From positions 1 through 37,055 of the IMG/VR virus record IMGVR_UViG_3300037114_000288: 37,055 bases of DNA; one strand, given 5' to 3'. Positions 1 to 37,055 of the stretch are shown in pieces. The notes under the pieces were generated by a model, which was not told the DNA's origin, searched no databases, and worked only from the letters and a program-made list of their open reading frames with translations. The translations under genes were made by a program, and so were the position numbers. How positions within the stretch are numbered: position 1 is the stretch's first letter; each line of letters opens with the position of its first letter. Source of the DNA: a virus.

Positions 1-99
1 TCATGGCACGTCCTGCCGTAACCAACTGATGAATCCGTAGAGCGCGTATGCGATGACGCCCGCACCGACGACTGCGAGCCCAATGACGATGATCTTCAC
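1..99 (-). CDS. 32-aa single-pass membrane mini-protein, end of lysis cassette
   Basis: Starts with GTG at 99 and ends with TGA at the first base of the window. Its start overlaps the stop of the 68-aa gene as GTGA, the same coupling used elsewhere in this operon. The product is almost entirely one hydrophobic segment (about residues 3-25) followed by a short tail ending QDVP. Size, topology and position after a lysozyme suggest a lysis-related or membrane accessory peptide, but no family is recognised. The next gene of the operon, if any, lies outside the window. Confidence 0.5.
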   Translation of the reverse strand: MKIIVIGLAVVGAGVIAYALYGFISWLRQDVP

Positions 100-302
100 G
101 GGTCAACCTCCCGGGAGTTTGTGAAGCCGCGGCGCAAGATCGCGTACCCCACCAGGATGACAACTCCCCACAGCGCCGCGTGCTTTTGGTCGAGCTGTTG
201 CACGTAGGAGAGCGCCTCGCCCAAGCCGCCGAAGAGCGCAGTCACGACGCCGAGCACCTTGGTCCCATGCGCGGCCCAGAAATCCTTGAGCCATTGAATC
301 AC
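96..302 (-). CDS. Putative holin-like small membrane protein (68 aa)
   Basis: GTG start at 302, preceded by an AGGGA ribosome-binding site 6 nt upstream. The protein has an amphipathic N-terminus (MIQWLKDFW), a moderately hydrophobic stretch at residues 16-28, and a clear membrane segment at about residues 43-57, ending in a charged tail. Small size, membrane segments and position two genes after the endolysin fit a holin, which forms inner-membrane lesions that release lysozyme. No sequence-level family match is recognised, so the role is inferred from topology and place. It overlaps the next gene by 4 bp. Confidence 0.5.
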   Translation of the reverse strand: MIQWLKDFWAAHGTKVLGVVTALFGGLGEALSYVQQLDQKHAALWGVVILVGYAILRRGFTNSREVDP

Positions 303-314
303 GGCGATCCCTGT

Positions 315-437
315 TCAGGGGACCATCGTGCGGATCTTTGCGACATCCACGGCGAGCTTCGTCCCGAAGCGATACCAGATATAGCCACCGACTACGGCGG
401 CGATCGAATGAGTGACGACGAGTACGGCTGCGAGCAT
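315..437 (-). CDS. 40-aa membrane mini-protein of the lysis cassette
   Basis: ATG at 437 follows a strong AAGGAGAT ribosome-binding site. The product begins MLAAVLVVTHSIAAVVGGYI, one transmembrane segment, then a short basic tail. It lies directly after the lysozyme gene (11-nt gap) and before the 68-aa holin-like gene. A holin, antiholin or spanin-related role is possible. Assignment rests on topology and context only; the good ribosome-binding site is the best sign that it is a real gene. Confidence 0.5.
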   Translation of the reverse strand: MLAAVLVVTHSIAAVVGGYIWYRFGTKLAVDVAKIRTMVP

Positions 438-447
438 GGGAATCTCC

Positions 448-879
448 TTACGTTGAAATCTGCCAGGCGCCGCTCGAGAGCATCATCATCTCGAGCTTGG
501 CGCGCGCCGGGGTCTGTGCGGCCCAATCAGAATCCAAACCGGCCGCAGCTGCTGCGACGTAGTCCGCTTTTTGCAGCGCGGCCATAAAGTTCGGCCAGAA
601 GAGCGGCTTGCTGCCGAGTTGGAACGCCATCGAGACGAGTACTGCCTGGCGCACCTCGTTCAGTTGCTCGAAGTTCGGGAACTCCGCGGCTACGTTGCGC
701 GCCCAGGCGGAGTCGTGCGCGAACTGCGCATCGATCGCGGCATCGCACAGCCCAGCTCCTTGCACGGCGGGATCCACCACGCAGCCGATCGCGATCGTCA
801 GAATCCCACGTGTGTCGCGGTAGACGCACGGCTTGCGCCCCTCCTGGCTCGCGATGAGCTGTTCGGCGAGGTCACCCAT
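448..879 (-). CDS. Phage lysozyme (endolysin, GH24/T4-type muramidase)
   Basis: Cleaves peptidoglycan at the end of the lytic cycle. The 143-aa protein carries the phage-lysozyme signature E-x8-D-x5-T: E13 (SQEG), D22 (YRDTRG) and T28 (LTIAIG), the catalytic Glu/Asp/Thr arrangement of T4-type lysozymes. The usual GYGH after the Thr is replaced by AIGC, a family variation. Start chosen at ATG 879 because GGAG lies 8 nt upstream and the signature then begins near residue 12; an in-frame extension to 954 lacks such support. No signal peptide or SAR segment is visible, so export probably depends on a holin. The start overlaps the stop of the upstream 84-aa gene by 8 bp. Confidence 0.88.
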   Translation of the reverse strand: MGDLAEQLIASQEGRKPCVYRDTRGILTIAIGCVVDPAVQGAGLCDAAIDAQFAHDSAWARNVAAEFPNFEQLNEVRQAVLVSMAFQLGSKPLFWPNFMAALQKADYVAAAAAGLDSDWAAQTPARAKLEMMMLSSGAWQIST

Positions 880-1126
880 CGTCGTCTCCGCCGGGCTTCT
901 TGCCGGCTTCTTCCATGCCAAGCATCTGCGCGTGCTGCAGCTCCTTTTCCTCAACCTCGATGTAGTCCGCTTCCGCGATCAAGTCCGCGCGGCGAGTTCT
1001 ATCAGCCTCCACCCTTGCCTCCCGATGAAGCACGTCCCTGAAGAGCCTCGCTGCCGTTCGCACGGCATTGAGGGTACGCAGCTTGACGCGAATCCGGATC
1101 CATATGCCGTAGTAGTCGTCCGTCAC
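872..1126 (-). CDS. Unknown 84-aa charged protein between tail and lysis genes
   Basis: GTG start at 1126 overlaps the upstream stop as GTGA; the end overlaps the lysozyme start by 8 bp (ATGGGTGA). The protein is rich in Arg and Glu, likely mostly helical, with an acidic C-terminus (PGGDDDG). No transmembrane segment or recognised domain. Tight coupling on both sides supports that it is translated. Some lysis operons hold small accessory or spanin-like genes here, but no signal peptide or lipobox is seen, so no function is proposed. Confidence 0.55.
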   Translation of the reverse strand: MTDDYYGIWIRIRVKLRTLNAVRTAARLFRDVLHREARVEADRTRRADLIAEADYIEVEEKELQHAQMLGMEEAGKKPGGDDDG

Positions 1127-1491
1127 TTTCGCCTTCTAGTCGGTGCATCGCCTGCATGCGTGCGCGCGAAATCATAATTGTCCTCAATTCGTGTAACGCG
1201 CCCCTTTAAGTCCTCGATGTCGGCGCTGTTGGTGGACTCGGTCTTGCTCTCGTTGATCACCGGCACGACTTCGGTCTCTAGCACGACGACGCGCTCACGA
1301 ACCTGCACCACGCTCTCGCGTAGGTGCACGATGTAAAGCGCGGCGCAGGAGAGTGCGCCTCCCAGAATATGCGGCAGCCATTTCTCGATGAAGGCGCGCG
1401 CTTTCAGCAGCCAGCGCAACTGCCGCGCTTTCGTCGCACCGAACACGCCGGTGAGGTTGGCGTCGTCTCCAGCAGGTGGCTGCTCGCGCAT
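1123..1491 (-). CDS. Membrane-anchored coiled-coil protein (possible spanin- or lysis-accessory-like)
   Basis: 122 aa; ATG at 1491 overlaps the upstream stop as TGATG. It has a basic N-terminal segment (about residues 1-38), one transmembrane segment (about 40-57, WLPHILGGALSCAALYIVHL), then a heptad-like coiled coil rich in Val, Glu and Arg (about 58-105) and a basic tail. This is the layout of an N-in/C-out membrane protein with a periplasmic coiled coil, as in inner-membrane spanins, but the cytoplasmic N-terminus is longer than usual and no partner Rz1-type lipoprotein is seen nested in it. It could equally be a minor phage membrane protein. Confidence 0.55.
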   Translation of the reverse strand: MREQPPAGDDANLTGVFGATKARQLRWLLKARAFIEKWLPHILGGALSCAALYIVHLRESVVQVRERVVVLETEVVPVINESKTESTNSADIEDLKGRVTRIEDNYDFARTHAGDAPTRRRK

Positions 1492-1865
1492 CAGCCCGAA
1501 ATCCCGATCTCGGCATCGATGGTGAGCGTGATTGCCGAACCCGCGCTCGCAAGTCCGGTGAGGAAGTCCGCGGCGTCGAACCGCATTTCGCCATCCCAGT
1601 CGAGGGAGCTATTCGCCGGCACGGCCGCCGCTGCAAAAAAGCACTCTGTGCCCGCGGCCGAGGCTCCCGTCGCCCCCTTGTAACAGGTCACGGTCACAAT
1701 GGAGGCCGTCTTGTTCATCGCGCTCACATGCGTGATGAGGATGTACGGCTGGTTTTGCGTGTAGCCGACGGGGCCGGATAGCGAAGCGATTGCACAGTTG
1801 AGCAAGTTCGCGATGGAAGTGGCCAGCGCGATCGGCTCGATGTTTAAAACTTTTTTCGACGACAT
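1491..1865 (-). CDS. Putative virion-associated protein (124 aa)
   Basis: ATG at 1865 with AGGGAG 7 nt upstream. The composition (Thr, Ala, Ser, Gly, short beta-type hydrophobic stretches) resembles phage tail or fibre accessory proteins, and it follows the receptor-binding-type gene cluster. No catalytic motif or membrane segment is visible. It ends in a 1-nt TGATG overlap with the coiled-coil membrane gene. A structural role is inferred from composition and position only. Confidence 0.55.
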   Translation of the reverse strand: MSSKKVLNIEPIALATSIANLLNCAIASLSGPVGYTQNQPYILITHVSAMNKTASIVTVTCYKGATGASAAGTECFFAAAAVPANSSLDWDGEMRFDAADFLTGLASAGSAITLTIDAEIGISG

Positions 1866-1874
1866 GATAACTCC

Positions 1875-2051
1875 CTAAATCGGAACGCCGACTGACGTGC
1901 CAGCCCCGCCGGGCAATGGCGCAATTGGAACTGAGAGAATTGGGATCGGAAGGCCGGACGCCAGGCTCGCGGTCGGACACGGCGCAATGGCGCTCACCAC
2001 AGGAGTGGTGCCAAGGCCGTTGCTGAGCGGGATTGCGCTTGATGCTGCCAT
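1875..2051 (-). CDS. 58-aa Pro/Ala/Ser-rich mini-protein
   Basis: ATG at 2051 lies 1 nt after the stop of the 311-aa gene and the frame ends with TAG at 1875, so it fills the gap between two structural genes with correct spacing. The product is almost free of charged residues and rich in Pro, Ala, Ser and Leu, with blocks such as LPIPILSVPIAPLPGG. No ribosome-binding site of note, so it would depend on coupling to the upstream gene. Function unknown; a short tail-fibre accessory or a remnant of a fibre gene are possible. Confidence 0.5.
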   Translation of the reverse strand: MAASSAIPLSNGLGTTPVVSAIAPCPTASLASGLPIPILSVPIAPLPGGAGTSVGVPI

Positions 2052-2052
2052 G

Positions 2053-2988
2053 TCACTGCCAGAGCATCATCAAACCGAAGGCGGTGGAGTACGCGACATT
2101 CGTTAGGGTATTGCTTGCCACGGCATTGCCGACACTGATGTAGGTGCAGGTCAAAGAGCCAAGAATGTTTATCGACAACGTGCCGCCGAGAGGGATGTCA
2201 GTCATGCAGTTGAGCGCGAGCGCGTTGGTGATACCTATACCCGGCGTCGTCGCGTTGGCGCGCACCTGAAACACGGGATAGACCTGCGTCTCCGTCCCAA
2301 CTTCTCCCGAGGAGTTGGAGTAGGGGACGAACCCCCACCCGTTTGAGGACGTGAGCGGCGCTGTCCCTTGTATGGTTGCCACTGACGTATTGAAATTTAT
2401 GGTGGCCATGTAGCCACCAGAGTTCGCAAGCGTGGTGTTGTCGCTATTGGTCAGCAACATCACTCCATCCCCGGTCGATGCGCCTGACGAATTTACTGTG
2501 CGGAACAGTAGGAACCCCGCCTCGCTCTCGTTGGCGCCGCCCATCCCGATCTTCAGCACTACGCCCAAGAATCCCTGCGTGGTGTTGTAGCAAAAGCGCG
2601 ATGTGTAGCTCGTCGTGCTGCCGGTAGCTGTGCCGCCGGTATATAACTTCGCCAGGGAGGTACCGTTGATCGTGCCGGAGCCGTTCGAGCTCGTGCCGAC
2701 CGTGATCCACATGGCCGGGACGCCCGTCGAGCTTCCGCTGCCAAAGTCCAGGCGGAAAACGATGGGCGCCGTGCTTTGCAGCGTATCGTTGAATTCAAAA
2801 ACGTAGTAGCCGGCTGACGTGGCGGTGGCAGTTGGCGCGGCGGTGACGCACGGGTTGGCCATCTGGCCGGTATCCGAAGTCTGCGTGACGCCGAGCGCCA
2901 GGAGCTGCGCGATGACTTCGGTCGCCCACTGCTGAAATGCAGCGTTGCTGCTGTTGCCCATAGGGGTACTTGTTGAAGACGTTGCCAT
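2053..2988 (-). CDS. Putative tail-fibre / receptor-binding-region structural protein (311 aa)
   Basis: Low-charge, Thr/Ser/Gly/Asn-rich protein of beta-type composition, typical of tail-fibre or tail-spike distal domains. N-terminal residues 1-35 are predicted helical (FQQWATEVIAQLLALGVTQT) and could be an attachment region. It follows the collagen-like fibre gene (4-nt gap) and precedes the 58-aa gene. No enzymatic motif is evident. The site of action would be the distal tail of the virion. Confidence 0.6.
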   Translation of the reverse strand: MATSSTSTPMGNSSNAAFQQWATEVIAQLLALGVTQTSDTGQMANPCVTAAPTATATSAGYYVFEFNDTLQSTAPIVFRLDFGSGSSTGVPAMWITVGTSSNGSGTINGTSLAKLYTGGTATGSTTSYTSRFCYNTTQGFLGVVLKIGMGGANESEAGFLLFRTVNSSGASTGDGVMLLTNSDNTTLANSGGYMATINFNTSVATIQGTAPLTSSNGWGFVPYSNSSGEVGTETQVYPVFQVRANATTPGIGITNALALNCMTDIPLGGTLSINILGSLTCTYISVGNAVASNTLTNVAYSTAFGLMMLWQ

Positions 2989-2992
2989 GGGA

Positions 2993-3673
2993 TCACGCTA
3001 TGCGAAGTTGGATTTGAACCAGGGAAAAGATTGAACACTCCGACAGGCTGAAGAGGAGCACATCGTCCTGCACGAGGCCGGTGCTCCAGCCTGTCAACGT
3101 CGAGTCCCTATGGGTGTTGGTGGAACTGAGCACGACATTGTTGCCACCCGTGATGTCGTTCGCCGATGTCGGCGGATAGCCGGTGCCCAGGTTTAGCTTC
3201 CACACCTTGATAACGCACGACCCCGGGCCGTTCTGCGTCAGGACGACGCACTCCTGGATGTTGTAGGAGCCCGTGATGAGGCGCGGGGCAGCATTCACCG
3301 GAAGCGTGATCGGGACGCCCTGGGCGTAGTTCGCCCAGGCGGCCCCGGGAGGCTGCTGCGGGCTGGAGGGTCCGGCCGTGCCGGTCACGCCCTGGATGCC
3401 CTGAAAACCTTGCCGCCCGCGCGGCCCGCGGCGACCCTCCTCCCCATCGCGTCCCGCGCTACCCGAACCGCCGCTCGAAGAAGAACTCACGGACGCGCCG
3501 GGGATGTAGTAATACGCAAGACTCGTCCACGGCGTCACGCCGTCACCCATCTTCATCTTCAGGGTGTCGGTCTCGAGCGCGAACTCTCCCTGCAGCAGCA
3601 ACGTGTTGGCGGCGGTGAAGTTCGCTGCCAGGTCGCGCTTGACGACGAAGCGATATGCGATGGTGGTGGCCAT
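2993..3673 (-). CDS. Tail fibre with Mtd-like N-terminus and collagen-like stalk (226 aa)
   Basis: Residues 1-55 look like the Major-tropism-determinant-type N-terminal domain seen on many phage fibres (signature around LLQGEFALETDTLKMKMGDG, then VTPWTSL). Residues about 66-101 form a collagen-like Gly-X-Y run (GRDGEEGRRGPRGRQGFQG), which trimerises in phage fibres. The rest is a beta-rich C-terminal head. Probable receptor-binding or decoration fibre at the tail tip. It follows the tail-tip protein gene with a 2-nt gap. The Mtd-like assignment is by motif recognition; no diversity-generating reverse transcriptase is present here. Confidence 0.72.
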   Translation of the reverse strand: MATTIAYRFVVKRDLAANFTAANTLLLQGEFALETDTLKMKMGDGVTPWTSLAYYYIPGASVSSSSSGGSGSAGRDGEEGRRGPRGRQGFQGIQGVTGTAGPSSPQQPPGAAWANYAQGVPITLPVNAAPRLITGSYNIQECVVLTQNGPGSCVIKVWKLNLGTGYPPTSANDITGGNNVVLSSTNTHRDSTLTGWSTGLVQDDVLLFSLSECSIFSLVQIQLRIA

Positions 3674-3675
3674 GC

Positions 3676-5955
3676 TTAGGCTGCCGTCGCGTTGCCGCCG
3701 TCGATCACGGTCCCGTCATAGACAGGCGTGTATGGCGTGCCGGTGATCGTGTTCGTCGGTGAGCCGCCGGGAGGCGTGTAGTTGAAGGTCACCGAGTACT
3801 GCTGCGTGCTGTTGCCGTTGTCGTTCGTCGAATAGAGCGTCATCGTGACGGCGCCGGTGTAGTCGAGCTCCACCGTCGCGGTCGGAGTCCCGATGTTGCT
3901 CATCGTCGCGAGCAGGCCGCTCGAGCCGGTGAAGGTCAGGCAATACCGCGTATTGAGCTCAGGCGTCACGGTCGCGGCCGTCTGATCCACCAACTGATCG
4001 CCCTGGGTGAGGCGATTGCGCTCCCGCCACGCGACAGTGAAGGAGCCACTGACCGAGGTCACAAGATCCCAGCGCGTCCCGGCGATGGTGAGATAGGCAG
4101 GCGGGTACGGGAGCGCCGCGCGACCGTGCATGACGATCGAGATAACCGGGGCCGACGCCTGATTGAGCGCGCCCGTTCCGGTGACCGGCGCCGGCGTCAT
4201 TTCTACAGTTTCGCTCGGGGTGTACTGCACCCCGTCCGTGCCGCCGTAGACCCCATCGAGGAAGAAGATCGCGGTGCCCGAGCCGTGCGCGGCGGGGAGC
4301 GTGTCGACGCATCCGCGCAGGATGCCGAGCGTGTTCGTCGTGAGATTGATCGAGGTCACTTTGACCACCTCGATCACCGTGTCGACAATGATCGCCTGCG
4401 TGCCGACGACGATCTCGTCCAGGTCGAGCCCGCTCTGCAGTGTGACCGAGGCATCGAAAGGCTGGCACGAGGCCGCGAGCTGCGCGTACGGGGTGAATTG
4501 CCCGTTCGCGTAGTCAGTCGGGGCGGCCGGTGAGACGTAGGCCCAAACCTGCCAATAAATTTGCAGCCCGTTAGGGCGCGCTACGCCGAGCATGTCGTAA
4601 CAGGTCGTGGCGGCGTAGGCGTTGCTTGCGAACAGGCGCTGGATGTCCCGGTAGCTCATCTCCTCGCCGTGGAACAGCGTCGGCACGACCGGATTGCCGT
4701 TGGGCGCTGCCCAGCCGGTGACCGGAATCGAGACATAGCTCGCCGCGGGCAGGCTGAAAACATCCTGCAGCGACGTGATCGTGATCGCGCTCGAGGTCAC
4801 GCTGCCGTAATCGCAATCTCCGACGCGCATCACAAGGGAATTGATGCCGTACGCCGGGAAATTCAGCACGAAGAGATCCCCAGGGACAAGCGTCCAGGCG
4901 TTGCGGTCGAGCTTGAACTGCACCTTCTTGAGCGCCGTCGAGAGCCGCGCGAGATCGCGTTGCGCAATGCGCAGCGCCAGGTCAGCGGTGGCTATCCCGG
5001 GATAGTCCTTCTTTTGCGTGACGACGACGCCTTGAGCCTGCACGGCGCCGAGTGCCTGCACCGAGACAGCCTGCTCACCACCGTAGGTCGCCCCGCCGAT
5101 CGTGGGATCAACGTAGGTGATCACGAGCTCGTTCACCGTGCCGGTGATCGTCGGCGCCTCGTAGGAGGTAAACTCAAGCACGTTGTCCTGGTCGTAGACC
5201 GGGAGCGTGGAAACGTCGTAGCCGCCGCGTAAGAGCGTCAGATTAAAGAGCCCGGTCTGACGATCCGTGATCAGGATTCCGTCGATGTAATCCATGATGT
5301 CCTGCAGGAAGGACTCGATGGTGTCGTGCCGATCCCATAGGAGACACAGCCCGAGCCCTTCCGTGTACATCTGCGTCGCCGCCGCGAGGAATGAGGTCGT
5401 GTCGATCTGCGATGGCGGATAGCCCAGACCCCAGTCGGAATTCGTCAGGCACTCGTAGACGATGTGCGCCGCATTCATTCCGACGACGCCTGAGCTGAGC
5501 GTTATCGCAGCCTGCGACGGATTCCACGGCGTGCCGCCCTGCCAACCTGCTGTCGTGCGCCTGACGCGAAAGCTCCAGGGCTTCGGGTACGGGTTATTGG
5601 CACCGACCATGCCGCCCTCGTACACGACGGTCGAGATGCCCCGATAGGCCGGCTGCGGCGAACCTTGCTGCGCGGTGAGGTAGCCATTCGGCATCTGTGT
5701 TGGATCGCCAGCCATCAGGTCAATCTGACCCTGTATGCCGCCCTCGCGCTGCGGGCCACCGAACAGATACGAATTGACGATTTGAAACGAGCCGCTGCCG
5801 ACCTGTGTACCGGCCCACGCCGTGCGCTGACCGCAGCGAATCTCGAGCAATCCGTCCGACACCGGTGCGCCCGAATACGGCACGAGCGAGTGACACAGGC
5901 CAAAGTGCAGGCCCATGTAGTACTCGTACCCTGAGACGTTGCCACCGCCGCCCAT
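3676..5955 (-). CDS. Tail tip attachment protein (lambda gpJ-like / Phage-tail_3 type, 759 aa)
   Basis: The largest tail-tip gene after the tape measure. N-terminal and central regions match the phage tail protein family that builds the central fibre or baseplate hub. Recognisable features are an MNAAHIVYECLTNSDWGLGY segment, a following SFLAAATQMYTEGLGLCLLWD region, and an LVPGDLFVLNFP segment, all typical of the host-specificity J/TipJ family. The C-terminal third is beta-rich and probably reaches the receptor. Shorter than lambda J (over 1100 aa). ATG at 5955 has GGGAG upstream and a 1-nt TGATG overlap with the 68-aa gene. Confidence 0.82.
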   Translation of the reverse strand: MGGGGNVSGYEYYMGLHFGLCHSLVPYSGAPVSDGLLEIRCGQRTAWAGTQVGSGSFQIVNSYLFGGPQREGGIQGQIDLMAGDPTQMPNGYLTAQQGSPQPAYRGISTVVYEGGMVGANNPYPKPWSFRVRRTTAGWQGGTPWNPSQAAITLSSGVVGMNAAHIVYECLTNSDWGLGYPPSQIDTTSFLAAATQMYTEGLGLCLLWDRHDTIESFLQDIMDYIDGILITDRQTGLFNLTLLRGGYDVSTLPVYDQDNVLEFTSYEAPTITGTVNELVITYVDPTIGGATYGGEQAVSVQALGAVQAQGVVVTQKKDYPGIATADLALRIAQRDLARLSTALKKVQFKLDRNAWTLVPGDLFVLNFPAYGINSLVMRVGDCDYGSVTSSAITITSLQDVFSLPAASYVSIPVTGWAAPNGNPVVPTLFHGEEMSYRDIQRLFASNAYAATTCYDMLGVARPNGLQIYWQVWAYVSPAAPTDYANGQFTPYAQLAASCQPFDASVTLQSGLDLDEIVVGTQAIIVDTVIEVVKVTSINLTTNTLGILRGCVDTLPAAHGSGTAIFFLDGVYGGTDGVQYTPSETVEMTPAPVTGTGALNQASAPVISIVMHGRAALPYPPAYLTIAGTRWDLVTSVSGSFTVAWRERNRLTQGDQLVDQTAATVTPELNTRYCLTFTGSSGLLATMSNIGTPTATVELDYTGAVTMTLYSTNDNGNSTQQYSVTFNYTPPGGSPTNTITGTPYTPVYDGTVIDGGNATAA

Positions 5956-6161
5956 CAGTGCTCCCTCATCGCCAGTCGTTTACGCGCGTGCTCCGCGACC
6001 AGGAGCGCGAAGTGATCGCCAGTCGCTTCCAACTTCTCTATCGGGATGCCGTGTCGCAGGAACTCCTCCAGCACAAAGCCATGCCGGTCAAGCCATACGC
6101 GCAAGCCGCGCGAGCACAGCCGCGCGGCGCGCACGTCACTCATGAGGACCGCATCGCTCAC
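5955..6161 (-). CDS. Small tail-tip-region phage protein (68 aa)
   Basis: Matches by eye a small conserved protein found directly upstream of tail-tip J-type genes, with the pattern CSRGLRVWLDRHG followed by GIPIEKLEATGD. GTG 6161 was chosen because it gives a GTGA overlap with the preceding 75-aa gene, as at other junctions; ATG 6143, which begins MSDVRAARLC, is a reasonable alternative. No membrane segment or enzyme motif. Its role is unknown; the conserved position suggests help in tail-tip assembly. Confidence 0.7.
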   Translation of the reverse strand: MSDAVLMSDVRAARLCSRGLRVWLDRHGFVLEEFLRHGIPIEKLEATGDHFALLVAEHARKRLAMREH

Positions 6162-6385
6162 TTCTTGCCTGACGCGTAAATAGGCGAGGTCACGAGATCG
6201 CCGTACCAAATAATGTTTGAGTCATCAACCCACACTTCCCCGAAGGCGACCGCAATGGGCTTGCCCATCTCGATCTGCGGTACGTCGACGTCCGCCAGCG
6301 ACATCGGCGGCGGGTCTGGTTGCTTTGGAGATAGCGCGTAGGTGAGCGCTATCGCTACGATCATGTACACAATCAGCCACGGCAT
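6158..6385 (-). CDS. Small membrane-anchored tail assembly protein (75 aa)
   Basis: ATG at 6385 has a near-perfect ribosome-binding site (AAGGAGG) overlapping the TAA of the upstream gene. N-terminal hydrophobic segment at residues 3-18 (WLIVYMIVAIALTYAL), then a conserved-looking stretch with PPPMSLADVDVPQIEMGKPI and VWYGDL-like IIWYGDL. The same type of short protein sits before the tail-tip hub gene in many siphoviruses, sometimes as the N-terminus of a larger tail protein. Function not established. Confidence 0.68.
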   Translation of the reverse strand: MPWLIVYMIVAIALTYALSPKQPDPPPMSLADVDVPQIEMGKPIAVAFGEVWVDDSNIIWYGDLVTSPIYASGKK

Positions 6386-6397
6386 GCTTCGTCCTCC

Positions 6398-7246
6398 TTA
6401 GTAAACCGGGTCGCCGTTCATCGGGTTGCGACTCGGGATGTACGGCTGGCCGCCGTAATTAAGAATGTTCCCGTTGGGCGATGAGTTTGGCGACGCCTGA
6501 AACGCCTGACAGTTAGTCATCGAGCGGTTGCAGCCCGGATATGCGATGACCTGAGAGCCAACCACAAGTCCCGGCAGAATGTTGTCGAGCGTGAGCACCC
6601 CGCCTGATGCAATCGAGTTAATGGTGCGCCGGTCGATATATGAGCCATTGTCGAAGGTGACGAAGCCGCCAATGAAAGTCAGTCCCGCGGCCGGCGGACT
6701 CACCCACGCTGTCGCGGTGATGTTGTAACCGCTGATCACCGTAAGTGTGCCAGGCACGGCATAGGAAGCCGGGTTCAGGCCGCACTGCAGCCCGTAGAGC
6801 ACGTGAGCGCAGGCGATCTGATACCGGCGCCGAAGCCCGAGCGTCTGCACGCTTGTGAATACCGGCTCGCATGAAAGTTCGCACTGGCTACCGGTCCACT
6901 TGCACGACATCACGCGACCGACCCAGTCGACCTGACCCTGCAACGCAGGATCCGTGAAATGCATGGCGGTGATCGTGAGCGCGACCGGGACCGACGGCGG
7001 CTCGGCGACATACAGTTGCGCGACGCCAAGATCACGCGGGCCCGTTACCTTCAGCGTCTGCTGCTTCACTTCGGCGCCGAGCTTGATCGCTGCGCGCGAG
7101 ATCGGCGCTGGCGTGTAGACCGCCCCGAGGTAGGTGATCGGCCGATCCGCCGTCGTGTAGTAGAACGTCGCAAGACCAACCGTGAAGGCAAAGAGCAGGA
7201 TCGGCTCGCCCTGGTCGTAGCTGACTTCGTAGGCCGCGAAGCTCAT
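6398..7246 (-). CDS. Tail protein of the phage BR0599 / DUF2163 family (282 aa)
   Basis: The C-terminal half shows the conserved features of the BR0599-type phage protein: CAHVLYGLQCGLN, then Cys-rich CNRSMTNCQAFQ and the ending GGQPYIPSRNPMNGDPVY. Family members sit between the tape-measure and tail-tip genes and are thought to be distal-tail or tip components. The four or more conserved cysteines are seen here. The start ATG overlaps the stop of the 564-aa gene (ATGA). Confidence 0.8.
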   Translation of the reverse strand: MSFAAYEVSYDQGEPILLFAFTVGLATFYYTTADRPITYLGAVYTPAPISRAAIKLGAEVKQQTLKVTGPRDLGVAQLYVAEPPSVPVALTITAMHFTDPALQGQVDWVGRVMSCKWTGSQCELSCEPVFTSVQTLGLRRRYQIACAHVLYGLQCGLNPASYAVPGTLTVISGYNITATAWVSPPAAGLTFIGGFVTFDNGSYIDRRTINSIASGGVLTLDNILPGLVVGSQVIAYPGCNRSMTNCQAFQASPNSSPNGNILNYGGQPYIPSRNPMNGDPVY

Positions 7247-8937
7247 ATCGGATTGTTCACCGCGACGAACGGCGTCACGGCGGTCCCCAGACCGTCAACG
7301 TTCATGTCGTGGGTGATCTCGATTGTGTCGCTGGAAAGGCGCATGAGCGTCATGAAGCTGATACGCCGCACGGTCGCAGCCGGAATCCCGGTCGCGAACG
7401 TGGTGCCCATGCTCAACGTCTCGGTCGTCGCCGACGTCGCGGTCGCGCCTGTGATGCGCATGTAATAGATCGTTCCGCTGTAGAGCTCTATGCGGATGTC
7501 CTGTCGGTTCTGTGCGGCCGCCGCGTACGTTGAATAACCGATGTTCTGGATCAGGATCGTGTTCGCGCCGGAGCTGATGTCGGCCGCGAGCAGGATGTCC
7601 ATCTGATAGGACGGCACCCACAGCTCGCCCCATCGGCCTTTGAGGAGGTACATGAGCGCGCGAAAGCTCGCGCGGCTCGCCGATCCCTGCATCCACCAGC
7701 CGTGCGAGTAACGCGGAAAACCGATCTCGGCCGTGTCGTCGACCTCAAGGGCCCCGGTTTGGTTGTCGATGATGTTCGCCTGGCGCTGGAACCCTGAGTC
7801 CGGAGCGCTCGAATCATCGGGCGAGTCCTCCAGTACGCTAACCCCGCGGTACTGGGGAAGGCCGCTCGCCGGCGTCCAGTCGCACGGCTCGACGATCTGG
7901 AAGTCCACATCGATCGTCGCGACGTCGCCGTTATCGCGGCTGACGGTCGGGAAGCTCAGGATTCGAGCCTGGCGCACGGGGAAAAGGACGACATCGCTCC
8001 CCCAGGTGTTCTGCACCGGCGCTGACAGCGAGAGGGAGCCAGAATTGACGGTGCCGACCTGGATCACTTCAAAGGCTTCCGCACCGGTGATCAGGAGCGC
8101 GAGTCCTCCATTGACGAAATCCCGATTCGCCGTGTTGCAAGTGATAGAGGTGACGCCCGCAGTCACTCCCGAGGTCAGGTGCTGACCGTCCGGCCAGATT
8201 GGCAACGCCCACGCCTGGCTCGACCAGGCAAAGAGCAGGGTCTCGATGACGCGCCGCTCGAGATATATCGCGAGCACGTTGAACTTGAAATTGCGTCGCG
8301 GCGCGATGCGCGTCGACCGGCGCATCTCCTTGCCAGACCAGGCGCGCAGCACATCCGTCATGAAGCCGAGCGATTCGGTGACGGCCGTCGCCCAGTTCGG
8401 GAGCACCGACCAGGCGACGAGGCGGATCCCGGTGATCGGGAGCACGACGACCTCGCCATCGGCAAAGGTGTACGTGTAAGTCGCGCTCAGCACCGGGGGC
8501 CCGTCGGTCTCGATCGAGACGGAATAGTCGACCGTCATGTTCGGCGTAAAGGTCGTCGGAAGCGACGGGCCCGTATAGCTCACCCCTGGGTCACCGCTCG
8601 CGCCGATCGTGTCGAGCGTCTCGCTCGAGCTCAGGTGTGAATTCCACACCTGCACTGTGCGCGTGAGATCGCTCGCAAGAGCCCCGAGCGCGAGGGTCGA
8701 GGGGGTGATGTGGATGCGGTTGTAGAAATCATCAAAGAACGTGGTGCCGAGGTTCCCGGAGTCCGAGTAAGACGGAACCGAAGGCACAGAAAAAGTCTCG
8801 GGGCCCGTGAGCGTATCGGGCGCCTCGTAGCCTGCGACCGGGAGCGTCCACTGCGTCCCGCGGCTGTCGTAGACCAGCGCGTTAATCCCCGAGCTGCTCG
8901 GATAAATCGGCGCACTTGAGAGGTTGCCTCCCGACAC
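7243..8937 (-). CDS. Distal tail / tail-tip structural protein (564 aa)
   Basis: GTG start at 8937 abuts the TAA of the 316-aa gene directly. Beta-rich, low-cysteine protein with a central region (about residues 190-260) containing RRNFKFNVLAIYLERRVIETL and LPIWPDG, features shared with phage tail proteins next to BR0599-type genes. The C-terminus contains RASFRALMYLLKGRWGELW, typical of these tip proteins. Likely part of the distal tail ring. No enzymatic motif recognised. Confidence 0.68.
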   Translation of the reverse strand: MSGGNLSSAPIYPSSSGINALVYDSRGTQWTLPVAGYEAPDTLTGPETFSVPSVPSYSDSGNLGTTFFDDFYNRIHITPSTLALGALASDLTRTVQVWNSHLSSSETLDTIGASGDPGVSYTGPSLPTTFTPNMTVDYSVSIETDGPPVLSATYTYTFADGEVVVLPITGIRLVAWSVLPNWATAVTESLGFMTDVLRAWSGKEMRRSTRIAPRRNFKFNVLAIYLERRVIETLLFAWSSQAWALPIWPDGQHLTSGVTAGVTSITCNTANRDFVNGGLALLITGAEAFEVIQVGTVNSGSLSLSAPVQNTWGSDVVLFPVRQARILSFPTVSRDNGDVATIDVDFQIVEPCDWTPASGLPQYRGVSVLEDSPDDSSAPDSGFQRQANIIDNQTGALEVDDTAEIGFPRYSHGWWMQGSASRASFRALMYLLKGRWGELWVPSYQMDILLAADISSGANTILIQNIGYSTYAAAAQNRQDIRIELYSGTIYYMRITGATATSATTETLSMGTTFATGIPAATVRRISFMTLMRLSSDTIEITHDMNVDGLGTAVTPFVAVNNPI

Positions 8938-9888
8938 TTACGCGCTCTTTTTGAAGGCCAGCCCGTACGGGTAGCTCGAGGCGTTCGCGCCGCTGACATT
9001 CGTCTGCGAGAGATTGGTGACCAACGGAAACAGCTTCCACACGTCCGAGCCGATGGTGATCTCGTCTTTTGGATTGTTGTTCGTCATGTTGCACATGCGC
9101 ACGTCCGGGACCTCCCCGAGCATCGAGAACACGCCGCCGGCCGCGCGCTCAGCAAACGCAGGAATCGCAAAAAATGGCACGATGCCGTCGAAGGTATTGG
9201 GGGACCTGGTCACTCCCGAGTGATAGAAGCCGGGCTTAACCTGCGCGAGGCTCGGAGAGAATCCCAGCATGTCAAGGCGGTACGGTGTGACAGCAGTCCC
9301 CATCTGAAACCAGGCGAACGTGCTGTCGACTGTCGCGCATACAGCGCCGACGGCGTACGAAGCGCCGGCGTCAAACGGTCGCCCGTTGAAGCTGCTGTTC
9401 GGGTAGCTAGAATTTGTGTCACTAGATCCCGTGTTGGTGTAGCTCTCCCATTTGGAGACGCTGACATAGGTGACAGGCGACGCCCCACCGACGGCGTTTA
9501 ACTGCCCCATATGCACGTGCGCGAACACGTTAGCGGCCACCTCGACCATCATGTGCAGATAGACGGTGCCGGTTGAGCTGGCGAAAAAGTGATACGCCGC
9601 ATACGGGCCGACGAGCGGGGTGATCGTATAGCCGGCGGAGGTCTGCGCCTGGGCCGACGGCAGCGAGCCACTTGAAAAGCCCGTCGCACCGTAAATCGTT
9701 ATGCGGTCATTGGTCGCCGGCGCGACGAGATTGATGTAACAGGTGCCGTTGTGGATCGCGAGCCACCAGCCCGTCGTGAGATACGCCGCGTTATTGTCGA
9801 CCGTCCAGCCGTAGGACGTGCACCAGCTCGCGAGCGCCTGCAGCACCGCGGCCATGTTTGAGGGAGTGGATCCTGTTCCGTACGCCAT
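8938..9888 (-). CDS. Tail structural protein, paralogue of the 309-aa neighbour (316 aa)
   Basis: ATG at 9888, 4 nt after the upstream stop. Aromatic- and Gly/Ser-rich beta-type protein. It shares the order and key residues of two blocks with the adjacent 309-aa protein: a GATGF/GATGY block at mid-protein and a downstream MGQLNAVGG block matched by LGKFNPVGA in the neighbour, which suggests tandem duplication and divergence. Located between the tape measure and distal tail genes, so a tail-tip or minor tail role is likely. Confidence 0.62.
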   Translation of the reverse strand: MAYGTGSTPSNMAAVLQALASWCTSYGWTVDNNAAYLTTGWWLAIHNGTCYINLVAPATNDRITIYGATGFSSGSLPSAQAQTSAGYTITPLVGPYAAYHFFASSTGTVYLHMMVEVAANVFAHVHMGQLNAVGGASPVTYVSVSKWESYTNTGSSDTNSSYPNSSFNGRPFDAGASYAVGAVCATVDSTFAWFQMGTAVTPYRLDMLGFSPSLAQVKPGFYHSGVTRSPNTFDGIVPFFAIPAFAERAAGGVFSMLGEVPDVRMCNMTNNNPKDEITIGSDVWKLFPLVTNLSQTNVSGANASSYPYGLAFKKSA

Positions 9889-9892
9889 TGGC

Positions 9893-10822
9893 TTACACCT
9901 GCAGGATTGCGGCGAAATTGTTGGTGGCCGTGCGGTAGACGTCCTGCACTGCCATGTAGGTTTGTCCCGCGATCGTGATCGTCGAGCCGCTCGCGAGCGA
10001 TGTGCCAGGCGCGTAGAACACCCCGTCCAGAAACCCGAGTACGTTGCCCGCCGGCGTCGTCATTTCGAGCGTCGCCCGGAACAAGGGATAGCTCCCGTCG
10101 AGATTCGGGAGCAGCTCACTCGGGGAGTAGGAGCTCAGTCCAAACGCCCACGGCCATACGTTCTCGACCGCCATGATCGAGTCCGCGCTGTTGTGGTTCT
10201 GGAACGGCTGCCAGCTACCATCGATCCAGTACACATAGGCCGTCTGCGGATCAAAAAACGCATGGTGAGACGGCGTCGAGTTCGAATACGGCAGCGTCGC
10301 CGTGATCGATGTCCCGCCGATGAAAAGCGGATACGGGTACTGCGCCGGGGCGCCCACCGGATTGAACTTGCCCAGATAGCAGGTCTCGTAGACCGTGCCG
10401 ACCTGAGCAATCACGATCACGCGCTGGCCATTCGCGACGAACGTGTACGGAATGCTGTTATTCCACAGATGCAGGAACGTGTCCGGGGAGGTCCCGGGCT
10501 GCGCAAAGAATGTCGCGCTCGAGTTGTAGCCCGTCGCACCTTTCATGCGCCAGTTGAACGTCCCGAGAGCGGTGTCGTAGAACGCGTGGATGTTGATATA
10601 GATCTGCTCGGAGCCAGACAGGCCCGGCGCCTCGAGGTAGTACTCGTCGACGATGGTCGACACGGCGCCCCCGCCGCCGGGCTCCGTGTACGTGTACGGG
10701 GACGAGGTGTTAGATCCGAGCAGTGTCCACCCGGGGTTTCCAGAGCCCGTCGTCGTAAGGAACGTGACGAGCTTCGCGAGAAGATCGGTGTAACTGGCAG
10801 CGGTGCCGCTGGATACGCTCAT
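9893..10822 (-). CDS. Tail structural protein, paralogue of the 316-aa neighbour (309 aa)
   Basis: Directly downstream of the tape measure gene with an ATGA overlap. N-terminal region YTDLLAKLVTFLTT followed by GWTLL, then a Gly-rich loop, the GATGYNSSATFF block and the LGKFNPVGAPAQYP block. Beta-rich and low in charge, as expected of a virion protein. The similarity in motif order to the 316-aa protein points to common origin. Function inferred from position: distal tail or tip complex. Confidence 0.62.
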   Translation of the reverse strand: MSVSSGTAASYTDLLAKLVTFLTTTGSGNPGWTLLGSNTSSPYTYTEPGGGGAVSTIVDEYYLEAPGLSGSEQIYINIHAFYDTALGTFNWRMKGATGYNSSATFFAQPGTSPDTFLHLWNNSIPYTFVANGQRVIVIAQVGTVYETCYLGKFNPVGAPAQYPYPLFIGGTSITATLPYSNSTPSHHAFFDPQTAYVYWIDGSWQPFQNHNSADSIMAVENVWPWAFGLSSYSPSELLPNLDGSYPLFRATLEMTTPAGNVLGFLDGVFYAPGTSLASGSTITIAGQTYMAVQDVYRTATNNFAAILQV

Positions 10823-13353
10823 CCGACGATTCCTTTTACCTTGTTGGGATTGCGCGCGAGCACGTTAAGCACGGCCGTCTCACCCTCGGCGGATGCCAGG
10901 TGATCGCCCATGACGGTCGGGTCGAGCACGTTCGTGATGCGGATCGATGGCGCCTTGCTGGCAGAGACGCTGCCGCCGGCGGCGAACTTTGGCACACCCA
11001 TCGATGGCGTTGAGCTTCGCAGGCCACCCCGGTTGATGGCATCCAGGAGCGGCAGCATCCCGGGCTGCTGCGCGGCCTTCGCGTTCACGACGAATTCCTT
11101 GTCGGAGAGCATCGCGGGGATCGAGTCGGACGTCGACGTGCCAGGCCCGTGCACAAGGCCGCCGGTGGCGAAGCCGGAGGACGCCTGGCCGCCGCCGGCG
11201 AAGCCACCGACCGACTCCAGCGCCTTCAGGATCATCATCTTTACGATCGCCTGCTCGATCGACTCGGCAATCTGCAGGCCCATCTGCCGAAACGCCTGCC
11301 CCACGGATTTTGTGTGCGTCAGGATCTGATTTATTGCGTTGGATAGGCCGTTTACCAGCGAGTCCTCGCCGACCTGCTTGAGCTTCGCGAGATCCTGGCC
11401 CCACTGGTCAGTAGCCACAGCGATCTGCTGCACCTTCAGCTGGTAGGCGGTCGCTTGCTGCAGCGCCTGTGGGTTGCCGGTGAGTTGCGCGATCTTAAGA
11501 AGCTCTGCGGCCTGCTGCTGCAACACGGGAAGCGCCGCAGCCTCGGCCTGCCGCACCTGATTGGCGCCCTGTACGGCGAAGAGCTGGCCGTCCTTCACCC
11601 GGTCATTAATGCCGGTGACCGTGGCCTCGAGCTGCTTCATCGCCGCATCCGCCTGACCGATCTGCTGGTCGAAGCCGATCTGCGCGCCGCCCTGGGTGCG
11701 CGCCGTATCCAGCGCGGAAGCTACCTGCGCCTGCGGCGCGCCGGACTTCTGCAGCTCGACCTGCAGGTCCTTGAGATCCGCCTCCAGTTTCAGCTTCGCG
11801 GCCGCCGTCTTCTTGCCCTCAATCTCGAGCAGCTTCTCCTGAGCGGCGAGCATGTCCTTTGCCTGTTTCAGCTCCGCTTGCTGCTGCTGCCCGGCGTTGC
11901 CTGCGAGCTCTACCCCGCGCTTCGCTTCAAGGTCTGCGATCTCTCCGTCGACCTTCAGCAGTTCTGTTTTCTGCTTGATCTGCGCGGCCGCGTCGTTCGG
12001 ATCGGTCGCCTGGGATGCGACCGCGGCGCGGCGCTGCTTCGCGATCGCAAGCTCTTTGTCGATTTCCTGATTGATGATCGCGGCGCGCTTGGCGAAGTAC
12101 TCCTGAGTCGAGATCAGCCCGGCGTCATACGCGGCCTTGTCCTGCTCCTGGAGGAGCTGCGCGTGCGCCTGGTAGAGCTTGAGTTCGTTCTGCAGCTGCT
12201 GCTCGATGAAGGCGAGGCGCGCGCGCGAGATCGCCTCGAGGTTGCCCTGGGCCTCGCCCACCTGGGGAGTAGTACTCGCTTGCGCGGCCGGCTTCTTCTC
12301 TGTGCTGCCGGCCTTAATAGCGTCAAAATCGTGCTGCAGTCCTTCCTCGATGGCCCGGATCTGCGCTGTGGTCGACTTCGCTTCATTGACGATCCCGCTG
12401 AAAGAAGTGGCATTCACGATCCGCACGACGCCCTTGGCGAGCACGGCGACCTCGGCGAAGAACGCGCCGATCTCCTTGCCAGCAACGGTGAATGCGGTGA
12501 CGACGCCGTGCGCGAAACTGCCGACGAGCTCCCCGAGCGTCTTGAAGCCCGAGACGCCTGGACCGGTGGTCGCCTTGACGAGCTCGTCTGATGCGGCCTG
12601 CAGGCTCGGGAGAAGTCCCGCGAGGAACTGGGTCGCGAGGCCCTTCACCTGGTCGCCGAGATTGCGCAGCCCCTCCTGCGCGCGCTGCATCGAATCGATC
12701 GTGTCCTTATCGAGGTACAGCCCGAGCTCCTGCAGGTGCGTGATGAAGGTGCCCATGCCCTGCGCGCCGACCTTCACGAGTGCCTGATCAAGCTCGATCC
12801 CGGAGCGGCCGAAGAGCGCGACCTCGTCGCGCGCACGGCGGGCGGGGTCGGAGATCTTAGCGAGCGCGCTCGCAACCGCCTCGAGGCGCTGATCAGCCGG
12901 CAGCGCCGCCAGATCCTTCACGCGCAGCCCGAGATCGCTCATCGCCTGCTGCGTCTGCTTGCTGCCGATCTCCGCCTTCCCCATGGAGACGGTGAACTTC
13001 GTCAGCGCCGCGTTTGCGGCATCCTGGCCCACCCCGGTCTCGCGCGCGGCGCGCTGGAAGCCCTGCAGGGCGTCCGTCGAGAGGCCCGTCTGCTTCGAGA
13101 GCCGCGTGAGCGCCTCGACGCCCACGAGCGAGGATTTGAAGAACTCCGCGAACTTGTCGGCCGCGAGCCCGATCGACAAGAGGCCCAGCATGTGCTTCTG
13201 CACGTCCTGGAACTGTTTGCCGAGCGCGGCAAAGGCGGAGCTCGTCTCCTGCGCGGACTTCTTGCCCTCGCTCGAGATCTTCTGGAACGCCGACACCACT
13301 TCGGCGAGACCTTCCGCCGAGAGCTTGATCCGAACGTCCTGGCCGCTCGCCAT
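10819..13353 (-). CDS. Tape measure protein (lambda gpH-like, 844 aa)
   Basis: Sets tail length and is thought to help DNA enter the cell. Longest gene of the window, starting after AGAGGGG at 13353. Residues 1-350 match the lambda-type tape-measure N-terminus (for example LTRLSKQTGLSTDALQGFQR and RRARDEVALFGRSGIELDQA). Long Ala/Gln/Lys/Leu-rich coiled coil at about 370-690. C-terminal segment has SIEQAIVKMMILKALESVG and GFATGGLVHGPGTSTSDSIP, the Gly-rich end with SDKEFVVN common to lambda H relatives. It follows the chaperone genes, the classic order. Confidence 0.93.
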   Translation of the reverse strand: MASGQDVRIKLSAEGLAEVVSAFQKISSEGKKSAQETSSAFAALGKQFQDVQKHMLGLLSIGLAADKFAEFFKSSLVGVEALTRLSKQTGLSTDALQGFQRAARETGVGQDAANAALTKFTVSMGKAEIGSKQTQQAMSDLGLRVKDLAALPADQRLEAVASALAKISDPARRARDEVALFGRSGIELDQALVKVGAQGMGTFITHLQELGLYLDKDTIDSMQRAQEGLRNLGDQVKGLATQFLAGLLPSLQAASDELVKATTGPGVSGFKTLGELVGSFAHGVVTAFTVAGKEIGAFFAEVAVLAKGVVRIVNATSFSGIVNEAKSTTAQIRAIEEGLQHDFDAIKAGSTEKKPAAQASTTPQVGEAQGNLEAISRARLAFIEQQLQNELKLYQAHAQLLQEQDKAAYDAGLISTQEYFAKRAAIINQEIDKELAIAKQRRAAVASQATDPNDAAAQIKQKTELLKVDGEIADLEAKRGVELAGNAGQQQQAELKQAKDMLAAQEKLLEIEGKKTAAAKLKLEADLKDLQVELQKSGAPQAQVASALDTARTQGGAQIGFDQQIGQADAAMKQLEATVTGINDRVKDGQLFAVQGANQVRQAEAAALPVLQQQAAELLKIAQLTGNPQALQQATAYQLKVQQIAVATDQWGQDLAKLKQVGEDSLVNGLSNAINQILTHTKSVGQAFRQMGLQIAESIEQAIVKMMILKALESVGGFAGGGQASSGFATGGLVHGPGTSTSDSIPAMLSDKEFVVNAKAAQQPGMLPLLDAINRGGLRSSTPSMGVPKFAAGGSVSASKAPSIRITNVLDPTVMGDHLASAEGETAVLNVLARNPNKVKGIVG

Positions 13354-13362
13354 ATACCCCTC

Positions 13363-13575
13363 TTAGTCCTTCAGCAGCCGCGGCGGCTTGGGCGGTTCAA
13401 TCTTCTTCGCGCTATGCGGCGCGGTCGACGCCCATACGAGCAGATCGTGCCGGTACTGCACGCGCGCCTGTTCGCGGATGCGATGCACGAAGGCGATGAG
13501 CGCATCGCGCAGGCCCCAGCGAGCCACCTCGCGCATGCGGCGCGGATCGAAGTCGGCGAGCTCGCGCACCATCAC
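13363..13575 (-). CDS. T-like tail assembly protein; likely also made as a -1 frameshift fusion
   Basis: 70 aa from GTG 13575 (or ATG 13572), overlapping the stop of the 158-aa G-like gene (GTGATG). Its frame is -1 relative to the G-like gene and stays open upstream to about 13755, so a -1 slip within the G-like gene would give a G-T fusion, as in lambda. Content: RELADFDPRRMREVARWGL, basic and helical, ending PPKPPRLLKD. Located just before the tape measure gene, the standard place for the T chaperone. It may exist only as the C-terminal part of the fusion. Confidence 0.7.
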   Translation of the reverse strand: MMVRELADFDPRRMREVARWGLRDALIAFVHRIREQARVQYRHDLLVWASTAPHSAKKIEPPKPPRLLKD

Positions 13576-14048
13576 TGTCCATTCGCCGAACTCGGAATCG
13601 CCGCGGGGTCCTGGCTTGGGCTCGGGCTGCTGCCGCGGTCTTCCACCGCGTCGCTCTCGTCTGAAAGCCTGGGGAAAGTCTTGACAGACAGCAGCCCTTG
13701 CCGAAAAAAACTCGCGATCAGGGAGACGATCTGCCCGTTGATCGCAGCCTTGTCCTCATCCGAATTGAGCCTTCGGATAAAGGCAGCCGTTTCACGCTGC
13801 AGCGACGGCGTCCAGTCGAGCGGATCCATGCCAGCAGGCACGAGCACGCAGCCCAGGATCTCGAAGGCGCTGCCGCTGGCCATCACCGAGCGGAAGATGC
13901 GCTGTGCGAGCTGCTCCGGCGTCTCGCCCAGGTGCAAGGTAATGTCAGACAGTCCCGCGCCCTGCAGTGACCGATAGATCTCAACGTCCCACTCGATAGT
14001 GCCGCGCGAGACGGTTTGAAATTCCTTTCCTGCAAGTTTCAGTTGCAT
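13572..14048 (-). CDS. Tail assembly chaperone (lambda gpG-like, 158 aa)
   Basis: Helps fold and load the tape measure during tail assembly. ATG 14048 has GGGGAG upstream and gives MQLKLAGKEFQTVSRG; an in-frame extension to 14090 is poorer. N-terminal beta segment, then a helical domain (residues about 40-130) and a low-complexity acidic/Pro-Ser C-terminus (SSPSPSQDPAA). It holds the heptamer T TTT TTT in correct phase at codons for Ser-Phe-Phe. Position between the tail tube and tape measure genes supports the assignment. Confidence 0.78.
   Translation of the reverse strand: MQLKLAGKEFQTVSRGTIEWDVEIYRSLQGAGLSDITLHLGETPEQLAQRIFRSVMASGSAFEILGCVLVPAGMDPLDWTPSLQRETAAFIRRLNSDEDKAAINGQIVSLIASFFRQGLLSVKTFPRLSDESDAVEDRGSSPSPSQDPAAIPSSANGQ
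13704..13710 (-). other. Candidate -1 ribosomal frameshift slippery heptamer (T7)
   Basis: On the minus strand the G-like gene reads AG T TTT TTT CGG, which is X XXY YYZ with all T, in the phase required for -1 slippage. The -1 frame is open from about 13755 to the T-like stop at 13363. A weak stem (GTCTG/CAGAC, 13685-13689 with 13659-13663) begins 14 nt downstream. A second in-phase candidate is T TTC CCC at 13672-13678, less favourable because of its C-rich second half. In lambda the slippery site is only a few codons from the G stop; here it is about 44 codons away. Confidence 0.5.
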
Positions 14049-14094
14049 TGTGCACTCCCCACTTCCACCCACTACTCTGCCCCACCACAAACGT

Positions 14095-14118
14095 GAGGGC
14101 GGTGTCAGTCCCGCCCTC
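14095..14118 (-). terminator. Hairpin between tail tube and chaperone genes
   Basis: Perfect 8-bp inverted repeat GAGGGCGG / CCGCCCTC with an 8-nt loop in the 110-bp gap after the tail tube gene. No clean U-run follows, so it may be an attenuator or an mRNA-stabilising hairpin that lowers expression of downstream tail genes relative to the abundant tube protein, instead of a full terminator. Confidence 0.5.
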
Positions 14119-14158
14119 GACCAACCACTGTGTCAGCTTCGAAAGAGAGCGCTTGCGG

Positions 14159-14950
14159 TCAACCGGTCTGGATGATGTGGCCGAGCGGCTCAGTCGGATG
14201 GTTGACCAGGTCGGGAATGATCATGCCCTCGAGCTCGTACTGCGCGAAGTCATCGCCGATCATGGCGATCTGCCCGGTGGGCGTGAACTGCACGTGCCAG
14301 AACTCAGCCTGATAGACCGGGCCCTGCACGGGATTGCCGATCAGGCGCACGTAAGCATCGAGGGTGCCGACGCGCGCGATGTTGACGGCGTTGTAGGTAT
14401 ACGCGCCGTAGGTGAAATCCGCTGTGATTGCGGAGCCAGCCGTGACAGTCGACGATGTGGGCAGGATATAGATCCGGCCGTTCACGAGGTCCGCCGTGTA
14501 GTCGGTCCCGAGCACGAGCGTGGCCGAGCCCTGCTTGACGTCGGTGAGCGTCGTGATGTTGCGGAAGCCGAGCTCGTAATAGCGGCCGAGCACGACCGAG
14601 CTCGTCACCGGCTGTGCGCTGACCATGGCGCCAGCTCCCGTGATCGTCTCGATCACGCCGGCGAGCGCGCGCCCGAGGTTGTCGAGCGTGAGCTCATCGC
14701 CTGTCATCTTCAGACTCACCGTCTGGCGGATAACCGCGCGCGCGTACAGCACGGACGTCGGGTCCATGCTCTCGTACTTTTCCTTGGTCTCATCCTTCAC
14801 CGACATGTCGAAGACGGTGAGGTTGCCCATGTCCTGCTGGGCGCCGATGCCGCCGGCGCTCTGCCATGGGGCTATGAACACTTTCGCGCGACCGAGGTAC
14901 TCATTCGCAGCGTTCGGCGCGACGGAATAGGGGCCAGTGATGCCAGTCAT
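14159..14950 (-). CDS. Major tail (tube) protein (263 aa)
   Basis: ATG 14950 after CAGGAG. Starts MTGITGPYSVAPNAANEYLG; residues 45-75 include DMSVKDETKEKYES and the following SVLYARAVIRQTVSLKMTGD, and the C-terminus has QIAMIGDDFAQYELEGMI. This matches the phage tail-tube protein group in size and in its place just before the G/T chaperones. It polymerises into hexameric rings around the tape measure. It is followed by a long hairpin, as expected for a gene needing high expression. Confidence 0.78.
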   Translation of the reverse strand: MTGITGPYSVAPNAANEYLGRAKVFIAPWQSAGGIGAQQDMGNLTVFDMSVKDETKEKYESMDPTSVLYARAVIRQTVSLKMTGDELTLDNLGRALAGVIETITGAGAMVSAQPVTSSVVLGRYYELGFRNITTLTDVKQGSATLVLGTDYTADLVNGRIYILPTSSTVTAGSAITADFTYGAYTYNAVNIARVGTLDAYVRLIGNPVQGPVYQAEFWHVQFTPTGQIAMIGDDFAQYELEGMIIPDLVNHPTEPLGHIIQTG

Positions 14951-14971
14951 GGTCGGAAACTCCTGATGTGG

Positions 14972-15424
14972 TTACGACTGCGTCCGCGTCGTCGGATCGC
15001 TCATGAGAGATGTGTAGTCGACTCGAAAATCGATGGAAATAAGCGTGTGCGGGAAGTCTTCCGCGATGCGCTGCCACTCGGACAGCTGCTCGTAAACCTG
15101 CTCGGCCAGGCCGCCCAACTGGCTGCCGCCGAGCGTCTGCCCGAGCCAGGCGATGATGGGATCCGCCGCGGTACGCGCCGGAACCGAATCCACGCGCACC
15201 TCGAAGCGCGCGGTGAAAGAGCGCTGCAGCAGCGGACTCCAGCGGCCGGCTTTCTGCGGCTCGTTCTCCTCGCGCACCTCGAAGAGCACGATCGACGGCA
15301 GCTCGCTCGCCTGGAAGGGCTCGAAGCGGCCATCGGATGTCTGAGGGACGCCAGTCGGCGGCGATGCGTTCACCGCGGCCAGGATCGCGTCCATGATCTG
15401 CGAGCGTAGGGTCTCGGCGCTCAC
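14972..15424 (-). CDS. Tail terminator / minor tail protein, gpU-like position (150 aa)
   Basis: GTG 15424 overlaps the stop of the head-tail joining gene (GTGA). Begins with a helix (LRSQIMDAILAAVNA), then PSIVLFEVREENE and a beta-rich core, ending DFRVDYTSLMSDPTTRTQS. Size and position between the joining protein and the tail tube match tail-completion proteins such as lambda U or similar neck components. No single diagnostic motif, so the name rests on synteny and general shape. Confidence 0.66.
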   Translation of the reverse strand: MSAETLRSQIMDAILAAVNASPPTGVPQTSDGRFEPFQASELPSIVLFEVREENEPQKAGRWSPLLQRSFTARFEVRVDSVPARTAADPIIAWLGQTLGGSQLGGLAEQVYEQLSEWQRIAEDFPHTLISIDFRVDYTSLMSDPTTRTQS

Positions 15425-15735
15425 GTGACCTCGCAGAGCAAATGCGTGAGCGCACCGTCGCCCTCGGGCAGACGGTCTCGGATCTTCATCGCAACGCCGT
15501 CGACAGTGAGCGGCGTCGCGTTCGGGAGATCGGGCGGGAGCTGGCTTGTCTGCACGGTCACGGTGATCGTGACAGCAGAGACGCCGGCCGCTCCCATGGG
15601 ATTCAAGGCGTCGCGCCCGACGAAGTCAGGAATGCCGACAGTCGTGACCGAGGGCGCGCCGGCGGGAGAGATCACCACCGGCACGCCCAGGTCAGCGAAC
15701 AGGGACGGAATGTCCTGGTCTTCGAAGTACGACAC
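15421..15735 (-). CDS. Head-tail joining protein (lambda gpFII-like, 104 aa)
   Basis: Connects filled heads to tails. GTG 15735. The motif LTVDGVAMKIRDRLPEGDGA near the C-terminus and the N-terminal SYFEDQDIPSLFADLGVPV match the FII/phage-attachment family, and its length (104 aa, versus about 117 for lambda FII) fits. Gap of 15 nt from the 76-aa gene and GTGA overlap with the next gene. The start has little ribosome-binding sequence, so coupling is probable. Confidence 0.72.
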   Translation of the reverse strand: MSYFEDQDIPSLFADLGVPVVISPAGAPSVTTVGIPDFVGRDALNPMGAAGVSAVTITVTVQTSQLPPDLPNATPLTVDGVAMKIRDRLPEGDGALTHLLCEVT

Positions 15736-15750
15736 GGGCCGCTGGATGCC

Positions 15751-15981
15751 TTACAACTTGCCCGGATCGCGGTTCCCGACGCCGGTGTCGCGGTTTCCGA
15801 CCTTGCCGGCCTTCACAGCCGGTGTCACCGGCGTATCGTCGTCGGCGGACTCCGCGTTGCCATACCCAATATTGGCGGTCGCGTGCACGTCCTCCGTCTC
15901 GTACACGTCGCCCGCGGCGACTGACTTACCGGGCTCGGCCCGATGCGAGCGCAGCGCCCGCACTTTGACTTTCTTCCCCAT
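15751..15981 (-). CDS. Small head-region protein (76 aa) with internal GNRD repeat
   Basis: ATG 15981 preceded by AGGAG with an 11-nt spacer. Basic N-terminus MGKKVKVRALRSH, then AAGDVYETEDVHATANIGYG, a form resembling small proteins found after capsid genes. The C-terminus contains a short direct repeat (VGNRDTGVGNRDPGK). It lies after the hairpin that closes the capsid gene and may be a head fibre/decoration or connector-completion protein. Function not established. Confidence 0.6.
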   Translation of the reverse strand: MGKKVKVRALRSHRAEPGKSVAAGDVYETEDVHATANIGYGNAESADDDTPVTPAVKAGKVGNRDTGVGNRDPGKL

Positions 15982-16024
15982 AACGAAAAGCTCCTGTTTT
16001 GGTTTGCAGTGTCGCCCCTGAAGA

Positions 16025-16052
16025 GAGCGCGGCCGAGTAAACAGCCGCGCTC
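16025..16052 (-). terminator. Strong hairpin after capsid gene
   Basis: Perfect 9-bp inverted repeat GAGCGCGGC / GCCGCGCTC with a 10-nt loop, in the 89-bp gap right after the capsid stop. No U-run follows on the minus strand. It probably protects or partly terminates the capsid mRNA, which would help produce capsid protein in excess over downstream genes. Confidence 0.5.
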
Positions 16053-16070
16053 CCCACGGAGCGGGTTCCT

Positions 16071-18152
16071 TTAGGCGTTGAGGTTGTCGGCGATCGCGAA
16101 GCTCACCGGGTGACGGATCAGGACATCCGACATCTGGAAGCTCGCGACCTCGATCAGGCCCTGCTTCTTCAGGCTGTACGGATCGACGATCAGCTCCATC
16201 GCGCCACCGAACTGGCCGATGATCATGTCGGCCCAATTGCCGAAGATCAGGCCGCGGCAGGTCGTCACGCTTGCACTGTTGATCGTGCCCGCGAGAGTGC
16301 TCGGCATCTGGTTGGTCGATGCCGCGCGATAGCCGATCATCTCGCCCTCGCCGATGCCTCCGTTCCAGAGCACTCCGCCCTGAGCGATTGCCGCGCCCGG
16401 GAACTTGAGGGTCTGCGTGGCATCCGATGCCACGGCAGGCGTCGTCAGGAAGCCGAGCGAACCCTGCAGCGCGTTCGCACTCGCCAGCGCGAGCTCGAGA
16501 GCGCGCACGCCGGTGTAGGCGATCTTCTGCCCCGTGGCGCCGGTGCCGTTCGAGTAGCCAGCCTGCGAGAAGTCCACGGTCCCCACGCCGGTCGCGTTGT
16601 AGATACCGAGCGGCTGCTGGTTGCTCGGGCCGGTGCCGACGAGTGCGGCGAGATCCCAGGCCAAGGCGTGCTTGGCCGCGATCGAGCCGCGCACCATGCT
16701 CTCGACGTCGACGCTCGACTGCACGAGCAGCTGCCTGGAATAGGCAGTCGTCGCCATCAGCGTCTTCGGCGTGAGGGTGACGAGCGCGGTCGAGACGTTG
16801 GACGCGGCGACGTTGCTGCCGCTGTTTTCAGCGACCCACGTTGCCGTCACATCGCCCGTCTGCACGGGGAAGCCGACCGGTGAGCTCAGGCCCGTGAGTA
16901 CCTGGGCGCCCATCGATACCGTCTTCGCGACGTTGCGCAGGATCTCGATCATCGATCCGCCGTACACCGTGAATACGACTTCCTTGATGTAGTTGGCGGT
17001 GATCGAGTCGATCGTGCCGGAGCCGCCGGCGCGGGTCAGCACCTCCATGATCTTCGCGCGCTGCGCGCCGCTGAGCGCGCCCTGCACGGCGGAATCGACC
17101 TTCCGCAGCTGCATCGGTACGAAAAGGCCGCCGCGGCGCTTGTACTCCGCCGGCATGCGCTTTTCGACGTCCTGGCCGACCTCGATCTCGATGCAGTTTT
17201 CGACCCGCTTGCCCTCGGCCATGTTGGCCGCGGCCATGATCGCGCGCGTGTAGCTGTACTCCTTCGCATCACGCTCGCTGAGATCCAGCTGCTCGGCCGC
17301 CGGCTGATGCACGTTCGTGCGCTCGCCCTTGTCAGCCTGGCGCTCGAGGATTTCCTCGCGTGCCTTGTCGACGGTAAGCCCGCGCTCGAACCATCCTGCG
17401 AGAAGGTCCTGGCACTTGTGGCGCGCAGCGAGTTGGGTGAGTTTCAGGGGCGTGTCGTCGCGACGCGCCGCACCGCCGGCCGCAGCGGCCGCTTCGGCCT
17501 GTTGGGCCGCTGTCAGTTCTGGCATGGAACGAATCTCCTGTACTGGGTGAGTGATGTGAACATGAACGGGGAAAGAGGCGTCGCCCTCGGCCGCACGGCC
17601 AACGCCGACGGTGTTGTCGGCCGGGACCGTGACCATGGAGCCCTCGTGCGGAGTCCATTGGGTCGCGAGGTACTCGTCCGGCTGGGAGTCGGTCTTAGCC
17701 GGCGTGTAGTCGTACTGATCGACTGAGTAGCCGATCGACATCTCCCGGTGACCGCCGTCGACCGCCGCGCGCCACTCCGTGCCGAGGGACGTATTGTTGA
17801 ATTTCATGGTCGCGCGCAGCTGCTTGCCGTCAGCCTTCAGATCCGTGAGGCGCCCGATCGGCACACTGTTCATCGAATGATTGGAGAGCAGCGGCAGCCC
17901 GTCCTTCGCGCGATCGAGGTTCACGGACTTCGGATCGTGATCGAGGATCTCGCGCCCGAAATAGCGATCGACCGGCTCATCGGACGAGAGGCTGACCTCG
18001 TACTCGCTGTCCGCATCATCCGGCGGATCCTCTTCGCCCTCGCCGCCTCCGGCCTCGTTGACGCGCTTCGCGAGCGGCGTGATCTTCGTGATCGTCGCCC
18101 GGCGGTACTGCTTGGGCAGCCGATCGGCGTCGGTGAGTTTCTTACTGCTCAT
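16071..18152 (-). CDS. Fused prohead protease and HK97-type major capsid protein (693 aa)
   Basis: Residues about 15-205 are an S78-type prohead protease: GLPLLSNHSMNSVPIGRL carries the likely catalytic His92 and REMSIGYS the likely Ser139. Residues 210-300 are an Ala/Glu/Arg-rich helical delta (scaffold) region; about 330-693 is the HK97-fold capsid, with TGPSNQQPLGIYNATG and LIFGNWADMIIGQFGG. ATG 18152 was chosen because GGAG lies 10 nt upstream. It overlaps the portal stop. The protein must be cut between protease/delta and capsid during head maturation. An in-frame internal start at 17525 with its own ribosome-binding site could also make protease-free capsid. Confidence 0.9.
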   Translation of the reverse strand: MSSKKLTDADRLPKQYRRATITKITPLAKRVNEAGGGEGEEDPPDDADSEYEVSLSSDEPVDRYFGREILDHDPKSVNLDRAKDGLPLLSNHSMNSVPIGRLTDLKADGKQLRATMKFNNTSLGTEWRAAVDGGHREMSIGYSVDQYDYTPAKTDSQPDEYLATQWTPHEGSMVTVPADNTVGVGRAAEGDASFPVHVHITHPVQEIRSMPELTAAQQAEAAAAAGGAARRDDTPLKLTQLAARHKCQDLLAGWFERGLTVDKAREEILERQADKGERTNVHQPAAEQLDLSERDAKEYSYTRAIMAAANMAEGKRVENCIEIEVGQDVEKRMPAEYKRRGGLFVPMQLRKVDSAVQGALSGAQRAKIMEVLTRAGGSGTIDSITANYIKEVVFTVYGGSMIEILRNVAKTVSMGAQVLTGLSSPVGFPVQTGDVTATWVAENSGSNVAASNVSTALVTLTPKTLMATTAYSRQLLVQSSVDVESMVRGSIAAKHALAWDLAALVGTGPSNQQPLGIYNATGVGTVDFSQAGYSNGTGATGQKIAYTGVRALELALASANALQGSLGFLTTPAVASDATQTLKFPGAAIAQGGVLWNGGIGEGEMIGYRAASTNQMPSTLAGTINSASVTTCRGLIFGNWADMIIGQFGGAMELIVDPYSLKKQGLIEVASFQMSDVLIRHPVSFAIADNLNA
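17523..17540 (-). promoter_or_regulatory. Internal ribosome-binding site and ATG for a separate capsid product
   Basis: On the minus strand AGGAG, a 9-nt spacer and ATG (17525..17523) lie in frame inside the fusion gene, at residue 210 (MPELTAAQQAEA). This is exactly the boundary between the protease and the delta/capsid part. Translation from here would give a 484-aa capsid precursor without protease, similar in logic to nested starts in lambda C/Nu3. Whether it is used needs experiment. Confidence 0.6.
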
Positions 18153-19713
18153 GGATTGCATGCTCCAAAAGGCCGCGCACCAGGCGCAGGCGTTGATTGC
18201 GGTTTGAGCCCGAGTCCTCGCCGCCGGCGCCCTGCGCGGCCGGGTCGTCCCCCGCGGCAGCGCCAGGGCCCACACCGAGGCCCGTGAGCACGACGCCGAG
18301 CTCCTTGATGCGCGCCTGTTCGGCGGCGAGCTCCTCGATCACTTCCTCGAAGTCCAGGCCCTGCTCGGCGAGCACGCGCGTGCGCGATGAGAGCCCGTTG
18401 TCGATGGCGGCGATCGAGGCGTTCACGTCCTTCAGCGGATCGACCCATGCCCAGCCGCGCGCTGCGAACGTCACCTGGAGCCACTGCTCCCACGGGCGCG
18501 TGTCGAGCACGATCTTGCCGGCGAGCTCAGCCATCGAGAGCCAGTTCTCATAGATCGTCATGCGCACGCGCCGCGCCCACCAGCGCTGCAACTTGCGCCA
18601 CTCGTCGCGATCTGACAGGAGCGCGGAGCGCAGGCTCGAATAATTGACGTTGTCGAGGTCGTTCGCGAGCTCGTTGTAGGAGACGCGCAGGCCCGAGGCG
18701 ATCCAGCGCTGCACCGACTTGAGAAAACTCCCGAACGCGGTCGACGGGTGCTCAGGGGACCACGGCTTGAACTCGTACCCAGGCGGCAGCGTTTCAAACT
18801 GGCCCGGGGACGCCTCCATGCTGATGCGCTCGCCGGCCTGCGCGGGTTCGGACGTGTCGGCGTCCTTCTGCTCGAAGAAGCCCATCTTCGCAGCGCCCGT
18901 GCGCGCGGCGACGACCTCGGCCTCGACATACCCGTCCAGCATCTTCGCTGGGAACATCATGGAGTTGAGCCAGGTCGTCCCGCGAGACTGGTTCGGCCGG
19001 TCCGGGCGATACAGGTGCAGGATCTCTTCCGCCGGGACGCGGATGCGCTTGTTTTCTGGCGGCGTCGGCAGATCCGTCTGATGCCGCTCCCAGAAGTGAT
19101 AGGCGACCGGGCGCCCCCACTTATCAACTTCGACGCCGAGGCGCACCTCGTTCGAACCCTTCTCGGGGGCGAGCATGTACAGGTGATCGAGCAGATCCGG
19201 ATCCACGAGCTGCAGCGCGAAACGGAACGCGTTGCCGCGAAACCCGCGGTGCATGCGAATCAGCACCTCGCCGTCGACGGCTAGGGACTCGATCGCAAGA
19301 TGCTCCAGGTCGACAAGTCCCATCATTCCGTCGACGGATGTGTTGTCAGAGCTCCAGGCGTCCCATGCCGCCTCGATCCGCACATTCATCGCCTGGTTGA
19401 GCTTGCCGTCGGCGTTGCGGATGCGTGCGCGCAGCGTATGGCCCTCGGGCCCGATGACGTTCGTCGAGAGCATGGCGACGAAGCGCCGCACGAGCGGGTG
19501 ATTGCGCCGCATCTCGCGCGCGCGGGCGCGCAGGCGCAGAAAATCGTTATAGATCTCCTGGTCGGCGGAGATCGGGGAAGCGATCCAGTCGTACCAGAGG
19601 CGCGAGAGCTCCGCGCCCTTGAACACGTTGCGCTTGCCGAGCTTCGGCGCCGACGCCTCGCGGCCGAAGAACTTCGCGAATCGCGCCGCGAGTGATTGCC
19701 ACATCGGGCTCAT
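18142..19713 (-). CDS. Portal protein (lambda gpB / Phage_portal_2 family, 523 aa)
   Basis: Forms the dodecameric channel at one capsid vertex. Clear features: RRNHPLVRRFVAMLSTNVIG, HTLRARIRNADGK, VDPDLLDHLYML, EEILHLYRPDRPNQSRG, WLNSMMFPAKMLDGYVEAE and NVNYSSLRSALLSDRDEW, all hallmarks of lambda-type portals. ATG 19713 overlaps the preceding stop (ATGA). The C-terminus is Gly/Ala-rich and overlaps the protease-capsid start by 11 bp. Length is close to the lambda portal (533 aa). Confidence 0.93.
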   Translation of the reverse strand: MSPMWQSLAARFAKFFGREASAPKLGKRNVFKGAELSRLWYDWIASPISADQEIYNDFLRLRARAREMRRNHPLVRRFVAMLSTNVIGPEGHTLRARIRNADGKLNQAMNVRIEAAWDAWSSDNTSVDGMMGLVDLEHLAIESLAVDGEVLIRMHRGFRGNAFRFALQLVDPDLLDHLYMLAPEKGSNEVRLGVEVDKWGRPVAYHFWERHQTDLPTPPENKRIRVPAEEILHLYRPDRPNQSRGTTWLNSMMFPAKMLDGYVEAEVVAARTGAAKMGFFEQKDADTSEPAQAGERISMEASPGQFETLPPGYEFKPWSPEHPSTAFGSFLKSVQRWIASGLRVSYNELANDLDNVNYSSLRSALLSDRDEWRKLQRWWARRVRMTIYENWLSMAELAGKIVLDTRPWEQWLQVTFAARGWAWVDPLKDVNASIAAIDNGLSSRTRVLAEQGLDFEEVIEELAAEQARIKELGVVLTGLGVGPGAAAGDDPAAQGAGGEDSGSNRNQRLRLVRGLLEHAIHEQ

Positions 19714-20354
19714 TCCTGGTCCCAGACGTCGCGCATGTTGCGAGGCTCAGGGCCGATGAGGGAGGTCGGCGGGAACACGATGTCGACCGGGGTCGTGAGC
19801 TTGCCGGGGTTGCGCTGCTTCCAGACGATGTTCGCGTAGGTGCCACGGAGCTTGATCAGCTCCTGCACCGGGATACGGGAGATCGAGCGGCCGGCGATCG
19901 AGTAGTTTTCGAGATCCGCGGCGAGCCGGTTCTCGAGCTTCGCCTCGATAATGCGAAGCGTGCGCTCCTCGTGAGTCAGGGCGTCCCCGGGATTCAGCAG
20001 CGCGAGGTTCGGATTGACCATGATCCGTCCGCTGCGGACGTCATAGATCTCGCCCGAGCCATCGGTCGCGGTCAACCGCTCGACGTAGCTGTATGCCTCC
20101 GGCGTGCGCCTGGTGTTGAGTTTCGCCGTCTGTGCCGGCGTCGCCTCGACCAGGAAGCTCATGCCATCAGGGTCCGCGGTCCCGGCGACGCTCAGAACCT
20201 GCGCGCCGGCGAGCAGAAGCTGGTAATTCCAGGTCGCCGATCCGTACTGGTCGAACTGCCGCTGTACCTTGAGCGTCGTGCCGGCCGCGAAGAATGGCGG
20301 AAAGTCGAGCGCTGGCTGCGGTTCTGTCGGCATTTCGGGCGCGACACATATCAC
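19710..20354 (-). CDS. gpW-like head-tail connector protein with extra N-terminal domain (214 aa)
   Basis: Sits between large terminase and portal, the place of lambda W. The C-terminal part (about residues 125-195), with EERTLRIIEAKLENRLAADL, YSIAGRSISRIP and QELIKLRGTYANIVWKQRN, has the gpW-like helical pattern. It is preceded by a roughly 120-residue beta-type domain not present in lambda W (68 aa). Start is uncertain: GTG 20354 gives MICVAPEMPTEPQ, ATG 20333 starts at MPTEP. Ends in an ATGA overlap with the portal gene. Function by analogy: completes the head neck. Confidence 0.66.
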   Translation of the reverse strand: MICVAPEMPTEPQPALDFPPFFAAGTTLKVQRQFDQYGSATWNYQLLLAGAQVLSVAGTADPDGMSFLVEATPAQTAKLNTRRTPEAYSYVERLTATDGSGEIYDVRSGRIMVNPNLALLNPGDALTHEERTLRIIEAKLENRLAADLENYSIAGRSISRIPVQELIKLRGTYANIVWKQRNPGKLTTPVDIVFPPTSLIGPEPRNMRDVWDQE

Positions 20355-20382
20355 AGCCGGCTGTGTGCTTTGTTTGCAAAAG

Positions 20383-22302
20383 CTACCAGCGCTTGATCCA
20401 ACCTTTCCCGCCTGCGAGCGGATTCACACTATTTGCCACCCCGGTGCGCTGCGCGCGACGCAACTGGTCGACGACGCTCTCCTGCCCGGCGCCGGGCGCC
20501 GGCGCCGACGACGCGCCGTCCGGTGGTCCGGACGCCATCCCGGCCAGGCGCTGCAGATCCACCCGGCGCCCGAGCATGTAGAGCGCGGCGAGCGCGTAGA
20601 CCTCGAGATCGAGTCCCTCGTTTCGCTCGCGGACCTTCACGTATTCGCGCACCGCGCCCACGCCCTTTTTGTAGCGACGCACAGCCTTTTCGGCCGTGAG
20701 CTGCTCGAGGTATTCCCCGTCCGCCCACGATGGCAGATGCATGTAACCAGGCCCCGGCACCGCGATCCGCATGCGGCTGAATACCGTGTCCTTCGCAGCA
20801 TCGGTCCCGACCGGGTAGAGGTGCACCTGGTAGCGGTTGCGGTTGGACGGGCGCGCCAGGATCTCGTGCCCGCGGCCGCCGATGCCCTTGATCGCGCGCA
20901 CAATCTGCGGCTGCCCGTGCACCTGGCGCCGCTCGCGCGCTTTCACGAACCGATAGACCTCGTCCGTGTGCAGGCCGCCGGAGTCGATCGCGACAGCGCT
21001 GATTACGAGCTTGCGCCCGTGCGCCGTGGCGAAGCTGTCGACGAGTTCCTTGTCGAGCTGCAGCCAGGTCGACGTCAAGGCCGGGTCGCCATGGATCTGC
21101 GAGAGCGCAATCAGCCAGGACTCCTCGCCCGCGCCCCAACCCTTGACCGCGAGCTCAAGCCGATCACCCTGAACGTCGACCGATGCAGTCAGGATCCCGA
21201 CGCCGGCGGGCACCTCGGCGTCGTACCCCTCGAGGCGTCCGCGCAGGCCATCAGCGTCCAGTGTCTCGCCGCGCTCCTCCCAGGTTTCCCCGAGTACCGT
21301 GTTCACGAATTTCTTGAGCTTCGAGGTGTCATCCTTCGCCGCGATGAACTCGCGCGCGATGTCCGCCCACGGGCGCCATCCGAGCGGCGCGTACAGCGTC
21401 GAGATGTGGAAGCCGACCACCCGCGGATTGACGGCGGTCCCGGTCGGCCGCCACTCCCCGCCGGCGAGCATCGTCGCCTTATGCCGCTCCTCGATCAGCA
21501 CGCCGCAGGACGTGCACAGGAGGCGCGCCTCCTCGGGCTGGCCTTCCGGCCACTGAATGCGCTCCCAGCGAATCCAGTCCTTGAATCCGCAGTGCGGGCA
21601 CGACAGGAAGAACCGCCGCTTGTCCGACTGCTCGAACTCGAACTCGATGCGCGATAGGCCCTTGATCGTCGGCGTCGAGGTCTTGAAAATCTTCCTGCGC
21701 GCAAAAGTCATCGTGCGCGCTTCCGCAAGGCCTGCAGGGTCACCCTCGCCGTCGACGTCCTGGGGATAGCCGTCGATCTCATCCAGGAACAGATACTTGA
21801 TCGGCATCGAGCGCAAGCCGACGGCGGAATTGGCTCCGGTGATCATCAGCATCCCGCCGGGGAACTCTTTCTCGAACATCGTATTGCCGGAATCACGCGA
21901 GCGCGCCTGCGCCACCTTTTTGCGCAGCACCTCCGTTGTCTCGATCATCGTGGCCAGGCGCTGCTTCGAGACCTTCTTCGCAAGATCCACCGTCGGCTCG
22001 ACCAGGAGCATGGGACCTGGCTTCACATCGATCACGTAGCCGACGAACGTAAGCCCGATACGCGTTTTGCCGAGCTGCGCGCCGGCAATCATGATCACCT
22101 GCTCGCAGGGGTGCTCAGGCGAGAGCGCCTGGTAGATCTCGCGCACGTACGGGGTGCGTTGCCACCGGTACGGGCCAGGCTCAGAGCTGTCCTTGCTCGA
22201 GAGCGTGATGTTAGCGTTTGCCCATTCCTCGAGCGCCAGGCGCCGATCAGGCATCCAGCCCTCGCGAAATGCCTCAGCGTACGTCTGCAATGGTGGAGGC
22301 AA
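20383..22302 (-). CDS. Terminase large subunit (lambda gpA family, 639 aa)
   Basis: ATPase and endonuclease that packages DNA. Walker A GAQLGKTR at 74-81, Walker B LFLDEID at 171-177, coupling motif KTSTPT at 207-212, and a zinc-like pair CPHC (235-238) with CTSC (263-266). The nuclease part has acidic residues in SVDVQGDR (D376, D380) and AVAIDSGG (D440). Start is TTG 22302, supported by GGAGGAG 10 nt upstream and by lack of a suitable ATG until residue 17; it overlaps the small subunit gene by 29 bp. Length matches lambda A (641 aa). Confidence 0.95.
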   Translation of the reverse strand: MPPPLQTYAEAFREGWMPDRRLALEEWANANITLSSKDSSEPGPYRWQRTPYVREIYQALSPEHPCEQVIMIAGAQLGKTRIGLTFVGYVIDVKPGPMLLVEPTVDLAKKVSKQRLATMIETTEVLRKKVAQARSRDSGNTMFEKEFPGGMLMITGANSAVGLRSMPIKYLFLDEIDGYPQDVDGEGDPAGLAEARTMTFARRKIFKTSTPTIKGLSRIEFEFEQSDKRRFFLSCPHCGFKDWIRWERIQWPEGQPEEARLLCTSCGVLIEERHKATMLAGGEWRPTGTAVNPRVVGFHISTLYAPLGWRPWADIAREFIAAKDDTSKLKKFVNTVLGETWEERGETLDADGLRGRLEGYDAEVPAGVGILTASVDVQGDRLELAVKGWGAGEESWLIALSQIHGDPALTSTWLQLDKELVDSFATAHGRKLVISAVAIDSGGLHTDEVYRFVKARERRQVHGQPQIVRAIKGIGGRGHEILARPSNRNRYQVHLYPVGTDAAKDTVFSRMRIAVPGPGYMHLPSWADGEYLEQLTAEKAVRRYKKGVGAVREYVKVRERNEGLDLEVYALAALYMLGRRVDLQRLAGMASGPPDGASSAPAPGAGQESVVDQLRRAQRTGVANSVNPLAGGKGWIKRW

Positions 22303-22813
22303 TGCGCTCGATCTCCTCCGTCAGGATCCGGTGCACCTCGAATTGATCAAGCCCGATGATTCGCGGCGCCAAACTGTCGGGGAGCCCCTGCAACATGTCA
22401 CGCGCCCGCCGCGATTCGCGAAACGCCTCCGCCCGCACCTGCGCTGCGGAAATCAGCTCACCGCGCTTTTTCTGATATTCCAATTCGGCCAGGCTCGCCA
22501 AGAGGTCCTCGCGCCTGGTGCGAGCGTCCATGAAGGTCCGTTTCGCCCCGTTTTGCCCGGTCTCAGGGTCGGCACTGGCCAGGCCTGCCCGCCCGTCCGG
22601 TCGCCTTACCCCCTTCAATGCCACCGGATCGGTATTCGCTTGCCACGCCGCATCCGCAGTGCGGGCATCGATTTTCCGGCCCTTTAAGGCAATGCGGCCC
22701 GTTGCGATCGCCTTTTCGATCGCCTGGCGGCTGACTTTCCGGTGAGCGGCGTACTGCGCGACGCTCATGAGAGCGCGAGCGGCCCGCTTACGCTTCGCCA
22801 CGCGATGCAACAC
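22274..22813 (-). CDS. Terminase small subunit (Nu1-like, 179 aa)
   Basis: Recognises the packaging site and recruits the large subunit. N-terminal winged HTH about residues 16-45 (MSVAQYAAHRKVSRQAIEKA). Long Arg/Glu-rich helical central region (RREDLLASLAELEYQKKRGE), and a C-terminus rich in hydrophobic residues for binding the large subunit. GTG 22813 is the longest start; ATG 22768 (MSVAQYAAH) is a serious alternative. It overlaps the large subunit gene and lies just downstream of the gene-free strip proposed as cos. Confidence 0.86.
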   Translation of the reverse strand: MLHRVAKRKRAARALMSVAQYAAHRKVSRQAIEKAIATGRIALKGRKIDARTADAAWQANTDPVALKGVRRPDGRAGLASADPETGQNGAKRTFMDARTRREDLLASLAELEYQKKRGELISAAQVRAEAFRESRRARDMLQGLPDSLAPRIIGLDQFEVHRILTEEIERIASTIADVR

Positions 22814-23066
22814 CGTTTACAACCTGCACGCTAGAGATATATCGCGGCCGCCGGCACCCGCGGGCTTCACCCCCCCGGAAGGACCCGTGACATGGGTCAC
22901 GCTTCGAATCACTGGAGCGCGGTGTTGGTTCACACAGTAGCCGAGCCGTGTACACAGCGACTCACGGCGCGGGCAGTACAACAGGCGGACAGTACGGCGC
23001 GAGTGTGACGGGAGCGATCCCACTTGCTGCGGGGAACGTGATGACTGGCGGCATGGTGTTGGTTAC
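22814..23066 (-). other. Gene-poor 253-bp strip upstream of terminase; candidate cos region
   Basis: No convincing full-length gene here. Contents: a C-run (CCCCCCC) near 22870, an inverted repeat CGTGAC-ATGG-GTCACG at 22886-22901, a GCGGCCGC palindrome near 22845, and a possible 30-residue Pro-rich frame on the minus strand (23054 to 22962, MPPVITFPAASGIAPV...). In lambda-type phages the cohesive-end site lies immediately upstream of the small terminase gene, so this strip is the best candidate for cos. Nick sites cannot be placed from sequence alone. Confidence 0.4.
22962..23054 (-). CDS. Possible 30-aa Pro-rich mini-protein
   Basis: ATG 23054 to TGA 22962, 12 nt after the stop of the 114-aa gene, with AGGT 10 nt upstream. 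The product (MPPVITFPAASGIAPVTLAP...) is uncharged and Pro/Ala/Val-rich, like the 58-aa protein at 1875-2051, which likewise follows a beta-rich structural gene. The similarity in type may be chance. Kept as a low-confidence call because of spacing and the parallel. Confidence 0.25.
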   Translation of the reverse strand: MPPVITFPAASGIAPVTLAPYCPPVVLPAP

Positions 23067-23411
23067 CTACGGTGACGCAGCAGCAATGTCTATCTCGAAG
23101 TCATCCGATACGACTACGTTCGGCGGTGTGTCATTGGAGGTCAGCTCCAGTGATGTGCGCACGCACTTGTTGGGCCAACTCGCCGTGTCCGTAGCAGGCG
23201 CTGCGAGCGTCAGCGTGTAATCCTTCATCGCACTATTCTGCGCATTGATCTGAAGGAATGTCAGTGTTGCCGTAGCCATCGTGTAGGAAGTTTGTCCGAA
23301 CGGAAGGACGAGGCTTGGCGTCCATGTTGGCGTTCCCGGTAACGTGATTGTGCCGGAATAACCGAACGTCGCACCTTGGCGTGCGCGCAGGCGTGTGATG
23401 TTTGAGTTCAT
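23067..23411 (-). CDS. Phage structural-type protein (114 aa)
   Basis: ATG 23411 with GGAG about 12 nt upstream. N-terminus MNSNITRLRARQGATFGYSG and C-terminus with LELTSNDTPPNVVVSDDFEI suggest an Ig-like or small beta-domain protein like those in phage tail or baseplate regions. It comes right after the gpZ-like gene. An antisense frame on the plus strand over the same bases was judged a shadow because this frame has a ribosome-binding site and better composition. Exact role unknown. Confidence 0.6.
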   Translation of the reverse strand: MNSNITRLRARQGATFGYSGTITLPGTPTWTPSLVLPFGQTSYTMATATLTFLQINAQNSAMKDYTLTLAAPATDTASWPNKCVRTSLELTSNDTPPNVVVSDDFEIDIAAASP

Positions 23412-23433
23412 GTGTTCGGAATCTCCACGATAG

Positions 23434-24162
23434 TCACGTCAATCGGAAAAACCGCCTAACGAAAGCGTCATTGAAGACATCCTCGAATGTGGATCGCGTT
23501 ATCTCCACGAAATCGAGCGCTTTTTTTACTTGCACGGACTGGCGGAACGAATAGATCATTCGAATATCGTCGCGCTTGCTACCGACGCGCTGAAATACAC
23601 CACCGAACGGATGGCGCGCGGTCTGCGGCAAGATGAAGGTGCGCTGCGAGCCTTGCCAGACGTAATAGCCGCCCGAAAGTTTGCGTTTTCGATTTTTCGC
23701 CGCCTTGCGTGCGGAGAGAACGGCCTTTCCGGCGCCAGTGACTTGAGCACGTTGAAAATTCAACGCCTGGAACGTGAGAGACGGTGTTACCGGTTGCTCG
23801 AAGCTCGGACGGGCGGCTTGTCCGATAACCGGGACTGCTTCGGTCTTGCCTTTGAACGGTGAACGCGTGCCGCCTGTTTCAAACAGCGACAGCAGCAAAC
23901 GCGATTTGTTGTCGACGCCTAGCTCCGCATACGGACGATTCGCGTTGACGTTTGCAAATGCGAAGATTTTGATGCTGCGGTCCATAAAGTCAGCTTTGCG
24001 GATTTTGAACACATCGCGCATGTGCACACGGATGCGCTTCTGCGCTTCCTTCGCGGTGTCGTTTAGCGCCTGCGCGGTCGAATAAGCGAGATTTTTCGTA
24101 TAACGCTTAACCGTCTTGTCGAGCACCGACGTATCGAAATCGACTTTGATGATCTGCGGCAC
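23434..24162 (-). CDS. Minor tail protein Z-like / virion morphogenesis protein (242 aa)
   Basis: GTG 24162. Begins MPQIIKVDFDTSVLDKTV, then STAQALNDTAKEAQKRIRVH and VFKIRKADFMDRSIKI, a helical N-terminus followed by a basic core and an SGGYYVWQGSQRTFILPQ segment. General pattern and basic character resemble lambda gpZ-type minor tail proteins, which act in tail completion. Unusually it lies upstream of the terminase genes. Codon use seems more AT-rich than neighbours, a possible sign of separate origin. Confidence 0.6.
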   Translation of the reverse strand: MPQIIKVDFDTSVLDKTVKRYTKNLAYSTAQALNDTAKEAQKRIRVHMRDVFKIRKADFMDRSIKIFAFANVNANRPYAELGVDNKSRLLLSLFETGGTRSPFKGKTEAVPVIGQAARPSFEQPVTPSLTFQALNFQRAQVTGAGKAVLSARKAAKNRKRKLSGGYYVWQGSQRTFILPQTARHPFGGVFQRVGSKRDDIRMIYSFRQSVQVKKALDFVEITRSTFEDVFNDAFVRRFFRLT

Positions 24163-24170
24163 GAATTCTC

Positions 24171-24449
24171 TTATCTTGTCGAGATCGCAGGCGGACGCTT
24201 TAGCTGAAAATGCTGCTCTACGTCCTCGACCGTAAGATCGCCGCGCGCGACTTCGACGATCGCCTGAATGCGCGGCGGTCGCGGTATTCGCTCACCGCGC
24301 AGCCATGCGTAGACCGTCCAGGTGCTGACAGACACACCGTCTCCCATGCGATCGAGGTTGCGTGCGAGGCGTGAAACACCGTAACGCGTGATCCAGCATT
24401 CGAACTTCGAGGTTTCCCCGATTCGCTGCGTCAATCCGCGGTGATTCAC
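24171..24449 (-). CDS. Small HTH DNA-binding protein (92 aa)
   Basis: GTG 24449 with GGAG 10 nt upstream. A single HTH-like region about residues 24-62: YGVSRLARNLDRMG, then VSVSTWTVYAWLRGE and RPPRIQAIVEVARGDLTVED, similar in form to Cro/C1-type regulators that read the C-terminal DLTVEDV-type helix. It stands between the resolvase and the packaging/late genes, where lambda carries late regulator Q. It could be a late regulator, but a Q-type antitermination role cannot be shown from sequence. Confidence 0.62.
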   Translation of the reverse strand: MNHRGLTQRIGETSKFECWITRYGVSRLARNLDRMGDGVSVSTWTVYAWLRGERIPRPPRIQAIVEVARGDLTVEDVEQHFQLKRPPAISTR

Positions 24450-24461
24450 GACATGAGCTCC

Positions 24462-24986
24462 TTACGCTGCGGCCTCAAAGAGCTGGGAGGATTGGCCGGC
24501 TTCAGCGCGCGCGCCGAAGGCCGCGATCAGTAACGCATCGGCGCGATTGTGGTCTTTGTGCCGGTCAAGGTCTGCGGTTGGAAACAGCAACCGCGCGCGT
24601 GACAGTGCGGCGAGCTTCTTCTCGCGGTCCTTCGATTTTGGGCTGATCAGGCCAAACTCGCGCTTCCAGGATTGCGGAGACACGAGCTGAACCGACACGC
24701 CCCACACCTGCAGCGTCGCCAGCACCGATCCGAGCGTGAGCCCTTTGGAATTGGCTGCTATCACGCCCATCTTCGGCATCGCGTGCGTGTGTTCGACGTA
24801 AGCGCGCATCGCCGGCCGGATTCGCGCGCCAGTCAGTTTGCGCAACATCGCAAGCAATTCACAGGCATCGATCCACTTGAGTTTCCCGTATACCACCGTC
24901 GGCAGATCCCTCACGGCAATGACGCGATCGCCATCGATCATCGCCATAGCGCCGCTCACGCCCGGATCGATGCCGATGATGATCAC
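24462..24986 (-). CDS. RuvC-like Holliday junction resolvase (174 aa)
   Basis: Cuts four-way DNA junctions during recombination and before packaging. RuvC/RNase H-fold motifs: IGIDPGVSG with D7, AYVEHTH with E65, and DHNRADALLIA with D145/D150 at the C-terminus. GTG 24986 was chosen because it lies 1 nt after the upstream stop and gives a length (174 aa) equal to typical RuvC; longer in-frame starts would add a basic, poorly conserved extension. Found in the nin-like region, the place where lambda has Rap. Confidence 0.85.
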   Translation of the reverse strand: MIIIGIDPGVSGAMAMIDGDRVIAVRDLPTVVYGKLKWIDACELLAMLRKLTGARIRPAMRAYVEHTHAMPKMGVIAANSKGLTLGSVLATLQVWGVSVQLVSPQSWKREFGLISPKSKDREKKLAALSRARLLFPTADLDRHKDHNRADALLIAAFGARAEAGQSSQLFEAAA

Positions 24987-24987
24987 A

Positions 24988-25536
24988 TCAGTGCGCAGCC
25001 GTCGATTGGTCGACACCTTCGGCGCCGGGCGGAATCGGACCGCCGAGCGGCAGAGTCTGCTGCTTGGCTTTCTTGCTCTCGACAGCCGACAGATCGCCGC
25101 ACGAAAACCTAACCTCGCAATTCTGCGAATCAATGAGCTTCACGATGTGCTTAGTCTGCGGGCACACCTGGAGTTTGAACGTGAGCGAGGTCTCACCGCC
25201 GGTGAGCGGCTCCAGCACCAAACCCTTCAACCGCACGTCCTCGAATTCGATTTCGTAATCGGTTGAGCCGTTGCCGATGCCGAGCGTGACGGTCTCGCCC
25301 TCGAGATCGTGCTTCATTCCGAAGCTGTCGAAGTCGGGGAACATCGGTTCGCTGACTTTGCCCTTCGTGTTGAACAGCGCCTTGTGCGTGTAGTTACCGA
25401 CGAGAGAATCCAGCTGATCCGGATCCAGCAGCATCGAGATCGGAATGTCGAAGGCGGTTATTTCCTTGTCGCCATGCCGCTCGATGCGGTTGTTGATGAT
25501 GCCGACGGTGCAGCGTTTTTTCTTGAGCTTGAACAT
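24988..25536 (-). CDS. Conserved-looking phage protein of unknown function (182 aa)
   Basis: ATG 25536 (MFKLKKKRCTVGIINNRIER) with GGGGAG 12 nt upstream; an in-frame extension to 25632 is Ser/Thr-rich and poorly supported. Mixed alpha/beta protein with a basic N-terminus, acidic middle and two Cys residues in CPQTKHIVKL and CEVRFSCGD. Lies between the resolvase and replication genes, so a role in DNA replication or recombination is possible. No family is recognised with certainty. Confidence 0.68.
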   Translation of the reverse strand: MFKLKKKRCTVGIINNRIERHGDKEITAFDIPISMLLDPDQLDSLVGNYTHKALFNTKGKVSEPMFPDFDSFGMKHDLEGETVTLGIGNGSTDYEIEFEDVRLKGLVLEPLTGGETSLTFKLQVCPQTKHIVKLIDSQNCEVRFSCGDLSAVESKKAKQQTLPLGGPIPPGAEGVDQSTAAH

Positions 25537-25567
25537 TGGATTGCTTCTCCCCGTGTTGGTTTTGGAG

Positions 25568-25801
25568 TTATTCGCCGTAGAGGCGCTTGAACGCCTCGGC
25601 GAAGGTTTGTGGTTGCTTGGTGGTCGGGTCACGGCCGCAGATCGTGCAGTCGAGCCCGTGAACGTCGATCGCCTGGCGCAGTAGCTGTTTTCGCCTGGCT
25701 TGATCCGTGACGCCGGCGAAGGCGTGCTTCACCTGGTGGCAGTACTCGCTGATGCGCTCGAGCAGCCAGATCTCGCCCAGGAGTGGCTTCGGCTCAGTCA
25801 T
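25568..25801 (-). CDS. Unknown 77-aa nin-region protein with CxxC
   Basis: ATG 25801 overlaps the preceding stop (ATGA). Starts MTEPKPLLGEIWLLERISEY; helical, with a single C-T-I-C pair near residue 50 (LDCTICGRD) that could bind metal only if it dimerises. Ends KQPQTFAEAFKRLYGE. Position in the replication/nin block suggests a DNA-metabolism accessory role, not specified. Confidence 0.6.
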   Translation of the reverse strand: MTEPKPLLGEIWLLERISEYCHQVKHAFAGVTDQARRKQLLRQAIDVHGLDCTICGRDPTTKQPQTFAEAFKRLYGE

Positions 25802-26325
25802 GGCGTCCTTCCGAGTTGAGCCAGCACTTCGTGCGCGATTCTGGGACCGGATTGATTGGCGAGCAGCGGCAACGCTTCGCGCGTGTCGGTGATGCCCATC
25901 AGGTCCTGGTAGTGCTCGGCAAAGCGGCGCTCGAGGAAGTGCAGCGCCTCGGTGTTGCATTGAGCAATGACTTTGTAGCCGCCGATGCCTCGGACGGCTT
26001 TGTCGATGAGCTCATCCCCGCACGTGCCGCTGTCGGTGTAGTGCCCGAGCTGGACACACGAGCCGCAGGCCTTGCGCGCCTTTTCCCAGGCTTCTGCTGG
26101 CGTGAGTCTGCCGGCCGTGCGCAGCTGCTCGAAATCAAACGGTGATGGCATGAACCGCAGCGAGCGCGCGAGGTGCTCGGCTGCGGCTTTGAAGTCCTCG
26201 ATGCGCCACGATTGCATCGAGTTCCACCAAAGCTCTATTGCCTCGCGCGTTAAATCCTTGCCGGGCTTCACGCATGCGAGTCCGACGATGGTGGCTACGA
26301 AATCCGGTTTATCCGCTGGCGTCAT
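25798..26325 (-). CDS. Replication accessory / helicase-loader-like protein (175 aa)
   Basis: ATG 26325 (MTPADKPDFVATIVGLACVK) with AAGGTAAC upstream; 8 nt after the initiator gene stop. The helical pattern with LWWNSMQSWRIEDFKAAAEH and RSLRFMPSPFDFEQLR resembles DUF6475/G39P-like phage replication accessory proteins, which load or regulate the replicative helicase. Second half has several Cys (ACGSC, GTCG). Place after the O-like gene equals that of lambda P. The assignment is by position and motif shape. Confidence 0.58.
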   Translation of the reverse strand: MTPADKPDFVATIVGLACVKPGKDLTREAIELWWNSMQSWRIEDFKAAAEHLARSLRFMPSPFDFEQLRTAGRLTPAEAWEKARKACGSCVQLGHYTDSGTCGDELIDKAVRGIGGYKVIAQCNTEALHFLERRFAEHYQDLMGITDTREALPLLANQSGPRIAHEVLAQLGRTP

Positions 26326-26333
26326 GTTTGTTG

Positions 26334-27197
26334 TTACCTTTGCGATGCCAAAAAGGCGCGTCCGGCTTCGACGTTTTTCTCCTGCCGTTGCTCGCCAGGT
26401 GTTGGTGGTTGTATCCATGCATGCCGCCATGGTTTGTCGGCGGCGCTGAAAAATCGCGCTGGTGTTAGGACGTACTTAGGACTGCTCACGCCATCGTTAG
26501 CGCAGAAGTGGGCGTAGCGTTGTACTGCATCCAGCAGCGACCCCCACGTCTCCTCGTCGCGCTCGATGTGCAGCCGGACGTGGTGCTCGGCGGTGATCCA
26601 GTCGGAGCGCCCGGTGTGTTTCGGGTAGGCCTCCCGGATTTGATCCATGGCGCGCGCGTCGTCCGGCTCCGAAGCGCGAGTAGCGCTCTGCGCGCGAGTA
26701 GCGCGGAATCCGGAATCAGGTATCCGGGATCCGGAATCAGGAATCAGAGCGTGCTTAGCATCACCTTCGCCCGACCTAAGAGCGCTTACATCGCCATCTG
26801 GGTTAGCCCTAGACCAGTCCTGAAGATCCATGGACGCCTGCTTAGGTAGGTGCTTTTTTTCGATAGGTGCCGGAATTTCCGATGGTTTTTCTTTTGAATG
26901 TGGCCGCTGATGCTTGCTGAATTCTAGGATGAATATGCATAGGCCGTGATCGTCACCAGCGTCGTATCGCTGGATGAAACCCTGTATATCCAGCCAGGTA
27001 AGCATGCGATCTACCTGTGCGCTGGTCACGTCCCGGTAGCCGAAAATCTGCTTTCGGATGCGCATCGGGCGATCTTCCAGGCGCCCTTCCCTATCAGCCA
27101 TGCACCACAGCCCTTCGAATAAAAGTGCGATCAGCGGATCGGCGGATCCCAGGATCTCGTTATCGAAAAACCCCGGCTTGATATTCCGCGCGCGCAT
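26334..27197 (-). CDS. Phage replication initiator (lambda O-like), 287 aa
   Basis: The N-terminus (MRARNIKPGFFDNEILGSAD, LIALLFEGLWCMADREGRLE, DRPMRIRKQIFGY) is a classic phage replisome-organiser/replication protein domain; a winged HTH at about 40-95 binds the origin. The middle (about 110-180) is low-complexity with repeated IPDSG-type units, followed by a C-terminal domain (AEHHVRLHIERDEETW). ATG 27197 follows GGGGAGGG. The central region holds direct DNA repeats (separately annotated), like lambda O with ori inside the gene. Confidence 0.85.
   Translation of the reverse strand: MRARNIKPGFFDNEILGSADPLIALLFEGLWCMADREGRLEDRPMRIRKQIFGYRDVTSAQVDRMLTWLDIQGFIQRYDAGDDHGLCIFILEFSKHQRPHSKEKPSEIPAPIEKKHLPKQASMDLQDWSRANPDGDVSALRSGEGDAKHALIPDSGSRIPDSGFRATRAQSATRASEPDDARAMDQIREAYPKHTGRSDWITAEHHVRLHIERDEETWGSLLDAVQRYAHFCANDGVSSPKYVLTPARFFSAADKPWRHAWIQPPTPGEQRQEKNVEAGRAFLASQR
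26674..26741. repeat. Direct repeats inside the O-like gene; candidate replication origin iterons
   Basis: Two copies of gcgcgagtagcgc (26674-26686 and 26692-26704, 18-bp spacing) are followed by two copies of atccggaatcagg (26708-26720 and 26729-26741, 21-bp spacing) with related sequence between. A locally AT-rich tract (about 26845-26900) lies nearby. Lambda and relatives carry origin iterons plus AT-rich DNA inside the initiator gene, and this arrangement matches. The repeats are also visible in protein as IPDSGSR/IPDSGFR. Confidence 0.5.
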
Positions 27198-27219
27198 CAG
27201 CGCCGCCCTCCCCTGTCGG

Positions 27220-27441
27220 TCATGTGGACGCCGCGGCCCGAGTCATCCCGGGCACCTGCGTTGTGTCAGGTGTGGACGCGGCGAAATCTTGGCTGTGTGC
27301 GATACCGTACAAAAACGGCCGCCGCCAGGCACCACCTGGCAGCAGCCGTGCAAGGCACACAGCGAGAGGGTTATGCCGTGCGCGGTGCCTGTTGGATGTT
27401 GGTTCTGTGACCGAAATCACGCCGGTAGGCGTGACTCCCAT
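27220..27441 (-). CDS. Unassigned small ORF before replication initiator (73 aa)
   Basis: ATG 27441 to TGA 27220, MGVTPTGVISVTEPTSNRHR, then NPLAVCLARLLPGGAWRRPF and a C-terminus ending PGMTRAAAST. Pattern reminiscent of short phage proteins found ahead of replication genes (ash/icd-like neighbourhood), but this is from memory of form and not certain. No clear ribosome-binding site. The stop is linked through an 8-codon frame (MTDRGGRR, 27223-27197) by ATGA and TGATG overlaps to the initiator start. A 7-bp hairpin (TCACGCC/GGCGTGA, 27417-27434) lies near its start. Confidence 0.4.
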   Translation of the reverse strand: MGVTPTGVISVTEPTSNRHRARHNPLAVCLARLLPGGAWRRPFLYGIAHSQDFAASTPDTTQVPGMTRAAAST

Positions 27442-27513
27442 GAAACACGTCCGCGCCCTATTGGAGACGCGACCCGCATAGTTGGCACTCTTCAATTCGA
27501 GGGGGTCAACGCC

Positions 27514-27858
27514 GTGCGAACCATGGTTATTCTTACTGCGACACTCACCCTTTTCGGCTGCGCCACCGTGCATTACGGACGCGAGCAGCCTGTCATCCCC
27601 GAAGAGCGCGCCGCATTCAACTGCCCGACGATTGCGCTTGAAATAGCGAAGTGCGACGCCTTCACGCGCAACGTCTATACCGAATGGGACGACGCAAAGG
27701 GGCGCCGTTTCATTGCCGACATGAATGACTTCGGCATCGGCAACCACATGGAGCGCGGCGATGCGCTCGAGTCGGCCAGCAATCGGCGCGCGGACCTGGT
27801 GAGTGTCAGTCAGGCGAAAGGCTGCCCCACCCCGCCGCCGGCTCCAAAGGATGACTGA
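27514..27858 (+). CDS. Prophage lipoprotein 1 (114 aa)
   Basis: GTG 27514 with GAGGGGG 8 nt upstream. Signal peptide MRTMVILTATLTLFGC with lipobox LFGC; Cys16 is the lipidation site and Ala at +2 favours outer-membrane sorting. The mature part contains CPTIALEIAKCDAF, two Cys that may form a disulfide, and ends PTPPPAPKDD. It is transcribed opposite to the surrounding replication operon and directly precedes another lipoprotein. Such moron-like lipoproteins often alter the host envelope or block superinfection; that is inference here. Confidence 0.75.
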   Translation: MRTMVILTATLTLFGCATVHYGREQPVIPEERAAFNCPTIALEIAKCDAFTRNVYTEWDDAKGRRFIADMNDFGIGNHMERGDALESASNRRADLVSVSQAKGCPTPPPAPKDD

Positions 27859-27861
27859 TTC

Positions 27862-28254
27862 ATGATAGCCATGCGAGCGCTGATTCTTGTTTGCGCACTG
27901 GCCGCGCTGGCCGGCTGCGCTACTGCGCCGAGTCCAGAGGTCAAGACCGCTGCGCTCGACCCGTTGGTCTGCGTGAACAAGGCGCAGTGCGACCTGTACT
28001 GGAAGCGCGCGAAAATCTGGATCGTCAACAACAGCGCCTGGCGCATCCAGCAGGCCGACGACGTGGTCATCACGACTTTCGGGCCAACCGAGTCGAGCGC
28101 GAACCTGGCGTATTCCGTGATGATGGAACCCAGCTCCGGCGACTCCGCACGCATCCGCATTAAGGCGATATGCGCGAACGCGTTCGGGTGCGAGATGCAC
28201 CCTATGGCAGCGGCCGCGGCATTTAAGAGCTACGTCCGCAGCGGCGCGTCGTGA
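27862..28254 (+). CDS. Prophage lipoprotein 2 (130 aa)
   Basis: ATG 27862, 3 nt after the stop of lipoprotein 1; AAGGA lies 11 nt upstream. Signal peptide with lipobox LAGC (Cys19), Ala at +2. The mature region has CVNKAQCDLYWKRAKIWIVN and a C-terminal CANAFGCEMH, Cys pairs that may form disulfides, and WRIQQADDVVITTFGP, a pattern seen in small bacterial/phage lipoproteins. Forms a two-gene unit with lipoprotein 1. Likely periplasm-facing outer-membrane protein. Confidence 0.75.
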   Translation: MIAMRALILVCALAALAGCATAPSPEVKTAALDPLVCVNKAQCDLYWKRAKIWIVNNSAWRIQQADDVVITTFGPTESSANLAYSVMMEPSSGDSARIRIKAICANAFGCEMHPMAAAAAFKSYVRSGAS

Positions 28255-28271
28255 AATAAGTTGATTCGCAG

Positions 28272-28287
28272 CCCGCAGACACGCGGG
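28272..28287. terminator. Hairpin between convergent lipoprotein and cro-like genes
   Basis: CCCGC-AGACAC-GCGGG inverted repeat (5-bp arms) in the 63-bp gap between converging genes, followed by a second weak stem CCGC...GCGG (28289-28305). No clean U-run on either side, so it is at best a weak bidirectional terminator. If the minus-strand early transcript must reach the replication genes, it has to read through this site. Confidence 0.35.
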
Positions 28288-28317
28288 ACCGCCTTTGCTT
28301 TGCGGCAAGAACACGAA

Positions 28318-28545
28318 CTAAGCCCGCGCGCCGGCCTGGCCGCGCGGTGTGTTCAAGCTATTCAGCAGTCCAGGGGTGAGCGCGATCTCTTTCCGAGAGG
28401 CAGCGGCAATCACCGCGTCCCACGACTCCGGCGGGATGCGGTTGCGCTGAGCCCACTTCGCCACTGCCTGGTAATCCTTCCCGATGTCCCTGGCCATGTC
28501 CGCAAGTGAGGGCCAGATCCCAAAAACGTCAGCCAGCTCTCGCAT
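28318..28545 (-). CDS. Cro-like regulator (75 aa), leaderless
   Basis: MRELADVFGIWPSLADMARD, then IGKDYQAVAKWAQRNRIPPE and a helix, a small HTH protein of the Cro/YdaS-like or carph-isopro type. The promoter (TTGCAT, 17 bp, TATAAC) lies so close that the transcript would start at or next to the A of ATG 28545, with no ribosome-binding site between: a leaderless mRNA. Divergent from the CI-like gene and first gene of the minus-strand early transcript, matching lambda cro. The C-terminus ends with TPRGQAGARA. Confidence 0.72.
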   Translation of the reverse strand: MRELADVFGIWPSLADMARDIGKDYQAVAKWAQRNRIPPESWDAVIAAASRKEIALTPGLLNSLNTPRGQAGARA

Positions 28546-28552
28546 GGAGCCC

Positions 28553-28581
28553 GTTATATCGTGGACGATTAATCCATGCAA
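28553..28581 (-). promoter_or_regulatory. PR-type promoter for the cro-like gene
   Basis: Minus strand: -35 TTGCAT (28581-28576), 17-bp spacer, -10 TATAAC (28558-28553). The expected start point lies at or 1 nt before the ATG at 28545. Operator O1 sits in the spacer, so repressor binding would block RNA polymerase. Confidence 0.65.
28562..28576 (+). promoter_or_regulatory. Operator O1 (TGGACGATTAATCCA) in cro promoter
   Basis: 15-bp imperfect palindrome between -35 and -10 of the cro-like promoter, and touching the start codon of the CI-like gene. Matches O2 in 14 of 15 positions. A related half-site (TGGACGA) begins 23 bp further on at 28585, the same spacing as between O2 and O3. Confidence 0.7.
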
Positions 28582-28941
28582 GAGTGGACGAGAACGCAAC
28601 TGACGCACGTCACACCCGATGTGACGATTTCGGTCGTGCGTCCGCTCAAATCCGTTACCCCTACGCAGTACCGGCGTGCCTTTTTTGGGCGCGTAAAGGC
28701 CGCCCGAATCCGCTCTAGCCGCTCGGCTGCTGAAATGGCCCGGCTTCTCGATGTCCCTAAGGACACGTACCATCGATACGAGACGCGGACGCTCCTCCCG
28801 CACCATCTGGTCGAAGTGTTCTGCAGGCTCACAGGCGAGGAGATCGATTGGCTCATTACGGGACGCCGGCGCTCAGATGGACTTCGGCCAGGAATTGAGC
28901 CAGGCGCAGATCCTGGAGCTGCTGCAGAATCCCCACGGTAG
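28576..28941 (+). CDS. CI-like repressor without peptidase domain (121 aa)
   Basis: HTH region about residues 38-72 (FGRVKAARIRSSRSAAEMAR, then LLDVPKDTYHRYETRTLLPH), similar to XRE/CI-type proteins; continues with LVEVFCRLTGEEIDWLITGR. The usual C-terminal S24 self-cleavage domain is absent, so induction by RecA-type cleavage is not expected. ATG 28576 overlaps O1, which implies autoregulation. No ribosome-binding site upstream, so the start is uncertain (GTG 28621 is in frame). A short alternative frame (MDFGQELSQAQILELL, 28877 on) overlaps its end. Confidence 0.72.
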   Translation: MQEWTRTQLTHVTPDVTISVVRPLKSVTPTQYRRAFFGRVKAARIRSSRSAAEMARLLDVPKDTYHRYETRTLLPHHLVEVFCRLTGEEIDWLITGRRRSDGLRPGIEPGADPGAAAESPR

Positions 28942-28952
28942 CGATTGACATA

Positions 28953-28969
28953 AGCACCCCTCAGGTGCT
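28953..28969 (+). terminator. Hairpin after CI-like gene
   Basis: AGCACC-CCTCA-GGTGCT, a perfect 6-bp stem with a 5-nt loop, 11 nt after the repressor stop and before O2. No U-run follows, so termination strength is unknown; it may insulate the repressor gene from the early promoter. Confidence 0.4.
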
Positions 28970-28989
28970 ACTGAGACACCGTTCAAGCA

Positions 28990-29004
28990 TGGACGATTAA
29001 TCCT
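28990..29004 (+). promoter_or_regulatory. Operator O2 (TGGACGATTAATCCT)
   Basis: Just upstream of, and touching, the -35 box of the plus-strand early promoter. Differs from O1 at the last base only. Starts 23 bp before O3. Confidence 0.7.
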
Positions 29005-29033
29005 TGACGGCGTGGACGATGCGTCCATAAGAT
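29004..29033 (+). promoter_or_regulatory. PL-type early promoter
   Basis: -35 TTGACG (29004-29009) and -10 TAAGAT (29028-29033) with an 18-bp spacer (or ATAAGA with 17 bp). O3 lies exactly in the spacer and O2 adjoins the -35 box. It drives the chain of small genes, recombination genes and probably the integration module, all in the + direction, matching lambda PL. Confidence 0.7.
29013..29027 (+). promoter_or_regulatory. Operator O3 (TGGACGATGCGTCCA)
   Basis: Perfect palindromic arms TGGAC / GTCCA around GATGC, in the spacer of the early promoter. It is the most symmetric of the sites and defines the likely consensus. Confidence 0.72.
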
Positions 29034-29058
29034 GCTTCCCTTGCACCTGGGAGGCCTC

Positions 29059-29259
29059 ATGTTCACCGCCAAATCCAATCCTTCGCCCGCCACGCTTCCC
29101 GTAGCTCCTACGCATGCGCAATTGCATGCGGCGCTGAAGTTCGCGCAGGCGCGCGTCAATGCCTTCATCGCTGACGGCGCGCTCGACCAGGTGCGGCGCG
29201 GGAGCGGTTTAGGCGGCCGCAAGTTGCGCGCTGTCAGTGCCAAAGCGGTGCAGTCATGA
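29059..29259 (+). CDS. Early small protein 1 (66 aa)
   Basis: ATG 29059 with GGGAGG directly upstream; a longer start at 29032 would lie inside the promoter. Contains AQLHAALKFAQARVNAFIAD, an amphipathic helix, and a basic C-terminus. First gene of the early transcript. No family recognised. The end overlaps the next gene (ATGA). Confidence 0.6.
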   Translation: MFTAKSNPSPATLPVAPTHAQLHAALKFAQARVNAFIADGALDQVRRGSGLGGRKLRAVSAKAVQS

Positions 29260-29459
29260 GCACCAATCACACAGCCGGACCGACGATCGACCTGCGTAGC
29301 CCGTTGACCGCAGCGAGGGACGTGCGCGCGCTGCTCATCGAGCGGGCGGAGCTGCTGGATGCGCTGCGCGACATCGTAAGTGGATTTAAGCGCGGTTACA
29401 CCGCGACGCAGATGCGCGCTATCGCCAGCGCCGCCATAGCCAAGGCGGAGCAGCTATGA
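29256..29459 (+). CDS. Early small protein 2 (67 aa)
   Basis: Overlaps its neighbours by ATGA on both sides. Helical, Ala/Arg-rich (SPLTAARDVRALLIERAELL, then DALRDIVSGF), with a long C-terminal helix. Unknown function. Small early phage proteins of this kind often act on host enzymes, but nothing specific is seen here. Confidence 0.58.
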   Translation: MSTNHTAGPTIDLRSPLTAARDVRALLIERAELLDALRDIVSGFKRGYTATQMRAIASAAIAKAEQL

Positions 29460-29626
29460 GCAACACCGTTGTCGTGCGCGAGTATCACGGCGCTTGGCTG
29501 GTGTGCATCCCCGGTCTGCCAAGCAACGCGTGTTGGTCATCTCACGAGGCGCTGTCAGAGGCCGAAGCTGAGGCAGCGAGCTTGGTTGAGGATATGGGGT
29601 ACGACCGCTATGTGGTGCAGCTATGA
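29456..29626 (+). CDS. Early small protein 3 (56 aa)
   Basis: ATG 29456 (ATGA overlap) to TGA 29626, next gene overlapping as ATGA. Product MSNTVVVREYHGAWLVCIPG, then an acidic helix (EALSEAEAEAASLVEDMGYD), with a likely small alpha/beta fold. Unknown function. Confidence 0.58.
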   Translation: MSNTVVVREYHGAWLVCIPGLPSNACWSSHEALSEAEAEAASLVEDMGYDRYVVQL

Positions 29627-29805
29627 GCCGCTACACCATTTTGCAAAATCGCGCCATCCGTCTATTCGACGAGCTCGTGCTCCTGCGAGCACAGGCCAAG
29701 CGCACGCCGCCGACCGAGCGGCCGCAGATAAATCAGCGCGCGCGCGAGATTCACGACGATCTGAAACTCACGCTCGCGCAGCAGCGCAGCGGCCTGCCAA
29801 CGTGA
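29623..29805 (+). CDS. Early small protein 4 (60 aa)
   Basis: ATGA overlap with the previous gene and GTGA with the next. Helical, with SRYTILQNRAIRLFDELVLL followed by a Lys/Arg-rich loop and REIHDDLKLTLAQQRSG. No recognised domain. Confidence 0.58.
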   Translation: MSRYTILQNRAIRLFDELVLLRAQAKRTPPTERPQINQRAREIHDDLKLTLAQQRSGLPT

Positions 29806-29909
29806 GTCGCGAGCAGCGGACATGGCTCATGCTGCTCGCGCTGCTCGTCATTGCGATCGGTATCGGCATCGCAGCGGTGCAGTTCGGGCGCCTGCTCGCT
29901 CAGGCATGA
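29802..29909 (+). CDS. 35-aa membrane mini-protein
   Basis: GTG 29802 to TGA 29909, overlapping both neighbours by 4 bp. Product MSREQRTWLMLLALLVIAIG continues as one transmembrane helix with a short tail. Coupled translation on both sides suggests it is real. Confidence 0.55.
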   Translation: MSREQRTWLMLLALLVIAIGIGIAAVQFGRLLAQA

Positions 29910-30088
29910 CCTGGTCTCACGCCTCAGCCCTCGTGTGCCTGCTGGGCGCGATCGCCTGCGCGCTCTACGTGCGCTATGCCGCGAAACCGAAACGCAATCG
30001 CCGCCGGCGCCCGCATTACCGCGCCGGCGAACTGCCGCCCCCCTCCGATAGGTGTCAACGCAACTCAGTAGAGGCCGCCCCACGATGA
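29906..30088 (+). CDS. 60-aa membrane-anchored basic protein
   Basis: ATG 29906 (ATGA overlap) and ATGA overlap into the exonuclease gene. N-terminal hydrophobic segment (about residues 6-24) followed by a very basic stretch (KPKRNRRRRPHYRAGE) and a Pro-rich tail. Likely inner-membrane with cytoplasmic basic region. Function unknown. Confidence 0.55.
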   Translation: MTWSHASALVCLLGAIACALYVRYAAKPKRNRRRRPHYRAGELPPPSDRCQRNSVEAAPR

Positions 30089-30963
30089 GCCGCAGGAACA
30101 AGTCAACGGCGCGGCTGATCGAGATCGGCGCGGATGCATACGAGCGCGATCCGTGCAAGGTCCCATCGCTCTCGGCCTCGATCGCGAAGATCATCGTTTC
30201 ACTGAGCCCGGCGCATGCCTACGCCGCGCACCCGAAGCTCGGGGGCGTCTACACACCGACCGATCCGACTGGACCGCAAGCGAAAGGCATCATCCTGCAC
30301 AAGCTCTTGCTCGGCCGCGGCTCGACCGTTGTGTCTTGCCCGTTCGATGACTGGCGCACAAATGCGGCGAAAGACATGCGCGACGCCGCGCTGAAACAGC
30401 GCAAGGTCCCCGTGCTCGCCGGCAAGCTCGAGGCGCTTGAGAAAGTCGCCGAGCGGATCCTCGATTCGCTGCGCGGCTGCGGTTACGAATTCACGGGGCT
30501 GTCGGAAGCGACGATCACCTGGCAAGAAAAAGACGCGAGCGGTGAGATCGTCCATTGCCGCGCGCGGCTCGACCATCTGTTACTCGCCGACGGTCATATC
30601 CTCGATCTCAAGAGCGCGGCCGATGCAAGTCCGCGAGCGGTAGGCCGGCGCGTCATCGACATGGGCTCAGACATCCAGCAGACGGCCTACAAGCGCGCGG
30701 TCGAGGCGTTGAGGCCCGAGCTCGTCGGGCGCAGCAAATTTACATTCCTGTTTTTCGAGACCGATCCGCCCTTCGCGGTCGTCCCGATCGAGCTCGACGG
30801 TCAGTTCGAGGAGATCGGACGCATGCGATGGGAACAGGCCAAAGAGGTATGGGCTCGGTGTCTAAAATCCGGGCGCTGGCCGGCGTACTCGAACGGCGAG
30901 ACCGTCACCGTTTCGCCGCCGCCGTGGATCCTCAATGAGCATATCGGGAACTGGAGCGCATGA
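30085..30963 (+). CDS. PD-(D/E)XK exonuclease (RecE/Cas4-like, 292 aa)
   Basis: Recombination nuclease, likely a 5'-3' exonuclease that works with the downstream annealase/ATPase. Core motif: RLDHLLLADGHILDLKSA with D163, D174 and K176, and a following DIQQTAYKRAV with Gln198/199, as in RecB/lambda-Exo-type nucleases and the DUF3799 group. An N-terminal region of about 130 residues has SLSASIAKIIVSLSPAHAY. ATG 30085 overlaps the previous stop (ATGA). The pair with a Sak4-type ATPase matches phage recombination cassettes. Confidence 0.78.
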   Translation: MSRRNKSTARLIEIGADAYERDPCKVPSLSASIAKIIVSLSPAHAYAAHPKLGGVYTPTDPTGPQAKGIILHKLLLGRGSTVVSCPFDDWRTNAAKDMRDAALKQRKVPVLAGKLEALEKVAERILDSLRGCGYEFTGLSEATITWQEKDASGEIVHCRARLDHLLLADGHILDLKSAADASPRAVGRRVIDMGSDIQQTAYKRAVEALRPELVGRSKFTFLFFETDPPFAVVPIELDGQFEEIGRMRWEQAKEVWARCLKSGRWPAYSNGETVTVSPPPWILNEHIGNWSA

Positions 30964-32123
30964 AGAAAAGCGCCCGCAAGTTCGCGAGCAAGCCTGCGAA
31001 GCGTGAGGCTGTCGGTCTCTTGATCGGCCTGGTCGGCCCGTCTGGCGTAGGCAAGACATTTTCCGGGCTGCGCCTGGCGACCGGCATGCAGCGCGTCGCC
31101 GGCGGCGAGATTGGCGTCGTCGACACCGAGTCGCGGCGCGCGCTCGCGTACGCCGACGATTTCAAATTCGAGCACGTCGATTTCCGGGCGCCGTTCGGGC
31201 CGCTCGACTACAAGGATGCGCTCGCGCAAACGGTCGACAGCGGCGCGCGCATCATCATGATCGACAGCGCGAGCCATGAGCATGAAGGCGAAGGTGGCGT
31301 GCTCGACATGCACGATGCGGAGGTCGATCGCATGGCCGGCGACGACTTTGCGAAGCGCGAGCGCGTCAAGATGGCCGCGTGGATCAAACCGAAGTCCGAG
31401 CGCCGCGCGTTTATCAATGCGCTCGTGCAGTGCAATCGACACGTCATCCTTTGCTTTCGCGCAAAGGAAAAAATCAAGATCGCCCGCGGCAAAGATCCCG
31501 AGCCGCTCGGCTGGCAGATCATCGGAAGCGAGGAGCTGAGTTACGAGCTCACCTTGCAATTTCTCCTGAAACCAGGCGCGAAAGGCGTTCCGACCTGGTC
31601 GTCCGAGCTCGAGAGCGAACGCGCGCTCATGAAGGTCCCGCGCCAGTTCGCTGACTGGTTCGGCGGCGAGCCGAAGCAAATTGACGAGGATCTCGGCGAG
31701 CGCCTGGCGCAATGGGCGCGCGGCGATACGCTCCCGCGCGCGACCGTTCGAGCCGAGAAGGCCGCGGCCGCGATGAGCTCCTCGGTCGACGAGCTCGTCG
31801 CAGACTACGACAAGTGCAGCGAGCAGCGCCGTTTTAAGGCGCTCGAGGATCGCCGCACAGCGCTATGGAAGAAGGCCACGCCGCCCGCTGACAAGGCGCG
31901 CATGAAGTCGGCCAGCGACGCTGCGATCAAGCGCATGGCGTCCCCGCCGGCCGAATGGAAGAAGCGGTTCGGCGCGGCGAGGACGCGCAAGGATCTCGAA
32001 ACGGCGTGGAAGGAATGCCTCCGCGAGCATGCGAACCAGGTGCCGCTCGATACTGAGGTTTTCTACACCGATCGCCGCGAGGCAATCGAGGAACGCGAGG
32101 CGATCGCGGCCGGTGCCGCGTGA
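30960..32123 (+). CDS. Sak4-like RecA-fold recombination ATPase (387 aa)
   Basis: ATP-binding protein probably acting as single-strand annealing/exchange factor. Walker A GPSGVGKT at 26-33 and Walker B IIMIDS at 98-103 (IIMIDSASHEHEGEGG). ATGA overlap with the exonuclease gene. The C-terminal part (about 270-387) is Ala/Lys/Arg-rich and helical, longer than usual for Sak4, and may be an interaction domain. Neighbouring exonuclease supports a recombination role. Confidence 0.75.
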   Translation: MKKSARKFASKPAKREAVGLLIGLVGPSGVGKTFSGLRLATGMQRVAGGEIGVVDTESRRALAYADDFKFEHVDFRAPFGPLDYKDALAQTVDSGARIIMIDSASHEHEGEGGVLDMHDAEVDRMAGDDFAKRERVKMAAWIKPKSERRAFINALVQCNRHVILCFRAKEKIKIARGKDPEPLGWQIIGSEELSYELTLQFLLKPGAKGVPTWSSELESERALMKVPRQFADWFGGEPKQIDEDLGERLAQWARGDTLPRATVRAEKAAAAMSSSVDELVADYDKCSEQRRFKALEDRRTALWKKATPPADKARMKSASDAAIKRMASPPAEWKKRFGAARTRKDLETAWKECLREHANQVPLDTEVFYTDRREAIEEREAIAAGAA

Positions 32124-32263
32124 AGCCCTGGAGCAAGCGCCGGCGCGACCGGATGCTCGCGCTCGCGCGTTACTTCGACGGCCTGGCGATGAGCATCCGC
32201 TCGAAGGTCCGCGCCCATACTCCGCGAAGGGCAGAGAAACCCAAGCTGGTGAAGGCGGCGTGA
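32120..32263 (+). CDS. Basic 47-aa protein after recombination ATPase
   Basis: GTG 32120 overlaps the previous stop (GTGA), TGA at 32263. Product MKPWSKRRRDRMLALARYFD, then a basic helical region. Highly charged; may bind nucleic acid. No family recognised. The consistent 4-bp overlap supports translation. Confidence 0.5.
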   Translation: MKPWSKRRRDRMLALARYFDGLAMSIRSKVRAHTPRRAEKPKLVKAA

Positions 32264-32296
32264 TCACATTGAAATTAAACCGCAAGGAGATTGAAA

Positions 32297-32614
32297 GTGA
32301 ATGAACAGAAACTTGATGAGCGCCAGGCCCGCCAGGGCGACGTGCTCTTGGTGCGTACTGCTGACAGCGCGCAGGTCGCGCCCGCAGACAAGCCAGTCGT
32401 GCTGAAACTCGGCGAAGCGACCGGGCACAAGCATCAGTTCATGGCCGAGTCGCGCGTGAGTTATCTCGGCAACACCGCGCCCGTACTGGTGGGCGCGCCG
32501 AGCTTGCTTAGGCACGATGAACATACTGAGGCGCCAGTCCGTGAGGGTATTTACGACATGCCTAACCAGGTGGAATTCACGGATGAGCAGGATGTTCGCG
32601 TGGTGGCTGACTGA
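32297..32614 (+). CDS. Phage protein of the RQGDVLL type, partner of DUF6745-like protein (105 aa)
   Basis: GTG 32297 preceded by AAGGAG with 7-nt spacing; TTG 32291 is too close to the site. Has RQGDVLLVRTADSAQ, LGEATGHKHQFM and HEGY-type TEAPVREGIYDMPNQVEF, a family often placed directly before DUF6745-like proteins in phage genomes. Exact function unknown; it ends 1 nt before the next ATG, so the two are probably co-translated. Confidence 0.68.
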   Translation: MNEQKLDERQARQGDVLLVRTADSAQVAPADKPVVLKLGEATGHKHQFMAESRVSYLGNTAPVLVGAPSLLRHDEHTEAPVREGIYDMPNQVEFTDEQDVRVVAD

Positions 32615-32615
32615 C

Positions 32616-34106
32616 ATGGCAACCAAATCCAAAATCATCCGCCGCCCCGATCGCGCCGAAGGCGGCATCACACCCCAAGAGAAGCAGCTCATGAATGAGC
32701 ACGCTTCCTCCTGGATCGCCAACGCCATGCGCACCGATACCGTGGACCGTGAGGCTTTGACGCAGGCGGCCAAAGACCTCTATCGCGTCTCCGGGCGCGC
32801 TGAGCCCATCGTCGTCATCGTACCAAGCCCGCGCATCATGGCGTTTGCCGGGGGCTTTGCGGCGGCGATCTGGCACCTTCGTAAAAACGGCGATGCCGCG
32901 ACCGATGCCGCGACCCGTGCCGCGACCCGTGCCGCGACCCGTGACGCGACCTATGCCGCGACCGATGCCGCGACCCGTGCCGCGACCGATGCCGCGACCG
33001 ATGCCGCGACCGATGCCGCGACCTATGACGCGGCCCGTGCCGCGACCCGTGCCGCGACCTATGCCGCGACCTATGCCGCGACCGATGCCGCGACCTATGA
33101 CGCGACCTATGCCGCGACCCGTGCCGCGACCGATGCCGCGACCGATGCCGCGACCGATGCCGCGACCGATGCCGCGACCGATGCCGCGACCTATGACGCG
33201 ACCGATGCCGCGACCGATGCCGCGACCGATGCCGCGACCTATGACGCGACCGATGCCGCGACCGATGCCGCGACCTATGACGCGACCTATGACGCGACCG
33301 ATGCCGCGACCGATGCCGTAACATCGCTCTTCGCGCGGATTGCGACCCAGATACTGGGGCCGAAGCACGCGGTTTTTGGGTTGAAGTGTGCAACGCTTTG
33401 GCACAGGTACTACCAAGGCGGCAACATGTGGTCGGCGTACGACTGCTATCTCACCGCCGCGCGCGACATCCTGGGGCTGCGGCTTCCAAGCCACGAGGCG
33501 TACAGCGCATGGGAGCGCTGCGCAAGAAATGGCGGCTTCCGCCTGGTACACGAGAAGTTCTGTATGGTGTCGGACTTCCCGGAACGCCTGTGCGTCGATG
33601 AACAAAACCGCCCTCACAGTGAAGACGGCCCCTCGCACCGCTGGCGCGATGGCTGGTCGCTCTATCATTGGCACGGTGTGCGCGTCACCGAGCAGATCAT
33701 CGAACGCCCGCAGACGCTGACCGTCGGAGAAATTGAGGCGGAGCAAAACGCCGAAGTGCGGCGCGTGATGATCCAGCGTTACGGCACGGCGCGGTATCTG
33801 AAAGACTCCAACGCGCAGATCGTCCACGAACTGCCAGACAACTACTACGTCAAGGGTCTGCAGGGCGCGAAGCTATATCGCAAGCCGCGCAAGGATGATT
33901 CTGACATCGTTATGATCGCGGTGAAGAACTCCACCGACGAGCCAGATGGCAGCACGAAGGAATACATGCTACGCGTTCAGCCCGACGCCTACAGCGGCGC
34001 GGCTTCCAAGGACTGTCATGCCGCGATGGCGTCCACCTGGCGAAAGCACGACGGTACGCTGTACTTCGCGAAGCCGAAGGACTACGCGCCGAGTTGGGAG
34101 AGTTAG
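32616..34106 (+). CDS. DUF6745-type phage protein with 36 tetrapeptide repeats (496 aa)
   Basis: C-terminal half (about 270-496) matches the DUF6745 type: GWSLYHWHGVRVTEQIIE, LTVGEIEAEQNAEVRRVMIQ, RYGTARYL, and NSTDEPDGSTKEYMLRV. Residues 93-236 are 36 consecutive tetrapeptides of form (D/R/Y)(A/D)AT. Family function is unknown. The repeat region is expected to be helical or to form a solenoid, with the first position of each unit alternating Asp, Arg and Tyr. Frequent in actinobacterial and proteobacterial phages and islands. ATG 32616 is 1 nt after the previous stop. Confidence 0.72.
   Translation: MATKSKIIRRPDRAEGGITPQEKQLMNEHASSWIANAMRTDTVDREALTQAAKDLYRVSGRAEPIVVIVPSPRIMAFAGGFAAAIWHLRKNGDAATDAATRAATRAATRDATYAATDAATRAATDAATDAATDAATYDAARAATRAATYAATYAATDAATYDATYAATRAATDAATDAATDAATDAATDAATYDATDAATDAATDAATYDATDAATDAATYDATYDATDAATDAVTSLFARIATQILGPKHAVFGLKCATLWHRYYQGGNMWSAYDCYLTAARDILGLRLPSHEAYSAWERCARNGGFRLVHEKFCMVSDFPERLCVDEQNRPHSEDGPSHRWRDGWSLYHWHGVRVTEQIIERPQTLTVGEIEAEQNAEVRRVMIQRYGTARYLKDSNAQIVHELPDNYYVKGLQGAKLYRKPRKDDSDIVMIAVKNSTDEPDGSTKEYMLRVQPDAYSGAASKDCHAAMASTWRKHDGTLYFAKPKDYAPSWES
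32892..33323 (+). repeat. 36-unit 12-bp tandem repeat (gatgccgcgacc type)
   Basis: 432 bp of near-identical 12-bp units inside the DUF6745-like gene. Units differ mainly in the first codon (GAT, CGT or TAT) and in the second (GCC or GAC), while the rest is nearly invariant. Because 12 is a multiple of 3, all frames on both strands stay open, which creates long false frames. Copy number may vary between relatives by slippage or recombination. Confidence 0.85.
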
Positions 34107-34118
34107 CCTGGTTAGTGA

Positions 34119-34394
34119 GAAGGCGCGTGTGCCAACTCGGATGCCGCTGGGAAACAGGATTGGCGGCTTCCGACGATCAAGGAGCTGCTCAGCATCGTCG
34201 ATTATTCGCGCACGAGTCCTGCGATCGACATCGAGCCCTTCCGGTGCGAGTCGTCCTGGTATTGGACGTCAACGCCGTACGCAGGGTCCCCTGCGGCGGA
34301 CGCGTGGATCGTCAACTTCGGCAACGGCTACTCGGGCTGGGACGTCCGGGGCTACGAGGCCTACGTGCGTGCCGTCCGCGCCGGTCAGATGTAG
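34119..34394 (+). pseudogene. 5'-truncated Lcl/DUF1566-type gene remnant
   Basis: From 34119, after a stop at 34116-34118, the frame reads GACANSDAAG, then QDWRLPTIKELLSIVDYSRT and YWTSTPYAG, WIVNFGNGYSGWD and EAYVRAVRAGQM, ending at TAG 34394. This is the C-terminal part of an Lcl/DUF1566-type (C-type-lectin-like) protein. There is no start codon or ribosome-binding site in the frame before WRLP, and the N-terminus is missing. Best read as a remnant left by recombination; a frameshifted upstream part was not found. Confidence 0.62.
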
Positions 34395-34403
34395 GACTTT
34401 CAG

Positions 34404-34580
34404 ATGCCTGTTAAAACGCACGGAAGAACTCGCCCGGCGGCTCGCTGCATGAACGCCGGCCACTTCTCGCATGCGGACTCATGGAATCTGCGGCGATCGT
34501 TTCGGCTGCGGTATCCGTGGCTTCGCGATGCACTGGCTGGCACGCGGGCAGCAGTGCGCGCGAGCGAGGATCTGTTTTGA
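34404..34580 (+). CDS. Possible 58-aa basic protein
   Basis: ATG 34404 to TGA 34580, with an internal ATG at 34449 giving MNAGHFSHADSWNLRRSFRL. Arg-rich with two Trp residues. The TTGA overlap with the start of the DUF4326 gene and the 9-nt gap after the Lcl remnant fit the operon style. No recognised family; kept at modest confidence. Confidence 0.4.
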   Translation: MPVKTHGRTRPAARCMNAGHFSHADSWNLRRSFRLRYPWLRDALAGTRAAVRASEDLF

Positions 34581-34891
34581 ACCCGCAGCGCGTGCAGCTC
34601 CAGCGCGCCAAAGGTTGGCGCATGCCGGCAAACACCCTGAAGGTGGACCGGTCGACCCCATGGGGGAATCCTTTTTGCGTCGGTGACGAAGGCGTGCCAG
34701 ACGCGACCGCGGCCGTCAGGCTTTTCCGCAAGCTGCTCGAGCACGATGGGATCGACGCGAATCACAGCCTCTTCGTGTTCACGAAGGAACGTCTGAAGGC
34801 GGATCTCGCAGGGAAAAATCTCGCGTGCTGGTGCGCACCAGATAAGCCGTGCCACGCGGATGTGCTGCTGGAGATCGCTAATGCAGGCTGA
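34577..34891 (+). CDS. DUF4326-type phage protein (104 aa)
   Basis: TTG 34577, with AGGA 7 nt upstream, overlapping the previous TGA as TTGA. Motifs PQRVQLQRAKGWRMPANTLK, STPWGNPF and LAGKNLACWCAPDKPCHADV match the DUF4326 family, with its WC-x-PCHAD signature. Family function unknown; small phage and host proteins of this group are often near DNA-metabolism genes. Its end overlaps the next gene start by 11 bp. Confidence 0.78.
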   Translation: MNPQRVQLQRAKGWRMPANTLKVDRSTPWGNPFCVGDEGVPDATAAVRLFRKLLEHDGIDANHSLFVFTKERLKADLAGKNLACWCAPDKPCHADVLLEIANAG

Positions 34892-35348
34892 GACCATCGG
34901 CCTCGAGGAAGCGGCCAGGGTCCTGCGCATGGCGCCATCAACTTTGCGCAAGCGCGCCGCGGCGGGGATCATTATTGGTTACAAGCCCGGTCGTCGCTGG
35001 GTTTTCATCCAGGGTGAACTCCCAGCGCCGCGTGCCGCAAGACAATTGCGCGATCCGGAACGCAAGGCTCGCGAGACAGCCAGATGGCGAGAACTGCGCC
35101 CGAGGCGCGCAGAATATTTCTCATGGCATCGCGCGTCGAAGGCTCTGCGCACTCCGTCATGGTCGAATAGAGATGCGGTGCGCGCGTTCTACGTAATCGC
35201 GCGCCGGGCCACTGACTGCACTGGCATCCCGCATGCCGTCGATCACGTCTATCCATTGCATGGCAAAGAGGTAAGTGGCCTGCACGTCCCGGAGAACCTT
35301 CGCGTGCTGCCGCGACATCTCAATCAGTCGAAGGGAAACCGGCTGTGA
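34881..35348 (+). CDS. HTH-HNH endonuclease (Xis-type DNA-binding domain fused to HNH), 155 aa
   Basis: N-terminal residues 5-46 form an excisionase-type HTH (IGLEEAARVLRMAPSTLRKR, then PGRRWVFIQGEL). The C-terminal part is an HNH nuclease: IPHAVDHVYPLHGKEVSGLH with DH at 121-122, ENLRVLP with N139, and NQSKGN with N148. The HTH resembles the adjacent Xis in spacing and residues (EAA, TLRK, GRRWVF). ATG 34881 has GGAG 8 nt upstream. Possible role: a nuclease aimed at the same DNA sites as Xis; alternatively a homing-type element. Confidence 0.78.
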   Translation: MQAETIGLEEAARVLRMAPSTLRKRAAAGIIIGYKPGRRWVFIQGELPAPRAARQLRDPERKARETARWRELRPRRAEYFSWHRASKALRTPSWSNRDAVRAFYVIARRATDCTGIPHAVDHVYPLHGKEVSGLHVPENLRVLPRHLNQSKGNRL

Positions 35349-35695
35349 ATACGCTCGATCTGCGGGAGGCGGCAGCGCTTGCCAAGTGCAGCCCCGACAC
35401 CCTCCGCAAGATGGCCGCCTCCCGCGAGGTGCCGAGTACCAAGATCGGGCGCAGGTGGGTATTCTCAGCCGCACAACTCCAAGAATGGATCGAGGCGCGA
35501 TGCCGCTCTATCGCCGTGGCCGAAGTCCCTACTGGTGGGTCCGGATTGGCCGAAAGACTCGCAAATCGACGCGGACAGCGGACCGCGCGCAGGCCGAAGA
35601 ATTCGAGCGCGTCCTCAAGGAGCGGCTCTGGCGGCGCACCAAGCTCGGGGACCGTGGTGCAGTTTCCTGGAGCGAAGCATCCCAGCGCTGGCTGA
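35345..35695 (+). CDS. Excisionase (Xis-like), 116 aa
   Basis: GTG 35345 overlaps the previous stop (GTGA). HTH of MerR/excisionase type at residues 3-50 (LDLREAAALAKCSPDTLRKM, then IGRRWVFSAAQLQEWIEARC), followed by a Gly/Ser/Arg-rich tail. It overlaps the integrase start by 196 bp in another frame, a common arrangement of these phages. Directs integrase toward excision. The tail is less constrained, and the true stop may allow some drift. Confidence 0.75.
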   Translation: MNTLDLREAAALAKCSPDTLRKMAASREVPSTKIGRRWVFSAAQLQEWIEARCRSIAVAEVPTGGSGLAERLANRRGQRTARRPKNSSASSRSGSGGAPSSGTVVQFPGAKHPSAG

Positions 35696-36492
35696 ACGAC
35701 TCCGCGCGCGCACGCAAGCGTGATCGGGCAATCCTCGAATGGCTGCAATCCGACCTGGGCGAGCAGTCAGTCTCCGCAGTAGCCGACGCCGATGTGCTCG
35801 AGGAGCTGCGCAAGAACGGGCTCGCCGATGGCTGGAGCCATTCCACCGTTGACCGGATGATGCGCACCGTGCGCGCTGTGCTACGGGCGTGTGTGCGCTG
35901 GCGCTACCTGGAGTCCATCCCTCACATACCGATGTATGGGGAGCCGGAGAGCGAGCCGCGCTTCCTGACCGAGGCGCAGTTCAAGCGTCTGTGCGAGGAG
36001 TTGCCGGAGCACCTGGCGCTCGCGGCGCGCTTCGCTGTGCTGACGCTGCTGCGGATGCGCGCTCAAAGTGGGCTCAAGTGGGACAGGGTGGACTTGAAGG
36101 GCCGGCGGGCGTGGGTGCCGCGCGGGCAGATGAAGGGCGCGAAGAGCTTTGGGTTTCCGCTCTCGGACGAGGCGGTGAAGGTGCTGAAGGCGGCGCGCCG
36201 GCTGATGCCAGACAGAACGCTCATTTTCGGCCAGGCGAACCTGAACACGAAAGCCTTCAGGGCGGCCGCGAAGCGGGCCGGGATCGAAGGGCTGAGATGG
36301 CACGACCTGCGCCACACGGGGGCGTCCTGGGCGGTGCAGCGCGGCGTGCCGCTGCCTGAACTGATGGCGCTCGGGGACTGGAAGAGCTACCGGATGGTCC
36401 TGCGCTACGCCCACCTGGCGCCGTCCAACGCTGCCGCGGCGGCGCGCGCGGTGGGGTCAGCGGTCAATTCTGCATTGAGGAAACGAAAATGA
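35500..36492 (+). CDS. Tyrosine integrase (330 aa)
   Basis: ATG 35500 with GAGG 5 nt upstream, inside the xis gene. N-terminal arm-type domain (PLYRRGRSPYWWVRIGRKTR), a core-binding helical domain at about 55-145, and a catalytic domain with R185 (LTLLRMRAQS), K215 (QMKGAKSFG), H268/R271 (RWHDLRHTG), W294 in place of the usual second His (LGDWKS) and Y303 (LRYAHLAP). Integrates and excises the phage at att. It ends in an ATGA overlap with the HNH gene. Confidence 0.92.
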   Translation: MPLYRRGRSPYWWVRIGRKTRKSTRTADRAQAEEFERVLKERLWRRTKLGDRGAVSWSEASQRWLNDSARARKRDRAILEWLQSDLGEQSVSAVADADVLEELRKNGLADGWSHSTVDRMMRTVRAVLRACVRWRYLESIPHIPMYGEPESEPRFLTEAQFKRLCEELPEHLALAARFAVLTLLRMRAQSGLKWDRVDLKGRRAWVPRGQMKGAKSFGFPLSDEAVKVLKAARRLMPDRTLIFGQANLNTKAFRAAAKRAGIEGLRWHDLRHTGASWAVQRGVPLPELMALGDWKSYRMVLRYAHLAPSNAAAAARAVGSAVNSALRKRK

Positions 36493-37055
36493 CGGTCGGA
36501 GTCTACAAGCGGGGAGAGTTCTGGTGGTATCGGGTCGGGCGCCATATTCGCCGTAGCAGCGGATCTAAGAGCATGGAAGACGCGCTCATTCTCCGCGCTC
36601 GCGCTCTGGCGGCCCAAAACCGCAGGATGATCGAAGAGGACTGGAAGCGGGAGGTGGACTCTCAAGGAGAGAGCGCCAGAAGCTGGCTGCGGCGCACTTA
36701 CGCCAGTATCCAAAAGCGAAGTCGGCTGCGGGGGTGGGCGAGCTGTCTCACGATTGAAGAGTTGGCGAATGTGCTTATGCAATCGGGCGGCCGATGCGCG
36801 CTCACCGGGATCAAGCTGGTGATCGATGCCAAGAAGCGCGATCCCTTCGCAATCAGCGTAGATCGCATCGACAGCACGCTTGGCTACTGCTACGGAAACG
36901 TGCGTCTCGTCTCACTAGCCGTAAATCTCGCGATGTCTCACTGGGGAGAAGACGCGCTATTGACCATTTCAAAGGCTCTCGTCGGACGTGAACTGCTGAA
37001 AACGTTGAACGTTGGTGGGTACATGGATATCCGTACAGGAGGATCTGAAAAGTGA
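36489..37055 (+). CDS. Int-arm-like domain fused to HNH/EndoVII-type nuclease (188 aa)
   Basis: Overlaps the integrase stop as ATGA and ends at the window border. Residues 5-24 (VYKRGEFWWYRVGRHIRRSS) resemble the arm domain of the neighbouring integrase (YRRGRSPYWWVRIGRKTRKS). C-terminal nuclease: RCALTGIKL, then ISVDRIDSTLGYCYGNVRLV, with D125/R126/D128, N137 and N146, of His-Me-finger/EndoVII type. Not seen here as a standalone integrase fragment: it has no tyrosine recombinase core. Function unknown; possible att-directed nuclease or homing element. Confidence 0.75.
   Translation: MTVGVYKRGEFWWYRVGRHIRRSSGSKSMEDALILRARALAAQNRRMIEEDWKREVDSQGESARSWLRRTYASIQKRSRLRGWASCLTIEELANVLMQSGGRCALTGIKLVIDAKKRDPFAISVDRIDSTLGYCYGNVRLVSLAVNLAMSHWGEDALLTISKALVGRELLKTLNVGGYMDIRTGGSEK

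Follow-up and report, generated by a model that had tools for sequence, protein, structure and literature searches.

Two predicted nuclease genes flank the excisionase and integrase genes at the end of a viral contig, and each of them starts with a domain resembling that of one of the two recombination proteins. Are these nucleases directed to the attachment (att) site, and what would they do there? We analysed the whole stretch of 37,055 bases (the window), which is a linear virus contig in its source record. The gene order is H1, Xis, Int and H2, with overlaps of 4 bases (H1/Xis), 196 bases (Xis/Int) and 4 bases (Int/H2). Features are listed in Table 1; reading frames and coordinates bear out the overlapping four-gene arrangement given in a preliminary description of this DNA. 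Since the last bases of the contig form the stop codon of H2, the window's own att region lies off the contig. ARAGORN reports no tRNA within the window, and Rfam gives no match in 28000-37055.

Table 1. Features of the H1-Xis-Int-H2 locus, with positions in the window and the basis of each assignment.
Feature	Position	Strand	Basis
H1, Xis-type winged helix + HNH (endonuclease VII-like) nuclease, 155 aa	34881..35348	+	ORF; HTH_17, phrog_26577 (8.5e-16), phrog_1035 (endonuclease VII, 3.4e-7)
H1 winged-helix domain, residues 1-50	34881..35030	+	HTH_17, Xis alignments, model matching Xis structures and BldC
H1 HNH motif D121 H122 ... N139 ... N148	35241..35324	+	invariant in five H1-type proteins
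Xis (excisionase), 116 aa, start codon GTG; C-terminal tail inside int in a different frame	35345..35695	+	HTH_17 (Pfam, 4e-12), phrog_1840 (excisionase, 2.8e-10); frame overlap recurs in relatives
Int, tyrosine recombinase, 330 aa	35500..36492	+	PF00589 (1.7e-23); alignment with relatives L002-L007
Int N-terminal arm-binding-type domain, about residues 1-50	35500..35649	+	alignment with H2
H2, integrase-arm-like domain + PacI-type nuclease (predicted), 188 aa	36489..37055	+	ORF, profiles, model
H2 arm-like domain, residues 1-46	36489..36626	+	score vs Int N-terminus; fold match with lambda Int arm (1KJK/1Z1B/2WCC)
H2 nuclease core, residues 65-165	36681..36983	+	profile core; PacI match
H2 putative active-site stretch D125 R126 ... 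Y133 ... N137. R139 ... N146	36861..36926	+	invariant in 20 arm-HNHs; PacI spacing identical

We compared the local alignment scores of both protein pairs with those of 2000 shuffles. H1 vs Xis scores 93 (shuffles: mean 30, sd 5) and the first 60 aa of H2 vs the first 60 aa of Int score 69 (mean 26, sd 5), with 0/2000 shuffles as high in either case. The alignments proposed earlier, i.e., of the H1 helix-turn-helix with Xis (HTH_17 is found in both) and of the H2 N-terminus with the Int arm domain, are thus confirmed. The cross-comparisons (H1 vs Int, H2 vs Xis) yield chance-level scores and no DNA-level duplication was found between the copies and Xis/Int, from which it follows that the domain copies are not recent. 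This rules out that the ends of xis and int were recently duplicated in tandem. The same holds for a shared ancestry of the two nucleases, since the comparison of the nuclease parts of H1 and H2 also scores at chance.

The core of H2 shows the motif D-R-I-D..GY..N.R......N as in PacI, and the D-R-Y-N-R-N offsets of both proteins are identical. D125, R126, Y133, N137, R139 and N146 are invariant in 20/20 aligned proteins of this kind (arm-HNHs), the overall identity of which is low. The predicted model of H2 (pLDDT 86.6) has PacI as its top fold match (3LDY, Z 8.7, rmsd 3.7, 109 residues), ahead of the entries that follow. By motif and model, H2 is a predicted PacI-type beta-beta-alpha-metal nuclease (HNH superfamily). 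The 'His-Me-finger' label was initially given to both nucleases. H1 has a DH-N-N HNH motif; H2 lacks the canonical HNH histidine such that the term fits solely in the broad beta-beta-alpha-metal sense. We rejected the reading of H2 as a dead nuclease (DRID without histidine), since the arrangement is identical to that of PacI, which is an active enzyme despite the absent histidine. Unlike H2, PacI is a restriction enzyme; its motifs are zinc-bound and it lacks an integrase-like domain. All 20 aligned arm-HNHs match PHROG 3322, the N-terminal positions of which align with the arm region of three relatives (L129, L135, L165); its annotation reads 'endonuclease' only and mentions neither an integrase-arm domain nor linkage to int. 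There is no informative Pfam model for the H2 family and none in NCBIfam; with PADLOC, H2 has no match and the H1 helix is matched weakly.

The absent histidine could also point to an accessory or regulator of recombination, i.e., H2 would compete with Int at the arm sites or nick there and thereby adjust integration or excision, its nuclease activity being perhaps weak or lost. The operon and the address that it has in common with Int would suit such a role. However, the invariance of the full PacI-type residue set in 20 proteins of low identity argues for selection on catalysis, and most close integrase relatives manage without the gene (arm-HNH presence is patchy, with about 3/20 among those with enough sequence). 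We consider this role unlikely.

Within the model, the N-terminal domain of H2 matches the arm domain of lambda Int in fold, with modest values for a small domain (1KJK, Z 5.2 over 45 residues; 1Z1B, 4.6; 2WCC, 4.0), and it matches a plant AP2 domain about as well. Pfam arm-domain models match neither H2 nor the other 19 members, nor the N-terminus of the window's Int. Alignment and fold together suggest an integrase-arm-like domain, i.e., a putative arm-site binder. H1 and H2 might instead be HNH genes of the usual phage kind whose DNA-binding domains are generic; they would then resemble Xis and Int through widespread folds (AP2-like sheet, MerR-type helix) and stand next to them by chance. 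A fold is indeed shared by AP2 domains and the arm domain of Int, AP2-HNH homing endonucleases are known (PMC10448857), and H1-type HNH cores occupy unrelated places in many phages.

We searched viral contigs with the nuclease core and obtained 58 testable non-redundant proteins, 22 with arm-like and 36 with other N-termini. An integrase is encoded directly upstream for 19/22 of the former vs 6/36 of the latter (Fisher p=2e-7). The N-domain fits the arm type of the phage's own integrase, such that 0/100,000 permutations reach the observed sum, and this matching spans very different arm types. The likeness is limited to the integrase N-terminus. Moreover, N-domain similarity tracks the similarity of the integrase N-domains (p=1e-4) and not that of the proteins' own nuclease cores (Mantel p=0.63), i.e., the N-domain follows the integrase rather than its own core and has thus been exchanged repeatedly. 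Own-integrase matching across such different arm types and the int linkage are unexpected for generic domains; this origin is strongly disfavoured for H2 and, for the locus as a whole, very improbable.

Altogether, about twenty further phages show this pairing, and in most of them the N-domain matches the type of the phage's own integrase. The genes overlap int by 4 bp or leave gaps of a few bases, and int and arm-HNH are probably co-transcribed. Among the exceptions, L107 and L133 lie behind an integrase that their N-terminus does not match, and L111 and L126 carry an AP2-like stretch at the C-terminus instead. The own-pair score of L095/L096 is at chance; its N-terminus appears lambda-like by eye, and PF09003, the lambda arm domain, is present in its Int. 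Queries with only H1 or only H2 found no relatives in viral contigs, nor did a first genome scan find any; the family emerged only once L007 and L024 were reached via the integrase. Four loci from a second genome scan were discarded, as their frames proved to be integrases that have the arm motif in common. No arm-HNH turned up in samples of 398 and 391 whole genomes, which is weak evidence as these runs had no positive control, and searches of cultured phages and plasmids returned the core with no arm domain attached. No description of an integrase-arm or Xis nuclease was found in the open-access literature. The recurrence with usual matching suggests that nucleases directed to phage integration sites form a family that had so far escaped notice.

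Where do these genes lie relative to att? Throughout, arm sites are those inferred from repeats. In L024, L095, L123 and L129/L136, about 45-60 bp separate the end of the arm-HNH gene from the att core or tRNA, and in L129/L136 the arm motif recurs with one mismatch within the final codons of this gene. In the gene-minus relative phiAH14a, int is followed by putative arm sites and then by the same core, and its attP region carries TGTCTAATACTAC repeats. The gene-plus/gene-minus comparison, made in a single Pseudomonas pair (integrases 84% identical), positions the gene after int and before the putative arm sites. Guidance of both nucleases to att had been proposed. For H2, this is strongly supported, though not proven, by integrase linkage, arm-type matching and the position between int and att, while nothing places the action of H1 at att.

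We favour, with a probability of roughly one half, an att-arm-directed, free-standing homing-type nuclease that moves together with the integrase-att module and takes its address from it. In this reading, H2 is one of a family of PacI-type phage nucleases whose N-termini have repeatedly been copied from the arm-binding domain of the neighbouring integrase. The copied domain should bring them to the arm-type sites of the phage's attachment region and let them cut near the int/arm-site boundary. A gene at this boundary, as observed in several relatives, would split its own target, i.e., its presence would separate the target halves. Phages of the same integrase type that lack the gene would be cut and then repaired with the gene as template. 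The patchy presence of the gene at this one locus among close integrase relatives agrees with homing. Counting against this explanation, the arm domain is short (about 45 residues) with a modest fold match (Z 5.2). Homing is also weakened by the single gene-plus/gene-minus pair, by arm sites deduced from repeats, by the four exceptions L107, L133, L111 and L126, by the off-contig att region of the window and by the lack of recurrence of H1 in the fetched loci.

The main alternative to homing is an exclusion weapon: expressed with Int, the nuclease would cut the attP of incoming phages or satellites with the same arm type and block their integration, while the resident, having its arms divided between attL and attR, would escape. 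Such a weapon is known from ICP1, the origin-directed chimeric nuclease Odn (Gp88) of which cuts PLE origins via a RepA-like domain (PMC8263062), and coliphage nucleases mirror the RepA_N variants of satellites (PMC10448857). An address shared with the own integrase and probable co-transcription with int fit a contest for one attachment site. On the other hand, excision would produce an attP of the phage itself, likewise a target, and no immunity gene was seen; furthermore, exclusion does not need the precise placement between int and arm sites that homing needs. We regard exclusion as possible but rather improbable.

For H1, the evidence differs. Its N-terminus matches HTH_17 (Pfam, E=1e-5) at 26.2 bits, slightly short of the curated threshold (27). 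In identity, this part is closer to Xis proteins from related phages (47-57%) than to the Xis of its own locus (43%). The expected Xis-like fold is found in the model (Xis structures, Z 5.1-6.0; BldC, 7.4), i.e., by alignment and predicted structure this part is an Xis-type winged helix. It shares the excisionase/MerR-type fold with lambda Xis, RdfS and Pukovnik Xis; unlike these, H1 runs on into an HNH nuclease, where the model is weak (pLDDT about 50) around its invariant motif. Among 89 H1-type ORFs in the fetched loci (best 80 of at least 552), the fusion of Xis helix and HNH occurs in the window only. Thus, the symmetric layout noted in the preliminary description exists here but is a single case, absent from the other fetched loci. 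Unrelated to H2, H1 represents a further predicted HNH nuclease; it occupies a nuclease-prone slot before xis and has captured an Xis-type winged helix. It may act like H2, on Xis or arm DNA, in this single case; given the scattered H1-type cores, generic domains could also explain it. Since both addresses are present in the window, H1 and H2 could act together. A general class of att-addressed nucleases, built by repeated copying of DNA-binding domains from the recombination proteins of the same phage, with a widespread integrase-arm family, an Xis-helix counterpart and the window's pair jointly acting on both arm-site kinds of competing attachment regions, is however doubtful.

In many unrelated phages, nucleases have adopted the address domain of the adjoining integrase, such that each nuclease's address could be predicted from its neighbour, and our data suggest a specific reading for PHROG 3322. 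If the att-directed reading holds, these genes form a natural toolkit of attachment-site-aimed nucleases and reveal an arena of temperate-phage conflict over the use of integration sites.

Among known systems, the free-standing homing endonucleases of T-even phages (Seg/Mob type) are likewise encoded by optional genes between conserved genes near their presumed target. To our knowledge, none of them takes its DNA-binding domain from an integrase. The AP2-HNH homing endonucleases (IPA-HNH, PMC10448857) also combine an HNH nuclease with a small three-stranded DNA-binding domain, but their AP2 domain is C-terminal and unmatched to a neighbouring gene, while that of H2-type proteins is N-terminal, int-linked and varies with the integrase. 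Odn offers, by analogy, a precedent for the principle of a copied address. Like H2, it is a small phage nuclease whose N-terminal domain is copied from another site-specific DNA-binding protein, from which it inherits its address. Its nuclease part is T5orf172/GIY-YIG-like rather than PacI-type HNH, and the address is an origin, while that of the H2 family would be att, with many integrase types matched. Finally, Odn copies the RepA of a hostile satellite, whereas the putative arm domain of H2 matches the integrase of its own phage.

At the end of the window, a contig of a tailed temperate phage that encodes its tail, head and packaging functions on the opposite strand, four genes follow in the order H1, Xis (excisionase), Int (tyrosine recombinase) and H2, with overlaps of 4, 196 and 4 bases, as given in the preliminary description. 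That description had also claimed that the nucleases H1 and H2 copy the DNA-binding domains of Xis and Int, respectively. Both likenesses score above all 2000 shuffles, and the control pairs (H1-Int, H2-Xis, nuclease-nuclease) show chance-level scores. HTH_17 is found in Xis with 4e-12 and in H1 with 1e-5 (slightly below the Pfam cut-off), and the N-terminal end of H2 aligns with the Int N-terminus. In its rear half, H1 has an HNH nuclease whose DH...N...N motif is intact, and the rear half of H2 matches phage endonuclease families.

The xis frame reaches into int in a different frame. Relatives L002-L007 (L-numbers denote fetched relative loci from viral contigs or other records) share this overlap, and their tails resemble that of the window (GGS.LAARLASQRAQR...), so that both frames of the stretch may be coding. 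Further neighbouring features are listed in the table.

Coordinates of window genes and of features in relative loci
Feature	Locus	Position	Remark
H1	window	34881-35348	Xis-type helix + HNH nuclease
Xis	window	35345-35695
Int	window	35500-36492
H2	window	36489-37055	Int-arm-like front + nuclease rear
DUF4326 protein	window	34481-34891	PF14216, 2.3e-23; immediately 5' of H1, 11-base overlap
529 aa ORF	window	32517-34106	long in-frame AATR/AATD/AATY run, encoded by 12-base-like DNA repeat
Pre-xis/int slot gene	L002	3280-3852
Pre-xis/int slot gene	L005	3445-3843
Pre-xis/int slot gene	L007	3445-3849
Pre-xis/int slot gene	L191	2941-3462
Pre-xis/int slot gene	L230	2821-3231
Second, different tyrosine-recombinase-like ORF	L004	5246-6118	shortly past att-side int end (all three)
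Second, different tyrosine-recombinase-like ORF	L006	1738-2619
Second, different tyrosine-recombinase-like ORF	L015	5264-6181
HNH gene beside integrase	L111-L113	4878-5687	AP2-like C-terminal stretch, no N-terminal arm domain (by eye)
HNH gene beside integrase	L126	4782-5510	AP2-like C-terminal stretch, no N-terminal arm domain (by eye)
Arm-type HNH	L123	4734-5339	on side of apparent lysis genes
Inverted repeat, 18 bp	L095	5357-5401	89% complementary
Nuclease-core relative	L099	3959-4504	Sphingopyxis plasmid NZ_CP009453.1; directly behind Qat anti-phage gene set

A search with H2 alone found no relatives. These were reached through relatives of the integrase, among which L007 and L024 have an H2 relative of 46% and 44% identity, respectively, and the L007 gene overlaps int by the same 4 bp as in the window. 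Searching with all three proteins led to L095/L096, i.e., an H2-like nuclease core with a front end of a different kind next to an integrase with the lambda-type arm domain PF09003. Using the core alignment as query, we obtained 80 viral loci, many of which show the same core in the gene directly behind the integrase with an N-terminus of their own integrase's kind (e.g., L122, L128, L142, L114, L151). H2 thus belongs to a larger family. PHROG 3322, annotated only as 'endonuclease', matches all 20 aligned members.

Among these 20, D125, R126, Y133, N137, R139 and N146 are invariant, and a profile search of solved structures returned PacI (E=0.013) with the same spacing of the equivalent residues. 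In PacI, a tyrosine is placed as general base in lieu of the HNH histidine (PMC4081073); Y133 of H2 would be its equivalent. PacI is also the best structural match (Z 8.7 over 109 residues) of the AlphaFold2 model of H2 (pLDDT 86.6). Residues 1-46 of the model match the N-terminal domain of lambda integrase in three structures, as an isolated domain (1KJK, Z 5.2), as part of Int (1Z1B) and on P'2 DNA (2WCC). An AP2 domain (Z 5.0) matches as well. These values are modest, and the cross-phage sequence matching weighs more.

For linkage to int, we used 58 non-redundant proteins with enough N-terminus and called arm-likeness solely from integrases of other loci. Of the arm-like proteins, 19/22 have an integrase directly upstream compared to 6/36 of the others (Fisher p=2e-7); after removal of the four seed loci of the search, the values are 16/19 and 5/35. 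The fit of the N-terminus to its own integrase sums to z 205.9 over 23 pairs, which none of 100,000 permuted pairings reaches (highest 122.6). The own integrase is the top-ranked match in 8/23 pairs, and several of the remaining N-termini are better matched by another integrase that shares the arm type. The likeness is confined to the N-terminal part of the integrase (median z 6.4 vs. -0.1 for the remainder), and no resemblance to integrase is seen in the nuclease core (0.3). Between phages, N-domain similarity tracks that of the integrase N-domains (rho 0.34, p=1e-4), even after controlling for the nuclease core or for the catalytic part of the integrase, but not that of its own core (rho -0.04, p=0.63). 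It follows that the N-domain was swapped with, or taken over from, the adjoining integrase more than once.

Some loci deviate. L107 and L133 have no matching N-terminus, L111 and L126 show by eye an AP2-like stretch at the C-terminus, the L110 gene lies 1.35 kb away from its integrase, that of L146 is beside an integrase on the opposite strand, and that of L123 neighbours a tRNA instead.

The window's att site is outside view because the contig stops at the H2 stop codon. In relatives, the nuclease gene ends 60 bp before an apparent tRNA 3' half at the contig end (L024, tRNA-Thr by eye), about 49 bp short of another such half (L095, tRNA-Pro by eye) and 59 bp before tRNA-Leu (L123, att-adjacent with no integrase found within the locus). 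The L095 inverted repeat spans the nuclease stop codon beside the tRNA half and possibly represents arm-type sites. In L129 and L136, two prophages of Pseudomonas type, the gene ends 47 bp before a sequence common with the mutS start, which we take as att core. Pseudomonas phage phiAH14a has the same core without a nuclease gene, and its integrase shows 84% DNA identity to the L129/L136 type until about 20 bp from the stop. Here, one copy of a perfect 13-bp repeat, TGTCTAATACTAC, is found past the core and another spans the stop codon of int, along with an inverted near-copy, a pattern suggestive of arm-type sites. L129/L136 carry AGTATTGGACA, one mismatch from this motif, within the last nuclease codons (shuffle probability 0.002 for one such match), and an inverted partner. 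Thus, in this one comparison of phages with and without it, the nuclease gene has int on one side and the putative arm sites on the other, the place expected for an arm-addressed homing endonuclease. The gene is optional, found in about 3/20 close integrase relatives with enough sequence.

The simplest and most likely account of all observations, i.e., chimeric build, linkage, matching, exchange, position and conserved PacI-type residues, is a free-standing homing nuclease that would borrow the integrase's DNA address to bind arm sites, cut and home; by being inserted where the end of int meets the arm sites, the gene would protect its own copy. The main rival, drawn by analogy, is an exclusion function. 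In phage ICP1, the homing-type nuclease Odn carries the origin-binding domain of a rival and cuts the rival origin (PMC8263062), which shows that such chimeras exist and can serve as weapons, and other phage nucleases mirror the RepA_N variants of satellites (PMC10448857); with these precedents, an Odn-like weapon ranks second, behind homing.

The model of H1, with a pLDDT of 78 and low confidence in its nuclease half, shows an N-terminal MerR/Xis winged helix, matching BldC (Z 7.4), Pukovnik Xis and RdfS (6.0) and lambda Xis (5.8); the predicted folds of both N-termini agree with the proposed likenesses. The helix resembles the Xis proteins that accompany the integrase clade of the window, with up to 57% identity to Xis of other phages vs. 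43% to its own. H1-type HNH cores are common at unrelated locations, and among 89 in the fetched loci (scanning the best 80 of at least 552) only H1 of the window carries the Xis-type helix. L191 and L230 have an H1-type nuclease before xis/int without it. The slot holds a well-supported RecA-dependent nuclease in L002 and genes with weak sub-threshold matches to GIY-YIG (L005) and YbcO (L007); it thereby resembles a landing place for nucleases. The symmetric layout is therefore real in the window but a single observed case, and may reflect two separate captures.

We found no description of an integrase-arm nuclease or Xis nuclease in searches of the open-access literature. Given Odn and the AP2-HNH homing endonucleases as precedents for its working principle, the H2 family ranks as a variant on an existing principle.
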